From Chloroflexota bacterium (GTDB lineage Bacteria > Chloroflexota > Anaerolineae > Aggregatilineales > Phototrophicaceae), in assembly GCA_011523735.1 (NCBI GenBank), contig WTGB01000165.1, forward strand, positions 62,001 to 126,000: a stretch of 64,000 nt of DNA, in the 5' to 3' direction. Both the position numbers and the translations under genes were made by a program. The first letter of the stretch is position 1, and the number at the start of each line of letters is the position of its first letter. Below are positions 1-64,000 of the stretch, in pieces. Under the pieces are notes generated by a model, which did no database searches, had not been told where the DNA came from, and saw only the letters and a program-made list of their open reading frames with translations.

Positions 1-1
1 C

Positions 2-2743
2 TCGAACGACTATATCGAAAGCGTTTGGTGGATCCTAAAGCAGTTCTGGAATAAGGGCTTGCTTTACCGTGGCTACAAGGTCGTGCCTTACAGTCCCTCG
101 TCGGGTACGCCACTTAGCAGTCACGAGGTGGCGCAAGGCTACAAGACAATCGTCGACCCCAGCATTTATGTACGCTTTCCGGTGCAGGGCAAGCCGGGTG
201 TGTATTTTCTGGCGTGGACGACTACACCTTGGACGCTGCCAGCCAATGCCGCGCTAGCGGTTGGCGAAGACGTCAGCTATGTCCAGGTCAAGGGACCTTC
301 AATGGACGGTGAAGGCGTCGAGCAACTTATCCTCGCGGAAGCCCTGATGGACAAGGTGTTGTCCGAGCCGGAAGCATATAAGGTCGTTAACCGCCTGAAG
401 GGTAGGGAGCTTGTAGGTTGGCGGTATAAGCCACTTTACACCTTTCTTCCGGTTGAGCAGGATTATGCCTACGTTGTGGCGGCGGACTACGTCAGCGTAC
501 AAGACGGCACGGGCATTGTGCATACAGCGCCGGCTTATGGCGTTGACGATCTGGCGACCGGGCGCAAGCACGATTTGCCTGTTTTGATCACGGTTGATGA
601 GACAGGCTGCTTTGTCGATGCGGTTTCGAACTTTCGTGGCATGTGGTTCAAGGATGCGGACAGGCACATCATCAACGACCTGATCGAACGGGGCTTGATG
701 TATCGTCACGAAAAGTATGAACATACTTATCCCCATAACTGGCGTGATGGCTCGCCCTTGATGTACTTTGCGCGGGAAACCTGGTTCATCGACACGTTGA
801 AATATAAACAACAGATGATCGACCTCAACAAGACGATCAAATGGGTGCCCGAGCACGTTCGGGATGGTCGCTTCGGCAATTGGCTCGAAGATCTCAAGGA
901 ATGGTCGCTTGGTCGGGAGCGTTATTGGGGAACGCCGCTGCCAGTTTGGGTAGACGACAAGACCGGTGAAATGATTTGCGTCGGCAGCGTCGAAGAATTG
1001 AGTGAGCTTTCCGGACGAGATCTCAGCGACCTGGATTTGCACCGTCCGTATGTCGATGAAGTGACGTTTGAGAACCCGAATGGCGAAGGCGGTACCATGC
1101 GCCGTGTGCCCGAGGTCATTGATGTCTGGTTCGATAGCGGCGCGATGCAGGTTGCGCAGTGGGCTTATCCTCACCAGAACCGTGACATCCTGGAGGAGCA
1201 ACATCCGGCGGACTATATTTGTGAAGCCGTTGATCAAACTCGCGGCTGGTTTTACAGTTTGCATGCGATCGCGGCTATGCTCTTCGAGACGGTCGCCTTT
1301 GAGAATGTGATTTGTCTCGGGCATATTCTCGACGAGCAGGGCCAGAAAATGTCAAAGAGCAAAGGCAATGCCATTGATCCCTGGCTGGTCCTGGAGCAAT
1401 ACGGCGCCGATGCCTTCCGCTGGTACATGTATACATCGGGTCCCGCAGGAGATTCGCGACGCTTCTCGCTGAATGCGGTCGGCGACGTCATCAAGAAATT
1501 CTGGTCAACGCTGTGGAATACCTATAGTTTCTTCGTAACCTACGCCAATATCGATAGCTGGACGCCCCAATCTGCTGCGCCAGCGCCGGCGGATAGAGAC
1601 TTGCTCGATCAGTGGCTGCTTGCGGAATTGCATTCTCTGATCAAGGATGTGACCGTCGCCTTTGAAGATTATGACGCGGTCAATGCGACGCGTCCTATCG
1701 AAGATTTTGTCGAGCGTCTGAGTAATTGGTACGTGCGACTGAGTCGGGACCGCTTTTGGAAAAGCGAGATCGACGACAACAAACTATCGGCTTATGCGAC
1801 ACTGTACGAAACCTTGACGACATTGGCGAAACTCCTGGCGCCAACGATGCCGTTCTTGAGCGAGGCGCTGTATCGCAATCTGGTCACTGAACAGGACAGT
1901 TCACAAGCCGAAAGCGTACATCTTTCGCAGTGGCCGGCGGTCGATGATTCACTGTTGGATACAGAACTAATCGCTGAAATGGCGCTGATCCGGCGGCTAG
2001 TTAGCTTGGGGCTGTCGGCAAGGAATGCAGCTCAAATTGGTGTACGACAGCCGCTGGCCGGCGCGCAATTTGCCTTGCGTGATGTATCAGAGTCATCCAT
2101 CGTCGAGCGCTATGCAGAGTTGATAAAAAGCGAGTTGAATCTCAAAAGCGTCAGCGTAATGGGCGCGGACGAAGCAAGCGCTTTTGAAAGCACGACAATC
2201 TACAGCTTGAATCCATTGCCGCGCTTTTTGGGCAAGAAATATGGAAAGGACTTCAAGGCGATTCAAGCAGCCCTGCGCGATGGCGAGCAGGACTTTGTGC
2301 GTCCTTTTGCCGAGCGCTTATTGGCCGGTGATAGCATCACACTGGAGCTGAACGGCTCCAGCTTCGAGATTCTCAACGAGGAATGCGAGGTCAAGGTCAG
2401 TGTAGAGACGCCGGAAGGCGCCGTCGAAGACAACGGATACGTTGTAGTTCTGAATTTGCATTTGACCTCGGACCTGGTCGAAGAAGGGCTCGCGCGGGAG
2501 CTGATTCGTCGGATTCAGAACCTGCGTAAGAAGGCGGACTTCGCCTTGGACGACCGCATAGAGATCGTCTACTGCGACGCGTCAAATACTGTGGACGCGG
2601 TCATGCAACTCTTCAGCGGATATATCAGCGAGGAAACCTTGGCTGACGGCCTCGAGCCCGGCGATCTAACGGAAGAATTCGTCAGCGAGGAATTAAACCT
2701 GAAGGGCGAATCATTGCGAGTTGGCGTAAAGCGCGTTAGTTAG
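2..2743 (+). CDS. ileS: Isoleucyl-tRNA synthetase, 5'-truncated by window edge
   Basis: This cytoplasmic class Ia synthetase charges tRNA-Ile with isoleucine. The reading frame is open from base 2 (SNDYIESVWWILKQFW), so the ORF-track start at 59 is only an internal TTG. The N-terminal HIGH motif lies outside the window. KMSKS is visible as KMSKSKGN (around 1346-1370). The editing (CP1) domain, the 'DVWFDSG' segment and 'EAVDQTRGWFYSLH' are typical. The C-terminus carries 'ELIRRIQNLRKKADF' and ends without an obvious Cys4 zinc module, which resembles the eukaryote-like type 2 IleRS that tends to tolerate mupirocin; that subtype is my inference. A strong terminator follows the stop codon. Confidence 0.97.
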   Translation, partial: SNDYIESVWWILKQFWNKGLLYRGYKVVPYSPSSGTPLSSHEVAQGYKTIVDPSIYVRFPVQGKPGVYFLAWTTTPWTLPANAALAVGEDVSYVQVKGPSMDGEGVEQLILAEALMDKVLSEPEAYKVVNRLKGRELVGWRYKPLYTFLPVEQDYAYVVAADYVSVQDGTGIVHTAPAYGVDDLATGRKHDLPVLITVDETGCFVDAVSNFRGMWFKDADRHIINDLIERGLMYRHEKYEHTYPHNWRDGSPLMYFARETWFIDTLKYKQQMIDLNKTIKWVPEHVRDGRFGNWLEDLKEWSLGRERYWGTPLPVWVDDKTGEMICVGSVEELSELSGRDLSDLDLHRPYVDEVTFENPNGEGGTMRRVPEVIDVWFDSGAMQVAQWAYPHQNRDILEEQHPADYICEAVDQTRGWFYSLHAIAAMLFETVAFENVICLGHILDEQGQKMSKSKGNAIDPWLVLEQYGADAFRWYMYTSGPAGDSRRFSLNAVGDVIKKFWSTLWNTYSFFVTYANIDSWTPQSAAPAPADRDLLDQWLLAELHSLIKDVTVAFEDYDAVNATRPIEDFVERLSNWYVRLSRDRFWKSEIDDNKLSAYATLYETLTTLAKLLAPTMPFLSEALYRNLVTEQDSSQAESVHLSQWPAVDDSLLDTELIAEMALIRRLVSLGLSARNAAQIGVRQPLAGAQFALRDVSESSIVERYAELIKSELNLKSVSVMGADEASAFESTTIYSLNPLPRFLGKKYGKDFKAIQAALRDGEQDFVRPFAERLLAGDSITLELNGSSFEILNEECEVKVSVETPEGAVEDNGYVVVLNLHLTSDLVEEGLARELIRRIQNLRKKADFALDDRIEIVYCDASNTVDAVMQLFSGYISEETLADGLEPGDLTEEFVSEELNLKGESLRVGVKRVS

Positions 2744-2769
2744 CTTGTAGAAGTTCACCAAGAACTGTG

Positions 2770-2808
2770 ACAGGGCAAGATGCTAGGACACATTTGCCCT
2801 GTTTTTTT
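2770..2808 (+). terminator. Rho-independent terminator after ileS
   Basis: A perfect 9-bp inverted repeat (ACAGGGCAA / TTGCCCTGT) is followed at once by a run of T. It lies 27 bases after the ileS stop and points rightward. Confidence 0.88.
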
Positions 2809-2823
2809 GTATTGCACTTGCGC

Positions 2824-2829
2824 TATAAT
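2824..2829 (+). promoter_or_regulatory. Candidate -10 box (TATAAT) upstream of first pucR-like gene
   Basis: A perfect TATAAT lies just after the ileS terminator and about 100 bases before the regulator start. No good -35 hexamer is visible at normal spacing, so the site may need an activator or be fortuitous. Confidence 0.4.
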
Positions 2830-2915
2830 TGGTGATATCTTACAAATGTTATGCGGAATCTTGTATATTTCGCAGTACATGATGCCTTTTTGCGCCAGAA
2901 CTTCAGTTAGTTTCA

Positions 2916-2930
2916 GACTGGAATCTAGTC
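2916..2930. promoter_or_regulatory. Near-palindrome abutting the start codon of the PucR-like gene
   Basis: GACTGGAATCTAGTC is symmetric at 12 of 15 positions (GACTnGAnTCnAGTC) and touches the ATG at 2931. It occupies the place where a ribosome binding site would be, and no Shine-Dalgarno sequence is seen. It could be an autoregulatory operator; this is inference from position and symmetry only. Confidence 0.35.
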
Positions 2931-4586
2931 ATGTCAGATAAGAATGTAGCGTCTTTGCAGTCCTTGCTTCGTTACTGTTTGCCCTTGGGCGCGAGTATCG
3001 CGGCTGGCGATCCTGAAACTAAGGTCAATTGGTCGGTAACGATCCGAGCGCAACCACCGGTATTTCCCGACATCTATGGCGGTGAATTGGCGCTGGTTTC
3101 AATGGATGTTCTGCGCAGTTTTGACAGCCGGCTGACTCTGGCAAGCGTTCTGCGTCAACTGGCGGATTTCAATGTGCGCGCTGTATTAGCCACAGGTATG
3201 GTCAGCCAGGAAGCGGTCGATGCGGCAAACGAATGCGGGGTCGCCTTGCTTTCCGTGCCGGAAGAAGCGAGTCTAACCTCAATTGAGCGATCAGTGAACG
3301 CGCTGATTCTAAATCAATCTGCGCGTTTAACCGAACGCGCGATCGAGATACAGCGGCAGTTAACTCGGCTGGCCGCGGAAAACCGCGATCTCAACAGCCT
3401 CTTGCAGGTGATGTCCCGCTCAACCGGTAAACCGCTTGCAATTCACACTGAAGCGGGCATCTTGATAACCCAGATTATGCCTTACCTTGGTCGCCGGGCT
3501 TTGAATGGACATAGCCCTGCAATACTGACAGGCAGCGATAGGTTTAGAGAGTGGATCGCAAGTGAAGCGCCTTCAGCGGTGGGTGTAATCAGCGCTAGCC
3601 CACTGGGCTATACAATCGCTCTGAAAGTAGAGAAGCGCGTTGCGGGATATCTCTCCTTGATTGACGGCGACGACAGTCTGAATGAATTCGATCGACTGGT
3701 CTTGACCTATGGAGCCGATGTCTGCGCGATTGAAATGGCGAAGAACCGCGCGATTGCCTCGGCCGTCGAGCAGACACGTGGCGATTGGATTCAGATGTGG
3801 TTGAGTGGTACGCCCGCAGATGATGATCTCTTGCGGACGCGCGCACAGCAAGCTGGCTTTGAACCTGCGTCGCAATACGTTGTGGCGATATACAGAGCGA
3901 CTTCCGATGCTGGACAATCAATGCGCCTGGAATCGGTAATTTCATTAGTGCGCGACGATATCTCACGCCGAGGAATAAATGGCGCCGTCGGGCAGTATGT
4001 TGATGTAGTCGTAGCCCTGTATCCATTGGATGACGAAGACGGCAACGCCCTGGCGCGGGCGCGCTCATCCGTTGAAACAGTGCGGGCTCAGCTTGCCCAG
4101 CGTTCTCCGGATATGCTAGTAGCAGCGGGCATAAGCCGTCCCGCGACCGGGCTGTCTAGTCTGCGTGACGCTTATCGCGAGGCGAAAGATGCGGTGGGTA
4201 TTGCTTATGAGTTAAGCGATTGCGATTCAACAACTTATTATGGAGACCTGAAGTTGTATCAGTTGCTTCTAGCATTGAAAGAGCGCAACCTCGAGCATCT
4301 GCAGCGATTTTATGAGGATGCATTGGCTCCTCTAGTTGCGCACGACCGACGCAAGCAGAGTGACTTAATTCGTACTTTGAGCGGTTTCTTCGCCGCGAAC
4401 GGTAACTTGGCGAAGGCAGCGCAAGCGCTTGATGTGCATCGTAATACGCTCGTTTATAGGCTGGAGCGCATCGCGGATTTGACAAACCTGGACCTCGATG
4501 ATTCTGACAACCGGCTGATTCTGCACCTTGCGTTAAAGACGCAACGAGTCCTGGCGACTCTCCCGAGTGAAACAGCGCCAGTCTAG
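2931..4586 (+). CDS. PucR-family transcriptional regulator (paralog 1)
   Basis: The 551-aa protein has the PucR family layout. The N-terminal PucR domain spans about residues 8-130 ('RYCLPLGASIAAGDPETKV'). A degenerate GGDEF-like or GAF-like middle follows. The C-terminal HTH_30-type DNA-binding segment spans about 480-545 ('GNLAKAAQALDVHRNTLVYR'). Family members regulate purine, nitrogen or amino-acid catabolism. It converges on gltB and has a paralog on the other side of gltB with a nearly colinear C-terminus. That context suggests control of nitrogen assimilation, but the target and ligand cannot be read from sequence. No Shine-Dalgarno precedes the ATG. Confidence 0.88.
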   Translation: MSDKNVASLQSLLRYCLPLGASIAAGDPETKVNWSVTIRAQPPVFPDIYGGELALVSMDVLRSFDSRLTLASVLRQLADFNVRAVLATGMVSQEAVDAANECGVALLSVPEEASLTSIERSVNALILNQSARLTERAIEIQRQLTRLAAENRDLNSLLQVMSRSTGKPLAIHTEAGILITQIMPYLGRRALNGHSPAILTGSDRFREWIASEAPSAVGVISASPLGYTIALKVEKRVAGYLSLIDGDDSLNEFDRLVLTYGADVCAIEMAKNRAIASAVEQTRGDWIQMWLSGTPADDDLLRTRAQQAGFEPASQYVVAIYRATSDAGQSMRLESVISLVRDDISRRGINGAVGQYVDVVVALYPLDDEDGNALARARSSVETVRAQLAQRSPDMLVAAGISRPATGLSSLRDAYREAKDAVGIAYELSDCDSTTYYGDLKLYQLLLALKERNLEHLQRFYEDALAPLVAHDRRKQSDLIRTLSGFFAANGNLAKAAQALDVHRNTLVYRLERIADLTNLDLDDSDNRLILHLALKTQRVLATLPSETAPV

Positions 4587-4600
4587 ACTTATACGACGCA

Positions 4601-4637
4601 AAATAAAAAAGCTGCTGAGTTGTAGATCAGCAGCTTT
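4601..4637 (-). terminator. Terminator of gltB, partly bidirectional
   Basis: An 11-bp perfect stem (AAAGCTGCTGA / TCAGCAGCTTT) sits between the convergent pucR-like gene and gltB. On the minus strand it is followed by a T-rich tract (TTTTTTATTTT), so it best serves gltB. Rightward the U-run is only three bases. Confidence 0.85.
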
Positions 4638-4660
4638 CTGATCCAGGTCGGCGTCTAAGG

Positions 4661-7600
4661 TCAACTCTCGTTGACGATCTTATGAGCCGTTGGCGGCCCA
4701 ATCTTGACGAAATGATCACCCGGCCGCCGCAACAAGGCGTAAAGTGGCTCGGCCGCCTCCGATTGGTGGTTTTCTTCGAGTGTGCGAATGTACGCGTTTA
4801 GCAATTCACGCACATCGTCTTGTCCGTCCTCATCCAGTGGCTGGATTTCGACGACAGAACCGGAAGCAATGCGATTTCGAATACCGTCAAGCGTCAAACC
4901 CATCTCCGGCTGAACACGCTGGTAGACAACGCCGCCGGTCATGCCTGCGCACATCCAGGGACCAGGATCGCCCAAAACAACTGCGCGCCCGGAAGTCATG
5001 TATTCGAAAGCATAGCCTTTGAGGTTCGCCCGCGCTCCCAAGCCGCCCAGGCTGTCCTTGAGCGGTTCGCTGATCTCGCCGCCGAAGACGACGTCCGCGC
5101 CACTCATTCTGATACAGGCGCGAGTATCGGCATCGCCCTGCACGATAAAGAGCCCCCCTTGCGCGCCATAAGCGAAGCTTTTGCCCACCGAGCCATCAAG
5201 CCGGCGCCCATTGTGATTAAGACCCTTCAGGATGGCAACCTTGCTACCAGCGGCACATTTACCGACGCCGTCTTGTGCGCCTCCTTCCACGAGCACATTA
5301 ACCGGATCATCGATGAAGGCGGCAAGTCCATTGCCTGGGATCGCCGAATTACTAAAGCTTAGGTTGATGGCGCTGATCCGATTGGTCTGTGGCACCACTT
5401 TGCGCTTAATTGCTCCTGCAAGATGCGTACCCAAGGCGCGATCCATCGCCATAACTTGCTCATCATCGTACGTCAACTCGTATTCACCTCTGGCGACATA
5501 TTCTGTAACGATATCAGTGATTTGTTTGCTGACAGTGTTGCGTGGGCGCGTAACACGTCGTCCACCAGGTTGCGCCGGTGTCTTTTGTGCGCCGGGGACG
5601 GGTTTCAGCAGGTGGCTCAGGTCTATCCGGTCATGGTGCGAACGCTGGAAAAGGAGATCGGCACGGCCAACGATTTCCTGCAAGTTGTTGATGCCCATCT
5701 TTGCCAGCCACTTGCGAATGTCATCTGCGAGCGCGTCGAACATGTGTACGATGCTGTGCGGAGATCCGCGTTCCTCGAAGGGACGGAATGCTTTGAAATT
5801 GCGCTTGTCTGCCTCTTCCTTGGTTTTGACATGCGTCGTGATGCCAACGTGGCAAGTGCCATCCTGGCAGCCGCGGCAAATCGTACAACCCAAAGCGACC
5901 ATCGCGAGCGTCGCGAAGCCTACGCGATTTGCCCCCATACATACCATCTTGATCACATCGCGGCCGCTCTTCATACCGCCATCGACCCAAATCTCCACAT
6001 CGTCACGCAAGCCACTTTCGATCAGGTGGCGATGCGCGAGCCAGACCCCTATTTCGGCCGGCAAACCCACGTGGCGCAAGGCATGCGCGCGCGCCGCGCC
6101 AGTACCGCCTGTGTAACCCGTGATGGTGACGATATCGGCGCCCGCCTTCGCCACGCCAACGGCAATGATGCCGATGCCCGGTACGACCGGCAGTTTAACC
6201 GAGACCTTGGCATGCGGATTGGCTGTCTTAAGCTCATCGATCAGCTGGGCCAGGTCCTCAATTGAATAGAGATCGTGATTGTTGCTTGGCGAGATCAAGC
6301 CAACGCCCGGCGTAGTACTGCGGACGGCTGCAATCTGCTCTGTCACTTTGTAGCCGGGAAGATGCCCGCCTTCGCCCGGCTTCGCGCCTTGGCCGATCTT
6401 GATCTCGATATAATCAGCGGCGTTCAGAAATGCGATATTCACGCCAAAGCGGCCGGATGCGACTTGCTGTCCACGGTTGCGAGGGTGCCGGCCTAGAAGA
6501 TCGTGAATCTCGCCACCTTCGCCGTTCATACAGATAATGTTGAGCAGATGCGCCGCTTCAGCATAAGAGCGATATGCCAACTCACCTTGAGAGCCAAAGG
6601 ACATAGCGCTGATAAGTACGGGCATATCGTAGCCCTTGATACTGATGTCGACTTCTTCAGCCTGGATAGGTGTATCACATTCTTTCAAGCCAAGGATGTG
6701 GCGCAGCGAGACCGGCATCTTCTCTTCCAGTCCGAGCAAGGTTTCGGTGTATGCGTCGAACTGCATTTCCCCATGCGCGACCGCTTCGGCCTTCTTCCAC
6801 ATCTTCGGATAAAAGCGTTCCGGATTTTTCAGGCGAGCCCGCACTTCACCGCGGAATTCTTGGGCTCGCTCTTGTGCGTCCTCGTATACGGATGTCCAGG
6901 TTAGGCCACGTCCTGTTGAGCCAAAATAATTTGGTGTACCAAGCAAATTCGCGATGTTCCGCGACAAGCCGATGGAACTGAAACTATGGCCATAGCCGCG
7001 CAATTCGTGACAGCCGATTGTCGATGTGATTTTCTGCAAGCCGGCGTGTATCGCCGTCAAGGTGTTGCCAAGGGCAGTTTCCACATGAGCGGCGTCCAGC
7101 GGCTTCCTGCTGCCGCGTGGCGCTGTGCCCAAGCCAACCGCGTACATCGCATAAGGCACGATGGCATTAGCGCCAAGACTAAGGCAGATAGCCAAGTCGT
7201 GCAGGTCGCGCAGTGCGCCCGAGCGGACAACGATACCGGTGCGGCGGCGTAGGTTCGGTGTCGTGTCCGATTGGCGCAAGGCTTTGTCGACCGCAGCAAC
7301 GGCGAGTAGCGGATCAATGTACAGTTCGTCGCCTGTCGCAATGCTGCTGTCATCCAGAATGATACATTGCGTCCCGTTAGTGACTGCTTCAACTGCCCGT
7401 TTCTGCAAAGCTTCCACCGCCAGATCGACAGTCGTATCCATTGGACAGCCCATAGAAAAGAAGGCGATCTTGTCAGCAAAGACATTAGCCAAGTCTTCAA
7501 GCGCCATGCTGCCATGTTTTGTGGCAAGATCTCGGATCGTTTCCATGCCCTCAAATTCGGGGATTGCATCCAGAAGCAATGGAATCTGGAGCCGGATCAG

Positions 7601-9367
7601 CGTGGCGCTTTGTTCACGCCCAGCAGCGATCTCGGGGCGGCAGCCGATCAAGACTTGCGACGAGAATTGCGCTTGTTCCCGCTCACGATCGATAGAGGGA
7701 TTGGTGACCACTGCGATGGTCTCTTTGAAGTAATCAGCAAGATTCGTGCGCGTGTTGCTCAACGCGGCAAGCGGACCATCCCAGCCGAGAGATCCCATCT
7801 GTTCTTTGCCATTCTGCGATAAGCTGGAAACGATCTCCACATGATAACGTTCCCAGCCGAAGCCTGACATGACCGCGGCGTTGACTTTGACGGGTGAATC
7901 GGACCAAGGTAGCTTCGTCGCAGTCTTCAATGGTTCTGGCGCATGCTCGAGCACGGCGACAGACGACGGCTGCGTCTGAACTTGCTGGTGGCCTCCATTG
8001 CCGCCAGGATGCATTGGGAATCTGTTGGATGGTGCAGAGCTGGCTTGTGTAGCGTCGGCGAGCCAAATTCCGGCGGAAGCTGGAGTGTAGGGTTTACGAT
8101 CGCGGTATTTGCTATAGACGTATTGCTGGATCGCCGGGTAGTCCAGCACCTCGATGGGCTGCCCGGTGTTGATCGTCATCGCGATTTTCTCTCCAGGCGC
8201 CATCGGTTTAGGGCTGACTGACATGGAATCCAGCGCATAGACCCCGCGTTCCGATGTGATGAAGTATTCCTTTTCTGTCTCGCCAAACCAGAGAGGGCGC
8301 AGCCCCAAGGCGTCGACGCTGAACACCGTTTGGTTCCCGAGACGCGCTACAACGGCGGCGGGTCCCTGAGCAAAGGGACCGAAGGACTGCCGAAACTCGG
8401 TATACATCTCGTGAATCTCTGGAGCATTCTGCATCAAATCGTGTTCGAAAGGCGGGAAGATATGTTCCAGCGCTTCGATAAGATCCAAGCCATAGCGCAT
8501 ACACAGAGCGTAAATCGTGCGGTCAACGTCTTGCGAATCGGAACCGCTATCGATCATCGGAATATCAAGCATTTCCGATTCCAGCCGGAAACGAGAAATC
8601 GTATTAAACTCGCCGTTGTGGCCGATCAAGTTGAAGGGCTGCGCGCGCTCAAATATGGGATTGGTGTTTGTGCTGTAACGCGCATGCCCCATTGTGATCG
8701 AAGAGGCATAGTCGGGGTCGCGCAATTCCGGATAATAGCGGCGCAGTATTTCGATAGTGCCTTGTACCTTGTACACGACGCTGTGAGCTGAGAATGACGG
8801 AAAATGAACTTCCAACTCGCGCTCCAACTGAACCTGTAGTTCAAAGAGCGTTCGGTCCAGGTCATCCGATGAGACCTGTCCGTTGATACCGGCAATCTGC
8901 CAAAATACAGGCTCGTTTTTCTCTGCATTCGGTCCCAGTATTTGCCGGTTTACTTTGCCCGCGCGGTCGATCAGAATATGCAGCCCGGCCTCACTGATTT
9001 GACGGCAAATCTGATCAACAACATATTGCGCCCGTGTACGGTCGTGCGCTGGTATCATGACGTGCGCGACCCAGAAGTTGCGGTCGGTCGCGAGCGAAGA
9101 GCGCAAGCCGGCCTCTGCCAGCCATTTCGTCCAAAGTTGACGCGGAATATCGGTCAGGACACCAACGCCATCGCCCTCGCCGTTGATATAGCCGGTTCGG
9201 TGCCCCATACGAGTAAGCGCTTCAATCGTGCGTTTGACGTTCCCGTGGGTGGATTGACCGCCTTTGCGCACAGAACAGATTAGAGCACAGGCGTCACGAT
9301 GCTCGCGATCAATGGGATGAAGGTCGGCAAAGGGATCGTTGAGGGAAGGACTAGGCAGTGCGGTCAT
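4661..9367 (-). CDS. gltB: Glutamate synthase large subunit
   Basis: This 1568-aa enzyme transfers the glutamine amide to 2-oxoglutarate to make glutamate. A 26-residue propeptide precedes the presumed catalytic Cys27 (RDACALIC). The class II amidotransferase domain runs to about 430 and contains 'NLIGHNGEFNTI'. A low-complexity Ser/Pro/Gln linker follows (about 440-490), then the central domain, then the FMN-binding TIM barrel (about 850-1220) with 'TITGYTGGTGAARAHAL'. The 3Fe-4S cysteines are in CTICRGCQDGTC (C-x5-C-x4-C plus one extra Cys). The GXGXG helix follows (about 1290-1500). The N-terminus 'SVRKGGQSTHGNVKRTIEAL' is unusual for GltB. No gltD lies beside it, so the reductant partner is elsewhere or is ferredoxin. 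The start is supported by a GAGGATGAG ribosome site. Confidence 0.93.
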   Translation of the reverse strand: MTALPSPSLNDPFADLHPIDREHRDACALICSVRKGGQSTHGNVKRTIEALTRMGHRTGYINGEGDGVGVLTDIPRQLWTKWLAEAGLRSSLATDRNFWVAHVMIPAHDRTRAQYVVDQICRQISEAGLHILIDRAGKVNRQILGPNAEKNEPVFWQIAGINGQVSSDDLDRTLFELQVQLERELEVHFPSFSAHSVVYKVQGTIEILRRYYPELRDPDYASSITMGHARYSTNTNPIFERAQPFNLIGHNGEFNTISRFRLESEMLDIPMIDSGSDSQDVDRTIYALCMRYGLDLIEALEHIFPPFEHDLMQNAPEIHEMYTEFRQSFGPFAQGPAAVVARLGNQTVFSVDALGLRPLWFGETEKEYFITSERGVYALDSMSVSPKPMAPGEKIAMTINTGQPIEVLDYPAIQQYVYSKYRDRKPYTPASAGIWLADATQASSAPSNRFPMHPGGNGGHQQVQTQPSSVAVLEHAPEPLKTATKLPWSDSPVKVNAAVMSGFGWERYHVEIVSSLSQNGKEQMGSLGWDGPLAALSNTRTNLADYFKETIAVVTNPSIDREREQAQFSSQVLIGCRPEIAAGREQSATLIRLQIPLLLDAIPEFEGMETIRDLATKHGSMALEDLANVFADKIAFFSMGCPMDTTVDLAVEALQKRAVEAVTNGTQCIILDDSSIATGDELYIDPLLAVAAVDKALRQSDTTPNLRRRTGIVVRSGALRDLHDLAICLSLGANAIVPYAMYAVGLGTAPRGSRKPLDAAHVETALGNTLTAIHAGLQKITSTIGCHELRGYGHSFSSIGLSRNIANLLGTPNYFGSTGRGLTWTSVYEDAQERAQEFRGEVRARLKNPERFYPKMWKKAEAVAHGEMQFDAYTETLLGLEEKMPVSLRHILGLKECDTPIQAEEVDISIKGYDMPVLISAMSFGSQGELAYRSYAEAAHLLNIICMNGEGGEIHDLLGRHPRNRGQQVASGRFGVNIAFLNAADYIEIKIGQGAKPGEGGHLPGYKVTEQIAAVRSTTPGVGLISPSNNHDLYSIEDLAQLIDELKTANPHAKVSVKLPVVPGIGIIAVGVAKAGADIVTITGYTGGTGAARAHALRHVGLPAEIGVWLAHRHLIESGLRDDVEIWVDGGMKSGRDVIKMVCMGANRVGFATLAMVALGCTICRGCQDGTCHVGITTHVKTKEEADKRNFKAFRPFEERGSPHSIVHMFDALADDIRKWLAKMGINNLQEIVGRADLLFQRSHHDRIDLSHLLKPVPGAQKTPAQPGGRRVTRPRNTVSKQITDIVTEYVARGEYELTYDDEQVMAMDRALGTHLAGAIKRKVVPQTNRISAINLSFSNSAIPGNGLAAFIDDPVNVLVEGGAQDGVGKCAAGSKVAILKGLNHNGRRLDGSVGKSFAYGAQGGLFIVQGDADTRACIRMSGADVVFGGEISEPLKDSLGGLGARANLKGYAFEYMTSGRAVVLGDPGPWMCAGMTGGVVYQRVQPEMGLTLDGIRNRIASGSVVEIQPLDEDGQDDVRELLNAYIRTLEENHQSEAAEPLYALLRRPGDHFVKIGPPTAHKIVNES

Positions 9368-9705
9368 ATCTCATCCTCTTTCGAAAGTCACGGTCCCAGC
9401 AATAAATCAATATTTCATTCGCAGCTTGATAACATTTGCCCAACACCTAGATGAGGTTTGATTCACATCTTGATATCCAATACATGCAGATCATTGATTC
9501 ACACAACTTAATAATACATCAAATGCTACAGGTATTCTACCAGGGGCGGAAGTCGCCTCCATTGCCAGAAGTCATGGATAATACTTGTATACATTTGGGC
9601 AATTTGTACAAGATACAATGTACAATCATTATTGCATGTCAACATCCGCCGGTTTCACATTGTTCAGAGCCTCGCCGATTGTAGCACGCTGTGCTAGATC
9701 GCAGG
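9368..9705. other. Intergenic leader/promoter region of gltB
   Basis: This 338-base AT-rich gap between the second PucR-like gene and gltB holds no credible gene. The 77-aa ORF on the plus strand (9451-9684) has no family resemblance and no ribosome site. It contains a cluster of TTGTA-type repeats (see separate entry) and a small TAGCAC/GTGCTA hairpin near 9681-9695 without a T-run. Confidence 0.6.
9604..9625. promoter_or_regulatory. Inverted repeat TTGTACA-N8-TGTACAA, candidate operator
   Basis: Perfect 7-bp arms are separated by AGATACAA, and the left arm itself lies in the palindrome TTGTACAA. A related TTGTATACA lies just upstream. The position, upstream of gltB and downstream of a PucR-like regulator, makes it a plausible binding site for one of the two regulators. 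Binding is inferred. Confidence 0.4.
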
Positions 9706-11352
9706 CTAGGCGACAGCCAGGAGTCGGCGTATCGTCAGAGCCAGATGAAGCGCCAACCTAGTTTCCGGGCGATTCAGGTCGATACTTGCAATTTCGTTGA
9801 TGCGGTTCATCCGATACAGTAAAGTGTTGCGATGTACGATCAGCGACTCGGCGGTCTGCGATAAGTTGCCATGACAGTTGAAGAAAGCTTCGAGCGTCTT
9901 GATCAGATCGGCGTTTTGCCGCATATCATATTCGGTGAGAAGTCCCAGGGTGTTCTCGCAGAAATCGCTAAGCCTTTCGCGATCTGAAAGGTTCAAGATC
10001 AATTGATAGACGCCGAGATCGCCAATAAAGAGGGGGATATCGGTCTGAAGTCGCTTCGCCAATTCCTTCGCCTGCACCGCATCTCGATAGCTTGAGCGCC
10101 AGGCATTTACATCGCGCGCTACCTGACCTAAGCCTATGACGACTCGATTCTGTGGATATTGTCGTCGGACTTCCTGGCTAAATACATTCGAAAGCTTCAG
10201 ACTGTAATCAATCGGGTCGGTCCCATCGGTGGCGTGAAAAACGACAACTTCGCCTTCTTTTTCACGCGTCCAAACGAGCGCCGATGCGTCTTGGGCGGCG
10301 ATCATGGAATTGACCAATGTTTCCAGTCGGCGCAGTGACGGTTGATCGGCGCTGCTCCAGGACAATACGAAGGCGACATGAGTCTGTGTCATATTGTGGT
10401 TGAATCGCTCGCCCTGTCTTATTGCCTCCTGCTGGGTCACATCACCAAGCAGCAACCGATCAAGAAAGGTACCGCGCAGTCTCTTTTCCGTTTCGTTGAC
10501 GGCTTTCTGTTTCGCCATTTCCAGCGCGCAGGCAGCCGCACCGTGTTCACAGACGAGTTGATCAACTTCGTCCAAGTCGCCTTCTCGCCCGATGATTGAT
10601 AAATAGCCGCGCCCGACATTCTTCGTGACCACAGGTGCAACCAACCTGGCAACGCCGGAGATGGGTAGAGCCTGCATCAGTACGGGGGGATCCAATTCCA
10701 CAACCCGATGCCGGTCGTGCAACTCGACGGGTAAGTTGTCTTGCTTTTTGAGGAAGTATTCGACATCGTCCCAGATCCCGATAAGATTCGGCTGGAGTTT
10801 GTGCGAGATTGTGTGAAGCCGTTTATCTTGAATGATGACTGTTTTCTTTGTCAAGCGCGCCATAGCCCCGATAAGTTCGTTCATACCTTCATTACGCGAA
10901 GATATTTGCGTCAACTGGCGATATATCTGTGAGCCACGCCTCCCAATTTGGCTCTTGCGGTTTACAAGTAAACTAATGATCGTTTTCTCTACATCGCGAA
11001 CTCGAACATCATCAGACAAAGACAGCACCGGCACATTGAATGACTTTGCTTCCGCCAGTGCGGTCGTGCTTACCAAGCCACAGAAAACTACAGCAGAAGC
11101 ATCGACTTTCGCCGACCACTGGATGAGCTCCGTATCACTATGTGCTTTTGGGGGATTGCTCAATGGCGCGATCAAAATGAGCTCGCGCTGCTGCACGCTC
11201 TTGGAGGCAATATCGTCTTCCGGGTGGATGACAGTCGTCCAGGTGATTGAACGATCCAGCAAGCCCTCGCCAGATAGAATGTGGGTGCTTAGCGGCAGTG
11301 CCAGTTTGCGTATTTCTTCGACACTGAGATCAGTTGCTCGTGCAGTAGACAT
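9706..11352 (-). CDS. PucR-family transcriptional regulator (paralog 2)
   Basis: The 548-aa protein has the same architecture as the regulator at 2931: an N-terminal PucR domain ('RKLALPLSTHILSGEGLLDR'), a central GGDEF-like region and a C-terminal HTH ('GNLSQTAESLIVHRNTLLYR'). It is transcribed in the same direction as gltB and immediately upstream of it, separated by a 338-base gap, so it may control gltB or be co-read with it. The C-terminal halves of the two paralogs align without gaps, which suggests an old duplication. No Shine-Dalgarno is visible before the ATG, as for paralog 1. Confidence 0.87.
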   Translation of the reverse strand: MSTARATDLSVEEIRKLALPLSTHILSGEGLLDRSITWTTVIHPEDDIASKSVQQRELILIAPLSNPPKAHSDTELIQWSAKVDASAVVFCGLVSTTALAEAKSFNVPVLSLSDDVRVRDVEKTIISLLVNRKSQIGRRGSQIYRQLTQISSRNEGMNELIGAMARLTKKTVIIQDKRLHTISHKLQPNLIGIWDDVEYFLKKQDNLPVELHDRHRVVELDPPVLMQALPISGVARLVAPVVTKNVGRGYLSIIGREGDLDEVDQLVCEHGAAACALEMAKQKAVNETEKRLRGTFLDRLLLGDVTQQEAIRQGERFNHNMTQTHVAFVLSWSSADQPSLRRLETLVNSMIAAQDASALVWTREKEGEVVVFHATDGTDPIDYSLKLSNVFSQEVRRQYPQNRVVIGLGQVARDVNAWRSSYRDAVQAKELAKRLQTDIPLFIGDLGVYQLILNLSDRERLSDFCENTLGLLTEYDMRQNADLIKTLEAFFNCHGNLSQTAESLIVHRNTLLYRMNRINEIASIDLNRPETRLALHLALTIRRLLAVA

Positions 11353-11680
11353 TGTGGTTACATTCTGTTGAAATCTACCTTGGGCTTTGTAATCTCAACT
11401 TCCTGGCCGACCGAAGCCGACATTGTCGGAAGATATATATATGTACTTATGTCCGAGGACCCATTAGATAGATTATACAGTGTCTTATGCAATCTGCCTA
11501 GCATTCCTATGTCAGAAGCTCTATATAGTGACAGTAGATTTTGACATAGAGTTTTGTTGTTTCCATGATTTCTTCGCAAGCGGCCGGGCCCATAACATCA
11601 TGTCCGACGCGATCCCACTGTCAGACCTGTTGCATGCGTACAGCCTCTTGCCAATCTATCGTGATGAAGTCTGAGAACAG
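11353..11680. other. Intergenic region, no gene recognised
   Basis: This 328-base AT-rich stretch is upstream of the second PucR-like gene and downstream of the leftward three-gene cassette. ORFs of 73 aa (minus) and 64 aa (plus) overlap each other here and have no recognisable content. It probably holds the promoter of the regulator. I see no convincing terminator for the cassette. Confidence 0.5.
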
Positions 11681-12103
11681 TTACAGTTGACGCTCTCGCA
11701 TCAATTTGCTGTAGGCGCCTTGCCAGTCTTTGGGATCCCGTGTCATGCGGTTTATCTGGATATCTGATACGTGAGGGAAGAGGCCTATCATGACATCAGG
11801 CAGTTTGTCCCAATTATCCGTCTTTATCAGGTCTTCCAAGGACTTTGCCATGAGGGATGCCCACCACCATTTTTGCTGAAATTCGTCAGACTTTTTCCAG
11901 TAGCCGCGCTTTTCCCAGGCGCGCATTGACTCCTCAACTGTACTGTCGATACCTCGAAGGCAATAGACTAGCCAGGCGACTGAGTCCCTTGTTTCCTGGG
12001 TGATTTCTTGCTGTTGGCTCAGCCGGCGCAGAATCTCGGCGATGGTGCGCATATAGGCGCTGCGGCGTTTACCCGGGCTATTTGTGTTGATTACCCGCGC
12101 CAT
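11681..12103 (-). CDS. Conserved hypothetical protein, third gene of unknown cassette
   Basis: This 140-aa, mostly helical, soluble protein has no signal peptide or membrane segment. Its most distinctive segment is 'AWEKRGYWKKSDEFQQKWWW', which resembles a motif I remember from unnamed Chloroflexota proteins. It starts three bases after the stop of the 146-aa gene, so the two are surely cotranscribed. No catalytic motif is visible. The function is unknown; the basic N-terminus (GKRRSAYMR) would be compatible with nucleic-acid contact, which is a guess. Confidence 0.75.
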   Translation of the reverse strand: MARVINTNSPGKRRSAYMRTIAEILRRLSQQQEITQETRDSVAWLVYCLRGIDSTVEESMRAWEKRGYWKKSDEFQQKWWWASLMAKSLEDLIKTDNWDKLPDVMIGLFPHVSDIQINRMTRDPKDWQGAYSKLMRERQL

Positions 12104-12106
12104 CAG

Positions 12107-12547
12107 CTATGCCTTCGCTTCTTGATTTGAATGATGGGGCCTAATGCCACGATAGATCCTTACGCCACCTATCGTCTTCAAGATTTTTCCCGGATCCCGC
12201 CCGGTAATATCTCCCAGTTCAAGTGCGCTCAACGGCTGGTTGCCGTTTACAAGCAGAGCGCGAAATACGCTGTCGATCAGGCCGATATTCTCGCCGATAA
12301 AGTCTTCGCCTTTGGAAGACTCTTTGATCGCCAGACGCAGCGTATCCAGTTGAAAGACTTCACCTGTTTCGGGGTGGACGTAGTCAAACACCTCGCGCAG
12401 ATCGCGATGCTGTAGCGCTTTCTGTTGCTCTTGCGACAAATGGGTGAGAAGATACACCTGCAAGTCGTCACGACTGTGTTCCCACCAAGTGTAATCTATG
12501 TAGAATTTCGTTTCGACACTCGGCTTTATCAGGTAACTCAGGGACAT
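12107..12547 (-). CDS. Conserved hypothetical protein with wHTH-like C-terminus
   Basis: The 146-aa protein has an N-terminal half rich in aromatic and acidic residues ('YIDYTWWEHSRDDLQVYLL'). The C-terminal half (about 88-135) reads like a winged helix: 'DSVFRALLVNGNQPLSALEL', then 'TGRDPGKILKTIGG', then a 'RIYRGIRP' wing. It sits between the 525-aa and 140-aa genes with short gaps (16 and 3 bases). The tryptophan-rich start and the HTH suggest an adaptor or DNA-linked role, but I cannot assign a function. Confidence 0.75.
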   Translation of the reverse strand: MSLSYLIKPSVETKFYIDYTWWEHSRDDLQVYLLTHLSQEQQKALQHRDLREVFDYVHPETGEVFQLDTLRLAIKESSKGEDFIGENIGLIDSVFRALLVNGNQPLSALELGDITGRDPGKILKTIGGVRIYRGIRPHHSNQEAKA

Positions 12548-12563
12548 CTGTCATTCTCTTTTG

Positions 12564-14141
12564 CTAATTGCTCATCTTCCAGTAGTTGCCGCCGACATAA
12601 TCAAAATCCGGATTGGTCAGCAATGTCGCAAACATGGGTCCCGGCGGACACCGTCGCAACACGTTAAGCGTACTGTACAGGACTTTGGAATGAACTGTAC
12701 CCTGAGGATTTTGCTTGCTCAACTCGGGAACCAGTCCACGCAGTAACTCCGCCAAGTGCACTCCCTTGGCCTGGAGTTCCTTACCTAAGCTGTCGACTTC
12801 CGGCAGATTGGTTACGCCGACGATGATCATCTCATCATAATCAGAGCCGATGGCGCGTTTGGCTGTCTGGCATCGCAACTGGTTGCCTTCAAGCCTCTCG
12901 ACTACTGGTATCCATTCGGTTCGTGGGCGATAGGTGTCAAACTCGATTTCGATCCGGCTCTTGTCATTGGTCGGGTTCAAATACACGTATGCACCGACTG
13001 GCAAATGGTGCTTCTGGTAGAGCGGCGCCAATCCGACAACGTACTTGAATTCATGTACAACCCAACAGGGAAACTCCTGCTTGTCCAAGGCATCGACGAT
13101 AGTTATCGCAATCCGTGGGGTCTTGGCGGCTGGGAATACATATTTTGTCTCGGAATTAATGGGCAAAGTACCAACGCGCCGATGTGGATAAATCAAGGTC
13201 AGACTGACTTCTTCTTCTGGTCGAGGAGAACTTACTGGCGAATACTCATCATCAAGATCGTATTCCAATTGCAGCATTTCGCGCGTAAAGAGGCTGCGGT
13301 CAAACTCCACTGGGCTATAATGCAAAACCGTGGGAACCTGCCGCACCAAGCGCGGCAACAATCGCGTCAGATGCCAAAGCACAGTACCGGCTGGGCCCAC
13401 CTCGTCGAAGCGTTCATCTTGGTTCATACGATAATTCAGCGAAAACACCTGCAAAGGCAAGGGAGCATCGCCCAAGCCTCCAATTTCGCTTAAGATTTGC
13501 TCTGTCTTGAGCGGGCCCCCATCATGCATATCGAGCACAGCTTCAGCCAGGTGCAGATGCCCAATATCTACATCCAGCAATAGCTCGCGAACGAACCAGG
13601 TGCCGGCCAGCCGTATGAGATCAGGATTATGCTCCAGGGCATCGTTGATTTGGGCAACGATACTGATATCGGGGTCATTTAGTATGTCGGCAAATGTATA
13701 GTCTGCTTTGAGTTGGCTAGGATGCCTGTTCAGCGTATCGTCGTTGAGGGGATGTTCATTGTCGTAAGCGGTTACGAACTCGCGCAAATGATTGTCTGGT
13801 TGTTGATGTGTGTCGTCGAATTCGACGGCAGCCACCTTTATTGGACTCAAATCAGTACTTCTGCCATCGCGAACGCTGAGGACTCGGGCGGTAGCATAAT
13901 CAAGATGAGAAAAGGTAAGTCGATCACCGACCTGGTAACTATCGGATGGTCGGTATACTTTTGCGCCTTTATACTGTTGCGCAAACCGTTTCCGCTCTTC
14001 GTCTTCCCTTTTCTTGATGATCTCAGAAGCGAGTTCCATGGAGGAGAGTGGCGTCTCTTTTTCTAGCAGGAGATTGGTTATGTCTTCGATATCGTCAGCG
14101 CTGATCGAGAAGCTATATGCCCAATGTTGTGCCGGCAGCAC
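12564..14141 (-). CDS. Conserved hypothetical protein, 525 aa, multi-module with HARE/wHTH-like domain
   Basis: This is the first gene of the cassette. It starts at GTG with a GGGGGAT ribosome site; upstream the frame is open for about 30 codons without another start codon. Visible modules are: an N-terminal HTH-like segment (about 15-50, 'LLLEKETPLSSMELASEI'); a small beta-barrel-like segment (about 66-125, 'YQVGDRLTFSHLDYATARVL'); and a winged helix resembling HARE-HTH/RpoE-delta (about 190-265, 'LNYRMNQDERFDEVGPAG'). A long C-terminal beta-rich domain (about 305-525) carries 'GWERYH'-unrelated but distinctive motifs such as 'KFYVVGLAPLYQ'-like and 'PQGTVHSKVLYSTLNVLRRC'. No nuclease, ATPase or methylase motif is recognised. 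The function is unknown. Confidence 0.78.
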   Translation of the reverse strand: MLPAQHWAYSFSISADDIEDITNLLLEKETPLSSMELASEIIKKREDEERKRFAQQYKGAKVYRPSDSYQVGDRLTFSHLDYATARVLSVRDGRSTDLSPIKVAAVEFDDTHQQPDNHLREFVTAYDNEHPLNDDTLNRHPSQLKADYTFADILNDPDISIVAQINDALEHNPDLIRLAGTWFVRELLLDVDIGHLHLAEAVLDMHDGGPLKTEQILSEIGGLGDAPLPLQVFSLNYRMNQDERFDEVGPAGTVLWHLTRLLPRLVRQVPTVLHYSPVEFDRSLFTREMLQLEYDLDDEYSPVSSPRPEEEVSLTLIYPHRRVGTLPINSETKYVFPAAKTPRIAITIVDALDKQEFPCWVVHEFKYVVGLAPLYQKHHLPVGAYVYLNPTNDKSRIEIEFDTYRPRTEWIPVVERLEGNQLRCQTAKRAIGSDYDEMIIVGVTNLPEVDSLGKELQAKGVHLAELLRGLVPELSKQNPQGTVHSKVLYSTLNVLRRCPPGPMFATLLTNPDFDYVGGNYWKMSN

Positions 14142-14461
14142 GGTGTAACATCCCCCGGAAGTGCAGATATTGGATGTGAAAAAGACGCCGATAGATGCAT
14201 CATAGAATGAGTGCGCAACGCCGCTGCAATCCTACTCTAGCGCGCGATACCTAGTCAAGCGCAACTTCGCCCTAATCCAGCCGATTTAGCCATCTACCAG
14301 GGAAGAATGCGCACAATATCAATAAGCCTCATTCACAATTGGAGGGACATCTGCCTGATTTCCGCATCCTTGTAATAGCCAAGCCGCTGTTGACCAGCAT
14401 CAAATGCTCAGCTATACTGCCCGTTTGTGACTAGATGGAATGGTAGATAGAGGCTGAATAA
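14142..14461. other. Divergent intergenic region between unknown cassette and rpmH
   Basis: This 320-base region holds the rpmH promoter (separate entry) and presumably the leftward promoter of the cassette. I looked for DnaA boxes because rpmH often neighbours dnaA/oriC. None is present in this gap, and dnaA is not adjacent. Confidence 0.55.
14390..14418 (+). promoter_or_regulatory. Sigma-70-type promoter of the rpmH-rnpA-yidC-jag cluster
   Basis: TTGACC and TATACT are separated by exactly 17 bases, about 43 bases before the rpmH ATG. This is one of the best -35/-10 pairs in the window and fits a highly expressed ribosomal-protein gene. Confidence 0.78.
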
Positions 14462-14641
14462 ATGTCAACCAAACGCACTTGGCAGCCTAAGGTTCGCCGG
14501 CGCAAGCGTGTGCACGGGTTTCGCAAGCGCATGAGTACGCGCGGAGGCAGGAATATATTGAAAGCTCGCCGCCTTCGTCGGCGCCATAAGCTTGCCGTAA
14601 CCCCTAATCACGTCAAAAAGGTCAATTGGAACGCTAGCTAG
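14462..14641 (+). CDS. rpmH: 50S ribosomal protein L34 (missed by ORF track)
   Basis: The 59-codon ORF is below the ORF-track length limit. Its translation is strongly basic and typical of L34: [20 protein letters not shown], then '[20 protein letters not shown]'. The C-terminus is slightly extended compared with the usual 44-46 residues ('[18 protein letters not shown]'). It opens the classical rpmH-rnpA-yidD-yidC-jag order, with rnpA starting three bases after its stop. L34 sits in the large ribosomal subunit. Confidence 0.95.
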
Positions 14642-14644
14642 TCC

Positions 14645-14986
14645 ATGAAGTCCGCCCTTAGGTTGCGCCGCCCGGCAGACTTCGCCCGCGTAAGACGATA
14701 TGGTATAGTGCAGCGACATCCAGCTGTGATCATCAGTGTTTGTGCCAACCAACTTGTACGCAATCGATATGGAATACTGGTCGGAAAACAGTTCGGCATT
14801 GCCGTGATTCGGAATCATGTAAAACGACGCTTGCGGGCTGTATTAAGGGAATTGCATCCGCAGCTGCGGCAAGGCTTTGACATAGTCGTGGTAGCGCGGG
14901 GCGCTTTGAAAGCGCAACCCTTCAGTGAATTGAGACGTATTCTTAACGAGTTGTTCGCGCGAGCGCGGCTAATTGAGACTTCCTGA
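14645..14986 (+). CDS. rnpA: Ribonuclease P protein component
   Basis: The 113-aa basic protein assists the RnpB ribozyme in trimming tRNA 5' leaders. The family RNR signature is present as '[15 protein letters not shown]' (about 58-72). The N-terminal '[14 protein letters not shown]' corresponds to the usual 'F..v...g' start. It begins three bases after rpmH and ends one base before the preferred yidD start, so translation is probably coupled along the cluster. Confidence 0.95.
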
Positions 14987-14987
14987 A

Positions 14988-15209
14988 ATGCTACAGTGGA
15001 CCTTGCTGAATTCAATCCGTATGTACAAACGTTTTCTGTCGCCGCTGTTGCCGTCAGCCTGCCGTTTCACCCCAACCTGTTCAATGTATGCGTACGAGGC
15101 TATCGAAACTTATGGTCCCGTGAAAGGCACTTGGATGGGCTTCCGACGGCTCTTGCGCTGTCATCCTCTGCACCCGGGCGGGTTTGACCCTGTCCCTCCC
15201 AAGGAGTGA
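14988..15209 (+). CDS. yidD: Membrane protein insertion efficiency factor YidD
   Basis: This 73-aa protein helps YidC insert membrane proteins. The family signature is clear: '[20 protein letters not shown]' and '[20 protein letters not shown]', with the conserved cysteines. The ORF track begins at a TTG (14973) overlapping rnpA. I prefer the ATG at 14988, one base after the rnpA stop. Family length is about 70-85 residues. Confidence 0.94.
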
Positions 15210-15218
15210 TATTTGAAT

Positions 15219-16388
15219 ATGGCGACTCGTAAGCACATTCTCTTGATCTCTCTCCTGATGCTGGGCGTTTTTACCTTGTCCGCCTGCGTGGGCGCTCGAA
15301 TGGGTGTCAGTTGGCCGGCGGTTGGCTTGATCGATCTCTATGGCGAAACTCATATCGCGCTCGCCTATAACAACGATGTTGTGATACTCAGCCCGTCGAA
15401 TGGCGCGCCAGCCCGCCTGACAAACCCACTCAACGGCGAGGTAATGCGTGACAATGAAAATAATCCGCGTACTTGGATCTTGCGCGGTTCAGATAACGAC
15501 GGCTCGCAGTTTTTCTCGGTCCCTATACGACTTGACGATGAAACAGTACTGGTCGCCGATAACAATAGACGCTTGCTCAAAGTAGATTCTGTGGTTGTTG
15601 ATGTGCAGCGTTCTTATCCGCTTGCAGACAAAGTTTTGACCAACGTGCTTTTGGCTGGTGATACGCTCTATGTGCCGTTCCAAAATGGCGGTCTTAGCGC
15701 GATATCGCTGGAAGATTTCCAGGAAAAGTGGACGCTACCCACAGGCGCCGGTGTATGGGCGCAACCTCTGCTCGTTAACGATATGCTGATTGTGCCGTCC
15801 ATAGATCACTTCCTGTACTCGGTTGATCATTCGACTGGCCAGGTCCGTTGGTCGTTGGATTTGGGCGGCGCGGTCGCTTCAACACCGCTGCTGGCAAACG
15901 GACGCTTATACGTCGGCAGCTTCGACAAGAGCTTCTTCGAAATCTCTCTTGATGGCGAAATCCTCAATGAATATGCTACGCAGAATTGGGTCTGGGGCAG
16001 TCCAGCTATTGATGAGAATGGCATCATCTACCTCGCGGACTTAAGCGGATATGTTCATGCCCTGGACAGCGAGAGTGGCTTACGAGAACGGTGGTCGGCT
16101 CAGGTTGCCGAGCGCGGGATTCGAGCTGGTCCCCTGGTTTATGGCGAGCGCGTCATCCTGGCGTCGCGTGATGGCAAAGTATACTGGCTGGACAAGCGAG
16201 ACGGCCAATTGATCAATGCGCGGGAGATAGATAACCGGCCAGAGCTACTGGGCGACATGATGCTTTTGCAACCGAGCGAGAATCTGAACATCAATGAGCC
16301 GCTCTTGTTGGTAAGTTCAGTAGATGGGGCTCGGCTATTGATTGCGTTTGGAGTCGATGGGCGTCAAGCCTGGGTCTATCCACGCTAG
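15219..16388 (+). CDS. PQQ-type beta-propeller lipoprotein (BamB-like repeats)
   Basis: The 389-aa exported protein has a lipoprotein signal with lipobox LSAC. Repeated propeller blades follow ('YSVDHSTGQVRWSLDLGGAV', 'YVHALDSESGLRERWSAQV'), typical of PQQ-like/BamB propellers. It lies between yidD and yidC, so it may act in envelope protein assembly. In a single-membrane cell it would be tethered on the outer face of the cytoplasmic membrane. An AAGGAG lies 12 bases before this ATG and 6 before an in-frame TTG at 15213; either could be the start. Confidence 0.85.
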   Translation: MATRKHILLISLLMLGVFTLSACVGARMGVSWPAVGLIDLYGETHIALAYNNDVVILSPSNGAPARLTNPLNGEVMRDNENNPRTWILRGSDNDGSQFFSVPIRLDDETVLVADNNRRLLKVDSVVVDVQRSYPLADKVLTNVLLAGDTLYVPFQNGGLSAISLEDFQEKWTLPTGAGVWAQPLLVNDMLIVPSIDHFLYSVDHSTGQVRWSLDLGGAVASTPLLANGRLYVGSFDKSFFEISLDGEILNEYATQNWVWGSPAIDENGIIYLADLSGYVHALDSESGLRERWSAQVAERGIRAGPLVYGERVILASRDGKVYWLDKRDGQLINAREIDNRPELLGDMMLLQPSENLNINEPLLLVSSVDGARLLIAFGVDGRQAWVYPR

Positions 16389-16411
16389 TCCGGCGACTGG
16401 AGCATGATTAA

Positions 16412-17311
16412 ATGTGGGATATAATCCTTAACCCATTTGTAACGATACTCGCCTGGCTATACGCCGCGCTTAACCAGGATATTGTGCTGGCGATCGTCGT
16501 GTTGACCGTTATCATCCGCATTCTGACTTTCCCGCTTTTTGCCAAGCAGCAAGATTCACAGAAGAAAATGCAGCAGATTCAGCCACAGTTGAAGAAACTG
16601 CAAGAGAAGTATAAGGGCGATAAAGAAAAACTCTCGCAAGCCCAGATGAAACTGTATCGGGAAAACAAAGTTAATCCAGTTGGCGGTTGTTTCCCCATGC
16701 TAATCCAGTTTCCGATCTTGATCGGCTTGTATCAGGCGATTTTCTTCGCGCTGGCGGCGACGCCCTTTCAGCTGGTAGATCTATCAGAGCGGCTCTTGAT
16801 ACCCGGTCTGGATTCGCTTATACCACTGCAGCGGATGTGGACGCCCATTCCGCAACTGGCATCGTTGCTTCCCGAACTTGATTTAACGCTGGCGCCGACG
16901 GAAAACCCACCTTATGCGCTAGCACTGCCGCTCCTGGTGTTGGTGACCACTTGGGGGCAGCAAAAACTGACTATGTCCGCCACCGGTCAAAACAGGTCCA
17001 AGAAGGACGACGATGACGATGATGGCGGTGGCGCTGGCGGTCAAGCAGCAGCAATGACGAAGAGCATGACGACTATCATGCCAATTATGTTTGGATTCTT
17101 TTCGCTGTCATTTTCTGTGGGCCTGTCCATCTATTTCGTCACGTCAAACTTAATAGGCGTCGTGCAGTACAGTCCGCAGGGGAAGCGTATGTTGGAACGG
17201 GTATTCGGTCGAAAGAGCACGGACGAGGCGCCGGTGGAAGTAGTTTTTGAAGACGATGAACCCGTCAAGAAGACACGGAAGACTCGAAAGAAAAAACCTC
17301 GCAGAAAGTAA
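16412..17311 (+). CDS. yidC: Membrane protein insertase YidC/OxaA
   Basis: The 299-aa polytopic insertase has the family core: 'FPLFAKQQDSQKKMQQIQPQ', then 'NPVGGCFPMLIQFPILIGLY', and further hydrophobic segments to 'GLSIYFVTSNLIGVVQ'. It lacks the large periplasmic domain of proteobacterial YidC, as in Gram-positive SpoIIIJ types. A charged linker with a run of aspartates followed by Gly/Ala lies between the later membrane segments. The C-terminal tail is Lys/Arg-rich ('KKTRKTRKKKPRRK'), as expected for ribosome contact. Confidence 0.95.
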   Translation: MWDIILNPFVTILAWLYAALNQDIVLAIVVLTVIIRILTFPLFAKQQDSQKKMQQIQPQLKKLQEKYKGDKEKLSQAQMKLYRENKVNPVGGCFPMLIQFPILIGLYQAIFFALAATPFQLVDLSERLLIPGLDSLIPLQRMWTPIPQLASLLPELDLTLAPTENPPYALALPLLVLVTTWGQQKLTMSATGQNRSKKDDDDDDGGGAGGQAAAMTKSMTTIMPIMFGFFSLSFSVGLSIYFVTSNLIGVVQYSPQGKRMLERVFGRKSTDEAPVEVVFEDDEPVKKTRKTRKKKPRRK

Positions 17312-17352
17312 ATCAGCCCCATAGCTACCGGACGACAACAGGTGATGAAACC

Positions 17353-18093
17353 ATGGAAATGATTGAAGTGACCGCCAATTCGGTGCAGGCGGCGATTGAC
17401 AAAGGCTTGGCACAACTCAACGCGAGACCCGGCGAGGTCGTTGTCGAAGTGCTAGAGGAACCAAACACCGGCTTGTTTGGCTTTGGCGCTCGCGAGGCGC
17501 GTGTGCGTCTCGTTTTAATCAGCCGGCGCCGGGAAGAAAGGCAAAATAAATTCGACCCGGACGAGGAGATCGTCAACGAAGCCCCGGCGAATCTTCAGCC
17601 TGAGATCGTTCCTGAAGAGGAATTGGACGAAGATGCCCTTGTTGGCAAACAAGTACTCGAGGAATTGCTCGCCAAGATACGCGTAGACGCGCGGATAGAT
17701 GTCAGTTTGACGAATGATGACGAAGAAGGCGAGAAACCTCACTGGATGTTAAATATCTCCGGCAATCGTGTCAATCGCCTGATTGGCCGCCGTGGCGAGA
17801 CCTTGTCCGCGCTGCAGCATGTTGTTCGCCTTATTTGCAGTCGTCGACTCGAACGTCGGGCGAATATCATCATTGATGCCGGCGGTTATAAGTTGGGCCG
17901 GTCCAAGCGCTTGCGTGGCTTGGCAAAGCGTATGGCGAAACAAGCTGTCCAGCAGGGCAGGACGATCACCCTGGAGCCGATGCATCCTAACGAACGGCGC
18001 ATTATCCATTTGACGCTCCGCGGCCGCAACGATGTGATGACACGCAGCGTCGGCGAAGGCCGAACGCGCAAAGTTACGATTGTTCCAAAGTAA
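17353..18093 (+). CDS. jag: RNA-binding protein Jag/KhpB
   Basis: The 246-aa protein has the Jag order: an N-terminal Jag domain ('TANSVQAAIDKGLAQLNARP', 'NTGLFGFGAREARVRLV'), a KH domain around 125-190 with the GRRGETLSALQ loop, and a C-terminal R3H-like domain ('MHPNERRIIHLTLRGRNDVM'). It follows yidC, as in most Firmicutes and Chloroflexota. KhpB partners KhpA in binding RNA and affects cell elongation in other bacteria; that role is from the family. The start may be this ATG or the next one two codons on. Confidence 0.94.
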   Translation: MEMIEVTANSVQAAIDKGLAQLNARPGEVVVEVLEEPNTGLFGFGAREARVRLVLISRRREERQNKFDPDEEIVNEAPANLQPEIVPEEELDEDALVGKQVLEELLAKIRVDARIDVSLTNDDEEGEKPHWMLNISGNRVNRLIGRRGETLSALQHVVRLICSRRLERRANIIIDAGGYKLGRSKRLRGLAKRMAKQAVQQGRTITLEPMHPNERRIIHLTLRGRNDVMTRSVGEGRTRKVTIVPK

Positions 18094-18165
18094 CAGTTAT
18101 TCGCCAAATCCTTTATTGGCGTCTTCGAGTTTGCGGCAACTTAATTCGGTTGGCCAGGCTTACAA

Positions 18166-19017
18166 ATGTCCAGTGCGATTGATTACTTACTCATCGGTCA
18201 CATGACCGTTGACCTGGTTCCTGGCGGGCGAATGCTAGGCGGCACGATTTCTTACGCCGCCCCGACCTACGCCGCCTTTGGCCATAGCGTTGGCATTGTG
18301 ACGAGCGCGGCCCATAACGAACCATTGCTGCGCCAACTAAAGCCCTTTGGCAAACTCGCCGTTGTCCCATCGGACGAGTCCTTAACTTACGAAAACGTGT
18401 ACAATGATCACGGCAGGCAGCAATTTGTACGGGCGACTGCGCGAGCTTTGCGTTACGTCGATATCCCCGTGGGCTGGGCGGGAGCCCCTTATGTGCATTT
18501 GGGTCCTCTCGCGGCGGAGATCAATCCGCGCGAGTTGGCGAAGAACCTACCCGAGGCGACGATCATGCTGACCCTGCAAGGCATGATGCGACGCTGGGAG
18601 GCTGACGGCATGGTAAAGTTTCGTCGCTGGTTCGACCGCGCCGCTTTGGAGCGGATTGATATTATCGTATACAGCGAGGAGGACATTGTTGAGTATCCGC
18701 AACTGACCGACGAGATGCGCCGAATCTGTAAGCATCTTGTGGTCACCAACGGTCGAAATGGCGGCACGTATTACCATGACGGAGTTGCTATGCATTACGA
18801 TAGCATTCCCGTCATGCCCCGCGACTTGACTGGCGCCGGTGATGTCTTCGCGGCTTCGCTGCTGGGCGCGCTGCCATGGCTCAACCATGATGTAGCGCAG
18901 GCAGCGCAATTGGCGGGCAAGCTGGCTGCTTATTCTGTGACGCGGTCGGGACTAGATAGCGCGCCGACTGCTGCCGAAATCGAAGCTGAATTAAGGCATA
19001 TCTCTCAGGACAATTAG
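18166..19017 (+). CDS. PfkB-family carbohydrate/nucleoside kinase
   Basis: The 283-aa kinase of the ribokinase fold carries the PfkB signature 'RDLTGAGDVFAASLLGALPW', with the catalytic Asp in the GAGD motif, and an N-terminal 'GHMTVDLVPGGRMLGGTISY'. The substrate cannot be read from sequence. It shares its stop/start junction directly with the amidohydrolase that follows (no intervening base), so the two are translationally coupled. A joint catabolic step is inferred. Confidence 0.88.
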   Translation: MSSAIDYLLIGHMTVDLVPGGRMLGGTISYAAPTYAAFGHSVGIVTSAAHNEPLLRQLKPFGKLAVVPSDESLTYENVYNDHGRQQFVRATARALRYVDIPVGWAGAPYVHLGPLAAEINPRELAKNLPEATIMLTLQGMMRRWEADGMVKFRRWFDRAALERIDIIVYSEEDIVEYPQLTDEMRRICKHLVVTNGRNGGTYYHDGVAMHYDSIPVMPRDLTGAGDVFAASLLGALPWLNHDVAQAAQLAGKLAAYSVTRSGLDSAPTAAEIEAELRHISQDN

Positions 19018-20619
19018 ATGATTCAGACGATTCTTTTGAATGGCAACATCGTTACCTTGGATGAGCGCCGACCACATGTCAGCGCACTGGCGATCAGTTA
19101 CGGTCGGATAGCGGCGCTCGGACCAGGCGATGACATTAAGCCCCTTGTTGATTCGAACACCGCAGTAGTCAACCTCGATGGCAAGACAGTCCTGCCTGGG
19201 CTGGCGGACGCTCACTTGCATTGGGAGGCGCAATCGCGCGCGCTGAGGTCGGTAAACGTATTTGAAGTGCCTAGCAAGGCGCTGGCCGTGCAACGCGTCG
19301 CTGAACGAGCGAGTCAGACCGACGCTGGCGAGTGGATCACGGGGCAGGGCTGGGCGCAAGACTTGTGGGATGATCGCGCCTTCCCAAGCAAGTCCGATCT
19401 CGATTTGGTTGCCCCGCATAATCCGGTCTTTCTCAGTGCAAAAAGCGGACATGCGGCCTGGGTCAATTCTGCCGCTTTGACGGCTGCTGGCATCGACGAC
19501 TCGACGCCAGATCCTGCAGGCGGACAGATAATGCGCGATGCTGATGGTGCTGCTACCGGCATCTTGCTTGAGACTGCTATGGACACCGTGCACGATCAAA
19601 TACCGAATCCAAGTCCAGAGCAGTTGGCTGATATGATGGCTGCGGCCCAAGCGCTTGCGCTCAGATCCGGCATTACCATGATCCATGACTTTGATGAGCC
19701 GTCCTGCCTAGTCGCGCTGCAAATCCTACGCGAACGAGGCGGGCTGGATTTTCGGGTTGTCAAGCAGATAAATCAGCGCTGGCTGGATGCGGCGCTGGAT
19801 TCTGGCATCCGCGGCGGTTTTGGCGACGACTGGATTCGAATCGGCGCGCTGAAGCTCTTTGCTGATGGCGCCTTGGGAGCGAAGACCGCATTAATGTTTG
19901 AACCCTATGCGGGCGAACCGGACAATTACGGTATGGCTGTGGTCGATAAGGAAGAGATGGTCGAACTTGTCAGTCGGGCAAGTAGGTTTGGTTTGCCGTC
20001 GAGCATCCATGCCATCGGCGACAAAGCGGTTCACGATGTTCTGGACGTCTTCGAGAGCGTTCGTCGCGAAGAGGCTGTGCGCGATGAACCGGTCGGCAAC
20101 CGCCGGCACCGGATCGAACACGTGCAGATCATTCACCCGCAGGATGTGGGGCGCTTGGCTGAGTTGGATATTATCGCCTCTATGCAGCCGATACATGCCA
20201 TCTCAGACATGACAACCGCAGACCGTTATTGGGGCGCGCGCAACCGATATGCCTACAACCCGCGCTTGCAACTAGATCATGGCGCGCGAGTCGCCTTCGG
20301 GTCCGATGCGCCTGTTGAACCTTTCGATCCCCTCCTCGGTATCCATGCCGCGATAACGCGCCAACGAAACGGGCAGCCCACTGACGGCTGGTATCCCGAG
20401 GCGAGACTTGACTTGCGCGAGTCCTTGCTCGGTTTTACGCAAGGTCCCGCCTATGCCGCTGGAATGGAAGATCGCTTAGGCAAGCTCAGCAAAGGCTTCC
20501 TGGCTGACTTGATCGTGCTTGACGGAGATATCACTCGGGTCAAACCCGACGCTATCCCCGACCTTCGAATCCTCGGCACAATGGTCGATGGCAAATGGCG
20601 CTACCGAGACTTCGACTAG
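19018..20619 (+). CDS. Amidohydrolase, YtcJ-like metal-dependent hydrolase
   Basis: The 533-aa protein belongs to the YtcJ/COG1574 type. The metal motif HxH is in 'GLADAHLHWEAQ' (about 60). Further ligands are likely in 'SSIHAIGDKAVHDVLD' and 'RHRIEHVQIIHPQD', and the final Asp in 'AFGSDAPVEPFDPL'. The C-terminal beta-sandwich closes with 'GKLSKGFLADLIVLDGDI'. It is cytoplasmic; the substrate is unknown but is usually an amide or cyclic amide. It begins on the base after the PfkB stop, forming a two-gene operon. Confidence 0.92.
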   Translation: MIQTILLNGNIVTLDERRPHVSALAISYGRIAALGPGDDIKPLVDSNTAVVNLDGKTVLPGLADAHLHWEAQSRALRSVNVFEVPSKALAVQRVAERASQTDAGEWITGQGWAQDLWDDRAFPSKSDLDLVAPHNPVFLSAKSGHAAWVNSAALTAAGIDDSTPDPAGGQIMRDADGAATGILLETAMDTVHDQIPNPSPEQLADMMAAAQALALRSGITMIHDFDEPSCLVALQILRERGGLDFRVVKQINQRWLDAALDSGIRGGFGDDWIRIGALKLFADGALGAKTALMFEPYAGEPDNYGMAVVDKEEMVELVSRASRFGLPSSIHAIGDKAVHDVLDVFESVRREEAVRDEPVGNRRHRIEHVQIIHPQDVGRLAELDIIASMQPIHAISDMTTADRYWGARNRYAYNPRLQLDHGARVAFGSDAPVEPFDPLLGIHAAITRQRNGQPTDGWYPEARLDLRESLLGFTQGPAYAAGMEDRLGKLSKGFLADLIVLDGDITRVKPDAIPDLRILGTMVDGKWRYRDFD

Positions 20620-20641
20620 GCAAGTTGCTAGTAATTCGCCC

Positions 20642-21277
20642 CTAGCTGAAGGCAGCGGTGCTAAAGACGACGTGGAAGGGCCGGCAGTAGATGACCACGC
20701 TCATATATTGGCTCAAATCCACATCCGCGGGAATCTCGTAATTCTGGTTGCCAACATTCCCCTTTAGCGCGCCCAGATGCACCTCGTTCTCGCCCAAACC
20801 AGCAAAGGTACTGGTTGGCGCTTCGGTCGACAGATACACATGTAGATCAGGCCCGTTCTTCGAGCGAAAGTCTTGGAAGCGCAGGATTCGCTCACCGGCC
20901 GGCAACTCGTAAATCGTGGCAGTGCCCACTGCCCCGTGAATCGGGTCGATGTCGATGAAAGAGCCTTGGGCGAGTACCTTTGGCTCAGCTGGCATTTCCG
21001 GCGGCATAGCTTGCTCCGCTTCCGGCACGATGGTGTCTTCGCCGACCTGCGCCATGGCGGTTTGCTCAGCCATCTCGGTATTTTCCTTCGCCATCTCGAT
21101 TAGCGCCTGCTTTTCCTCTTCGGGCATGTTGCCAATCGCTTCCCGCTGTTCAGTCGATAAGCCAGGAAAGGCTTCGTTGACTTCACGATTGACGAAGTAC
21201 AGCCAAGGTCGAGTGATTGCCAAGCCGACGACTACGATAGCCACCAGCACAATTATCAGAACCATTCTTCGCAGCAT
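20642..21277 (-). CDS. Membrane-anchored DM13-domain protein
   Basis: The 211-aa protein has one N-terminal membrane anchor ('MVLIIVLVAIVVVGLAI'), an acidic helical spacer (about 40-95, rich in E/M/A) and a C-terminal DM13 domain (about 105-210). The DM13 marks are 'ILRFQDFRSKNGPDLHVYLS' and the single conserved Cys in 'VVIYCRPFHVVFSTA'. DM13 domains have been proposed as redox-active cytochrome-like modules; function here is inferred. It converges on the amidohydrolase gene with a 22-base gap. Confidence 0.88.
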   Translation of the reverse strand: MLRRMVLIIVLVAIVVVGLAITRPWLYFVNREVNEAFPGLSTEQREAIGNMPEEEKQALIEMAKENTEMAEQTAMAQVGEDTIVPEAEQAMPPEMPAEPKVLAQGSFIDIDPIHGAVGTATIYELPAGERILRFQDFRSKNGPDLHVYLSTEAPTSTFAGLGENEVHLGALKGNVGNQNYEIPADVDLSQYMSVVIYCRPFHVVFSTAAFS

Positions 21278-21325
21278 ATATCCTCTCCCGTGCGTGTTTA
21301 TCTGGCCGCAGGCGACATTATTGTC

Positions 21326-21353
21326 TTGCTAGACAGAGTGATGCGCTTATAAT
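21326..21353 (+). promoter_or_regulatory. Promoter of tpx
   Basis: TTGCTA and a perfect TATAAT are separated by 16 bases, about 58 bases before the tpx ATG. A strong ribosome site (GAAGGAG) follows. Confidence 0.65.
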
Positions 21354-21411
21354 TCTCATAATATCCGATTTGACCTCAGTAAGACATAAGTAGTATGAAG
21401 GAGAATAGAGA

Positions 21412-21918
21412 ATGGCGCGCAAAGGAATGATGGTTGGTGACAGTGAACACCATATTCAGAATGATATGCTTGCGGTTGGCTCAAAGGCGCCCGACTTTAT
21501 GTTGATCGCCAATGATCTCAGCAGCAAATCTTTGGCGGATTACGCCGACAAGATCAAGATCATCAGCGTTATACCGTCGATCGACACCGGTGTCTGCTCG
21601 GCACAGACGCACCGCTTCAACCAGGAGGCGGCTAGCTTGAACGACACTGTAGTCCTCACCGTTAGCGCCGATATGCCCTTCGCGCTAGGTCGGTTTTGTG
21701 GGGCTGAGGGTATCGAGAATACGGAGACACTAAGCACGCAGCGAGATATGAAATTCGCGGATGACTATGGTGTTCACGACACGGACTGGCGAATCTGCCA
21801 GCGTGCGGTATTTGTCCTCGATCGTGACAATATCCTGCAACATGCGGAATATGTGCCGGTCATTGGCGATGAAATCGACTTTGATGCCGCGCTCGCAAAG
21901 GCGAAGGAACTATCGTAA
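21412..21918 (+). CDS. tpx: Thiol peroxidase (atypical 2-Cys peroxiredoxin)
   Basis: The 168-aa cytoplasmic enzyme reduces hydroperoxides using thioredoxin. The peroxidatic Cys is in 'SIDTGVCSAQTHRF' and the resolving Cys in 'ALGRFCGAEGI', the Tpx spacing. The N-terminal 'AVGSKAPDFMLIANDLSSKS' fits the fold. It is followed after 27 bases by an aminopeptidase gene, so it may be cotranscribed with it. Confidence 0.94.
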   Translation: MARKGMMVGDSEHHIQNDMLAVGSKAPDFMLIANDLSSKSLADYADKIKIISVIPSIDTGVCSAQTHRFNQEAASLNDTVVLTVSADMPFALGRFCGAEGIENTETLSTQRDMKFADDYGVHDTDWRICQRAVFVLDRDNILQHAEYVPVIGDEIDFDAALAKAKELS

Positions 21919-21945
21919 AGACGGAGAGAAATTCGAGGCTGACCG

Positions 21946-23049
21946 ATGAGCGATATAAGGCGTAAGAAACTGGCGGATTTGCTAGTCAACTATTCAACTA
22001 CCGTTCAACCGGGCGATTGGGTCGGGCTTCTAGGCGACTTCACATCGCTGACCATTCTCCGCGATGTCTTTGAAGCGGTGATTGATGCTGGCGGACATCC
22101 GACTCTGCTCATCGACGACAGTCAGATGCAGCGTTATTTTCTGCGCAATGCAAGTGACGAGCAAATGACATGGATCGACCCCAGCTTGAAGTTGTATACC
22201 GAACAAGCCGATGTATATATTCGGGTCGGCGCGCCGGAAAACACGCGCGCGATGAGCAACATTAGCGCCGGACGGCTACGTGAGCAGCGAGCCGCCCAAA
22301 GCGAGATCCTGCAAACCCGACTGGAACGCTCCGCACGCGGCAAGTTTCGCTGGGTCGGGGCGCTCTATCCGACGCAGGCGAGCGCGCAGGAAGCCAATAT
22401 GAGCCTGGAAGAATACGAAGATTTCGTCTACGGCGCCTGCTTCTGCGATGTGGACGATCCGGCCGCCGAATGGCGCAAACTGAGCGAGATGCAGCAGCAT
22501 AAGGTCGATTTTCTTGACGGCAAGGATAGGCTTCTGCTGCGCGGGCCCAACATCGACCTCGAACTGAGTATCGCCGGCCGGACGTTCATCAACAGCGATG
22601 GCAAGCGCAATATGCCCAGCGGCGAGATCTTCACCGGTCCGGTCGAAGATAGTGTGAACGGCTGGGTACGTTTCAGCTATCCTGCTATCGTTGGGGGACG
22701 CGCCGTGAGTGGCATTGAACTCAGATTTGTCGACGGCAAAGTAACCGAAGCGTCCGCGGAGATGAACGAAGATCTACTTCATGCGCAACTTGATACCGAT
22801 GCCGGTGCTCGTTATCTGGGCGAATTCGCTATCGGAACAAACTTCGGTATCAACCAGTTTACCGGAATGATACTGTACGACGAGAAAATCGGAGGTACTG
22901 TGCACATGGCGGTGGGGATGGGCTATCCGGAGACCGGCAGCGTGAACAAGAGCGCGATCCACTGGGACATGATTTGTGATATGCGTACCGATAGCGAGAT
23001 CTATGTAGATGACGAACTCTTCTACAGGGACGGCGTCTTCGTAACTTGA
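21946..23049 (+). CDS. M29-family aminopeptidase (thermophilic aminopeptidase type)
   Basis: The 367-aa protein has the M29/AmpS layout. The metal-ligand regions are 'NMPSGEIFTGPVEDSVNGWV', 'GARYLGEFAIGTNFGINQFT', 'IGGTVHMAVGMGYPETG' and 'SAIHWDMICDM'. It is a cytoplasmic two-metal exopeptidase with broad N-terminal specificity in characterised members. A GAGG site precedes the ATG by seven bases. Its length is slightly below the usual 400-410 residues. Confidence 0.93.
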   Translation: MSDIRRKKLADLLVNYSTTVQPGDWVGLLGDFTSLTILRDVFEAVIDAGGHPTLLIDDSQMQRYFLRNASDEQMTWIDPSLKLYTEQADVYIRVGAPENTRAMSNISAGRLREQRAAQSEILQTRLERSARGKFRWVGALYPTQASAQEANMSLEEYEDFVYGACFCDVDDPAAEWRKLSEMQQHKVDFLDGKDRLLLRGPNIDLELSIAGRTFINSDGKRNMPSGEIFTGPVEDSVNGWVRFSYPAIVGGRAVSGIELRFVDGKVTEASAEMNEDLLHAQLDTDAGARYLGEFAIGTNFGINQFTGMILYDEKIGGTVHMAVGMGYPETGSVNKSAIHWDMICDMRTDSEIYVDDELFYRDGVFVT

Positions 23050-23111
23050 GCTCGAGTGTACCTCCATCCGGTATCCACCACACTCGATCCGCCCAATCGC
23101 CAACTGAGTTA

Positions 23112-23140
23112 AAAATGGTCGCCTTGAGGCGACTGTTTTG
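23112..23140 (+). terminator. Terminator-like hairpin after M29 aminopeptidase
   Basis: GTCGCC/GGCGAC (6 bp) with a TTGA loop is followed by TGTTTTG. An A-rich run precedes it. It lies 69 bases after the stop codon. Confidence 0.6.
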
Positions 23141-23229
23141 TAACACGCTGCGGAAGACCGCTGGGGACTTTGCCCAAAATCGGCAATTATACTACTATGC
23201 GAATAGTCTGACGAATTGAGGTTGCATGC

Positions 23230-25350
23230 ATGAGTAGTACAAATTCCGTCCCTAAGCCGCCTGATGCCGGCGGTGGCGTAGTCGCTGTAGCCAACACAAG
23301 ATCCGCCTTGAGCAACATTCGGCGCGGTCCCGGCGTCAATTATGAAGACATCGGTGACATCCTCGATAACGTCCTGGTCGTCTACTATCCCGATAGCCGC
23401 ACGGAGAGCAACTGGATTTGGGTGGAGAAGGGCGGATTGAAAGGCTGGCTCTATGCAGGCTACGTCGAATTCATTGATGCGATCGGTGCGATGCCTTCCC
23501 CACATAAACCAACTCCCTATGACGGCAAGGTGGCGATCTGGCATTGGAAGGGCACAACAGTTGCCGAAGAAACCGCCGCGGAACTGCTCGACACGATCAA
23601 GCAGAATGCGCCAAATGTGAGTCAGATATGGGTCAAAGTCGCCAATGGCAACGAGTGGATGGGCAACTACGATTCCAGCGATATTGCGATCAACGGGACA
23701 TCCAGCATCGATCAGTGGGTGACTGCCTGCCAGGTTGCTGGCATAGAATTCCATGCTTGGGCTGTACCCCTTGGCTTGAACGTCGAAGCGGAGGCCGCCA
23801 TCATCGTTGAAGCTTGTAAGCGTCCCGGGGTCACGTCGCTCATTTTGGATGTCGAACCCTATGACGCCTACTGGCAGGGCGGCGCATCCGCCGTGCGTCC
23901 CTTTATGCTGGCTCTGCGTCGCGGTTTGGGCACGCGTTTTCACATCGGTTTGAGCGTTGATCCCCGCTCGCAGCATTACCATACGATTTTCCCGCAGGAA
24001 TGGAGTCCCTTTGTTGATAGCGTACATCCACAAGCCTATTGGAATACGTTTCGCAGGACGCCCGAAGAGACGCTTTCGTCGGTTTGGACAGTTTGGGGCG
24101 GCTTTGACAAGCCAATTATCCCGGTACTGCAAGGCACGGCGGTAGCGCAAGAACAAACTGAGGCGCATACTCTGGCGACTCAGGTGCACGGCGCCAAAGG
24201 CATAAGCTGGTGGCGGCATGGTGTCATTTCGCATTGGACTGGTGTGAATACGCCGATTGAACTAACCAGTTCGCCGGCTGATTCGATATCGGATATCGTG
24301 CAGAATTATGCCGACGAAGTAACCATATTCCCGACGAAGCAAGGCTTTCGCAGCGGCACCTACACGGGACAGCCTGAATTCAGCGCGCGCCAGAATACTT
24401 GGGGTTGGGATTATCTCTACGTCGCCACAGAAGAGCGTACCAGCAAAGTTTGGGCGGAATGGCGCGATGATCTGCCGCGAAATGGCTTATACGAGATCGC
24501 TGTTTTCATTCCCAGTCGCAAGGCGACAACCACTCGCGCTCGCTACAAAGTGCACGGCATTGTCGGCACGACAACCGAAGTAGTCGTCGATATCAATCAG
24601 AATCAGAATCGCAATCGCTGGGTCTCCTTGGGCGTATTTGACCTAGATCGCTCAATGGAGAATGCCGGGCGTGTTTTTCTCAATGATGTGACGGGCGAGC
24701 CCAACAAAGAAATAGCTTTTGACGCCGTTCGTTTTCGCCGGATAGTGTCAACACCTGTCGGTTATACACCCGCGCCTGAGCCTCCGCGCCCTACAATCAT
24801 CGATGGCGTGCATGTGGCGGATGGCTACGATTCACCGGTTGGCACCAGCGAACAGCGGCGCGGCGAAACCGTCTGGCCCCCCGGCTGGCGGGATGCTTCG
24901 CCTTTCGGTAAATTGTATTTCATCGGTACGCCAAGCCAAGCTTACCATACCGGCGCTGACCTGAACTTCGGCAGACCCTACGAGGACAGGGGCATGGCCT
25001 GCTATGCCTGTGCCAGCGGCGTCGTGACTCTGGCAGCGCGCATGGGTGTCTGGGGCAATCTGATGGTTATCCGTCACGACCCGCTCTATGAGCCTTCGGG
25101 CCGCGTCCTCTACAGTCGCTACGGCCACGTTCAGAACATGCGCGTCTCGGCTGGTGACCGCGTGGCCCGCGGCCAGCGCATCTGTGAAGTAGGCGATGCA
25201 TTTGGCCGTTTTGTCCCCCATCTGCACTTTGACTTGAGCCCTACAACGCTGTTCGAGACACGACCAAGCAACTGGCCCAAAATGGACTACGACCTGCTCA
25301 TGGCCAATTACGTAGATCCACTGGACTGGATTCGCCGGCATCGGCCCTAG
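23230..25350 (+). CDS. Mosaic cell-wall hydrolase: SH3b + GH-like barrel + golvesin-like + M23 peptidase
   Basis: The 706-aa protein has four apparent modules. An SH3b domain (about 18-80, 'ALSNIRRGPGVNYEDIGDIL') comes first. A TIM-barrel glycosidase-like domain (about 95-345, 'GVTSLILDVEPYDAYWQ') follows. A golvesin/CBM-like beta-sandwich (about 355-520, 'TWGWDYLYVATEERTSKVWA') is next. The C-terminal M23 LytM-type metallopeptidase (about 540-700) has HxxxD in 'HTGADLNFG' and HxH in 'HLHFDLS'. The targets would be peptidoglycan or surface glycans. No signal peptide or membrane segment is visible at the N-terminus, which is odd for such domains. It overlaps the convergent DUF59 gene by four bases. 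Confidence 0.86.
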   Translation: MSSTNSVPKPPDAGGGVVAVANTRSALSNIRRGPGVNYEDIGDILDNVLVVYYPDSRTESNWIWVEKGGLKGWLYAGYVEFIDAIGAMPSPHKPTPYDGKVAIWHWKGTTVAEETAAELLDTIKQNAPNVSQIWVKVANGNEWMGNYDSSDIAINGTSSIDQWVTACQVAGIEFHAWAVPLGLNVEAEAAIIVEACKRPGVTSLILDVEPYDAYWQGGASAVRPFMLALRRGLGTRFHIGLSVDPRSQHYHTIFPQEWSPFVDSVHPQAYWNTFRRTPEETLSSVWTVWGGFDKPIIPVLQGTAVAQEQTEAHTLATQVHGAKGISWWRHGVISHWTGVNTPIELTSSPADSISDIVQNYADEVTIFPTKQGFRSGTYTGQPEFSARQNTWGWDYLYVATEERTSKVWAEWRDDLPRNGLYEIAVFIPSRKATTTRARYKVHGIVGTTTEVVVDINQNQNRNRWVSLGVFDLDRSMENAGRVFLNDVTGEPNKEIAFDAVRFRRIVSTPVGYTPAPEPPRPTIIDGVHVADGYDSPVGTSEQRRGETVWPPGWRDASPFGKLYFIGTPSQAYHTGADLNFGRPYEDRGMACYACASGVVTLAARMGVWGNLMVIRHDPLYEPSGRVLYSRYGHVQNMRVSAGDRVARGQRICEVGDAFGRFVPHLHFDLSPTTLFETRPSNWPKMDYDLLMANYVDPLDWIRRHRP

Positions 25351-25649
25351 AATAGACCCCAGTCGCTGGCGGCGCCTTCCTCCATCATGCTTGGGTCCCA
25401 CATTTCCATGCCCATTTCGATGGTGGTCGGTAGGCCGAGAAAGTCCTGCGCAGTCCGCCGCGTCTGTTCGAGCAGTTGTGGCGCATACGGACAGAACGGC
25501 GTGGTCATGATCATGTTTACGTGTGCGCTGTCCTCACCAATGTCTACACCGCGCACCAAACCCAATTCAATGACATTCATGCCGATCTCAGGGTCGATGA
25601 CGGCGCGCAAGGCTTCATAAAGTCCAGCTTCTCTGTCGCTCTCGTTCAT
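25347..25649 (-). CDS. MIP18/DUF59 family Fe-S assembly-associated protein (SufT/PaaD-like)
   Basis: The protein is about 100 aa if translation starts at ATG 25649, which has an AAGGA site seven bases upstream. The ORF-track start at 25736 is a TTG with a non-conserved extension. The DUF59 core is clear: 'LRAVIDPEIGMNVIELGLVR' and 'MIMTTPFCPYAPQL', with the conserved Cys. Members help target or mature Fe-S clusters. It lies divergent to sufCBD and about 320 bases from sufC, which supports a role in the same process. Confidence 0.9.
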   Translation of the reverse strand: MNESDREAGLYEALRAVIDPEIGMNVIELGLVRGVDIGEDSAHVNMIMTTPFCPYAPQLLEQTRRTAQDFLGLPTTIEMGMEMWDPSMMEEGAASDWGLF

Positions 25650-25869
25650 CCTATAGTCCTTGGGGCTATCGCCGGAACCGTGATTTGCTGCGCGTTCTCG
25701 GCCATCTAACCGCCTCAAATTGCTGAAGTTAGACAAGCATAGTATAGCGATGCCACTCTGTCAATTTTGCGAATGCTAAATGAGTCTAACGCCATTCTAG
25801 TAAAGCTATGCTAGCCTTATACTGTAAATTGGTCCACGATCAGCGCTTGGGTATATATGGCACGTGCCG

Positions 25870-25898
25870 TTGACAAGCTATTGGCAGACTGCTACACT
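25870..25898 (+). promoter_or_regulatory. Promoter of the suf operon
   Basis: A consensus TTGACA and TACACT are separated by 17 bases, with an extended -10 (TGCTACACT). It lies 74 bases before the sufC ATG. No Rrf2/IscR-like palindrome is obvious to the eye in the remaining leader. Confidence 0.78.
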
Positions 25899-25971
25899 GC
25901 CAGTAAGTTCGACTCGGTTATAGAGAATATTTAACCGACATTAAACCAAGCAGAAGGGAGACTTGCCGCGA

Positions 25972-26757
25972 ATGGCTGCCACATTGGAGATACAGAATCT
26001 GCACGCGAGTGTAGAAGGCGACGAAAGCCTGATTTTGAGCGGTGTAGACTTGACAGTACGACAGGGCGAGATCCATGCTCTGATGGGACCGAATGGCTCT
26101 GGCAAGAGTACCCTTGCCAATGTACTAATGGGCAACCCGGCTTATGAGGTGCAGGAAGGCGCCATATTGCTGGATGGCGAAGATGTGCTGGAAATGGAGC
26201 CCGATGAGCGCAGCCGCGCCGGATTGTTTCTGGCTTTTCAATACCCGGTTGCGATCCCAGGCGTGACGGTGGCGAACTTTCTGCGCCACGCTATCAACGC
26301 TCGGATGAAGGCGGAGGACCCTGACTCTAAAGGTATCCCAATTCCCAAATTCGCCCGGATGATGCGTGAAAAAATGACGCAGTTGCATATCGACCATGCC
26401 TTTGCCGGCCGCTATCTCAATGAAGGCTTCAGCGGTGGCGAGAAAAAGCGCGCCGAAGTCTTGCAGATGGCTGTATTGGAGCCGCGAATCGCCGTGCTTG
26501 ATGAGACCGATTCGGGCTTAGATATTGATGCGCTGCGTATCGTCGCGGATGGTGTGAACTCCTTGACAGGCCCCAATATGGCTGCGCTTGTCATCACACA
26601 CTATCAGCGGATGTTAAATTATATCAAGCCGGATTTCGTCCATGTCATGTACGATGGGCGAATCGTCGAAAGCGGCGGTCCCGCATTGGCGCTTGAGCTC
26701 GAAGAAAAGGGTTACGAGTGGATTCGGGAAAAGCATTTAGCGCAACTGGAATTCTAG
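25972..26757 (+). CDS. sufC: Fe-S cluster assembly ATPase SufC
   Basis: The protein is about 261 aa. Walker A is GPNGSGKST, the signature motif 'FSGGEKKRAEVLQ', and Walker B 'IAVLDETDSGLD', with the SufC-type DETDSGLD. SufC powers the SufBD scaffold. I chose ATG 25972, eleven bases after a GGGAG site; the ORF-track TTG at 25963 is too close to it. It is the first gene of sufC-sufB-sufD behind a strong promoter. Confidence 0.96.
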   Translation: MAATLEIQNLHASVEGDESLILSGVDLTVRQGEIHALMGPNGSGKSTLANVLMGNPAYEVQEGAILLDGEDVLEMEPDERSRAGLFLAFQYPVAIPGVTVANFLRHAINARMKAEDPDSKGIPIPKFARMMREKMTQLHIDHAFAGRYLNEGFSGGEKKRAEVLQMAVLEPRIAVLDETDSGLDIDALRIVADGVNSLTGPNMAALVITHYQRMLNYIKPDFVHVMYDGRIVESGGPALALELEEKGYEWIREKHLAQLEF

Positions 26758-26775
26758 GCGGAAGAGGACTGCACA

Positions 26776-28224
<1,449 letters not shown>

Positions 28225-28380
28225 TCACGCAGGCGAACAGCGCGCGTGGCTAGCGGCTGCGTATTCTTTCGACGCGAATTCAATCGTTTGTCGGCATTAT
28301 TGCGCCATGAGTGTCCGCTTGCAACCCAAGAGGGAAGACGGGCAGATTCACAGTGACATACAGCAAAAAGGAGAATAGAT

Positions 28381-29715
28381 GTGGCAGTTGTACGCAGGCG
28401 ATCTTCCTTGCCCCAGGCTCCGAGTTTCACCCGTGCCGATGTGGAAGCGCTCAGCGGCGAAATCCAGGAGCCGAACTGGCTTCTTGAACGGCGTTTAGAG
28501 GCTTGGGATCGCTATCTGCAGACGCCAATGCCTTACATGGAAGAAGAGTGGCGTCGGACGGACTATCGGCACATTCGCTGGCAGGAGGCGGACCGCTTGA
28601 TCCCTGCCAACGGCGCGACAGCTGCGGTCGTGCCCAGCAAGAACCTGGAACCTTTGACCGGCGATGAGCAGGGTGGATTGCTTGTATTTGTCGACGGCAA
28701 AGTAGTGCAATTGGAACTGGCGAACAGCCTCGCCCAAAAGGGAGTCATTTTCACGGATCTGCGTAGCGCCGTGCGCGACCATCAAGACCTCTTGAAAGCT
28801 CATCTGATGACACGCGCTGTGACGCCCGCTGACGGCAAATTCGCTGCCTTGCATGCCGCACTTTGGAATCATGGCGTCTTTGTCTACGTGCCGCGGGACA
28901 CCGTCGCCGAACTTCCGCTCCATGTCGTTTGTTACAACACGTCTGCCGGCGCTGCCTTGGGTCACGTCCTCGTCCTGCTGGAAGACAACGCCCAGGCGAC
29001 TATGCAGGTGGAATACGCCTCTCGCCGCAGCGATGAGCAGTCAGCTTATATTGGCGCGACTGAGCTTATCGTCGGCGCCGGGAGCAATTTGCGTTACGTC
29101 TCGCTGCAAGACTGGAACCGCGAGACATTCGAGTTCAGTCATCAGCGGGGAGTCGTCGGCCGAGACGCGCAATTGGATTGGGTCAATGGCGTGATGGGCA
29201 GTCGCCTGACCAAAGCCTTCATTGAAGTTGATGCCGTAGGAGCTGGCGCCAATGCGCGCGTCAGTGGTTTCTTCTTCGCCGATCGCGATCAATTCTTCGA
29301 CCTCGATACGCAGCAGAACCACAACGCGCCCCTGACCAATACCGATCTCCTGTTCAAAGGCGCGGCACGCGATAATGCGCGCACCTTGTGGCAAGGCATG
29401 ATCAAGTCTCTGCCACAAATGCAGCGGATTGACGGCTACCAGGTCTGCCGCAATCTTATGCTCAGCGACAAGGCGCGCATGGACAGTATCCCCGGGCTGG
29501 AAATCGAAGCGGATGATGTCGCCTGTTCGCACGCGGCGACCTTCGGCACCCTCGAGGAAGAACCGATCTACTATCTGATGAGCCGTGGCATCACGCGGCC
29601 TCAAGCGCAACTGATGATCATTGAAGGTTTCTTCGACGAATTGCTGCAGCGTGTGCCCTTTGAGCGAGTGCGCCAGCGACTTATGAACGAGATCGAAGCG
29701 AAGATTATTGGCTGA
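28381..29715 (+). CDS. sufD: Fe-S cluster assembly protein SufD
   Basis: The 444-aa protein is a SufB paralog with the shared core ('VYVPRDTVAELPLHVVCYN', 'GVVGRDAQLDWVNGVMGSRL') and a C-terminal 'VACSHAATFGTLEEEPIYYL', where SufD has its His. The GTG start has AAGGAG seven bases upstream. A 156-base gap separates it from sufB; a 23-codon ORF in that gap ends just before sufD and is probably incidental. Confidence 0.95.
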   Translation: MAVVRRRSSLPQAPSFTRADVEALSGEIQEPNWLLERRLEAWDRYLQTPMPYMEEEWRRTDYRHIRWQEADRLIPANGATAAVVPSKNLEPLTGDEQGGLLVFVDGKVVQLELANSLAQKGVIFTDLRSAVRDHQDLLKAHLMTRAVTPADGKFAALHAALWNHGVFVYVPRDTVAELPLHVVCYNTSAGAALGHVLVLLEDNAQATMQVEYASRRSDEQSAYIGATELIVGAGSNLRYVSLQDWNRETFEFSHQRGVVGRDAQLDWVNGVMGSRLTKAFIEVDAVGAGANARVSGFFFADRDQFFDLDTQQNHNAPLTNTDLLFKGAARDNARTLWQGMIKSLPQMQRIDGYQVCRNLMLSDKARMDSIPGLEIEADDVACSHAATFGTLEEEPIYYLMSRGITRPQAQLMIIEGFFDELLQRVPFERVRQRLMNEIEAKIIG

Positions 29716-29733
29716 ACCGGCGTTTAGCTCCGA

Positions 29734-29763
29734 TTGCGACCCTCGCCCAATCAATGCTAGAAT
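29734..29763 (+). promoter_or_regulatory. Candidate internal promoter before sufU
   Basis: TTGCGA, an 18-base spacer and TAGAAT with an extended -10 TG (TGCTAGAAT) lie in the 106-base gap between sufD and sufU. sufU and the Rieske gene may therefore be expressed apart from sufCBD. Confidence 0.5.
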
Positions 29764-29821
29764 GCAAAGCGCATCGGATGGTGCGCCTTTTCGTTCTCAT
29801 GGCTCAAAAATAGAGTAATCT

Positions 29822-30226
29822 ATGCAAGACATGTTTCGCGAACTCATTTTGGACCATGCGCGGAATCAACGAAATTGGGGCTTGCTTGAGCCGAATGATT
29901 TCGACCACGAAGAATCTAATCCACTTTGCGGTGATCGCTTGCGGCTGACGCTGCGTTTGAACGAGGATGGTACAATCGCCGGAGTGGGTTGGGATGGTGA
30001 GGGTTGCGCTATCTGTCAGGCATCGGCATCAATGTTTGGTGAAGAACTGCTTGGCATGTCGCTTGAAGATGCACGGCAGATCAATAAGCAGCAACTGCTG
30101 GACAGCATCGGCTTGCAGCTAAGTATCAATCGCGTCAAATGCGCGTTGCTTCCCTTGAAAGTATTGGTGGTCGGCGCTTATGGCCAAGCCGGTAGCGAGT
30201 ATTGGGCATTGCTCGAAGAGGGCTGA
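29822..30226 (+). CDS. sufU: SufU/IscU-like Fe-S scaffold or sulfur-transfer protein
   Basis: The 134-aa protein has the three conserved cysteines in family contexts: 'NPLCGDRLRL', 'EGCAICQASASM' and 'RVKCALLPLKVL'. SufU in Gram-positive-type systems is a zinc protein that accepts sulfur from SufS. No sufS precedes it here, although sufS-sufU pairing is the rule. It ends seven bases before the Rieske gene. Confidence 0.93.
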   Translation: MQDMFRELILDHARNQRNWGLLEPNDFDHEESNPLCGDRLRLTLRLNEDGTIAGVGWDGEGCAICQASASMFGEELLGMSLEDARQINKQQLLDSIGLQLSINRVKCALLPLKVLVVGAYGQAGSEYWALLEEG

Positions 30227-30233
30227 GACGACG

Positions 30234-30560
30234 ATGGCGGACTGGGTGACACTTTGCGCCAACCAGGAGTTGCCTCCCGGGCAGCGCGAAGTCTTTGGCA
30301 TCAATGGTCGCTGGATCGCGGTATTCAATATCGACGGTGCGGTATATGCGATCGAAGACTTATGTACTCATGACGGGAACGTGCTTGCTTTCGACCAATA
30401 CGATCAGCCAAGCAAGCTGATCGGTTGCGAGGTCGAATGCCCCCGGCATGGCGCGCGCTTCGATATACGTAACGGCAAAGTGACCCGCCGCCCCGCCGAA
30501 GTCGATGTCCCCTGGTTTGAAGCGCGTATTAAAGATGGCAATGTGCAGGTTCTTATATAG
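30234..30560 (+). CDS. Rieske 2Fe-2S ferredoxin-like protein
   Basis: This is a 108-aa soluble protein from ATG 30234; the ORF-track start at 30180 overlaps sufU and adds a non-conserved extension. Cluster ligands are in 'DLCTHDGNVL' (C-x-H) and 'VECPRHGARFDI' (C-x2-H). It resembles the small electron-transfer ferredoxins of the NirD/BphF type that often end suf operons. The electron partner is unknown. Confidence 0.93.
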   Translation: MADWVTLCANQELPPGQREVFGINGRWIAVFNIDGAVYAIEDLCTHDGNVLAFDQYDQPSKLIGCEVECPRHGARFDIRNGKVTRRPAEVDVPWFEARIKDGNVQVLI

Positions 30561-30582
30561 CTAGGAGCTAAGTCAAAGTCGT

Positions 30583-31338
30583 ATGCGATATCCGACTATG
30601 CGAGAGGCGATGGAATCCGGCGAGACCTTGGTTTTTGGGCATCGTGGAGCGATGGCCTCTGCGCCCATGAATACGTTGGCGTCGTTTCAGTTGGCATACA
30701 AGCAAGGCGCCGCCGGCATTGAACTCGATGTGCATTTATCTAAAGACGGACATCTCATCGTACTGCACGATTTCACCATCGACGCTACAACCGATGGGCA
30801 AGGCGCCGCCGCCGACTTCACACTTGCGGAGTTGAAACGACTGGACGCGGGCAGTTGGTTCTCGCCCGCTTTTGTTGGTGAACAGATTCCCACGCTTGAC
30901 GAAGTTTTCGAATTGGTGGGGCGCAAGCTCTTGATTAACATCGAAATCAAGTCCCGCTCTACCGAGAGTGAAGCGATAAATCACGCCGTCGCCGACAGTA
31001 TCAGAAGCCACCAGATGACTGATCGCGCGATCGTTTCATCCTTCGATTCGCGGCTGTTGCAACGATTTATAGAGATATGCCCAGAAGTGATGATCGGCTA
31101 TTTGCACTCGCCTAGTGGTGCGGCGGACTTGATGGATGGCTTAGCGCATGAAGCGCGGCACCCCTGGCACGAACTGATCGACGATGCCTACATGTCTTGG
31201 GCAAAGGGTAGCGGCTATTTCGTCAATGCCTGGACAGTAAACGATACGCAGCGCGCCTGCGCCTTGAAGCGCTTGGGTGTCAATGGCCTGATCACTGACA
31301 GCCCCGCTCACATCATTGACGCTTTGGAATCATGCTGA
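30583..31338 (+). CDS. Glycerophosphodiester phosphodiesterase
   Basis: The 251-aa GDPD-family enzyme hydrolyses glycerophosphodiesters to glycerol-3-phosphate and alcohols. Family motifs are 'FGHRGAMASAPMNTLASF', 'GIELDVHLSKDGHLIVLHD' and 'LLINIEIKS', with a C-terminal 'VNAWTVNDTQRACALKRLGV'. There is no signal peptide, so it is cytoplasmic. It overlaps the next gene by seven bases and follows the Rieske gene by 22. Confidence 0.94.
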   Translation: MRYPTMREAMESGETLVFGHRGAMASAPMNTLASFQLAYKQGAAGIELDVHLSKDGHLIVLHDFTIDATTDGQGAAADFTLAELKRLDAGSWFSPAFVGEQIPTLDEVFELVGRKLLINIEIKSRSTESEAINHAVADSIRSHQMTDRAIVSSFDSRLLQRFIEICPEVMIGYLHSPSGAADLMDGLAHEARHPWHELIDDAYMSWAKGSGYFVNAWTVNDTQRACALKRLGVNGLITDSPAHIIDALESC

Positions 31339-32027
31339 AAAGCTTTTGGCGCCTCTGTTTCCGGCTGCTCTACAACGAGTTGGCATTCACGTACGATATC
31401 ATCAGCCGACTTATTTCGCTTGGCCACTGGGGCAGTTGGCAACGCTGTGTATTACCTTATTTGCCAGCGCCGAACACGGGTGTGATCCTGGAATTGGCTC
31501 ACGGAACGGGAGATTTACAGATTGATTTGCTGCGGGAAGGCTACAAGACGGTCGCGCTTGATCTCTCACCTTACATGGGACAATTGGCGCAACGAAAACT
31601 CCGACATGCCAATCTGAACGCCTATCTCGTTCGAGGTGATGCCCTGCGCTTGCCGTATCGATCAAACGCCATTGCCGCGGCCGTTTGCACCTTCCCAACA
31701 CCATTCATCTTCTGTCAGCATGTCCTGGATGAACTGGCGCGCGTATTGCAGCCATCAGGGCGAATTGTTGTTGTGCTCGTGGGGCAGCTACGGGGCCGGG
31801 GTCTATGCCGACAGCTTATTCGTCAACTGTATCGACTGAGTGGCCAGCGGGACGCATTGCTAAGTGAAAGCGCCGTCTTTGAGCTATTCTCCACATCACA
31901 TTTTCATGTCAAGAATCATGTCGTAACTATTGGCAGTACTGCCGCTCAAGTCGCAGTGCTCACAGCTGTCCCTAGGCTCAACTTGCCTCAGCCGGATGTC
32001 AGCCTAGATTTTGCGCACTTATCATGA
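31332..32027 (+). CDS. Class I SAM-dependent methyltransferase
   Basis: The 231-aa protein has the SAM motif I 'GVILELAHGTGDLQIDLL' (about 50-67), motif II 'VALDLSPYMGQLAQ', and 'LVRGDALRLPYRSNAIAAAV' as motif III/IV. The ubiE-like 'ELARVLQPSGRIVVVLVG' follows. The substrate is unknown; the amphipathic N-terminus and proximity to GDPD could hint at a lipid or quinone substrate. Translation overlaps GDPD. Confidence 0.88.
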   Translation: MLKSFWRLCFRLLYNELAFTYDIISRLISLGHWGSWQRCVLPYLPAPNTGVILELAHGTGDLQIDLLREGYKTVALDLSPYMGQLAQRKLRHANLNAYLVRGDALRLPYRSNAIAAAVCTFPTPFIFCQHVLDELARVLQPSGRIVVVLVGQLRGRGLCRQLIRQLYRLSGQRDALLSESAVFELFSTSHFHVKNHVVTIGSTAAQVAVLTAVPRLNLPQPDVSLDFAHLS

Positions 32028-32047
32028 TACACTGCTCGCTTGAATAT

Positions 32048-32123
32048 GGTGGACGTAGCTCAATGGCAGAGCACCTGATTGTGGTTCAGGCGGTTGAGGG
32101 TTCGAGCCCCTTCGTCCACCCCA
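32048..32123 (+). tRNA. tRNA-His (anticodon GTG), CCA encoded
   Basis: The acceptor arms GTGGACG and CGTCCAC pair, with the extra G-1 opposite C73 that identifies tRNA-His. The anticodon stem CCTGA/TCAGG encloses TTGTGGT, giving GTG. The D-loop (AGCTCAATGGCAGAGC) and T-arm (GGTTCGAGCCC) are regular. CCA follows in the DNA. Confidence 0.97.
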
Positions 32124-32299
32124 ATACGCTGTAGACTGCGAAACCCGTGACAAGCGATTGTTCTGTTTTACACCCTCTCCTTCTCTTTCTTGATAAACCA
32201 CGTTGCTCGTAAAAGCACTAGACTCATTAATTTGCGTGAGCAGGGAATACCGACTCACTGACGACGAGCGGCTGTTTGATTCGTCTCGTAGATCAATGA

Positions 32300-33445
32300 T
32301 CAAGTGTGTGACCGGAGCAAAGTGCTGCGTCGCCTCTTGCGGCGGCGCAAACCCATTATTGTTCCAGCAAGCGATTCGGCTGCTGTCGCTGGTGGCGGAA
32401 AATAATCGGGTTCTTCAAACCGGCTCACAGCCCGTTCCGCAACTTCTACTGATGCCTCGCCTGGTCTCTGCGTATCCCGGTAAGGCGCCGGAGCCCCGCT
32501 TGCGCGGTTCCTCGCTTCACTAGGTTTCTGCAAGCCAAATATCTCAAATACGCTGAGGTCTGCCGTGTCACGGGATTCTCTAAGTGGCGGCAGCGGTCGC
32601 TCAGGCAGTGAATCGGTGGCTATTTCGCTGTCGTCGGGAGGCGCCGGCGTGGCGGGCTCCGGTCCCGGCAAGGATGACTCCGCGAACAGCGCCTCCACCT
32701 CTACCGGCTTCGTGTCATGCAACAATACTTCTGGCTCAGCTTCGCTCTCCAATTGAAAGCCTGGCGCGAGCACGACCGGATTCGGTTTGGTATCTGTGTC
32801 AACCACCGCTTGAAGTGGCTCCTCTGCAGCTTCAAAGTCGTAGAGAGCCGGCTGTTTGTCAGTATCTGCATCAACATCGCTAGTTGCCAATTCTTCAAGC
32901 GCCGGATCATGAAAAGAGGAGGGATGACGCGGCTTATATGACGATCGTTCACCCACATCGGGCGCTCCTCGGACGCTGGCTTTGGCTTCATGAGTGGAGA
33001 TGCCGCCCGACTCTTGCAAAATAAGTTGATGCAGATTGCGCAGGCTTGCTTGAATCCGATTCGTCGTGCCTCGCTTTATACGCATAGCGTTACGCAATCC
33101 ACCCAACACGCCCTTGAGTTCGTATTGAAAGGTCCAGCGAACCAAGGTTCCGTCGGTCACTTCATGTAAGCGGATCCGACCTTGGTTCTCGCCGAAACGC
33201 GTCCCGTCCTTCACGCTGTATTCATATCCAAGCGTGTCGTACCAGGCGCTTACCTCGACAACCATATCGCTGTTATTATCCGAAGAGGCCCGCCATCGCG
33301 TCCCCCTGCCTTCCCGCTGCGTGGAAAGAAACGAGACCGAACTGATATCTTCTTGCCATTGGGGCAGGGCAGCGATGTCACCCAGAAAACGCCAGATAAA
33401 CTCCGGCGAGGCGGGAATGAGGATTTCGAGATCAATGACGTTCAT
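32300..33445 (-). CDS. SRPBCC (START-like) protein with long disordered tail
   Basis: In this 381-aa protein, residues 1-145 form a polyketide-cyclase/SRPBCC ligand-binding domain ('VIDLEILIPASPEFIWRFLG', 'VRWTFQYELKGVLGGLRNAM'). The remaining roughly 230 residues are acidic, proline-rich and low in hydrophobics, so probably disordered. They end in a basic tail 'GLRRRKRRRSTLLRSHT'. The ligand is unknown. No membrane segment is visible. The long tail is unusual for the family. Confidence 0.8.
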   Translation of the reverse strand: MNVIDLEILIPASPEFIWRFLGDIAALPQWQEDISSVSFLSTQREGRGTRWRASSDNNSDMVVEVSAWYDTLGYEYSVKDGTRFGENQGRIRLHEVTDGTLVRWTFQYELKGVLGGLRNAMRIKRGTTNRIQASLRNLHQLILQESGGISTHEAKASVRGAPDVGERSSYKPRHPSSFHDPALEELATSDVDADTDKQPALYDFEAAEEPLQAVVDTDTKPNPVVLAPGFQLESEAEPEVLLHDTKPVEVEALFAESSLPGPEPATPAPPDDSEIATDSLPERPLPPLRESRDTADLSVFEIFGLQKPSEARNRASGAPAPYRDTQRPGEASVEVAERAVSRFEEPDYFPPPATAAESLAGTIMGLRRRKRRRSTLLRSHT

Positions 33446-33483
33446 GGTTTATGCCGCAGAGGCGTGACTGGAATTGTGCTTTA

Positions 33484-33492
33484 TGCTACACT
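33484..33492 (+). promoter_or_regulatory. Extended -10 (TGCTACACT) for the small membrane protein cluster
   Basis: The same extended -10 as in the suf promoter lies 42 bases before the ATG at 33534. No good -35 is seen, as is common with extended -10 promoters. Confidence 0.45.
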
Positions 33493-33533
33493 GACTTAAG
33501 ATTTTACCACTGGAAAACTGAACCGCAACCACG

Positions 33534-33812
33534 ATGCCGAACCCCATATTTGTCTTCGCCTTTGTAATCGCCACGATGTATGGCTTGGGTTTCCATGTGA
33601 TTATGAGTGGCGGCGCGCGCCGCATGGTGCTCTTCATTGTCACTAGCTGGCTCGGCTTCCTGCTTGGGCAGTACATCGGCGGACACATGGACATCCCGAT
33701 CCTCAAAATCGGCGTCATACACCTGTTGCCTGCCTCCGCCGGCGCTATAGCCCTTTTGATCTTCGCTCACGTTCTAACATCGGAACCAAACACTCCAGTT
33801 TCGCGGCGATAA
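33534..33812 (+). CDS. Small membrane protein, function unknown
   Basis: The 92-aa protein has about three hydrophobic segments ('FVFAFVIATMYGLGFHVIM', 'MVLFIVTSWLGFLLGQYIG', 'LLPASAGAIALLIFAHVL'). I recognise no family. It is first in a run of three genes for small membrane proteins: three bases separate it from the second, and the third overlaps. Confidence 0.75.
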   Translation: MPNPIFVFAFVIATMYGLGFHVIMSGGARRMVLFIVTSWLGFLLGQYIGGHMDIPILKIGVIHLLPASAGAIALLIFAHVLTSEPNTPVSRR

Positions 33813-33815
33813 ATC

Positions 33816-34328
33816 ATGACCGAAGCTGAGGCGGACATCAGTACCGCGGCGCCCACTAACATTCCCACCTCTGGTGGCCACAAGATAACGCGGCTCATCA
33901 AGGTCACATCCATTATCGGTATCTTGCTCATCTTGCTTCTTTTGGTCGCTGCCCTCGTCGCAGCGCTGACCGCCGCCGATACCTGGGCGCCGTTCGTCCA
34001 GATATTCCGTGATGTATTCCTCCTGCTTCTGCTCTTAGAATCTGTTCTGGTCATTGCTGCTTTGACAATTCTGCTCTTGCAAGCGGCTGGGTTCCTGATC
34101 ATGCTGCGATCAGAAGTCAAGCCTATCCTGGATAACGCGCGGGAAACGACACGCCTGAGCAAAGCAACCGCCCAGTTCGTCAACAATAATGCTCTCGATC
34201 CCTTGATTCAGATCAAAAGCTTCCTGGCCGGATTGCTGGCCTTCTTGCGCGAGCTGATTCGCCTCCGGGCTGTAGTTGTGGCTGATGAGGCAGATGCTGA
34301 TGAAACGCATGAGATCAAAGCGGTTTGA
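33816..34328 (+). CDS. Membrane protein with two helices and a helical tail, function unknown
   Basis: The 170-aa protein has two strongly hydrophobic segments (about 28-52 and 62-90, with poly-Leu runs). An amphipathic helical tail follows ('VKPILDNARETTRLSKATAQ'), resembling the DUF948-type or chemotaxis-like coiled tails of small envelope proteins. The last 20 bases overlap the next gene. No enzymatic motif is present. Confidence 0.75.
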   Translation: MTEAEADISTAAPTNIPTSGGHKITRLIKVTSIIGILLILLLLVAALVAALTAADTWAPFVQIFRDVFLLLLLLESVLVIAALTILLLQAAGFLIMLRSEVKPILDNARETTRLSKATAQFVNNNALDPLIQIKSFLAGLLAFLRELIRLRAVVVADEADADETHEIKAV

Positions 34329-34533
34329 CCTGGACGAAAATGCGACTTTCGCCGGCATATTGCTAGGGCTATTGCTTGGCGCCGTTTACGCGGTGCTGCA
34401 TATCAAGCAGAGCGGACCCGCGCGGCGTCAGGACTTGATGCAGTTTGGCGCTGCTACCGCTGAACTTGAAATGCAGGCGAGCATCACAGAGGCGAAAGCA
34501 AAGGCGAAGTCGCGACTTGAGCGTGACGACTAA
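34309..34533 (+). CDS. YtxH-like small membrane protein
   Basis: This is a 74-aa protein from the ATG at 34309; the ORF-track start at 34276 is a TTG deep in the upstream gene. One membrane helix ('FAGILLGLLLGAVYAVLHI') is followed by a charged helix ('EAKAKAKSRLE'), the YtxH/GvpP-like plan. It overlaps the preceding gene by 20 bases and meets the stop of the convergent nnr gene. Confidence 0.65.
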   Translation: MRSKRFDLDENATFAGILLGLLLGAVYAVLHIKQSGPARRQDLMQFGAATAELEMQASITEAKAKAKSRLERDD

Positions 34534-36152
34534 ACGCTTTCGATCTGCTCGAATGCCCTGCCCAATGCTGCGAGCACATCGCCAGCGATGACGCTCCGGC
34601 TGCTCCCCACCTTGCCTGCCGCCATCGTCCCAGCCAAGCCCTGAACATAGGCGCCTAGCCGCGCGCTGTCATATGCACTTAGCCCCTGTGCCCGCAAGCC
34701 CGCAATCAGTCCAGCCAGAATATCTCCCGTGCCGGCCGTGCCCAACGCATCGGTTTTGAAGGGGATGACGCTCGCTTCACCCTCCGGACTGGCGATGATG
34801 GTATGCGCGCCCTTGAGCGCGACCACCATATTCCATCGCGCTGCATACTGCCTTGCAACGCACCAGCGTTCGCCGTTAATCTCCGCCGTGGACAGCCCGC
34901 TTAAGCGAGACATCTCTCCACTATGTGGCGTGATAATCGTGTCGGGCGGCAATGACTTCCACCATTCTGGCTCCTGACTCAGCGCGTTCAAGGCATCAGC
35001 ATCCAGGACCAGCGGCGGCGCATCAGCATTCGCAACCCGCTTGACAAAAGCGACTGTACTTTCATGCAAGCCCAGTCCACAGCCAATGAGCAAAGCATCA
35101 TATGTCTGCGCGGCGGCAACGAGTGTTTCGGCCGCCTGCTCATTGATAGCGCCACTATCCGCACTCAATGGGAGCCAGGTTGGCTCGCGCAATCCGCTGG
35201 ACACGATGCTGATGAGCTCTCGCGACGTGCCAATCGTGACCAGTCCAACGCCAGAACGACACGCGGACTCCCCAGCCAGGGCGACAGCGCCAATATAGTT
35301 GGGCGAGCCCGCAACAAGCATGACCTTCCCGAAACTTCCTTTGTGGCCATCGAGTGGCCTTGGCGGGAGAAGCGAACCGGCAAGCCGGCTGTCAACAACG
35401 GTTGTTGAGACCTGTTGCAACTCAGGCAAAGTAGATGGAAGGCCAATCGGCAAAACCACGAGGTCGCCGACTTTGCCCGCCGCTGGGAAAGTTAATAATC
35501 CCGGTTTTGCCGCAATGAAACTGATCGTCGTATCTGCGGCGATTGTATATGGATCGGCTTTGCCGCTGTCACAATCAACACCGCTGGGGCAGTCAATAGC
35601 CAGAATGAACGGTCGTCGCTTATCTCGGCTTACTATACCGCCGACATGTTCGATCTCACCATCTCTGCTATACGGTCGATCCTGACTGAGGCAGCGCATT
35701 ACTCGTTTCAGCACAGTGGATGCGCGATCCCGCAATGGCAGCCGCAGCCCGATGCCGAACAGCGAATCAACGATGACAACCGCCTCGCGGATCCATTTCT
35801 CAAGTATCCTGCCCTGTTTATCGTCAGCAGCAAATACAATGGCGATCCCGGCATCTTGCGCGGCCTTGAAAACTTTGTCGTCTTCGCCTCGCGTCTCAGG
35901 CAAGTAAAGGCGAATGTCAGCGGTCGTTCTGCGCGCCAGGTCAAGCGCCATGACTAAGCCGTCCCCGCCGTTATTTCCTTTGCCTACTAAGAACATAATG
36001 ACTGGCGACTCATTTATCGCGATTCGGGTTTGCAAATAGGTACTTGCCGCCTGACCCGCGTTAAGCATCATTTGCTCATAGCTGATCCCTGATCGGTCGG
36101 CCGCCGTTTCGATCGCTCGTATCTCCTCCACGCTTGCTACTTTGATCGTCAT
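34530..36152 (-). CDS. nnr: Bifunctional NAD(P)H-hydrate epimerase / ADP-dependent dehydratase
   Basis: This 540-aa metabolite-repair enzyme restores hydrated NAD(P)H. The N-terminal YjeF epimerase domain (about 1-230) shows 'VMFLVGKGNNGGDGLVMALD'-type sequence. The C-terminal ribokinase-like dehydratase (about 245-535) shows 'GHKGSFGKVMLVAGSPNY', 'DTIITPHSGEMSRL' and 'LGTAGTGDILAGLIAGLRAQ'. The true start is ATG 36152 (MTIKVASVEEIRAIE); the ORF track adds 21 codons into the upstream hairpin. Confidence 0.95.
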   Translation of the reverse strand: MTIKVASVEEIRAIETAADRSGISYEQMMLNAGQAASTYLQTRIAINESPVIMFLVGKGNNGGDGLVMALDLARRTTADIRLYLPETRGEDDKVFKAAQDAGIAIVFAADDKQGRILEKWIREAVVIVDSLFGIGLRLPLRDRASTVLKRVMRCLSQDRPYSRDGEIEHVGGIVSRDKRRPFILAIDCPSGVDCDSGKADPYTIAADTTISFIAAKPGLLTFPAAGKVGDLVVLPIGLPSTLPELQQVSTTVVDSRLAGSLLPPRPLDGHKGSFGKVMLVAGSPNYIGAVALAGESACRSGVGLVTIGTSRELISIVSSGLREPTWLPLSADSGAINEQAAETLVAAAQTYDALLIGCGLGLHESTVAFVKRVANADAPPLVLDADALNALSQEPEWWKSLPPDTIITPHSGEMSRLSGLSTAEINGERWCVARQYAARWNMVVALKGAHTIIASPEGEASVIPFKTDALGTAGTGDILAGLIAGLRAQGLSAYDSARLGAYVQGLAGTMAAGKVGSSRSVIAGDVLAALGRAFEQIESV

Positions 36153-36170
36153 GAGGCATCGTCCTTGATT

Positions 36171-36210
36171 CGCAAAATAAAGAGGCGTGTATCTCAATGA
36201 TACACGCCTC
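36171..36210 (-). terminator. Terminator of the polyprenyl synthase gene
   Basis: A perfect 12-bp stem (GAGGCGTGTATC / GATACACGCCTC) with a 5-base loop lies 26 bases after the polyprenyl synthase stop. On the minus strand it is followed by TTTATTTT. Confidence 0.88.
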
Positions 36211-36235
36211 GCCAACTCTAACCTATGTTCGTTGC

Positions 36236-37180
36236 TCAGGTCTCTCGTTCAATGACCATCAGCGCAAGCTCTTCCAATGCTGACTTCGCGGACGATTCCG
36301 GCAACTCTCTCAGCTTCGCGATCGCGCTGTTCACAAGCAGCGTCGCCTGCGCGCGCGCTTTGTCAATAGTATCCCCCTCCATCATCTTGCGCTTTATCGC
36401 CTCCACCGGGTCAATAACTTGTGCGTTGCCGTTTCCATTGGGAGCAAGCGCAACGGCGACACCCCGTCCCTGACGGACGTCAATGCCGCTTGTCTTGCCC
36501 AAGCTCTCTTCATCCGCCACGATATCGAGGATATCATCGATGATCTGGAACGCCAGCCCGACATTGTATCCAAACTCGGCAAGCGCGTTGATTTTGCCCT
36601 GATCGGCCTTCGCCAATTTTGCGCCAATCACTGCAGCGGCTCTGAAAAGGGAAGCGGTCTTCAGCGCGATGATGTCCATGTAGACTTCGCGCGTAAAAGT
36701 ATTGTTCTTGACTGCGCTAGCTTGCAGCGTTTCACCTTCCACCAATGCAGTAGCGGCCCGCGCCAGATCGATATTGAGGTGCTGATACGGCGCCATTAAC
36801 TCGTAGACTGCGGTAAAGAGGAAGTCTCCCGTCAGAAGCGCAAACGTGCGCCCCCAGATCGCGTTCACCGATGGGCGGCCACGGCGAAGAATGCCATGAT
36901 CGTTGATATCATCGTGCACGACACTGGCCGTATGCATCAACTCGATCGCTGCAGCTGGCTTGGCCACATAGGTTACATCGCCTCCGCCAAGCGCGAGATA
37001 AGTCAGCAGCAAGAGCCGGGGTCGAATACGCTTGCCGCCAGCGCTCAGAATATGCCGGCTCGCATCCCGCAAGACCTCGACTTGGCTGTCGGTGACTTCT
37101 AGCATGGCGCGCTCAACGGCGACCAAACCTTCGTCCAGGTGGCTTGATAGTTTCGCCGGGCTTGTTACTATTCCCGTCAT
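36236..37180 (-). CDS. Polyprenyl diphosphate synthase (trans-isoprenyl synthase)
   Basis: The 314-aa enzyme elongates allylic diphosphates with isopentenyl diphosphate. The first aspartate motif is 'VVHDDINDHGILRRGRPSVN' and the second 'AFQIIDDILDIVADEESLGK'. 'SAGGKRIRPRLLLLTYLAL' is the N-terminal substrate loop. Residues just before the first DDxxD (LMHTASVVHDD) are small or polar, which suits a long-chain product such as a quinone tail; the exact chain length is not resolved. It is monocistronic by its own terminator. Confidence 0.94.
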   Translation of the reverse strand: MTGIVTSPAKLSSHLDEGLVAVERAMLEVTDSQVEVLRDASRHILSAGGKRIRPRLLLLTYLALGGGDVTYVAKPAAAIELMHTASVVHDDINDHGILRRGRPSVNAIWGRTFALLTGDFLFTAVYELMAPYQHLNIDLARAATALVEGETLQASAVKNNTFTREVYMDIIALKTASLFRAAAVIGAKLAKADQGKINALAEFGYNVGLAFQIIDDILDIVADEESLGKTSGIDVRQGRGVAVALAPNGNGNAQVIDPVEAIKRKMMEGDTIDKARAQATLLVNSAIAKLRELPESSAKSALEELALMVIERET

Positions 37181-37298
37181 GACAAACTCCAGAATTGCAA
37201 TTGTGAAGTTCAGAACTATCTAAATCTATTTTACATTATGAGCGACATTCGTCAACGGAATTCGATGCTGGTCTGGCATATCTTGGCTATCGCCCGAT

Positions 37299-38462
37299 TC
37301 AGTCGGCGCACTTCCCTAGCGTTTGACAGAGTTGACTAATGTGTAAGCGGTCATGCTGCGCCGTAAAATAAGCCATCTCCAACAGGTTGGTCAATCCAAA
37401 TATGCTGTGACGCGCCGGGCGCCCCCAATCACCATCGTCCAATTTCGCTAGCATTTCCATGGTAACCAGTCGTTCGCGGCGAAAGCGTTCAAATACTTCA
37501 ACGCCGTCATCGTGGCATTCCGGGATGTCCGGTCCAGGCGGCGCCAAAGCTGGAATGAAGGGATTGTCCTTAGTAAGTATAGTTCGCAAACGCTGCTGAT
37601 GCACTTCGGTCTCCGCGTGCCAAAGATGACAAAGTATCTGGACGATAGACCATTCTTCCGGGTCCGGGCGCTGGAACCATTGATGCGCCTTCACTTCAGC
37701 GAGAAGACCAGAAAGCGCGGCGAGGTTGCCCTTGTATTGTGGTTTTAGCATGCTGGCGCTAACTTCCTTAGCCAAAAGCTCGTTCTGCCAGTCCGGCTTC
37801 TGCAATCGTTCCAGGATCGGCTTCAAGCCCAGTTCATCGCTGACTCGCCAGGTATGAATGCCCAAGGCCTTTGCCGGCGCGATATCGTTTGTCGGACTGT
37901 CTCCGATGACCAGGCACTCGTCCGGTTCCACGCCGACTCGTGCGACCGTCTCGGCAAAATAAGCCGGATCCGGTTTGACGAAGTGCATGTTCTCGCTATG
38001 CGTGATGAACGCAAACTCGCCGATAAAGTCACCCAAGCCCGCCCAAGAGATGCGCGCGCGAGTCGCAGCCTCCGGGAACAGCGGATTGGTCGCGATCGCA
38101 ACCAGTAGACCTTGATTCAGCAAGTCTACTACCAGGTCCGCCGATCTGGCGATGGGCGACGTATTCGCCCGAAAGCAGTGGTAAGGACCCGCATAGAATG
38201 AAGCCAGCGCGGCGGAAATCTCCTCCCTTGGCAGCGGCAACGCGCAAACTAGCTCATCCAGTACCAGTTCGGCATTGGTGAGGTATGAATCGCGCTTGGC
38301 ATTGAGGCGCCCTATGGCGCTGCGAAGCGCGTCAGAAGCGCCGCTGATGCCAAAGCAATCCGCGAAATGTCGATCCCATTCGTCACGAAAGGTTTGGACC
38401 CACTGGCGGTCTGGATTATGAAGCAGGGTATTGTCTAGGTCCAGCAGGACGCCCTTAATCAT
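37299..38462 (-). CDS. Fusion of HAD hydrolase and DinB-like domain
   Basis: This is a 387-aa protein from ATG 38462; the ORF track adds 21 codons inside the upstream gene. The N-terminal HAD phosphatase (about 1-225) has motif I 'LLDLDNTLLHN', motif II 'VAIATNP', motif III Lys in 'MHFVKPDPAYFAE', and 'CLVIGDSPTNDIAPA'. The C-terminal DinB/YfiT-like four-helix bundle (about 240-385) contains 'EEWSIVQILCHLWHAETEVH' and 'AQHDRLHISQL', with metal-binding-type histidines. This combination is uncommon. It overlaps the Cys-rich gene by eight bases. Confidence 0.87.
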   Translation of the reverse strand: MIKGVLLDLDNTLLHNPDRQWVQTFRDEWDRHFADCFGISGASDALRSAIGRLNAKRDSYLTNAELVLDELVCALPLPREEISAALASFYAGPYHCFRANTSPIARSADLVVDLLNQGLLVAIATNPLFPEAATRARISWAGLGDFIGEFAFITHSENMHFVKPDPAYFAETVARVGVEPDECLVIGDSPTNDIAPAKALGIHTWRVSDELGLKPILERLQKPDWQNELLAKEVSASMLKPQYKGNLAALSGLLAEVKAHQWFQRPDPEEWSIVQILCHLWHAETEVHQQRLRTILTKDNPFIPALAPPGPDIPECHDDGVEVFERFRRERLVTMEMLAKLDDGDWGRPARHSIFGLTNLLEMAYFTAQHDRLHISQLCQTLGKCAD

Positions 38463-38802
38463 CGCTGCTTTCCAATGCTTGCCGGAATATCTCCAAGCCC
38501 GGATGCTCGTCCGGGCAACCGACATAGGGATCCACTTTTTCGCCGTTTTTCAGGCAGATCGCTTCGACTTCAACTCGCCTGACTAGACCCAGGAATCCGG
38601 ATCTAATAGTCAGTTTGAGTTGCGTATCGCGGCTGGCATTGGCGAGGAGGATATCCGGCACAGGGCATTTCATGCAGTCTTTGGGATGCCAACCCTCAGA
38701 GTCGGGATTGCGCTTGGCCAGGCGGCACTCTTCTACGTCACGTGTATGACGGTTGAAGTCGGCGTAATAATGCGGGCACTCTCTGCCAGCGGGCGTCTTC
38801 AT
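38455..38802 (-). CDS. Small Cys-rich conserved hypothetical protein
   Basis: The 115-aa soluble protein has cysteines in 'GRECPHYYADFNRHTRDVEE', 'ECRLAKRNP', 'PKDCMKCPVPDILLANAS' and 'YVGCPDEHPG'. The CxxC pair and spaced partners suggest a structural metal or Fe-S site. I remember similar unnamed proteins from Chloroflexota but no function. It sits between dinG (9-base gap) and the HAD-DinB gene (8-base overlap), suggesting an operon of three. Confidence 0.8.
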   Translation of the reverse strand: MKTPAGRECPHYYADFNRHTRDVEECRLAKRNPDSEGWHPKDCMKCPVPDILLANASRDTQLKLTIRSGFLGLVRRVEVEAICLKNGEKVDPYVGCPDEHPGLEIFRQALESSDD

Positions 38803-38811
38803 CGCATTCGC

Positions 38812-41580
38812 CTATGTGCGATCAATCCAAGTAGTCGCAACTTGCGGCAACTTGTCCAATGTGCCGAATTGTACTGTGCAATCGGGCAAAGATTCAAGAA
38901 AACTGGCCCCGTAATTCTTGCTGACGATGCGGCTGTCAAATATGGCGACAACGCCTCGATCGCTGCGCCGGCGAATCAATCGTCCGAATCCCTGCCGGAA
39001 GCGCAGTATCGCGTCGGGCACAGCGTACTCCTGGAACGAATTGGCATAAGTCTCGCTGCGCGCGGCAAAGATCGGATCGGATGGCACGGCAAATGGCAAC
39101 TTGGCAATGACTACCGCGCTCAGATCATCGCCGGGAATATCCACCCCTTCCCAAAAACTCCTCGTGCCCATAAGTACTGCCTTTTCCGCTTTCTTGAAAC
39201 TTTCGAGCAATAGGTCTCGGCTCGTACCGAAACTTTGATCGTAGACCCTAATATCGCCAAGCGTGAGCCGCGGCGTAATCGCCTTGGATACTTCGCGCAA
39301 TTGGGCATAACTGGTGAATAGCACCAGCACACGCCCGTTCAGTGCCGCCGCCAACTCGATGATGCCTCGCTCGATCATCTTCTGATAGCCGCTTCGCTGA
39401 CTCGGTTGGGGAATATCCCGCGGGATATATACCAGGGTAGATTTCTTATAGTCGAATGGAGAACCAAGAGCCACCGCCTTGAAACTATCGATATAGAGGC
39501 GTTCCTTGATGTGCTCAAAATTTTCATGTGTCCTCAACGTAGCGCTCGTGAGCACGATGCTTTCCATGCGCTGATTGAGGTACTCCTCCATCATCGGGCC
39601 TACGTGCAGGGGCGAAATGTGCAGTTCGAGTTTTTCTGCGCGGTCTCTGGCCGTCAAAGCGTACACGGCATTGGCCTCCGGTTCCTGTGTATAGCGCTCC
39701 AGTTGCTCAAGCAGATCTGCGAGATAACGCCAGTGCCCCCGAATTTCGCTGCTGTAATCGCCGAATTCTGGCAGTCCGTATTGCTCATACCGGGGCAAGG
39801 CTTTGCAAAGCCGCTCCATGGCGTCGCTGACAGCCAAAAGATAGGATCCGAGCTGCTTCCAGGCAGTCAATACTCCCGTAAAACTCCCACCGTCTCGCTG
39901 GGAGCTTGTAACCCGCATGGCGTAGCGGTTACTCGCTTTTTGCTTGACCGCGAATTCATGCAGAGCGCGGAAGTAGAGCCGGATGAAGGCTTTCATCTGG
40001 TCGACTGTCTCCGCGATACTGTCAACGAATGTCTCCAGTCGTTCTATGGCGCTTGGTGGGAAATGGGAGCGCGCCCCGCCGAGAAACTCGCCCAACAAAC
40101 CGCTCCTGCTATCGCCCAAATCACGCAGTCGCCCCAGGATTTGCCGCTGGTCTATGCGGCGGCTCAAGCCATTGGTTATCGCCTCTTCAAGATGATGCGC
40201 CTCATCAATCACCAGGTTGTGATAGGCGGGCAAGGCGCGATTCTCGATTCTGGCATCGGCGATGAGGAGCGCGTGATTTGTGATGAGGAGATGGGCGGTT
40301 TCCGCGCGCTGCCGAGCGCGATAGAACGGGCAAACGCCATCCATCTCGCTAGCACAGCGAAATGTCGAGCAGCCTTCGTCCTGGGCGCTCAGGCGAGCCC
40401 AGACCGACCACTCCCCACCGCGTAGCGTGATTTCACCCCGGTCACCTGACTCGCATGCTTGTAGCCATACCAGGATCTTCGCCAACGTCTTCAATTCATC
40501 GAGATTGGCCGGCTTTCGGCGGCGCAATGTCTCCAGCCGGCGCGGGCATAGATAGTTGCCGCGCCCCTTCATCAGCGCAGCCTGCAACTCCGCGCCGACC
40601 ACACGCCTGACTTGCGGAATGTCTTGCTTTAGCAACTGCTCTTGCAGATTAATCGTCTGTGTCGAGATGGTAACGCGTTGGCCATTCCGTGTCGCCCAAA
40701 GCGCAGCTGGCAACAAATAAGCCAGCGATTTCCCAGTGCCAGTACCCGCTTCGATCATGACCTGGTTACCGTCATTTAACGCTTGCGCAACCTCCTGAGC
40801 CATAGCAAGCTGTTCATCGCGGCTTTCGTAGTCGCCGAATTCCTCCGCCAGGCGACCATCACAGCCGAAGATGTCATTGATCGCCTCGAGAGAAACTTGC
40901 TCATGTCGCGCAGTTTCTAGATTCAAAGGACGCGCGCTAAGACGCTCAGCTTCAAATGGAACTGCTGGTCTCTGCCGGATCCCTGATTCTAGGCTCTCCC
41001 CGAGCGCAGCCTGGAAGACCTCACGCAGGGACCATGGCTTGCCCTCACTGGCGCGGATGATTTCAGCCAGAATGTTTGGCGGCAGTTGACAAAGGCGCTT
41101 CCAGAGAATCCAGTACAAATGTCCCGTCGCGATCGCATCATCAAAGGCGCGATGCGCATTGGCTAACTCTATGCCCTCCTGCGCCGCCAAGGCGCCCAGG
41201 CCATAACGCGGAGCTGACGGTAATACGATCGTTGCCAGATCCAGGGTATCAATCGGCCGATTAGCCCGCAGCATATTATGCTTTTGCATAAACGATAGGT
41301 CGAATTGCGCGTTATGCGCGATGACCGGCGCATCCGAAAAAAAACTTTCGATCCGCGGTAGAAGATCGTTTATAGTTGGCGCGTCAACGACATCTTCTTG
41401 GTGGATTCCCGTCAAGTGTGTGATGTCGGCGGGTATGGGAACCGAAGGCTTGACCAGAGATTGAAACTGATCCACCACTGCGCCATCGCGAAACCGCGCC
41501 GCGCCGATCTCTATGATCTCGTCAGTTGCGGGGTTCAACCCAGTTGTTTCGAGGTCGAAGGCGAGCAAGTCGCCATGCAT
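38812..41580 (-). CDS. dinG: DinG-family helicase with N-terminal DnaQ-like exonuclease
   Basis: The 922-aa protein has an N-terminal DEDDh 3'-5' exonuclease (about 1-165): 'LAFDLETTGLNP', 'IAHNAQFDLSFM' and 'HRAFDDAIATGHLY'. An SF2 XPD-like helicase follows, with Walker A in 'IEAGTGTGKSLAYLLPAA', the DEAH box in 'LVIDEAHHLEEAI', and motif VI in 'RFRQGFGRLIRRRSDRGVVA'. Cysteines in 'GNYLCPRR' and 'GCSTFRCASEMDGVC' match an XPD/DinG Fe-S pattern. That makes it a mix of the Bacillus-type exonuclease fusion and the Fe-S helicase. It probably acts on replication and repair intermediates. Confidence 0.93.
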   Translation of the reverse strand: MHGDLLAFDLETTGLNPATDEIIEIGAARFRDGAVVDQFQSLVKPSVPIPADITHLTGIHQEDVVDAPTINDLLPRIESFFSDAPVIAHNAQFDLSFMQKHNMLRANRPIDTLDLATIVLPSAPRYGLGALAAQEGIELANAHRAFDDAIATGHLYWILWKRLCQLPPNILAEIIRASEGKPWSLREVFQAALGESLESGIRQRPAVPFEAERLSARPLNLETARHEQVSLEAINDIFGCDGRLAEEFGDYESRDEQLAMAQEVAQALNDGNQVMIEAGTGTGKSLAYLLPAALWATRNGQRVTISTQTINLQEQLLKQDIPQVRRVVGAELQAALMKGRGNYLCPRRLETLRRRKPANLDELKTLAKILVWLQACESGDRGEITLRGGEWSVWARLSAQDEGCSTFRCASEMDGVCPFYRARQRAETAHLLITNHALLIADARIENRALPAYHNLVIDEAHHLEEAITNGLSRRIDQRQILGRLRDLGDSRSGLLGEFLGGARSHFPPSAIERLETFVDSIAETVDQMKAFIRLYFRALHEFAVKQKASNRYAMRVTSSQRDGGSFTGVLTAWKQLGSYLLAVSDAMERLCKALPRYEQYGLPEFGDYSSEIRGHWRYLADLLEQLERYTQEPEANAVYALTARDRAEKLELHISPLHVGPMMEEYLNQRMESIVLTSATLRTHENFEHIKERLYIDSFKAVALGSPFDYKKSTLVYIPRDIPQPSQRSGYQKMIERGIIELAAALNGRVLVLFTSYAQLREVSKAITPRLTLGDIRVYDQSFGTSRDLLLESFKKAEKAVLMGTRSFWEGVDIPGDDLSAVVIAKLPFAVPSDPIFAARSETYANSFQEYAVPDAILRFRQGFGRLIRRRSDRGVVAIFDSRIVSKNYGASFLESLPDCTVQFGTLDKLPQVATTWIDRT

Positions 41581-41696
41581 AGCGGTCTCCCGTCTCTGCC
41601 ACGCGCGCCGTATAACTACGGCCAGCCTGGAGGCACCTCCTGGCAGCAGGCGCTTCGTTCACGCTTGTCGCGAAGTCGAAGGCTTGCTGAAGCGAA

Positions 41697-43604
41697 TCAA
41701 CCGGCGCTGTCGTCAACATCGGCGTCAGCCGGCTCGTTTTCGTTGTCGGGTTCTGTATTGTCTTCTATGGACGGATAGCGACTCTCTGCATCCGCGTATC
41801 GGCGCATTATCTCACGCCGCATAATGGGCAATTCCAAAACTGAGGCGCTTAGGAATCCATCGTGCTGCAGCGCTGTCCAGTTGTCTTCATCAAACAGATT
41901 CCACAAGAATACCTGAATGTTAATATCAGCCAATGATGCTTCGCTGATGAGCAAATTGGCGCGGCGGGAAAGTGAGTACATACCACCCTCGATAGTGCCG
42001 CGATTCGGTTCGACGCAACCGGAGCCGCTGTCAACCGCGACAAGCTGGATGTTCGCCTGTTCATTCTCGAGCACTGTCTGATAGTCATGCCAACTCATAT
42101 AAGTCAGACCCCCGCTAACATTGCCGACCGCCGCCGCCCGATACAGCGGAGCGAAATCTTTTTCCGTATCGCGACGTACGGGCGGGATCGTCTCGCCAGC
42201 CGTTTGCAAGAGGATATCGGTGTAGGTATCAAGCGAGGACAATCCAAAAAGCGTTAGTGGCTGATCGGGAAATGCATCGGCAACATCCGTCCAGCTCTCG
42301 ACGAGTCCTGTCGAGTCAGCGCGCCAAATCGTATTGATCTGGTCGGTCGTCAAGCAGGCGCTATATTCATCCGCCGCATTGCCCACCAGCACAGTCGCCT
42401 GCGCGCCTAAATTGACCGGAATCGTCACAACCCCATTGGTCGCGCATTCCGTGAGCGTATCCGCTTCCGCCGGGCTCTCCAAAGCTGCAATATCCGCCTC
42501 TCCTTCGCAAAGGCTGCTGATGCCCGCGGCTATGCCAGCGTAGCGGAAGTCAATGTTTAGCTGTTCGCTGAGGTCCTCGCCTGCGCGGCTCAACACTTGA
42601 TGCGCATTTGCCGCGCCGACAATATGAATCTCGCCACTGAGATCAATTGGAATCTGAAAGTGGTCGACGTCTCCGCTATAGCCTGGTTCAGCGTCTGCAT
42701 CCGCCAGAACCTTGGCGTTCAGGTCATATATCGTGCTGGACGGCGGAATGGCGCCGGCTGCTTCAATGACCGCCGCGCTCGCTTCGCTAATGCTGTATTG
42801 CATAAACTCACTGAGGCGATCGTTGCTATCTAGCCGAGCGCGATTGACATATACATATAGTGACAAAGCGAAGGGGTAACTTTCGCTCTCCACATTTTCC
42901 GCTGAAGGCAGGGAGCAAGCGCCTAGGTCGCCGCCGATTTCCAGAAGCTTTATTGACTCGTTATGTTCAAGCTGATCATGCCAAGGGACCAATGCCAGCG
43001 TGCCAGGTCTATCCGCTACGATACTGATCGCCTCCGACGGGGCTTCGTAGTGCTGGCCGTCCAGCCGGAATCCGTCGCCAGCGACCATGCTGTCCACGAT
43101 GACATAAGTCAATTCGTTTTCCCCAGGCAGGACTGCGCTCAACGGCAGATCCGCGTCGTTCTCACGATAAAATGACCAATCCGACACTACGTTGCTGGCG
43201 GTGGGCTTAAGCGCATCTTGCAATGAACCGAATTGTAGGCACTGCGCTGGCGCTTCCGGGTGCGCTACAAAGGCGACGATGTGATGGCCGATCAGAAATT
43301 CGCTATGCGCGATTTGCTCGGCTTCACAACTGGCGCGTTCGTCGGATGTCATCTTTCGCGACGCCGTTGCAACATCGAGTTCGCCGGCGCAGAACTGTTC
43401 GATGCCGCGCGCTGTTCCGCTTGAATTCAGGCCTATGACATCGGCGCTGCTGGTGCCGCTCGCCCTAACCAGTTCTTCAATCACAGCATTTACGATGCCA
43501 GAGCCGCCGACGCTGACCAGTTCATGCGCCTGCGCCAAGCCTACGCCTATACTTATGAAGCAAAATAGCGAGAGTATGCCAGCGCAGAGTCCGATCCTTA
43601 CCAT
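41697..43604 (-). CDS. Tandem PstS-like periplasmic-binding protein
   Basis: The 635-aa exported protein has a signal peptide ('LCAGILSLFCFISIGVGLAQA'). Two successive PBP-like_2 (PstS-type) domains follow. The first, about 25-300, contains 'VGGSGIVNAVIEELVRASG' and 'GLNSSGTARGIEQFCAGELD'. The second, about 325-600, contains 'IVGAANAHQVLSRAGEDLSE' and 'GIAAGISSLCEGEADIA'. An acidic C-tail closes it. Neither copy has the clear TGSG phosphate loop in full, so the ligand may not be phosphate. No pstCAB or phoU lies nearby. I chose ATG 43604 over the ORF-track TTG. Confidence 0.82.
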   Translation of the reverse strand: MVRIGLCAGILSLFCFISIGVGLAQAHELVSVGGSGIVNAVIEELVRASGTSSADVIGLNSSGTARGIEQFCAGELDVATASRKMTSDERASCEAEQIAHSEFLIGHHIVAFVAHPEAPAQCLQFGSLQDALKPTASNVVSDWSFYRENDADLPLSAVLPGENELTYVIVDSMVAGDGFRLDGQHYEAPSEAISIVADRPGTLALVPWHDQLEHNESIKLLEIGGDLGACSLPSAENVESESYPFALSLYVYVNRARLDSNDRLSEFMQYSISEASAAVIEAAGAIPPSSTIYDLNAKVLADADAEPGYSGDVDHFQIPIDLSGEIHIVGAANAHQVLSRAGEDLSEQLNIDFRYAGIAAGISSLCEGEADIAALESPAEADTLTECATNGVVTIPVNLGAQATVLVGNAADEYSACLTTDQINTIWRADSTGLVESWTDVADAFPDQPLTLFGLSSLDTYTDILLQTAGETIPPVRRDTEKDFAPLYRAAAVGNVSGGLTYMSWHDYQTVLENEQANIQLVAVDSGSGCVEPNRGTIEGGMYSLSRRANLLISEASLADINIQVFLWNLFDEDNWTALQHDGFLSASVLELPIMRREIMRRYADAESRYPSIEDNTEPDNENEPADADVDDSAG

Positions 43605-43775
43605 AAGCAAATTATCCTTGCTTGCGTTTGAGCTAACTCATGGATTGTACAAGCAGCGCAACGATTGTAAAGCCGAACTTTTCTGCTAACATCGCTCACT
43701 GTGAACATCTCTGGCGGCAAGATGTATGAAGGCGGATCTCACCGTCAGTTAAACATCCGCTTACAGAGGCTAACC

Positions 43776-44177
43776 ATGGCATACACTCCGCAGAGCGTAT
43801 TCGACTTGATCGGCGGCGAAAAACCAATTGCCGCCATGGTTGATGCTTTCTACGCCTCTGTCGCGGAAGACTCAGTCCTGCGCCCGATGTATCCCGCTGA
43901 TCTCGCTGCGCCGAAACGCCGACTGTATCTATTCTTGGTTCAGTTCTTTGGCGGTCCGCAAACCTACAGCCAGGAGCGCGGACATCCGCGTCTGCGAATG
44001 CGCCACTTTCCATTTCCCATCGATCGACTTGCGCGTGATAACTGGCTGCGTCACATGCTAAAAGCTATTGATGACGCCGGTATCAGCGAGCCTGCGCGCT
44101 CCAGAATGCGTGAGTATTTTGAGCGCGCCTCGGCCTTCCTCATCAACCGCTCTGATCCCGTCCATTTCACAGACTAG
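43776..44177 (+). CDS. glbO: Group II truncated hemoglobin
   Basis: This is a 133-aa globin from ATG 43776; the ORF-track start at 43701 adds 25 non-conserved residues. The trHbO signature 'YLFLVQFFGGPQTYSQERGH' and 'PRLRMRHFPFPIDRLARDNW' contains the proximal His and distal-side Tyr/Trp positions. Members bind O2 or NO and are linked to detoxification. It stands alone between divergent and convergent neighbours. Confidence 0.93.
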   Translation: MAYTPQSVFDLIGGEKPIAAMVDAFYASVAEDSVLRPMYPADLAAPKRRLYLFLVQFFGGPQTYSQERGHPRLRMRHFPFPIDRLARDNWLRHMLKAIDDAGISEPARSRMREYFERASAFLINRSDPVHFTD

Positions 44178-44190
44178 CCCACATCGGTTT

Positions 44191-44910
44191 CTATTCACTT
44201 TTCATAATGTACCGATCGAAGGCTTCTGCCGTCCAGGGTAGCGCCGGTCTAAAGAAATGCTCATGGATGGTCCTGGCAAACACCCTGATCTCATATTGCG
44301 CATCGCTCGCCATTCGCAGGCGCAGAAAATGCATCAGGTTGTGCGCGTCAATCTTGGTCACCCAGGTGTAATAGACGCTGAAACCGGGCAGAAACAGTCG
44401 CGCCATCTCTTTTGATACGCCAAGGTCCAACGCCTCAGTATAGAGGCGAAAGCCCTCGTCATAGTGCCGCAGCAGCTTTTCAGTCAGCTCGTCGCTTTCC
44501 GCCAGCGGTAGCGAGCCTTCGCTGGCCTGCTTGTTGTCTTTGCTTTGCCTCCGCCAAACATCCGGCACATAAAAGTCGCTTTCCTGAAATGGCGTATAAC
44601 GCCCGGATTGCGCGTTCATATTCCAGGTGCGATGTCGTACCCATTGCCACCAGGTCACCAGCGGCGCCCGTACCCGAAATTTGAACTCGACCATCTCGAA
44701 AGGCGATGTGTGGCGGTGGCGCAAAAGATAAAACAGCAGCTTCTTGTCCCGCTCCGGTCCCCTGCTTTCGCCCAGGAAGCTGACTCGCGCCGCATTCACG
44801 ATGGCGAGGTCGCCGCTGACATCCGAAGCCGGGTGGGGCATGAGGTCGACAAGCTCAATCCAGCCCTTGTCCAAGACATCAACCCGCTTGCCGATTAACT
44901 GCGCCGCCAT
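44191..44910 (-). CDS. thyX: FAD-dependent thymidylate synthase
   Basis: The 239-aa flavoprotein makes dTMP from dUMP using methylene-tetrahydrofolate and NADPH. The ThyX motif is 'RHRTWNMNAQSGRY', with 'FRVRAPLVTWWQWV' before it and 'KEMARLFLPGFSVYYTWVTK' after. It is cytoplasmic. The start has an AAGGCGGAG ribosome site. It follows ruvA in the same direction with a 143-base gap in which I see no gene. Confidence 0.95.
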   Translation of the reverse strand: MAAQLIGKRVDVLDKGWIELVDLMPHPASDVSGDLAIVNAARVSFLGESRGPERDKKLLFYLLRHRHTSPFEMVEFKFRVRAPLVTWWQWVRHRTWNMNAQSGRYTPFQESDFYVPDVWRRQSKDNKQASEGSLPLAESDELTEKLLRHYDEGFRLYTEALDLGVSKEMARLFLPGFSVYYTWVTKIDAHNLMHFLRLRMASDAQYEIRVFARTIHEHFFRPALPWTAEAFDRYIMKSE

Positions 44911-45053
44911 GCTTTTCTCCGCCTTGAGATGAACTCTTTGCCGACCCAGTCGATGATATTATCCCTGCTAAGCATTTGGCGCAACCTTGCCTTGCACGCG
45001 CGCCGACTTGCTAGTCGAGATTGCCTCTTCCAATGACTCCGGCAACATCGGCT

Positions 45054-45629
45054 TCAAGCGCCCAAGCTTTGCAGAGCAAGCCGAATACGGTCTTCAATGC
45101 TTTCTGCTGCGTCGCGAGGAATCGCTTGGACAGCGGCTTGTGCTTCCACCACACTGTAACCAAGCCCCGTCAACGCATCTATCACGACTGCGCTGGAGTC
45201 ATCTTCGCCGGTCTGCGGCAGGTCCCCCAGACCGGCCGGGAATCTGTCTTGCAATTCCAGCAGGATCTTTTGCGCTGTCTTCTTGCCAATACCCGGCACC
45301 CGGCTGATGATCTCCGGTCGATTATTCGCTACCGCATGGCGGATATTCTCGACGCTGAGCGTGCTCAACATACTCACCGCCAATTTGGGACCAATTCCGC
45401 TAATCTTCAGTACCGCGTCAAAAAGCTCGCGCTCATTCGCAGTCGCGAAACCGTAAAGCGATAACGAGTCCTCCCGGACGACCAGCCGCGTGAACAGGAA
45501 CACTCGATTCGCATTGAGCCGTTCTATGGTGCTGAATGGGGCAATAACCTCTATGCCGACTCCGCCTACACGAACAACTATATGATCGGCTGCCTTATGG
45601 GCAAGGTCGCCCTCGATTATGCTAATCAT
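45054..45629 (-). CDS. ruvA: Holliday junction helicase subunit RuvA
   Basis: The 191-aa protein has the RuvA N-terminal OB domain ('IIEGDLAHKAADHIVVRVGG', 'EDSLSLYGFATANERELFD'), the two HhH motifs ('KISGIGPKLAVSML', 'RVPGIGKKTAQKILLEL') and the C-terminal RuvB-contact domain ('VVIDALTGLGYSVVEAQAAV'). It starts 15 bases after ruvC. ruvB is not in the window. Confidence 0.96.
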   Translation of the reverse strand: MISIIEGDLAHKAADHIVVRVGGVGIEVIAPFSTIERLNANRVFLFTRLVVREDSLSLYGFATANERELFDAVLKISGIGPKLAVSMLSTLSVENIRHAVANNRPEIISRVPGIGKKTAQKILLELQDRFPAGLGDLPQTGEDDSSAVVIDALTGLGYSVVEAQAAVQAIPRDAAESIEDRIRLALQSLGA

Positions 45630-45644
45630 CCCCGGCGGCTTTCG

Positions 45645-46139
45645 CTATGCCAGACCAATGTCACGCAAGCGGTAACTGTGTAAGTCCGTGATGGCTACCG
45701 CCAGCGCATCGGCGGCATCGTCCGGTCTTGGTACAGAATCCAAACCCAACCAAACACTCACCATCTGCTTCATCTGCGCTTTGTCCGCGCTCCCATCGCT
45801 GCAAACAGATCGCTTGATCACGTTTGGCTTGTACTCCGCAATCGTCAAATCCGCCATATTCAGCGTCAGCAAGACCACGCCGCGCGCTTGAGCTACCGTC
45901 AGTGCCGTGCTGACATTTCGCGCGAAAAACAGTTCCTCAACAGCAGCGCGGTCGGGTCGAAACTTGTCAATCAACTTGAGCAATTCCAGATGAATATGCT
46001 GCAGCCGTTGGGGCATCGGCGCATTTGGCTTTGTAATAATCACACCATGGTCCATTTCTTCCAGTGAGCCGTCTTCATGTTCGCGAACAAAGCCATAACC
46101 AAGCGATGCCGTGCCGGGGTCTATGCCGAGCGAGATCAT
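45645..46139 (-). CDS. ruvC: Crossover junction endodeoxyribonuclease RuvC
   Basis: The 164-aa resolvase carries the acidic active site in 'LGIDPGTASLGYG', 'AAVEELFFARNVSTALTVAQ' and 'DDAADALAVAITDLHSY'. 'YKPNVIKRSVCSDGSADKAQ' corresponds to the DNA-binding loop, where the family often has 'G.G.A.K.QV'. It starts one base after yebC ends, giving yebC-ruvC-ruvA. Confidence 0.96.
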   Translation of the reverse strand: MISLGIDPGTASLGYGFVREHEDGSLEEMDHGVIITKPNAPMPQRLQHIHLELLKLIDKFRPDRAAVEELFFARNVSTALTVAQARGVVLLTLNMADLTIAEYKPNVIKRSVCSDGSADKAQMKQMVSVWLGLDSVPRPDDAADALAVAITDLHSYRLRDIGLA

Positions 46140-46140
46140 C

Positions 46141-46887
46141 CTAAGTCTCGTAAGCCGCCAGGATCTCGTCAGTGATGCTCAAATTTGACGCGACAGTTTG
46201 AACATCGTCCGATTCCTCCAACTGCTCCATGAGACGCAAGTTCTGCAGCGCCTTGCCTTTGGAAATGTCCATCTCATTCTGCGGGAACCAACGCAGTTCC
46301 GCCTCTTCAAACTCGTAACCCGCTTGCGACAGCGCCTGTTCTACCGCGGCAAATTCATCTCGCGGTGTGTAGACTGTGATGATGCCATCTTCCTCAACAA
46401 CATCGTCAGCCCCGGCATCCGCCGCTTCCATGAAAAGCTCGTCAAAATCGCAGCCGTCCTTGACCGTGATATAACCCTTCTGGTCGAACTGCCACAAGAC
46501 GGCGCCGTTTGTCGCCAGGCTGCCTTCATGTTTGCTGAAGGCATGCTTGACCTCAGCCAGCGCTCGATTCTTGTTATCGGTCAGTATCTCTACAATATAG
46601 GCGACGCCCTCCGGCCCATAACCCTCATAGAGCATCTCAACCACTTCGCCGCCAGCGATTTCTCCCGTGCCCTTCTTTATGGCCCGCTCGATATTTTCCT
46701 TCGGCATGTTAGCAGCCCGCGCCTTGGCGATCGCCAGCTTAAGCTTGGGATTAGCACTCTCATCGCCACCACCGTCCCGGGCGGCAACCGTGATGTCGCG
46801 CCCTAGCCGAGTGAATATCTTGGCGCGTTTGGCGTCCTCCGCGCCTTTCTTGCGCTTGATCGTCGACCATTTGCTATGACCGGACAT
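46141..46887 (-). CDS. yebC: YebC/TACO1-family regulatory or translation factor
   Basis: This is a 248-aa protein from ATG 46887 (MSGHSKWSTIKRKKGAEDAK). The ORF track extends it 59 codons into the upstream region, which holds promoters. An AAGGGA site precedes the ATG. The three-domain family core is evident: 'NMPKENIERAIKKGTGEIAG', 'YEGYGPEGVAYIVEILTDNK'. YebC proteins were annotated as transcription regulators; several act in translation of polyproline stretches. That may be relevant given the Pro-rich LysM proteins nearby, which is speculation. Confidence 0.95.
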   Translation of the reverse strand: MSGHSKWSTIKRKKGAEDAKRAKIFTRLGRDITVAARDGGGDESANPKLKLAIAKARAANMPKENIERAIKKGTGEIAGGEVVEMLYEGYGPEGVAYIVEILTDNKNRALAEVKHAFSKHEGSLATNGAVLWQFDQKGYITVKDGCDFDELFMEAADAGADDVVEEDGIITVYTPRDEFAAVEQALSQAGYEFEEAELRWFPQNEMDISKGKALQNLRLMEQLEESDDVQTVASNLSITDEILAAYET

Positions 46888-46970
46888 AACGGCGTCCCTT
46901 CCGTAGCAATAATAGCGATTACGATTGTGCAAATTATACCGCAATATGACCACTACTATACAGTCTACAA

Positions 46971-46979
46971 TGCTATAAT
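46971..46979 (+). promoter_or_regulatory. Extended -10 promoter element TGCTATAAT
   Basis: This is a perfect extended -10 with a consensus TATAAT, 38 bases before the ATG at 47018. On the other strand a GGTATAATTT (46933-46938) may serve yebC. Confidence 0.65.
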
Positions 46980-47017
46980 AGCGTTGCGCCTTTAACTTTG
47001 TTTGAGACTGAAATCTG

Positions 47018-48412
47018 ATGGACGTCATGCAGCAGGCTGAAGAGGTCCTAGAAGCGGCGACCAATGAAGAACCGCGGTCCTCCTATTCGGGCCCCCTTCC
47101 GCCAGACAGGATCGCCTGGATCGTTATGCTGGCTGCCTTCGCTCTTTTCTGCACTGTCACACTCAGCACAATTTTCGGCGTCTATCACTATCTCTTCCGC
47201 TCCACGGTCGCGATGTCCGCGACGCTCCAGGTGGCAACCGGCACGATTGGTATTGTCCCCGGCGCCGATCCCACAGTTGTGGCTGTCCGCGAAAACCGGG
47301 AGCTAACCAACTCTATCACCGGCATCAGCACTGACTCGCTTTCACAGGCGACCATTCTGATTCGCGAAAGTCCGGCGGAAGCTGAAGCGGCCACCTTGTT
47401 GGCAGCCGTCACCCTTCAGGGCGATACACAGGTCACATTCAACAACGCCAATCGTCCCCGCTTTGAATGGAGCCAAAACCCGCAACATGTACTGTTCTCC
47501 GCTTTGAAAGGCGAGTTGGATGTCCTGGTAACCGGCGTAGGCGATCGCTCTTTCTTGATGGATATCTATAGCGACGATCTTAATTCGGACAAAGGCGTTA
47601 ATGTCCAGATACGCAGCAACGGCCGTTATCGCCTCAGCGTGACTGAAGACGAAGTCCGTGTGCTCAACCTCTCCGGCGAAGCGTATGCTTACTTCCGCGA
47701 TGATGATAGCCGAAGGGAATTGGTAAGAGGCGGACAGGAGTTGGTCGCTCGAATCGGCGCCCGTAGCATATCAAACCGTAGCACGACCGATAACTTCTTG
47801 AAGAATGGCAGTTTCAGTCTGCTCGAAGGCAGCCGGGCAACGAGTGCCCTGACAGACTGGCAATGCAGCGTAGTGCAGCGACAAGCCCCGCCTGGCAACT
47901 ATTCTCTTGTACGCTTCGACGGAAGGATCGGTCTACGCTTGAGTCGTTTTAACAATGCGCAATCAAATGGCGCAGTGCGCTGTACCCAATCATTCGCTGG
48001 TGAAGGCTTGTCAGTCAGTGAATACGATTCCCTGCGCGTATTGACCACCTTCAGAACAAATTATCAGTCACTGAGCGTCTGTGGCCGGGCTGCCAGCGAA
48101 TGTCCGCTTATGCTCCAAATTTCATATTTTGACGAGAATGCGCGCGACATCCGCCATTGGTACCGTGGCTTCTATTATGCGGACGATGTATCTGCCGATG
48201 CCAGGAAGCGATGCGATAGCTGCATACAGGATCACGTTGATATCAACCAGGGTGTGTGGTACACCTTCGATTCGGACAACCTGTTCAATTTGATAGCGGA
48301 CATCAACAAACCGGAGCGCATCAAGTCGGTCTCGTTTTACGCGTCCGGCCACCAGTTTGACACGATTGTGAGCGAAATGATTCTGCTTCTAGGCGAGTCT
48401 TCTGCCGGCTGA
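47018..48412 (+). CDS. Membrane-anchored FecR-like protein, function unknown
   Basis: The 464-aa protein has a cytosolic N-terminus of about 35 residues and one membrane helix ('IAWIVMLAAFALFCTVTLST'). An external part with FecR-like beta repeats follows ('VNVQIRSNGRYRLSVTEDEV', 'LNLSGEAYAYFRDDDSRREL'). A C-terminal jelly-roll-like region (about 265-460) has paired cysteines. FecR-type domains usually signal to sigma factors, but no sigma gene is adjacent. The next gene starts 46 bases on. Confidence 0.75.
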   Translation: MDVMQQAEEVLEAATNEEPRSSYSGPLPPDRIAWIVMLAAFALFCTVTLSTIFGVYHYLFRSTVAMSATLQVATGTIGIVPGADPTVVAVRENRELTNSITGISTDSLSQATILIRESPAEAEAATLLAAVTLQGDTQVTFNNANRPRFEWSQNPQHVLFSALKGELDVLVTGVGDRSFLMDIYSDDLNSDKGVNVQIRSNGRYRLSVTEDEVRVLNLSGEAYAYFRDDDSRRELVRGGQELVARIGARSISNRSTTDNFLKNGSFSLLEGSRATSALTDWQCSVVQRQAPPGNYSLVRFDGRIGLRLSRFNNAQSNGAVRCTQSFAGEGLSVSEYDSLRVLTTFRTNYQSLSVCGRAASECPLMLQISYFDENARDIRHWYRGFYYADDVSADARKRCDSCIQDHVDINQGVWYTFDSDNLFNLIADINKPERIKSVSFYASGHQFDTIVSEMILLLGESSAG

Positions 48413-48458
48413 ATGCGGGCAGCCACGGTCTAGCATTTCCTTGTCAAAGGTCTCGCGC

Positions 48459-48989
48459 ATGCCAGAAAGTCTCAACGACATATTGCTAGTAGCGACGCTC
48501 TTTGCAGCCGTTGTCATCGCCGCATTCTGGCTGGCGATAGTTTTGTGGGCATATCGGGATATGCGCTCACGTTCGCGCGATCCCCTGGCGCAGTTGCTGG
48601 TAGCGCTTCTTGTCTTCCTGCTTAATGTGCCCGGCCTTTTCATCTATATTTTGTTGCGCCCTCGTGAAACCCTGTCCGCCGCGTACGAACGCTCGCTGGA
48701 AGAGGAAGCGCTGCTGCAGGAAATCGAGGAAAGGCCCAGTTGCCCCGGCTGCGCGCAACGTGTGCAGCAGGACTGGCAAGCCTGCCCTCATTGTCATCAT
48801 CGTCTGAAGAAAGCCTGCGTAAACTGCGGCTACTTGCTCGAGCTTCCTTGGAACATCTGCCCGCGTTGCACGACAAGCCAAGTCAATTACACGTCTGACG
48901 GCACCATTGCTACAAAATCACGGCATGTCAAGCCCTCAGAGCCGGCGCCAATCGACGCAAAATGGGTTGCATCACAACAGTTGGATTGA
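48459..48989 (+). CDS. Membrane protein with double zinc ribbon
   Basis: This is a 176-aa protein from ATG 48459; the ORF-track start is a TTG six codons earlier, and an AAAGG lies eight bases before the ATG. Two hydrophobic segments ('LLVATLFAAVVIAAFWLAIV', 'LLVALLVFLLNVPGLFIYIL') precede two zinc ribbons with CxxC pairs: 'CPGCAQRVQQDWQACPHCHH' and 'CVNCGYLLELPWNICPRC'. The ribbons face the cytoplasm if the loop is outside. Function unknown; it is probably cotranscribed with the FecR-like gene. Confidence 0.82.
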   Translation: MPESLNDILLVATLFAAVVIAAFWLAIVLWAYRDMRSRSRDPLAQLLVALLVFLLNVPGLFIYILLRPRETLSAAYERSLEEEALLQEIEERPSCPGCAQRVQQDWQACPHCHHRLKKACVNCGYLLELPWNICPRCTTSQVNYTSDGTIATKSRHVKPSEPAPIDAKWVASQQLD

Positions 48990-49045
48990 ACCCGTAGCTG
49001 CGCTGACTGCTCGCTTTTCAGCCTCGCTTGCCCCGGAAAACGAAC

Positions 49046-50515
49046 TCAGATTTCGCCTTCTTCGCCAACTATGTGAATCTTTATAAGGTTCGTGCGACCG
49101 TCAATGCCGAAGGGCACCCCCGCAATGATAACCAGCCTGTCGCCACGCCGCACCAAGCCCTTGTCATGCGCTGCCCGAATGATGATGCTTATCATTTCGT
49201 CTATCGTCGTAAACTCTTCTACCAGCAGCGGCGTCACGCCCCAGACAAGCGCCATTCTTCGTTGTGTGGTTGCCATCGGCGTCATACAGAGGATTGGGGT
49301 TCTGGGCCTTTCTTTGGCCACGCGCCGAGTTGTATAGCCTGACATGCTGGTGGTTACAATCGCTTTCGGCTCGATCGCTTGCGAAATGTCGAATGTCGCT
49401 CGGCTAATTGCGATTGAACTGTCCTCGCGCGATTGGCTTGCGCGGATGCCTTCCATGGCGTCGGTGGCCAGTGTGCTGAAATTATGCAGGTTGCGCTCAG
49501 CGATTGTCGCAATCTCGCTCATCACTTCGACTGAGCGGACCGGATAGTTGCCACTAGCGCTTTCTGCGCTCAACATAATCGCATCCGTCCCGTCCAGAAT
49601 CGCGTTGTAAACATCGCTCGCCTCCGCGCGGGTCGGGCGCGGATTGTCTGTCATCGATTCCAGCATTTGCGTGGCCGTGATGACCGGCTTGGCCGCCGCA
49701 TTGCACAACTTGATTATCCGCTTCTGATGATAGGGCACTTCCTCCGCTGGCGTTTCAATGCCCAGGTCGCCGCGCGCCACCATAATGCCGTCGCAAATTT
49801 CAATGATCTCTTCGATATTCTCCAGCGCCTCGCCCATCTCGATTTTGGCGATGATCGCCGCATCTTTGCCCAGTTCTGCCATCAGCGTTTTGAGCTCGCG
49901 AATGTCGTTGGCACTGCGGACAAATGACATCGCGATATAGTCGCAGTCTTGAGCGAGCGCAAACCTAATGTCTTCGCGATCTTTTTCGGTTATGGCGGAA
50001 AGTGTCAAGCGGGCATTAGGCGCCGACACGCCCTTGCGCGGCTTTAGCGCCCCACCGACGACGACATTGCAGACGAGGTTCCGGCCATCGGCTTCTTTCA
50101 CGCGAAACTGCAAATTGCCATCATCCAGCAAGAGTATCGTGCCAGCCCGGATATCCCGCACAAATTCAGGATGCGGCAGCGATACCACTCCGTTCGATCC
50201 GACTACATCATCACTTGTCAGCGTAATAGTATCCCCTATATCCAATACCATTGGCTCGGGCTCAAACATTCCCAGCCGTATCTTGGGTCCCTGGATATCA
50301 CATAGGATAGCCACCACGCTGTCTTCTTCCGCGGAAATGCGGCGGATATGTTCGATTACTCTGCCGTGTGTTTCCCGGTCGCCATGCGAAAAATTGATGC
50401 GGGCGACATTCATGCCCGCGCGGATCATATCGCGCAAGACATCTGGTTCGCGGGATGCGGGACCGATTGTGGCTACGATCTTGGTGTGTTTGTTATCCAA
50501 TCTCGGTCGCACTCT
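49046..50515 (-). CDS. pyk: Pyruvate kinase
   Basis: This glycolytic enzyme of about 490 aa transfers phosphate from phosphoenolpyruvate to ADP. Signatures are 'KIVATIGPASREPDVLRDMI', 'GMNVARINFSHGD', and the active-site 'AIIAKIEMGEALENIEEII' with catalytic Lys. The C-terminal regulatory domain ends at the usual length; there is no extra PEP-utiliser domain. The start is uncertain: GTG 50515 has AAAGGGA five bases upstream, whereas the ORF-track GTG at 50536 has no clear site. It follows eno closely, forming an eno-pyk operon. Confidence 0.95.
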   Translation of the reverse strand, partial: RVRPRLDNKHTKIVATIGPASREPDVLRDMIRAGMNVARINFSHGDRETHGRVIEHIRRISAEEDSVVAILCDIQGPKIRLGMFEPEPMVLDIGDTITLTSDDVVGSNGVVSLPHPEFVRDIRAGTILLLDDGNLQFRVKEADGRNLVCNVVVGGALKPRKGVSAPNARLTLSAITEKDREDIRFALAQDCDYIAMSFVRSANDIRELKTLMAELGKDAAIIAKIEMGEALENIEEIIEICDGIMVARGDLGIETPAEEVPYHQKRIIKLCNAAAKPVITATQMLESMTDNPRPTRAEASDVYNAILDGTDAIMLSAESASGNYPVRSVEVMSEIATIAERNLHNFSTLATDAMEGIRASQSREDSSIAISRATFDISQAIEPKAIVTTSMSGYTTRRVAKERPRTPILCMTPMATTQRRMALVWGVTPLLVEEFTTIDEMISIIIRAAHDKGLVRRGDRLVIIAGVPFGIDGRTNLIKIHIVGEEGEI

Positions 50516-50541
50516 TGTCCCTTTCGAACTCGCCACAGCAC

Positions 50542-51837
<1,296 letters not shown>

Positions 51838-51909
51838 CTATGAGCCTCCGATGATCCCCGGCTGCTGATGCGCAGCCGCTTCGAGCATCCAAATACAGCT
51901 AGATATGAT

Positions 51910-51939
51910 AGTATACCTTTTGCCGCAATCACACCTCAA
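51910..51939 (-). promoter_or_regulatory. Candidate promoter of eno-pyk
   Basis: On the minus strand TTGAGG (51939-51934), an 18-base spacer and TATACT (51915-51910) lie about 73 bases upstream of the eno ATG. Confidence 0.5.
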
Positions 51940-52084
51940 CATCAACTGTCAAGTCTTTAAGAAAATCCTGACTCGACTTGATGTACCCGGTATGTAAATC
52001 CTCTACTGCTCACTTCGTCGAATCTCTTCAACGCGCGAACATTTAGTCGCCTATTCCCAGTTGATTTCTGCTATACTGACCACC

Positions 52085-52228
52085 ATGAACGCTAGATCGC
52101 CAATCCAGCATTTAATCCGAAAACATACCGTCCCTAACCCCAAAATCAACGCTATCGCGAAATCTATATTTCAACCCCGAAAAATGCCGCTGTATACATA
52201 CTGTATCGATAGAGACTGGCAAATATGA
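52085..52228 (+). CDS. Possible leaderless small ORF, 47 aa
   Basis: The ATG lies eight bases after an extended -10 TGCTATACT, where transcription would begin, so an mRNA would be leaderless. The product (MNARSPIQHLIRKHTVPNPK...) is basic and has no recognised family. It may be noise in an unconstrained region. Confidence 0.2.
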   Translation: MNARSPIQHLIRKHTVPNPKINAIAKSIFQPRKMPLYTYCIDRDWQI

Positions 52229-52233
52229 TATCC

Positions 52234-52330
52234 AATTGTCGTCTTTTCTCATCCTTTATTCATCCTCGATTGATCTTTTTTCATCCTCTGTTCATCCTCA
52301 ATTGGTCTTTTTTCATCCTTTGCTTATCTA
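52234..52330. repeat. Tandem ~32-bp repeat with five phased TCATCCT heptamers
   Basis: The unit 'ATTGRTCTTTTTTCATCCT...' recurs about three times. TCATCCT starts at 52249, 52260, 52281, 52292 and 52313, giving spacings of 11, 21, 11 and 21 bases. A degenerate sixth copy (TTATCTA) lies 11 bases after the fifth. Heptamers in pairs with 4-base spacers resemble OmpR/PhoB-type direct-repeat sites. Confidence 0.75.
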
Positions 52331-52439
52331 ACGGAATGACCGTGAGCGGACACAGAAATGGCGAAACATTCTCGGCTTGTCTTCCCGGATTCTGCAAGCG
52401 CGCAGATAAGGGGTTGAACTCAAACCGTCCCCTTGCGCG

Positions 52440-52469
52440 TTGCTGGATCCAGCGCGCATCAATTAGAAT
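52440..52469 (+). promoter_or_regulatory. Candidate promoter and palindrome upstream of iscS-mnmA
   Basis: TTGCTG, an 18-base spacer and TAGAAT lie 38 bases before the iscS ATG. The perfect 12-bp palindrome GCTGGATCCAGC (52442-52453) overlaps the -35 and spacer, which is where a repressor would act. Both are inferred by eye. Confidence 0.45.
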
Positions 52470-52506
52470 GAGATAATCTGTGGCAGTAAACAGAAACACG
52501 CGAATC

Positions 52507-53685
52507 ATGAAAACAAAACGCCAGGTCTACCTCGACTATTCCGCGTCCACGCCGGTCGATCCCCGCGTCTTGGAAGCGATGATGCCATATTTCAGCGAAG
52601 TCTATGGCAATCCTACTTCAGCGCATCGCTATGGACGGGCGGCTGAACGCGCCATCGAGGACGCCCGCGAAACCGTCGCGGCCATTCTCAACTGCCAGCC
52701 GGCCGAGATCATCTTCACCAGCGGTGGCTCGGAAAGCGACAACCTCGCGATCCGCGGCGCGGCTTGGCGGGCGCGGATGCATAATGCCCCCGCGCGGCTC
52801 ATCACATCGCCGGTGGAACACAGCGCCGTGACCAACACTATGCGGCAAATGAGCCAGCTTATGGGTTTCGAATCGGTCGTCTTGCCCGTCGATCGTTATG
52901 GGCTGGTCAATACATTTGCCTTTCGCGAAGCTTGTGAACAGGGCGGCGCTATCGCAAGCATCATCTACGCAAACAACGAACTGGGCAGCGTGAATGACTT
53001 GCCTGCTCTAGCAGCGGTCGCCAGGTCCAGCGGCATTCTATTTCATACCGACGCCGTGCAGGCCGGCGGGCAGTTGACTCTCGATGTCGAGCAGCTAGGT
53101 GTTGATATGCTCAGCCTTTCGGCGCATAAATTCTATGGACCAAAGGGCGTCGGCATACTCTACCTGCGAAAAGGCGTCGAGTTGGCGCCCACGCTTACCG
53201 GCGGGAGCCACGAACACGGACGCCGCGCCGGCACGCACAATACGCCTTTCATCATCGGCCTTGCCCGCGCGCTGGAATTGGCGCATCAAGAGAACGCGGA
53301 GCGACTCGCCCATTTTCAGCAGATGCGCGACAGACTGGTCAGTGGCGTCTTGAGTCGTGTCCCCGGCGCGCAATTGAGCGGTCACCCGGACAAACGCCTG
53401 CCATCTCACGCCAGCTTCATCTTCGCTGGCATTGATGCCAACGCGCTGTTGATTCACCTCGATATGAACGGCATCGCAGCCAGCAGCGGTTCAGCCTGCA
53501 AGACCGGCAATCCGGAACCATCCGAAATCTTGCTGGCGGTTGGCTATACCGCTGAACAAGCGAAGAGCGGCTTGCGCTTGTCAGTCGGCGCCCACACAAC
53601 CCAAGAGGACATCAATTACACTGTGGACGTACTTGTGAATGCCGTTGAGAAACTGAGCCTGTTGAATCGCGAGGGTCTGTCATGA
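52507..53685 (+). CDS. iscS: Cysteine desulfurase (IscS/NifS class)
   Basis: This is a 392-aa PLP enzyme from ATG 52507 (MKTKRQVYLDYSASTP); the ORF-track GTG at 52480 adds nine residues. The PLP lysine is in 'SLSAHKFYGPKGVGILYLRK', the PLP-contact His in 'SPVEHSAVTN', and the catalytic Cys in 'ASSGSACKTGNPEPSEILLA'. That is the class I loop type that can hand sulfur to partners. It overlaps mnmA by four bases (ATGA), so its main job is probably tRNA thiolation. It may also feed SufU, because no sufS lies in the suf cluster. Confidence 0.95.
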   Translation: MKTKRQVYLDYSASTPVDPRVLEAMMPYFSEVYGNPTSAHRYGRAAERAIEDARETVAAILNCQPAEIIFTSGGSESDNLAIRGAAWRARMHNAPARLITSPVEHSAVTNTMRQMSQLMGFESVVLPVDRYGLVNTFAFREACEQGGAIASIIYANNELGSVNDLPALAAVARSSGILFHTDAVQAGGQLTLDVEQLGVDMLSLSAHKFYGPKGVGILYLRKGVELAPTLTGGSHEHGRRAGTHNTPFIIGLARALELAHQENAERLAHFQQMRDRLVSGVLSRVPGAQLSGHPDKRLPSHASFIFAGIDANALLIHLDMNGIAASSGSACKTGNPEPSEILLAVGYTAEQAKSGLRLSVGAHTTQEDINYTVDVLVNAVEKLSLLNREGLS

Positions 53686-54809
53686 TCCGGTCAAATACGC
53701 GCGTCGTCGTCGCGATGAGCGGCGGTGTGGACAGCTCGGTCGCTGCCGCGCTCTTGGTCGAAGCCGGTTACGATGTCGTCGGCATGATGATGCGCCTCTG
53801 GTCCGATCCGGCTTTAGGCGGCGCTGAGCATAATCGCTGTTGTACGCCCGATCAAATGAGCGACGCCCGCCGTATCGCCGACAAGCTGGGCATTCCCTTC
53901 TACGTGCTGGATACGAAGGACATCTTCCGCCAAACGGTCGTTCAGTATTTCATCGATCAGCATCGCGATGGGTATACGCCTAATCCCTGCCTTGAATGCA
54001 ACCGCCGCATCCGCTTTGATTGGCTGCTGCGCAACGCTCTGGCACTGGATGCCGACTACCTGGCCACCGGTCACTACGCGCGTATCGCAACAGATGAAAA
54101 CGGTGACTGGCTTCTGCGCCGCGGTCTTGATGCAGATAAAGACCAGAGCTATGTCCTGAGTGTAATGAGCCAGGATCAACTCGGACGCACGCTCTTTCCA
54201 GTGGGCGAATATCCCAAGTCCGAAGTGCGGAAACTGGCCGCGGAACTCGGACTTGATGTCGCCAGCAAGAAAGATAGCCAGGACCTCTGCTTCCTGGGCA
54301 ATAGCGATTATCGCAATTTCCTGCGACTGCACGCCCCCGATGTTATAAAGCCCGGACCAATCGTGAACAGGGCCGGCGATGTGCTTGGCAAGCACCAGGG
54401 CCTGGCGAATTACACTATCGGGCAAAGAAAAGGCTTGGGGATCTCATCCCAAGAGCCTTTGTACGTCTTGGCAATGAACGACATCAGAAACGCTCTCGTC
54501 GTCGGCACTCGGGATCAGCTCGGCCGCGATACGCTGACCGCGGAGCATGTCAACTGGGTGAGCGGCGCGCCCCCGTCAGAATCCTTTCGCTGCCATGTCA
54601 AGATTCGTTACCGCGCCCAACCGCAACCAGCCACGATTGAAGTCAGCGCCGACGGTGTTATGCAGGTGCGCTTTGACGAGCCACAGCGCGATATCACGCC
54701 GGGACAAGCCGCTGTTGTCTATCAAGGCGATGTCTGCCTTGGTGGCGGTGTCATCGCCAAGTTTGAAGAGTTGGAGGGCGCTGCCCTCCAGCGTGAACCG
54801 GCCGTATGA
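53682..54809 (+). CDS. mnmA: tRNA-specific 2-thiouridylase MnmA
   Basis: The 375-aa enzyme thiolates U34 of Lys, Glu and Gln tRNAs. The PP-loop is 'VVAMSGGVDSSVAAALLVEA'. The catalytic cysteines are in 'GYTPNPCLECNRRIRFD' and 'KKDSQDLCFLGNSDYRNFL', and the C-terminal beta-barrel carries 'ITPGQAAVVYQGDVCLGGGV'. It begins inside the iscS stop (ATGA), a common desulfurase-thiouridylase coupling. Confidence 0.96.
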   Translation: MIRSNTRVVVAMSGGVDSSVAAALLVEAGYDVVGMMMRLWSDPALGGAEHNRCCTPDQMSDARRIADKLGIPFYVLDTKDIFRQTVVQYFIDQHRDGYTPNPCLECNRRIRFDWLLRNALALDADYLATGHYARIATDENGDWLLRRGLDADKDQSYVLSVMSQDQLGRTLFPVGEYPKSEVRKLAAELGLDVASKKDSQDLCFLGNSDYRNFLRLHAPDVIKPGPIVNRAGDVLGKHQGLANYTIGQRKGLGISSQEPLYVLAMNDIRNALVVGTRDQLGRDTLTAEHVNWVSGAPPSESFRCHVKIRYRAQPQPATIEVSADGVMQVRFDEPQRDITPGQAAVVYQGDVCLGGGVIAKFEELEGAALQREPAV

Positions 54810-54845
54810 AGACGTCATAATGCATGCGAACCAGACTACAGCCGG

Positions 54846-55652
54846 TCACATTTGCAACCCAAACACCACATGGCTTATCTCACCTTGGAAAAGCAGCACA
54901 AGGGTCGTAGCCATGAGGATATAGGGAGCGTATGGTAAGGCCGTGAATCGCTTGTATCGGCGCTTGCGCAGGCGGGTTAGCGCCAAATACACGGCCGCTC
55001 CGGCGCCAGCGAGCGCGATCGCCAAGACTATCGCCACTAGTATGTTGGGAAATCCCAAGATTAACCCGGCGAGCCCCATGAGGTAAACATCGCCCAGACC
55101 AAACACAGGAGTGGCGACTCTCTTCACCAGTCCATCAAATAGCCGACCGCCCAAATATATGAGCGAAAAAGTCGCGCCCCCGCATAAGCCGCCGACAAGC
55201 GCTGATGCCAAGTTCGGCGGGCTCTGAGGAAAAACTGCCGCGTCAACAACAGCGAGCGCAGCCGCAAACATTACTGGCTTGATCAGTATCTGCCGCCGCT
55301 CCAAATCCACCACCGCGAGGAGTACAAATATCACGGCATAAGCCTGCCAGATTAGCCGCTGCCCGCTCGGCAAGGAGGCATCATCTCCCGTTACGAACTG
55401 CGTTATCGCCATCAGCCCGGCCAGAGTCAACTCGGTCAATGGATAGCGCCAGCTCAGCTTGGAGTGGGGCGGTTTGGCTTGCCATACTTCGAAGAGCAAT
55501 GCGGTGACCCCCAGCCAAGCATAGACCGGACGCCGGCTGCCATCTTCGTTGCGAGGAGGCCGCGGGAACCGTCCCGCTGGCAGTTCGTCAGCCAGCGCGT
55601 TGACCGCGCCGCCGACGAGCATACCAACTATGGCAATCAGAACGATGTCCAT
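54846..55652 (-). CDS. A24-family prepilin peptidase-like protein
   Basis: The 268-aa polytopic membrane protein has the two catalytic aspartates of type IV prepilin peptidases: 'LLAVVDLERRQI' and the GxGD motif 'PVFGLGDVYLMGLAGLILGF'. The N-terminal methylase region is short and lacks the CxxC zinc pair, so it may be a peptidase without N-methylation. No pilin or pilus ATPase gene is in the window. It ends the leftward five-gene operon that starts at 57852. Confidence 0.85.
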   Translation of the reverse strand: MDIVLIAIVGMLVGGAVNALADELPAGRFPRPPRNEDGSRRPVYAWLGVTALLFEVWQAKPPHSKLSWRYPLTELTLAGLMAITQFVTGDDASLPSGQRLIWQAYAVIFVLLAVVDLERRQILIKPVMFAAALAVVDAAVFPQSPPNLASALVGGLCGGATFSLIYLGGRLFDGLVKRVATPVFGLGDVYLMGLAGLILGFPNILVAIVLAIALAGAGAAVYLALTRLRKRRYKRFTALPYAPYILMATTLVLLFQGEISHVVFGLQM

Positions 55653-55672
55653 GGTCGTGCACCCGGCAGCCT

Positions 55673-56212
55673 CTAAGGCGCGGGCATGAGTTCTGGCGCG
55701 GGTGGCAGCAGCGCGACCGAAATCGCGACCAGAAGCAGCAAGCTCGCGATACCCACAATCACAATGGAGACTCGCTGTCGCGCCGAGAATTGGCTGCCGT
55801 CATCGTCGGAGGTATCGGTGTCAAAAACCAATTCGACAGGCGCGGCTGACAGACCGTCAATCCGCCAGAGCTTCAGCTTCGGCTTGGCGCGCTCTAGCGA
55901 TACGATCAAATGCAGCAGCTTGGGATCCAGCGCCTCGTTAATATCCGTCCGCGATGGAATCGGCGCAGACCGCGGATGTGAATGGTAAACCCCCATCCAT
56001 TCCAGACCGTCAGCATCGATAGCCTTTAGCGCCGTAAGCTGTTCTTCCGGATCGAACTGAAAGCGGTCATCTCGGTTTGCCGCGGCGTTGCGGAGCGAAA
56101 TGGCGCGGCTTATGGTCCTATAGTCGCCGGCAAGCACACCACAGGCTTCATGCGGCGCTTCGGCTTCGGCATGATCGGCAATCTGACGCGCGACATCGTA
56201 GGGAATCCTCAT
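55673..56212 (-). CDS. JAMM/Mov34 metalloprotease with C-terminal membrane anchor
   Basis: This is a 179-aa protein from ATG 56212; the ORF track adds 61 residues overlapping the upstream gene. The JAMM motif is complete: Glu in 'PHEACGVLAGDY' and H-x-H-x7-S-x2-D in 'YHSHPRSAPIPSRTD'. A single C-terminal membrane segment follows ('VSIVIVGIASLLLLVAISVA'). JAMM enzymes cleave isopeptide or sulfur-carrier tails. No ThiS/ThiF partner is adjacent. The anchor is unusual for bacterial JAMM proteins. Confidence 0.88.
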   Translation of the reverse strand: MRIPYDVARQIADHAEAEAPHEACGVLAGDYRTISRAISLRNAAANRDDRFQFDPEEQLTALKAIDADGLEWMGVYHSHPRSAPIPSRTDINEALDPKLLHLIVSLERAKPKLKLWRIDGLSAAPVELVFDTDTSDDDGSQFSARQRVSIVIVGIASLLLLVAISVALLPPAPELMPAP

Positions 56213-56219
56213 CGCATGA

Positions 56220-56582
56220 TTAGCTCGCTTCTGGGGGAATCCGAAAGCAGATTTCGGCTGCGTCTTGGGGTGGATCTCGCGATTCGTAATACAACTCTGC
56301 CGCCAGCTTGTAATCTCCGGTCGGGTCGTCCAAGCCGCGAATATGCATAGTGAATTCGTTGTCGAAATGCATCGTGGCGATGACATCCAAATCACTGACC
56401 ATCAAACCATCGAATCTTCGCGCGGTTATTAGCAGGTTCGGCCGCTCTTGAAAAGGTGTCAGCTTGAGGTTGACCTTCACGCGAAAGCGATCTTTGTAGG
56501 GCTTAGCGCTGAGCTCCTCGATCTTGACCCTGTGCTTCGGCTGCGGCACCAAATTGGCATCGTTAAACAGATTGATTTCCAC
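56220..56582 (-). CDS. Conserved hypothetical beta-rich protein, JAMM neighbour
   Basis: The 120-aa soluble protein alternates charged and hydrophobic residues as in a beta-sandwich ('RFRVKVNLKLTPFQERPNLL', 'TMHIRGLDDPTGDYKLAAEL'). I recognise no family and see no active-site motif. It lies one base after the ACT gene and seven before the JAMM gene. That makes it a candidate substrate or partner of the JAMM protease. It has no ubiquitin-like Gly-Gly tail. Confidence 0.75.
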   Translation of the reverse strand: MEINLFNDANLVPQPKHRVKIEELSAKPYKDRFRVKVNLKLTPFQERPNLLITARRFDGLMVSDLDVIATMHFDNEFTMHIRGLDDPTGDYKLAAELYYESRDPPQDAAEICFRIPPEAS

Positions 56583-56583
56583 G

Positions 56584-57027
56584 TTATCCTCGTCTGATCT
56601 CGTTCTGCAGCGCCCGCAAGGTCCTCATTGCCTTTGAGTAATCTTCCGCTGGCACAAAGATGTGATCGCGAGAAAACGCGGCGAAGGCGAGTATGGGAAT
56701 GTTCGCCTTCGCCAGCGCGTCGCTGATATGCGCGATGAAACCGATCAAGTCTGGCTCGAGGGCTTCTGCAAATGTGATTAACCGGTAGCTTTGTTCACTT
56801 ATGCTCGCCGCGTGCAGACGCTTGCTAAAGTTCAGGTGTACATCCTCGCGGAGCAAAAGTGTCACTTCGTCTTTGTCGACAAGGAGCGCGGAGAACGCAA
56901 TTCCCGCTTCCGCAAGGATTGCGGCTCCCAAAGTAATGGCATTCGCCGGCAAACGCAGAACCCGATACACCTGCTCATCAGTATGAAACGCTGTGCTGCT
57001 TAGAACTTGCTCTGCTGTTTGTGTCAC
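56584..57027 (-). CDS. ACT-domain protein (COG3603/ACT_7 type)
   Basis: The 147-aa protein has an N-terminal half with 'KDEVTLLLREDVHLNFSKRL' and a C-terminal ACT_7-like half, 'LIGFIAHISDALAKANIPIL' followed by 'AFSRDHIFVPAEDYSKAMRT'. This is the family related to CASTOR-type amino-acid sensors. It probably binds an amino acid and modulates a partner. It is second in the operon, six bases after the ParB-like gene. Confidence 0.85.
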   Translation of the reverse strand: MTQTAEQVLSSTAFHTDEQVYRVLRLPANAITLGAAILAEAGIAFSALLVDKDEVTLLLREDVHLNFSKRLHAASISEQSYRLITFAEALEPDLIGFIAHISDALAKANIPILAFAAFSRDHIFVPAEDYSKAMRTLRALQNEIRRG

Positions 57028-57033
57028 AGGCCT

Positions 57034-57852
57034 CTACTCGGCGAATTGGAAGGTGGATTCGGCATAGTACCGTATGCTGCGGGCGGCGTATTGCTCTCGT
57101 AGCCATTCTTGCAGTTTTTTGTTCTTTGTATCGAGCGGGCTATCCGCGCGCAAACGCGCCATCGGATAATTCACATTGAGCGCTCGCCCATGAACAATGT
57201 GACGGCTAACCCCCGGCGGAAGATAAGCGCCTTGCAAAGCCGCTTCGATGATATCCTGCGGCTGATAAGCGGGAAACATGATCAGAGCGAATCCGCTGGG
57301 GAACAGTGACCAAATCTGGCCGGGATCGCTGAGCGGCGTCCGGTAAAGCGCCGCCGAATTGTGATAAGCGCTTACTACCTGAGTCAGTGTCGCATTTCTT
57401 TCCGCCAAACCTTCGGCCACCGCATGGATGGAGTACACCGGACCTTCTCGCAATAAGATTTGCGCCACCGCGCTTGAATCCCAACCAGAGCGGATATTGG
57501 TATTTCTGATCGCTTCCAATTCTCGCAGCAGCCGCTTGGAATCCCAATCAGCCACGACATGCTGCCAGACGCCAAGCTCGACATAATCGCTTTCGTAATC
57601 CAAGATCTGAACGAGAATATGTTCAAAGCCGAGCAGGCGCATCGATAAATGACGATTCGACCCGTCCATAAGCACGTATCGCCCATCGGGCAACTCAGCG
57701 ACAAGTGGCGGATTCGTAAAGTACTCGGCTCTCTTCAGCCGCTTCATCAATGGTTGCGATCTCTGTACATCGCTTTTTTCATGCGGCAATATGGCATCAA
57801 CACAGACGATTCGCAGTTCGGGCGAAGGCGCGCTTATCGGATTCGAAAACAT
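57034..57852 (-). CDS. ParB/SbnI-SerK-like protein
   Basis: The 272-aa protein has a ParB-type nucleotide-binding N-terminus: 'IVCVDAILPHEKSDVQRSQP' followed by 'LPDGRYVLMDGSNRHLSMRL'. In that motif the family's DGxxR box appears as DGSNRH. Unlike ParB, no HTH follows; the C-terminal half is unassigned. The closest described relatives in concept are SbnI/SerK free-serine kinases and ParB-like CTPases. Serine kinase activity would fit the following ACT gene, but that is inference. It is the first gene of the operon. Confidence 0.75.
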   Translation of the reverse strand: MFSNPISAPSPELRIVCVDAILPHEKSDVQRSQPLMKRLKRAEYFTNPPLVAELPDGRYVLMDGSNRHLSMRLLGFEHILVQILDYESDYVELGVWQHVVADWDSKRLLRELEAIRNTNIRSGWDSSAVAQILLREGPVYSIHAVAEGLAERNATLTQVVSAYHNSAALYRTPLSDPGQIWSLFPSGFALIMFPAYQPQDIIEAALQGAYLPPGVSRHIVHGRALNVNYPMARLRADSPLDTKNKKLQEWLREQYAARSIRYYAESTFQFAE

Positions 57853-57954
57853 CGGTTTCCCGAGTAAAATGTGCTAGAGATCGCGACTAGCGTAACATGA
57901 ACTGGGGCGCGGGGCAATTGTGCTGACGCTTAAAGCGGTGCGAGGATCGATATA

Positions 57955-58476
57955 ATGGGCGCAAAGCAGCAGGGTGCTGATGCTACGGGCGGTCGATGGC
58001 TGACCATCCCGCGAACTTTGTCTTTCATTTTGAACGGCGACGATGTGCTGTTAATGAAGCGCGCAAGCCATAAACGTGTTTTCCCCAATCAATACAATGG
58101 TCTGGGCGGTCACATCGAACGCGATGAAGATCCGGCAAGCGGCGCCATCCGCGAGATCGTCGAGGAATCTGGCTTGGAGGTGCATTCCCTGCGTCTGCGC
58201 AGCATCCACAATATCGACGCCGGCGAAAAAACCGGAATCATCCTCTTTGTATACACTGCCATAAGCGAGAGCCGCGAGGTCTCATGGCATAGCGCTGAAG
58301 GTACTCTAGAGTGGGTGCCGACGGATCGAATCAACGAGCTCGACCTGGTTGAGGATCTGCCGCATATCTTGCCGCGAATCCTTGAGATGGATGCTGATGA
58401 GCCGCCTTTTTCTGTCCTCGTCAGCTACGATGCGGCCGACCAGATTGTCCTCCAGTTCCGAGAAGGTGACCAATGA
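57955..58476 (+). CDS. Nudix hydrolase
   Basis: The 173-aa protein carries the Nudix box 'GHIERDEDPASGAIREIVEE' continuing into SGL, with 'RVFPNQYNGLGG' before it. The spacing resembles 8-oxo-dGTP diphosphatases (MutT/NUDT1 type), but the substrate is not certain. A GAGGA site precedes the ATG. It overlaps the next gene by four bases. Confidence 0.93.
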   Translation: MGAKQQGADATGGRWLTIPRTLSFILNGDDVLLMKRASHKRVFPNQYNGLGGHIERDEDPASGAIREIVEESGLEVHSLRLRSIHNIDAGEKTGIILFVYTAISESREVSWHSAEGTLEWVPTDRINELDLVEDLPHILPRILEMDADEPPFSVLVSYDAADQIVLQFREGDQ

Positions 58477-58913
58477 CGCAAATAGCGCAGCCCGCCAATT
58501 CAAATGCTTTGGCTCCAATCGAAACGAAGAAACGGAGCCGCCTGCGTCGCCTGGGCTGCGGGCTGATTCTCGCGCTCTGGTTCCTACTTTTGTTGACGCC
58601 CTGCGCGCTTTTCTACCTAGCGGCGAATGGCGAAATTCGCCTGTATCATGCTGATATTCCTCAGCCCCATTCACACCCTCTGTTGCTGATATCACTCATA
58701 AACGAAATGGATAACCGGGGCCTGCAATTCCTGCGATCCACGACCGTCGGCGAATTCGACGATACCGCAGTCTGCGTCGAAACAGCTGTCAATTACTTGC
58801 TTTGGGAGTCAAGTAGCGGAAATCAAGACGTAACCTACTGCGACTGTTACACGCGCGCGGACGCCGCTTCAGCTTGGACCTTGATAGAGACGCATTTGTC
58901 GCCTTGCGCGTAG
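58473..58913 (+). CDS. Single-pass membrane protein, function unknown
   Basis: The 146-aa protein has a basic cytosolic N-terminus ('ETKKRSRLRRLG'), one membrane helix ('LILALWFLLLLTPCALFYLA') and an external domain with several cysteines ('AVNYLLWESSSGNQDVTYCD'). The family is not known to me. The start codon overlaps the Nudix stop (ATGA), so they are coupled. Confidence 0.78.
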   Translation: MTQIAQPANSNALAPIETKKRSRLRRLGCGLILALWFLLLLTPCALFYLAANGEIRLYHADIPQPHSHPLLLISLINEMDNRGLQFLRSTTVGEFDDTAVCVETAVNYLLWESSSGNQDVTYCDCYTRADAASAWTLIETHLSPCA

Positions 58914-58952
58914 AATAATTGTGGCGACTTAAACCTTTGGCGGAGCGCGATA

Positions 58953-59264
58953 ATGGACTTGCTGCAAAACATTGATCCAGCGCACTTGCCATACATAGCT
59001 GCTGGCTGTGCCTTGCTTTGCATCGTGGTCTTCGTCATCGGCTTCCTCTTGCAGGCTGTCAGCGGCATCTTTAACGTCGCTCTTGGCTTGTTTGAACTCC
59101 TCATTGACCTGCTGCAAGGTGGACCCGTGGCTTGGTGCGGTTGCGTCGTTCTGCTCCTTGGCTTCGTCGCATTTGCCGGCGGGATATTCCTGCTGCTCAA
59201 CGCTCCCGAAAGCTGTGCCGCTCACCCCACGCGTTTCTGCCAGTGGTTCGGTTTTCTGCCTTAG
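58953..59264 (+). CDS. Small two-helix membrane protein, function unknown
   Basis: The 103-aa protein is almost all hydrophobic: 'YIAAGCALLCIVVFVIGFLL', then a middle amphipathic region, then 'VVLLLGFVAFAGGIFLLLNA'. The Cys-containing tail is 'HPTRFCQWFGFLP'. It follows the preceding gene by 39 bases. No family is recognised. The long minus-strand ORF across this locus (58929-59588) is a shadow. Confidence 0.65.
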   Translation: MDLLQNIDPAHLPYIAAGCALLCIVVFVIGFLLQAVSGIFNVALGLFELLIDLLQGGPVAWCGCVVLLLGFVAFAGGIFLLLNAPESCAAHPTRFCQWFGFLP

Positions 59265-59300
59265 CTGGAAAATCAGCCTACCAGCAAGCAGAAAAATACT

Positions 59301-59329
59301 TTGCCAGGCTAAGTAATTTCTGCTAAAAT
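59301..59329 (+). promoter_or_regulatory. Promoter of the His-rich membrane protein gene
   Basis: TTGCCA, a 17-base spacer and TAAAAT with extended -10 (TGCTAAAAT) lie 28 bases before the ATG at 59358. Confidence 0.7.
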
Positions 59330-59357
59330 AGCTGATACAACATACGCAGGAGTCTTC

Positions 59358-60506
59358 ATGGCAACATCGGCAATCCCGCTTTCCCGCGCTGAGCCCTACA
59401 CAGATATTGATAAGGGCAGTCTTTGGCTGCGCAACAGACGATGGGATCTGTTCTTCATCACTCTGAGCGTCGTCGTTGTTCCCTTGCCATACGCGCTGTA
59501 TCTTTTTGGCGTTCACCTGGGCATCGACGATGATGCCAGCCGCAATCTTGTGAACTTCTTCGTCGCGGTGGCGATAGGCGGACCGCACATGATGTCCACC
59601 TTCTTGCGGACGGGCCTCGATGAACGCTTCAAAGAACGCTATCCAACCCTGATTCGCTCCTCGATTATCATCCCGGTTATTGTCATTTCCCTAGCATTCT
59701 TAAACCTCAGCCTGATGCTCACTTTCTTCTTCTTTTGGGCATCATTGCATGTTCTGCACCAGGTTACCTACATCGTTGAACTCTACAATCACAAAGAAGC
59801 GAAGTTCGTGCGCAAAAGCGCGCTGAGCCCATTCGCCCGTTTGATCGACTACGCCATCGTGCTGACCAGCCTTTTCCCGGTCGCCATGTGGAAAATCAGT
59901 CAGGGCACCTTTGAGATCGGTCAGAATGATCTGGGGGAGGCGATTCCCGATCTCTTTCAACAGCCGGATAATCCCTGGTTCTTCATTCTTGTCACCATCA
60001 TCTTCGGGGCTGCGCTGATTTCTTACATTGCTAAGACGGTCTACGAGTATCATCATGGCATCCTGAATATACCGAAGTTCGTCTTCGTTTCACTCACGGT
60101 TATCGTCGCTTTCTTGACGCCGCTGCTGCCCAATCTTGATACGGCGTTTCAAGGGCTGAACACCTGGCATTCATTCCAGTACTTGGCGATTACCTTTTAC
60201 ATCATCAAGATAAGGCAGATGGTCGGCGACCTGGATCAGAACGCGCCGCTCGTCGCCCGTTTCAGCCGCCGCACCACAGACGCGCGCGCCCTCTACGGCT
60301 TTAGCGCAGCTCTGCTAGTTGGCTCGGCGGTAATATTTATTCTAGTTTACAGCCTGGCGGGTATCGTTAAGCCCGGAATCGATGGCAACACGCATTTCGA
60401 TATCGCTTACTACACAGCGATTTTGTCGTTTCTCTGGATTCATTATTATCACGACCATTTCTTATTCACCGACTTTGAAGCGCTTGACGGCGCTTACAGC
60501 TGGTGA
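59358..60506 (+). CDS. Polytopic membrane protein with conserved-looking histidines
   Basis: The 382-aa protein has about nine hydrophobic segments. Histidine-rich stretches sit at the ends of helices: 'IGGPHMMSTFLR', 'WASLHVLHQVTYIVELYNHK', 'LNTWHSFQYLAITFYIIKIR' and 'FLWIHYYHDHFLFTDFEALD'. Such a pattern suggests an intramembrane metal centre, as in desaturases or Brp/Blh carotenoid oxygenases. The motif order does not match any of those exactly, so I leave the function open. It has its own strong promoter and converges on the LysM/M23 gene. Confidence 0.8.
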   Translation: MATSAIPLSRAEPYTDIDKGSLWLRNRRWDLFFITLSVVVVPLPYALYLFGVHLGIDDDASRNLVNFFVAVAIGGPHMMSTFLRTGLDERFKERYPTLIRSSIIIPVIVISLAFLNLSLMLTFFFFWASLHVLHQVTYIVELYNHKEAKFVRKSALSPFARLIDYAIVLTSLFPVAMWKISQGTFEIGQNDLGEAIPDLFQQPDNPWFFILVTIIFGAALISYIAKTVYEYHHGILNIPKFVFVSLTVIVAFLTPLLPNLDTAFQGLNTWHSFQYLAITFYIIKIRQMVGDLDQNAPLVARFSRRTTDARALYGFSAALLVGSAVIFILVYSLAGIVKPGIDGNTHFDIAYYTAILSFLWIHYYHDHFLFTDFEALDGAYSW

Positions 60507-60528
60507 CGACACAGTGCGACGCGGTCGC

Positions 60529-62046
60529 TTAGGGAAAAACTTGCTGCACCCATTGCATTGGGTCGACGTTGACGCCATTGAGCCACACTTCCCAGTGAAG
60601 ATGCGGTCCAGTGCTCCGGCCGGTTGAACCGATCGTGCCGATCACCTGACCAGACGTCACCATGTCTCCCGGCTGTACCAGTGTATCTTGCTGATGGGCA
60701 TATAGCGTAAAAACGCCCCAGCCGTGATCGATCACTGTGGTAAGGCCCCGGATGTGCAAGCGGTCGACCACAGTAACCTGGCCATCAGCCGCGGCCAGCA
60801 CCGAGGTTCCAGGCGCGCCGGCAAAATCTACGCCGTGATGGTAGCGGTTATACTCGCTCCCGTTGTAGGAACGCAGCGTGCCAAAGACAGCATTCATCGC
60901 CGCAGCCGCTGGCAAACTGAGTGAGTTGTTCCAGCTTCGCTCCGGTGTAAATTCGCTGGTCTGCTCGATAAGCAGAGCAATCTCCGCTTCCTCTATGGCT
61001 GGCGCTAACAACTCGCTGTCGTTGATCGTGATCGTCTGATAACCATATCCCCCGCCGATAACCTGCAAATTGGCCGCAATCGTTTCACTTGCATCGACTC
61101 CATAATGCATTGTGAGCGTCAGCGGATAGATTGCTTTATCGGTAAACATGGGCACGCCGACAATGATATTGTGGCGTTTGCCCTCATCTCGCGTTATGAC
61201 CCGTAATTCTTGGTTCAAGAATCGTCCATTAAGACTGGCTGGCTCACTCGTCAAAAGCTCGATGCGCGCGCTCCGACCAGTCTCCAAGACAAGGGGGGCG
61301 ATCGTGAAAGCTTCAACTACAGCGGGAAGGTCATGCGCCAGGCGCGGCAGTTGGATGCCCGGGATGATTAGCTTTTGACCCACGCTGAGGACGCCAGGAT
61401 CCAACAGGTTATTGGCCTTGACCAGAGTCTCAACAGTCTGGTCATAGCGCAAGCTGATCTCAAAGAGCGTGTCGCCGCTTTTGACGGTGTGCACAAAGGC
61501 ATCCACCGTTTCACCGAATCGGGCGAACGAGTGTCGCGCGCCATTGCCAAACGCGGGCGGAGTTATGGCGATAGACCCGCTGCTTTCAGCCCCGGCTGTG
61601 GGTTGGATCTCGAGGGGGCTAACTTCAGGCTCGGTGCCGCCAGCGACAATGACCAGTTCTTGGCCGATGTAGATCGCGTCCGCAGACTCTAAGTCATTTA
61701 GCGCCATCAACTCACTCTCGCTTCTGCTATAGGCAGCGGCGATGCTGGCGAGCGTTTCGCCCGCGGCAACACTATGGGTGAGTTGCTGCTCTAAACCCGC
61801 GGTCACAAGCGGGATGATTAGGCGCTGACCAACCGTGATGCTGTTGCTATCGGTAATGCCGTTAGCTATGGCGACCTGCTCCGCAAACAGATCATATTGT
61901 AAAGCGATGCGGAATAGATTCTCGCCTCTTTGCACGACGTGAACCGTAAAGGTGGAATCGCTCTGCTCTTGTGCCGATGCCGCCGACAGAAGCGCCAATG
62001 CGTTCAAAACCAGAATCGCCAGGAATCTTCGAAGCCGGTCGCTCAA
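60529..62046 (-). CDS. Secreted LysM/M23 peptidoglycan hydrolase
   Basis: The 505-aa protein has a signal peptide ('FLAILVLNALALLSAASAQ') and three LysM domains: 'HVVQRGENLFRIALQYDLFA', 'HSVAAGETLASIAAAYSRSE' and 'HTVKSGDTLFEISLRYDQTV'. A beta-rich spacer (about 250-380) and a C-terminal M23 peptidase follow. The M23 zinc motifs are 'YHHGVDFAGAPGTSVLAAAD' and 'GRSTGPHLHWEVWLNG'. It probably cleaves peptide crosslinks in peptidoglycan at the surface. The start is a TTG overlapping the DUF192 stop (TTGA). It is third in a leftward operon. Confidence 0.93.
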   Translation of the reverse strand: MSDRLRRFLAILVLNALALLSAASAQEQSDSTFTVHVVQRGENLFRIALQYDLFAEQVAIANGITDSNSITVGQRLIIPLVTAGLEQQLTHSVAAGETLASIAAAYSRSESELMALNDLESADAIYIGQELVIVAGGTEPEVSPLEIQPTAGAESSGSIAITPPAFGNGARHSFARFGETVDAFVHTVKSGDTLFEISLRYDQTVETLVKANNLLDPGVLSVGQKLIIPGIQLPRLAHDLPAVVEAFTIAPLVLETGRSARIELLTSEPASLNGRFLNQELRVITRDEGKRHNIIVGVPMFTDKAIYPLTLTMHYGVDASETIAANLQVIGGGYGYQTITINDSELLAPAIEEAEIALLIEQTSEFTPERSWNNSLSLPAAAAMNAVFGTLRSYNGSEYNRYHHGVDFAGAPGTSVLAAADGQVTVVDRLHIRGLTTVIDHGWGVFTLYAHQQDTLVQPGDMVTSGQVIGTIGSTGRSTGPHLHWEVWLNGVNVDPMQWVQQVFP

Positions 62047-62420
62047 GCAATAACCTCATCAATGCGCAGTTGGTCACCAATCTGCACTAGGTCCAAAATC
62101 GCGGGATTGGCTTCCAGATAATACATTGCAGGCGCCTTTGGCACATGGGCGAATTTCCACGGCTTTGCCAGTTTCATGTCGACTATCTTAAGCTCCGCGT
62201 CCAACCATACTACTCCGATCGCGAAGCGAAGACCCATCGTATGGATGGCGGCCGCAAGTCGTCCAGGCCGATTGCACACAAATATCATTCCCTCCTCTGT
62301 GCCAAGGCGCCGTCTCAATTGCAGGCCGACCAGACGCGAGAAAAAGCCCGCGCAAACACTTGCGCGAGCCAATAGGACCTCTCCAGTTCGCAGATTCAGC
62401 ACCAATCGCTGCGGACTCAT
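62043..62420 (-). CDS. DUF192-family protein
   Basis: The 125-aa protein has the DUF192 pattern: 'FFSRLVGLQLRRRLGTEEGM', 'AAAIHTMGLRFAIGVVWLDA' and 'YYLEANPAILDLVQIGDQL'. Family function is not established. There is no signal peptide, although many members are exported. It overlaps its neighbours by four bases on both sides, so it is tightly coupled to the two LysM genes. Confidence 0.92.
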   Translation of the reverse strand: MSPQRLVLNLRTGEVLLARASVCAGFFSRLVGLQLRRRLGTEEGMIFVCNRPGRLAAAIHTMGLRFAIGVVWLDAELKIVDMKLAKPWKFAHVPKAPAMYYLEANPAILDLVQIGDQLRIDEVIA

Positions 62421-64000
62421 CCGGGGATGGTCAAGACCTGTCCCACACTCAACTGATCATAATTCGTTATGCCGTTGAACTGTGCCAGTTCCACCACGCT
62501 CACACCGAAACGGGCTGCGATTCCAAACAAGGTATCACCAAATTGCACCGTATACGTGACCGGAATCGCGGTTGGCAATGGGGTCGGCGTCGGTATAGGC
62601 GTCGCCGTCGCTGGCGTCACGGTAGTATCGACTGCCGTTCCACCGGCGCTCGGTATCTGCAATTCTTGTCCGGGGAAGATGCGGCTCGGATTCGTGATGC
62701 CATTCAACTGAGCGATGGCGGCGACAGTTGTGTTGTATTCCGCCGCGATTTCGCCCAGCGTATCGCCTACCTGCACAATGTATGTGACCGTCGTTACTGT
62801 CCCTGGAGCAGGCGCCGGCGTCGCCGCCGGTATCGGTGTGGCCGTCGGCAAGAGAGTGGGCGTCGCCGTCGGCGGTACTGGCGTCGGAATGACGAGTATC
62901 TGACCGACATCAATCTGATCCGGATTCACAATATTGTTTTGCTGCGCCAGCAAATCTACTGTGGTGCCGTAACGCCGCGCTATCACTTCCAGCGTATCGC
63001 CGGGCTGAATCTGATAGGTTACCGGCGTGGCGGTCGGCGTTGGCGTCGGTGTGAATGTGGCTGTGCTGGTCGGCGTATCTGTTGGCGTCTCGGTAGGCTC
63101 ATCAACTACATCGTTTTCATCAGTTTCCGGCAGATTGATTGGGATAATCAACCGCTGACCGATAACGATGAGATTTGCCGCGTTCAGACCATTGGCGCGA
63201 TTGATCGCGTTGACCGTACTATCGTATTCGATCGCCAGCGCGCTTACCGTATCTCCCGCAACCACTACATGCGTGACTGTCTCAGGAAACTCGTCGCTTA
63301 TCGGCGTTTCGCCTTCAGTTCCGCCATCATCAACCGCTGTAGCCTCAAGTGTGGCGGTCGCTTCAAGCGTCGCTGTCGGTGTTGAACTCGGCGTTACCGT
63401 CGGCGTATCACTTGGCATTGCGGTTGCTGTCGGGGTCGGGGATGGATTCTCTTCTTCGTCGCCTTGTGGTGGGCTTCCCACTTCTCTCCTCGCCCTCTCC
63501 GCGGTTTCAGTTGCCGTTGGCGTTGCAGTAGCAGTTGGCGTTTCCGATTCGCTAACCCCCACGAGTTCGGTATTGGTTTCTGATGTCGGTGTTGCCTCAG
63601 TTGCTGTCTCACTCGCCACTTCAAGTACGGCATCATCGAGGTAGATGTAATTGTTGGCGCGCGGTCCCCCCACCGTAGATTCCACAAACACTGTGATCGT
63701 CGAACTCTCGGCGGCGGCGATGACAGCGTATTGTCGATAGGCATCGTAGAAAAAGGTGGCCGCCGTCGACCAAACAATGTCTTCGCTGCTGCCATCTGTC
63801 CCGCCATTGGGATCGATGCCCACGCGAACCACGATGTCGCCAGGATCTTCGCTGACATCGGCGTCTTCAAAGCTCGATGACCAGACATACGCATAAATGC
63901 TAAACCTGTAAGTTGTCCCACTCGTGGCCGAGTCCACTTCCTGGTAAATGCCGCCCTGATGGGTCGCGAACAAGGTGAAGTATTTTTGAGCGCTGCCTTC
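62417..64000 (-). CDS. LysM-repeat protein with Thr/Pro linkers, N-terminus beyond window
   Basis: At least 527 aa are present. The frame is open to base 64000, and the ORF-track start at 63973 is an internal TTG. The N-terminal part is a jelly-roll carbohydrate-binding-like domain ('YVWSSSFEDADVSEDPGDIV', 'NNYIYLDDAVLEVASE'). A long Thr/Pro/Ala-rich tract follows, then four LysM domains separated by 'TPTATPTP'-type linkers: 'HVVVAGDTVSALAIEYDSTV', 'YQIQPGDTLEVIARRYGTTV', 'YIVQVGDTLGEIAAEYNTTV' and 'YTVQFGDTLFGIAARFGVSV'. It is probably a secreted wall-bound adhesin or scaffold. No catalytic domain is visible. Confidence 0.9.
   Translation of the reverse strand, partial: EGSAQKYFTLFATHQGGIYQEVDSATSGTTYRFSIYAYVWSSSFEDADVSEDPGDIVVRVGIDPNGGTDGSSEDIVWSTAATFFYDAYRQYAVIAAAESSTITVFVESTVGGPRANNYIYLDDAVLEVASETATEATPTSETNTELVGVSESETPTATATPTATETAERARREVGSPPQGDEEENPSPTPTATAMPSDTPTVTPSSTPTATLEATATLEATAVDDGGTEGETPISDEFPETVTHVVVAGDTVSALAIEYDSTVNAINRANGLNAANLIVIGQRLIIPINLPETDENDVVDEPTETPTDTPTSTATFTPTPTPTATPVTYQIQPGDTLEVIARRYGTTVDLLAQQNNIVNPDQIDVGQILVIPTPVPPTATPTLLPTATPIPAATPAPAPGTVTTVTYIVQVGDTLGEIAAEYNTTVAAIAQLNGITNPSRIFPGQELQIPSAGGTAVDTTVTPATATPIPTPTPLPTAIPVTYTVQFGDTLFGIAARFGVSVVELAQFNGITNYDQLSVGQVLTIPG
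63020..63560. repeat. Low-complexity Thr/Pro/Ala codon repeats inside LysM gene
   Basis: The DNA is built of GGCGTCGG/GTCGGTGT-like short repeats that encode 'ATPTATPTP' tracts on the minus strand. It is an expansion-prone coding repeat, seen also in shorter form near 62570-62620 and 62800-62880. Confidence 0.65.

Follow-up and report, generated by a model that had tools for sequence, protein, structure and literature searches.

The question raised by this locus is whether three closely packed leftward genes form one functional unit, and which role can be proposed for products that resemble DNA-binding proteins and lack a recognisable catalytic domain. The locus lies in a 64,000-nucleotide stretch of contig WTGB01000165.1 from a Chloroflexota bacterium of the class Anaerolineae, referred to here as the window. 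The three genes are designated as follows:

g1: 12564..14141, minus strand; 525 aa, GTG start, with class-wide orthologues
g2: 12107..12547, minus strand; 146 aa, N-terminal segment with an F.ID..WW motif and predicted C-terminal winged helix; the partner of g1
g3: 11681..12103, minus strand; 140 aa, conserved uncharacterised protein outside the core unit

Extent of the conserved unit

The coordinates agree with the three leftward reading frames of 525, 146 and 140 aa described in the first-pass annotation, with gaps of 16 nt between g1 and g2 and 3 nt between g2 and g3. Where dS was finite, the dN/dS ratios (NG86) against genus-mates were 0.04–0.08 for g1, g2 and g3, which indicates functional genes under strong constraint. 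Together with the class-wide relatives, this shows that the three genes are genuine. No significant match to any of them was obtained in Pfam, NCBIfam or PADLOC. The earlier statement that no catalytic motif can be named thus holds for these three libraries, which detected no catalytic family. Rfam gave no match around the genes. The neighbours on the opposite strand (14645–18093) resemble rnpA, yidC and a KH-domain gene, judged from sequence alone; such clusters recur at locus L073 of the same family and are absent from the other class loci compared. A gene for a PucR-type regulator (HTH_30, GGDEF_2; 9706–11352) is located downstream of g3 on the same strand.

The three genes had been proposed to form a cassette of fixed order. 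The g1 gene is present in 94 of the 98 genomes of the window's own family and in 277 of the 298 sampled genomes of the class, normally as a single copy (one in the window genome), and g2 is present in 276 of the 298. The g1–g2 unit is carried by approximately 93% of the Anaerolineae genomes. At 80 class loci, part of them from genomes sampled twice, the sequence downstream of g1 was long enough to hold g2; at 78 of these, g2 is the next gene on that strand. The g3 gene was found in 135 of the 298 class genomes and follows g1–g2 in the window's own family alone. In genomes of the other families compared, g3 is located on a separate contig or at a distance, as in genome G320, where approximately 78 kb separate it from g1. 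The inspection of 20 class neighbourhoods revealed g2 as the sole regular companion of g1, and other conserved neighbours were not found. Because g2 remains paired with g1 and g3 is separated from them, the conserved unit is g1–g2. The synteny thus rules out the three-gene cassette: in relatives the linkage is lost by g3 and kept by g1–g2. The undescribed conserved HARE/winged-helix unit suggested earlier is real, with two genes and not three.

Genomes without g1 or g2 mostly lack both, and they include families of small genomes. Since the two genes are adjacent, some of the joint absences may be assembly gaps. The g1 gene was not detected in some families of the class and is therefore not universally essential. 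In other class families (loci L086 and L087) a shortened g1 encodes the N-terminal half only, with g2 still downstream. As the half-length g1 is still paired with g2, the N-terminal half may be the minimal unit.

Domain organisation of the g1 and g2 products

The g1 product can be tentatively divided into the segments listed below. Apart from those of the HARE-HTH-like segment, the boundaries are estimates drawn from the alignment and a weak model.

Residues 1–58: helical/HTH N-terminal segment
Residues 59–135: barrel-like segment
Residues 136–192: intermediate segment
13347..13574, minus strand (residues ~190–265): HARE-HTH-like segment, including LNYRMNQDERFDEVGPAG
Between the HARE-like segment and the second beta segment: acidic linker
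Residues ~311–440: second beta segment
Residues ~441–525: C-terminal winged-helix-like segment

A HARE winged helix had been recognised in g1 by the first-pass annotation. Residues ~195–251 were aligned to a HARE-HTH profile built from 11 Chloroflexota HARE-HTH domain sequences, which resulted in an hhalign score of 26.6, against 13.8 for the best of 50 column shuffles, and in a probability of 59%. With the Pfam HARE-HTH model, one of 28 g1 orthologues showed a sub-threshold match (E=0.011); the window g1 gave no match, and all 28 orthologues scanned fell below the gathering score of PF05066. The segment is thus related to HARE-HTH at the profile level with moderate strength, and to this degree the HARE winged helix is borne out. 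With a broader g1 alignment, neither the C-terminal segment (S7) nor the N-terminal HTH scored above shuffles against HARE in hhalign. An internal duplication of the g1 halves received no support from hhalign and was rejected.

The AlphaFold2 model of g1, built with nine genus-level sequences, has a mean pLDDT of 40 and is of no use as a check of the fold. Its HARE-like region has a pLDDT below 40, and residues 60–130 give a hint of strands only. These residues are the best-scoring part of this poor model, which lends slight weight to the beta-barrel-like segment claimed earlier. The model of g2 is of intermediate quality (pLDDT 68, pTM 0.59). Residues ~91–120 are modelled as a winged helix with pLDDT 76–84, and g2 orthologues show several weak winged-helix Pfam matches; both hint at the winged-helix C-terminus that had been assigned to g2. 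In hhalign this winged helix scored marginally above shuffles against HARE (18.5 vs 14.1). The Foldseek search of the g2 model against the PDB gave no significant fold match, and the PDB sequence searches with the g1 and g2 profiles returned insignificant matches only. No characterised enzyme matching g1 itself was found, and the earlier view of g1 as an undescribed protein stands in this respect.

All 28 g1 orthologues that were examined are acidic proteins (pI 4.4–6.4). The HARE-like segment of g1 has a pI of 4.7, and most of the genuine Chloroflexota HARE-HTH domains compared are basic. HARE-HTH domains have been described as recognising modified-base DNA (PMC10853773) and suggested to be readers of 6mA or modified cytosine (PMC11037411). 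They are found in restriction endonucleases as proposed readers of modified DNA (PMC10853773, PMC11037411). The likeness of g1 to HARE-HTH (PF05066) consists of the profile match above shuffles and a shared restriction context, but g1 lies below the cut-off, is acidic and is a larger multi-domain protein without Pfam matches. The acidity of g1 argues against simple DNA binding and makes a protein–protein role of the winged helices possible.

Relatives of g1 in restriction enzymes and beyond the class

Modules homologous to g1 were found on restriction-modification enzymes, a context of paralogues unforeseen in the first-pass annotation, and g1-like proteins also occur outside the Anaerolineae. 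Three features are referred to by their coordinates:

L141:5823-11984 (genome G170, contig C558): type IIG restriction-methylase of 2054 aa, starting with a complete g1-like module
L159:763-4128: 1122-aa protein with a g1-like module and a segment without Pfam match
L109:4478-7303: 942-aa natural fusion of a g1-like and a HEAT-repeat part

The 2054-aa protein surfaced in a search of genomes seemingly without g1, and its module was then used as a query. The N-terminal module of this protein is full-length (profile positions 22–523, i-E 6e-32; whole-genome E 2.4e-19), and the matches to Eco57I (6.8e-41), N6_Mtase (5.5e-11) and TaqI_C (9.8e-15) together with an NPPY motif identify a type IIG restriction-methylase. 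An adjoining gene encodes an Mrr_N protein, and the locus is probably a defence locus. Genome G110 encodes an 873-aa N6-methyltransferase (N6_Mtase, NPPF motif) with an N-terminal g1-like module (profile positions 18–524, i-E 2.7e-28); its gene belongs to an operon-like run that also contains a specificity-subunit-like gene and the genes of two more N6-methyltransferases. The 1122-aa protein of G154 has the module at its N-terminus (profile positions 16–523, i-E 1.2e-25), and its gene is followed by an N6/N4 methylase gene and by the gene for a 1891-aa exonuclease/helicase protein. The non-module segment of the 1122-aa protein resembles a homing endonuclease, by eye only. In G266, two Eco57I-like proteins of ~1100 aa have matches to the N-half of g1 in front (i-E 4e-11 and only 9e-5), and a 331-aa protein contains part of this half. 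These four genomes account for the methyltransferase fusions and neighbours.

The homology is reciprocal, since many genomes yield ordinary g1 orthologues when the restriction-enzyme module serves as the query (E to 2e-18). An ordinary g1 is also present in G110, G154 and G266, so the restriction-type modules are paralogues. In G170 an ordinary g1 was not found, and g2 is present. A copy of the restriction type is absent from the window genome at E <= 1e-4. The tree places the restriction modules in a clade of their own on a long stem; as the tree program warns that long branches meet, the direction of transfer cannot be read from it. The search of phages with g1 and that of plasmids with the restriction-enzyme module both returned zero matches. 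A methyltransferase or nuclease domain was detected neither in g1 (Pfam, NCBIfam, PADLOC) nor in a conserved neighbour at the 20 loci. The likeness to type IIG/DrmMI-like and Eco57I-like methylases is thus that of an N-terminal module, homologous to g1 in a few Chloroflexota genomes and full-length in three proteins. Unlike these enzymes, g1 is devoid of methyltransferase, nuclease and target-recognition domains. Since the type IIG fusion possesses a separate target-recognition domain, the g1-like module is accessory in it. The multi-winged-helix modules of DndG, SspB and FokI are similar to g1 in size and in concept, with several winged helices serving restriction systems as a DNA-engaging module (PMC10853773), but a sequence match is absent, and no PADLOC family was assigned to g1 at E up to 5. 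At locus L142:2831-6511 (genome G570, contig C101), a 1227-aa protein with an AAA_5 ATPase domain, a HARE-HTH domain and a sub-threshold match to EVE resembles a modification-dependent restriction protein; a neighbouring gene encodes 790 aa without Pfam match.

These fusions bear on an alternative in which g1–g2 is an RNA-polymerase- or transcription-associated factor in the style of RpoE delta, with the HARE-type winged helix contacting the polymerase and not DNA. The RNA polymerase delta subunit (RpoE) shares with g1 a HARE-type winged helix and acidity, and the single copy of g1 throughout the class would fit such a factor, as would archaeal TFE, the nominal best PDB sequence match of g1 (E=0.34, not significant). 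However, g1 differs from RpoE in size and architecture, a link to the polymerase was not found, and a conserved transcription-gene neighbourhood is absent from the 20 loci. Furthermore, it is DNA methyltransferases, and not subunits of RNA polymerase, that the homologous modules adjoin or are fused to. We therefore regard a transcription factor of this type as unlikely. Of the transcription- or chromatin-linked role suggested earlier, the chromatin or DNA link is plausible, and the specific transcription link is left without positive evidence.

The class-wide g1 profile (A3) was also searched against 220 sampled genomes of the phylum outside the class. Diverged g1 relatives, mostly of 550–730 aa and mostly covering profile positions 146–513, were found in 31 of them. 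These include a genome that we take to be Chloroflexus aurantiacus J-10-fl, and others that are presumably Roseiflexus sp. RS-1 and Herpetosiphon aurantiacus. At 13 non-class g1-like loci a HEAT-type gene adjoins in eight and is fused in one, the HEAT identity being given by Pfam for L097 and L109 and by sequence clustering for the remaining loci. The pairs and the fusion would suit a chromosome-organisation or DNA-repair scaffold. Yet in Anaerolineae g1 has no linked HEAT partner, and no specific pathway can be read from HEAT repeats, so that such a scaffold appears rather unlikely as the function of g1–g2. Diverged relatives of g2 that stand alone are present in 34 of the 220 genomes, and most of those aligned have cysteines spaced as in a possible zinc site, a pattern absent from the window g2. 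Near three g2-only loci of other Chloroflexota classes (L065, L067 and L068) lies a gene of one cluster, with a macrodomain protein in L065; two of the three are also near a gene resembling signal peptidase I.

Proposed role of the g1–g2 pair

We give about an even chance to the explanation that g1–g2 is a resident chromosomal complex based on a DNA- or modification-engaging module that is also used by restriction enzymes. The two genes would form a housekeeping unit that Anaerolineae inherit vertically and keep in single copy. The g1 product would be a multi-domain adaptor or reader composed of the HTH-like segment, the barrel, the HARE-type winged helix, the second beta segment and the terminal winged-helix-like segment. 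Its entire length is homologous to the module found at the N-terminus of N6-adenine DNA methyltransferase/restriction enzymes. The g2 product, a small winged-helix protein, would be the co-transcribed partner of g1. Together they would engage either a protein bound to DNA or the chromosomal DNA itself, by its sequence, structure or methylation state. The pair would act as a resident factor of the chromosome and would itself neither methylate nor cut DNA. What the data show is conservation, pairing, selection, a likeness to HARE and methyltransferases fused to homologous modules; we infer co-transcription, a physical g1–g2 complex, engagement of DNA and any reading of its modification. It is possible that g1 acts as an adaptor, or that g1–g2 contacts RNA polymerase.

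That the pair instead serves defence or restriction-modification, as a reader component whose methylase or nuclease is encoded elsewhere in the genome, is suggested by the type IIG/DrmMI-like and HsdM-like loci that contain g1-like modules, but is very unlikely given the near-universal, one-copy and not patchy distribution of g1–g2 in the class, the strong purifying selection, the absence of conserved defence neighbours and of PADLOC matches, and the lack of detected phage or plasmid relatives.

For the resident chromosomal complex, a more specific reading can be proposed, in which g1–g2 is a domesticated, enzyme-free restriction-modification module, a resident factor that reads DNA methylation or the state of the chromosome. 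Such a unit would resemble a chromatin reader, in a previously undescribed bacterial form; we consider this version speculative and its truth doubtful. It would document that restriction enzymes and the core chromosome machinery have exchanged modules, with no direction given by the tree. The pair is carried by more than 90% of an environmental class that is large and poorly studied, and the libraries searched contain no domain annotation for it. The link to a module of restriction-methylases provides a concrete, testable hypothesis for the function of g1–g2.

Follow-up and report, generated by a model that had tools for sequence, protein, structure and literature searches.

The window analysed here is a stretch of 64,000 nucleotides from a Chloroflexota bacterium. 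At positions 54846-57852, it carries five genes that a sequence-only reading had described as an operon with spacings of 6, 1, 7 and 20 bases. An ORF check of the window confirmed these gaps and the location of all five ORFs on the minus strand. The genes and the features next to them are as follows:

57034..57852, minus strand: gene 1, SerK/SbnI-like free serine kinase homologue, 272 aa (SbnI/SerK profile matches, fold, E25; motif D63-G-S-N66-R67)
56584..57027, minus strand: gene 2, ACT_7 (CASTOR-like) predicted amino-acid sensor, 147 aa (Pfam)
56220..56582, minus strand: gene 3, termed X120, 120-aa Ig-like beta-sandwich protein, GTG start (conservation, model)
55673..56212, minus strand: gene 4, JAMM/MPN+ metallohydrolase, 179 aa (Prok-JAB; E22, H77-S-H79-P, S87, D90)
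55700..55771, minus strand: transmembrane anchor at the C-terminus of the JAMM protein together with its LLPP tail, approximately residues 148-171 (resembling a stand-alone 62-aa protein beside A24 in another family)
54846..55652, minus strand: gene 5, PilD-like A24 prepilin peptidase, 268 aa (PF01478)
57853..57954, no strand: 102 bp separating the operon from the divergent NUDIX gene, inferred likely promoter region
57955..58476, plus strand: NUDIX hydrolase, conserved divergent neighbour that we do not count as a member of the module (67 of 80 loci have it within 1.5 kb)
53682..54809, plus strand: MnmA, convergent neighbour of the A24 gene, conserved in several families (IscS alongside at 52480-53685)

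The likeliest start of the JAMM gene is the ATG at 56212, as the longer GTG ORF (56395) would overlap gene 3. A promoter scan of 57853..57954 yielded no significant motif, with scores at shuffle level, and an Rfam scan revealed no RNA near the operon. The stretch 57955-59264 holds the NUDIX gene and genes for two small proteins of membrane type (146 and 103 aa), which in most relatives run away from the operon and may be co-regulated. Enolase and pyruvate kinase genes at 49046-51837 lie on the same strand, and their synteny with the operon holds throughout the family.

Conservation of the operon and its two parts

SerK-like genes were present in 66 of 81 related genomes. The conservation scan was queried with SerK, and the best 80 of 240 loci were analysed, which does not exhaust other phyla. 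Among these 80 loci, all from Anaerolineae, the full order SerK-ACT-X120-JAMM-A24 was kept in 58 (53, plus 5 near contig ends), and the partial orders mostly coincided with contig ends or lay outside the window's family. Thus, random co-localisation was refuted: the five-gene order is far beyond chance, the operon is real and its genes are not scattered in sister genomes. In the same best 80 of 240 loci, relatives that keep the order diverge down to about 41-45% SerK identity, and the named GTDB relatives are nearly all Chloroflexota/Anaerolineae MAGs. The flanks are mostly conserved as well, with NUDIX divergent and MnmA/IscS convergent. Of the five proteins, X120 varies least within the window's genus, with mostly 72-84% identity to the window, compared with about 48-71% for JAMM, about 48-66% for ACT and about 37-69% for A24. 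A 1.0-Mb contig titled Pleurocapsa minor, i.e., named as a cyanobacterium (JAHHHY010000001, locus L160), also carries the Chloroflexota five-gene operon; the MAG is probably mixed or wrongly labelled.

Beyond the window's family, the core that is conserved comprises SerK-(ACT)-X120, with neither JAMM nor A24 next to it. In families f2, f4 and f6, JAMM and A24 genes are found in the vicinity of each other and of MnmA, separated by unrelated genes and without SerK. JAMM and A24 make up an older pair of their own, which came to be joined to the SerK module in the window's family. A breakpoint between ACT and X120 was found in one relative (G043); in another (G037), the interval from NUDIX to X120 contains neither SerK nor ACT. 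It is quite possible, if not the outcome we would bet on, that the serine-kinase module and the JAMM-A24 pair are co-transcribed simply as neighbours and have no joint function, as the location of SerK-X120 elsewhere in f2, f4 and f6 would have it; the retention of the joined order in 58 of the 80 loci over wide divergence argues against this. Such an arrangement would be compatible with the explanation preferred below for the core.

Gene 1 and its serine and cysteine context

Free serine kinases are known in a small number of archaea and in the synthesis of staphylococcal siderophores. Gene 1 matched the NCBIfam profiles of SbnI and SerK with 66 and 35 bits, respectively, i.e., far below the equivalog cut-offs of 350 and 380 bits. 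Its AlphaFold model (pLDDT 88.9) showed a two-domain ParB-like fold over the full length of the protein and a full-length match only to free serine kinases (SbnI, TMt 0.79-0.82; SerK, 0.71-0.78). All of the top nine PDB matches were SbnI/SerK entries (TMt 0.71-0.82), among them the SerK homologue from P. furiosus, while ParB, Noc and sulfiredoxin structures matched little beyond the N-terminal domain (for ParB/Noc, TMq about 0.25, mostly over about 80 columns). E25 aligns with SbnI E20 and SerK E30 and is invariant in 29 sequences; D63 and many polar residues are invariant, too, and PDB entry titles name the SerK mutants E30A/E30Q. The roles of the SbnI residues are presumed here from the alignment and PDB entry titles. 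The DGVHR motif of SbnI reads DG[SA]NR in nearly all members of the gene 1 family, with Asn for His, and DGATR in SerA fusions. On sequence and model, gene 1 is best described as a free-serine-kinase homologue with the catalytic Glu kept. Hence, the initial label "ParB/SerK-like" holds for a SerK-like nucleotide-dependent protein and fails for ParB: gene 1 as a ParB/Noc CTPase DNA clamp, a type marked by a ParB family domain, an HTH and a C-terminal dimerisation domain, was rejected, since no ParB Pfam model matched and the fold is that of the serine kinases SbnI and SerK.

Fusions and neighbours of SerK point to serine/phosphoserine metabolism. At locus L201, a single protein combines PGDH (SerA; residues 8-320, 401 bits) with SbnI (residues 317-584, 110 bits), and the gene behind it is class V aminotransferase-like, as read from its sequence. 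A SerA-SerK fusion was also found in a second genome (L207); since the two have sequence in common in the SerA part, they may go back to one event. The SerK gene of L200 overlaps one for cystathionine beta-synthase (552 bits). X120 lies a few kb from serC/serA in several Anaerolineaceae (serC confirmed in L188, serA in L191).

In family f3, the operon begins with DUF1015 (PF06245, 300 bits), continues with ACT and X120 and is often followed by a Ser/Thr protein kinase gene. DUF1015 and SerK were nearly exclusive, with DUF1015 in 3 of 66 SerK-positive and 11 of 15 SerK-negative genomes, and X120 directly follows a DUF1015-like gene in L195 (read from sequence). The order DUF1015-ACT-X120-Ser/Thr kinase suggests a serine-related role for DUF1015. 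Homology between SerK and DUF1015 was considered and given up for lack of hhalign support and of a PDB match, which leaves a similar motif (DGHHR) and a shared position in the operon. The gene order with the Ser/Thr kinase is seen in L177, L180 and L181, from a family other than the window's within the same taxonomic order, and a DUF1015-like gene adjoins the SerA/SerC region near X120 in L191.

Serine acetyltransferase was distributed differently. CysE exceeded the cut-off in 9 of 66 SerK-positive versus 10 of 15 SerK-negative relatives (Fisher p=8e-5, ignoring phylogeny). In a phylum sample, the counts were 2 of 16 versus 68 of 184 (p=0.057, Fisher, likewise ignoring phylogeny) and, with CysE scored at more than 150 bits, a limit set once the hit list had been inspected, 3 of 16 versus 107 of 184 (p=0.003). 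Family f8 has both SerK and CysE. Canonical SerC_1 was over the cut-off in 0 of 81 genomes, a scan that could miss alternative SerC types. SerB also exceeded its cut-off in 0 of 81 genomes, all matches lying below it; this cut-off is strict, being reached by only half of the control genomes, and alternative SerB types could be missed. As the matches were generic and the cut-off was strict in the control genomes, SerB absence was dropped as evidence.

Contig C149 of the window genome carries genes for a CysO-like protein (SAMP1-like, just below the cut-off), for MoeZ/MoeB and for a soluble JAMM similar to Mec, and CysM is encoded on C165; CysM and CysO lie on contigs other than that of the operon. 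In the genome G072, CysM, JAMM (Mec) and CysO-like genes stand in a row. In M. tuberculosis, O-phospho-L-serine (OPS) is the substrate of CysM, which works with CysO, and Mec releases the cysteine from CysO (PMC3227635). T. kodakarensis, which has no clear serine acetyltransferase, relies on SerK (PMC5120207). SepRS/SepCysS was considered from the literature as an alternative route (PMC5424206). The CysE/SerC pattern, the CysM, CysO, MoeZ and Mec genes and the mycobacterial and T. kodakarensis parallels together led us to infer that OPS comes from a dedicated kinase. On balance, we favour the explanation that the operon is a serine-kinase module for phosphoserine/cysteine metabolism, feeding CysM-CysO-Mec instead of the CysE route. 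The low SbnI/SerK profile scores, the Asn in the motif, the neglect of phylogeny in the Fisher tests, the occurrence of both SerK and CysE in f8, the SerC and SerB types that could be missed, the position of CysM and CysO outside the operon and the reported binding of CTP rather than ATP by a SerK-like protein (PMC12704722) weigh against it.

Alternatively, the kinase might act in serine use, with serine converted to OPS, which an aminotransferase and SerA would turn into 3-phosphoglycerate for onward conversion via enolase and pyruvate kinase, or in the reverse direction, with serine made from OPS. The SerA-SerK fusion beside the aminotransferase-like gene (L201), the syntenic eno and pyk genes near the operon, SerB over the cut-off in 0 of 81 genomes and the proximity of serK to genes for SerA and aminotransferases in Desulfurococcales (PMC5120207) would fit such a role. 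However, most SerK-positive genomes lack CysE, CysM/CysO/Mec are present and no canonical SerC was found in the window's order (81 genomes), and we regard this alternative as unlikely. Less probable still is that gene 1 is a pseudo-enzyme, i.e., a nucleotide-binding regulator devoid of kinase activity in a sensing complex with ACT and X120. The His-to-Asn exchange in the DGxHR-type motif would agree with this, and a SerK-like protein has been reported to bind CTP rather than ATP, the ParB fold being reusable without catalysis (PMC12704722). The invariance of E25, D63 and many polar residues, the fusion to SerA, the near-exclusive occurrence with DUF1015 and the trend opposite to CysE speak against a loss of catalysis.

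The ACT, X120, JAMM and A24 proteins

The proposal of an ACT sensor for gene 2 was borne out by an ACT_7 domain (PF13840, 49 bits) and a match to CASTOR2 (7e-06). X120 matched no family in Pfam or NCBIfam and was confined to the class Anaerolineae among the genomes searched. Its model (pLDDT 92.4) is a seven-stranded sandwich resembling the Ig domains of GH2. The sequence-only reading had suggested that the 120-aa protein may be the substrate of the JAMM protease. A ubiquitin-like substrate (beta-grasp, C-terminal GG) was rejected, since the model is Ig-like and the GG end is not conserved, being present in 3 of 71 sequences. In addition, X120 occurred in six genomes without a Prok-JAB match (G050, G057, G063, G067, G068 and G073). 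Fold and occurrence therefore indicate that X120 is not an obligatory JAMM substrate; its linkage suggests a partner of the kinase and the ACT protein.

Gene 4 is the membrane JAMM protein that had been predicted, with a Prok-JAB match of 84 bits and one C-terminal hydrophobic (TM) segment. The JAMM Glu and the HSHP-x(n)-S-x2-D zinc motif are present in the window, and the pattern is kept in 58 of 60 sequences. In family f4, JAMM is soluble, and a separate 62-aa protein with one TM segment is encoded 3 bp before A24; this protein matched the tail of the JAMM profile of the window's family at about 1e-10 in a two-sequence search. A similar TM-LLPP stretch precedes A24 in family f5 without a full JAMM. 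Because of these two arrangements, the tail-anchored JAMM of the window's family looks, by sequence, like a fusion with an A24-linked membrane peptide. The operon JAMM is not linked to CysO/CysM, in contrast to the C149 paralogue. On another contig of the window genome (C78, locus L209:2714-5950), nucleotidyltransferase-like, E1/E2-like and JAMM genes stand in a row and resemble, as read from sequence, a CBASS Cap2/Cap3-type defence locus.

Gene 5 was likewise correctly named a prepilin peptidase (Peptidase_A24, 30 bits, PF01478 over the cut-off), and the catalytic Asp residues D116 and G-x-G-D188 are conserved. Since it is the only PF01478 prepilin peptidase gene found in the window genome, the A24 enzyme is probably housekeeping.

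A small-molecule-controlled proteolytic switch, as had been speculated, in which JAMM cuts X120 or an X120 conjugate under ACT/SerK control with A24 downstream, is very improbable: X120-JAMM-A24 do remain linked at loci from which SerK-ACT has moved (G043, L174) or where it is missing beside them (G037, L175), but X120 is Ig-like with no conserved GG and occurs in the six genomes listed above, JAMM is not adjacent in several families, the SerK fusions and neighbours point elsewhere and A24 probably serves housekeeping.

Proposed role and comparison with known systems

The favoured serine-kinase module builds directly on the operon and its conservation, homology, the predicted fold, the catalytic Glu, the SerA-SerK fusion and gene presence or absence. 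As for activity, substrate and direction, the SbnI/SerK-family kinase would phosphorylate free serine to OPS. The ACT protein may sense an amino acid as its ligand, presumably serine or cysteine, and X120 may serve as a small Ig-like partner, so that kinase, ACT and X120 would form the OPS-making module. OPS would most likely feed the CysM-CysO-Mec cysteine route, with serine phosphorylation replacing CysE-type acetylation. The membrane-anchored JAMM, a relative of Mec, might, speculatively, release cysteine or another amide-linked group as its substrate at the membrane.

A more far-reaching version is conceivable, though we would give it rather low odds: many Anaerolineae would make cysteine by a kinase route undescribed in bacteria, with an SbnI-like kinase, ACT regulation and an essential Ig-like X120 subunit replacing CysE and passing OPS to CysM/CysO/Mec, and one family would have added the membrane-anchored JAMM beside its sole prepilin peptidase as an extra CysO-conjugate hydrolase. 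An ACT-linked serine kinase that is widespread in Chloroflexota and tends to occur without CysE would fill a gap in cysteine synthesis in a large uncultured group. It would also give a first testable role to DUF1015 and to the new protein family X120, and the likely misreading of such genes as ParB-type is corrected.

Gene 1 shares the full-length fold, the 66-bit match and the catalytic Glu with SbnI of staphyloferrin B synthesis in Staphylococcus, but differs by Asn instead of His in the DGxHR-type motif, by its location outside a siderophore cluster and by its partners ACT and X120. With the ADP-dependent SerK of Thermococcus, it has the fold, the Glu30 equivalent and the lack of a clear serine acetyltransferase in common (PMC5120207); unlike SerK, it is bacterial, about 16% identical and encoded in an operon with ACT and X120. 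The paper of 2016 found serK close to SerA in some archaea, with aminotransferase genes also nearby in Desulfurococcales, and reported no clear bacterial SerK homologues (PMC5120207). Gene 2 shares the PF13840 domain with the CASTOR/ACT_7 arginine sensors, but is a stand-alone bacterial protein of 147 aa. Gene 5 has the catalytic Asp and GxGD of the PilD/TadV A24 peptidases, but lacks the Cys-rich zinc motif in its N-terminal part and sits behind JAMM. JAMM chemistry is common to the operon and the mycobacterial CysM-CysO-Mec system (PMC3227635), and genes for CysM, MoeZ, a CysO-like protein and a soluble JAMM similar to Mec are present in the window genome. In contrast to mycobacterial Mec, the operon JAMM is a membrane-anchored paralogue that does not lie beside CysO, and a dedicated serine kinase is added.
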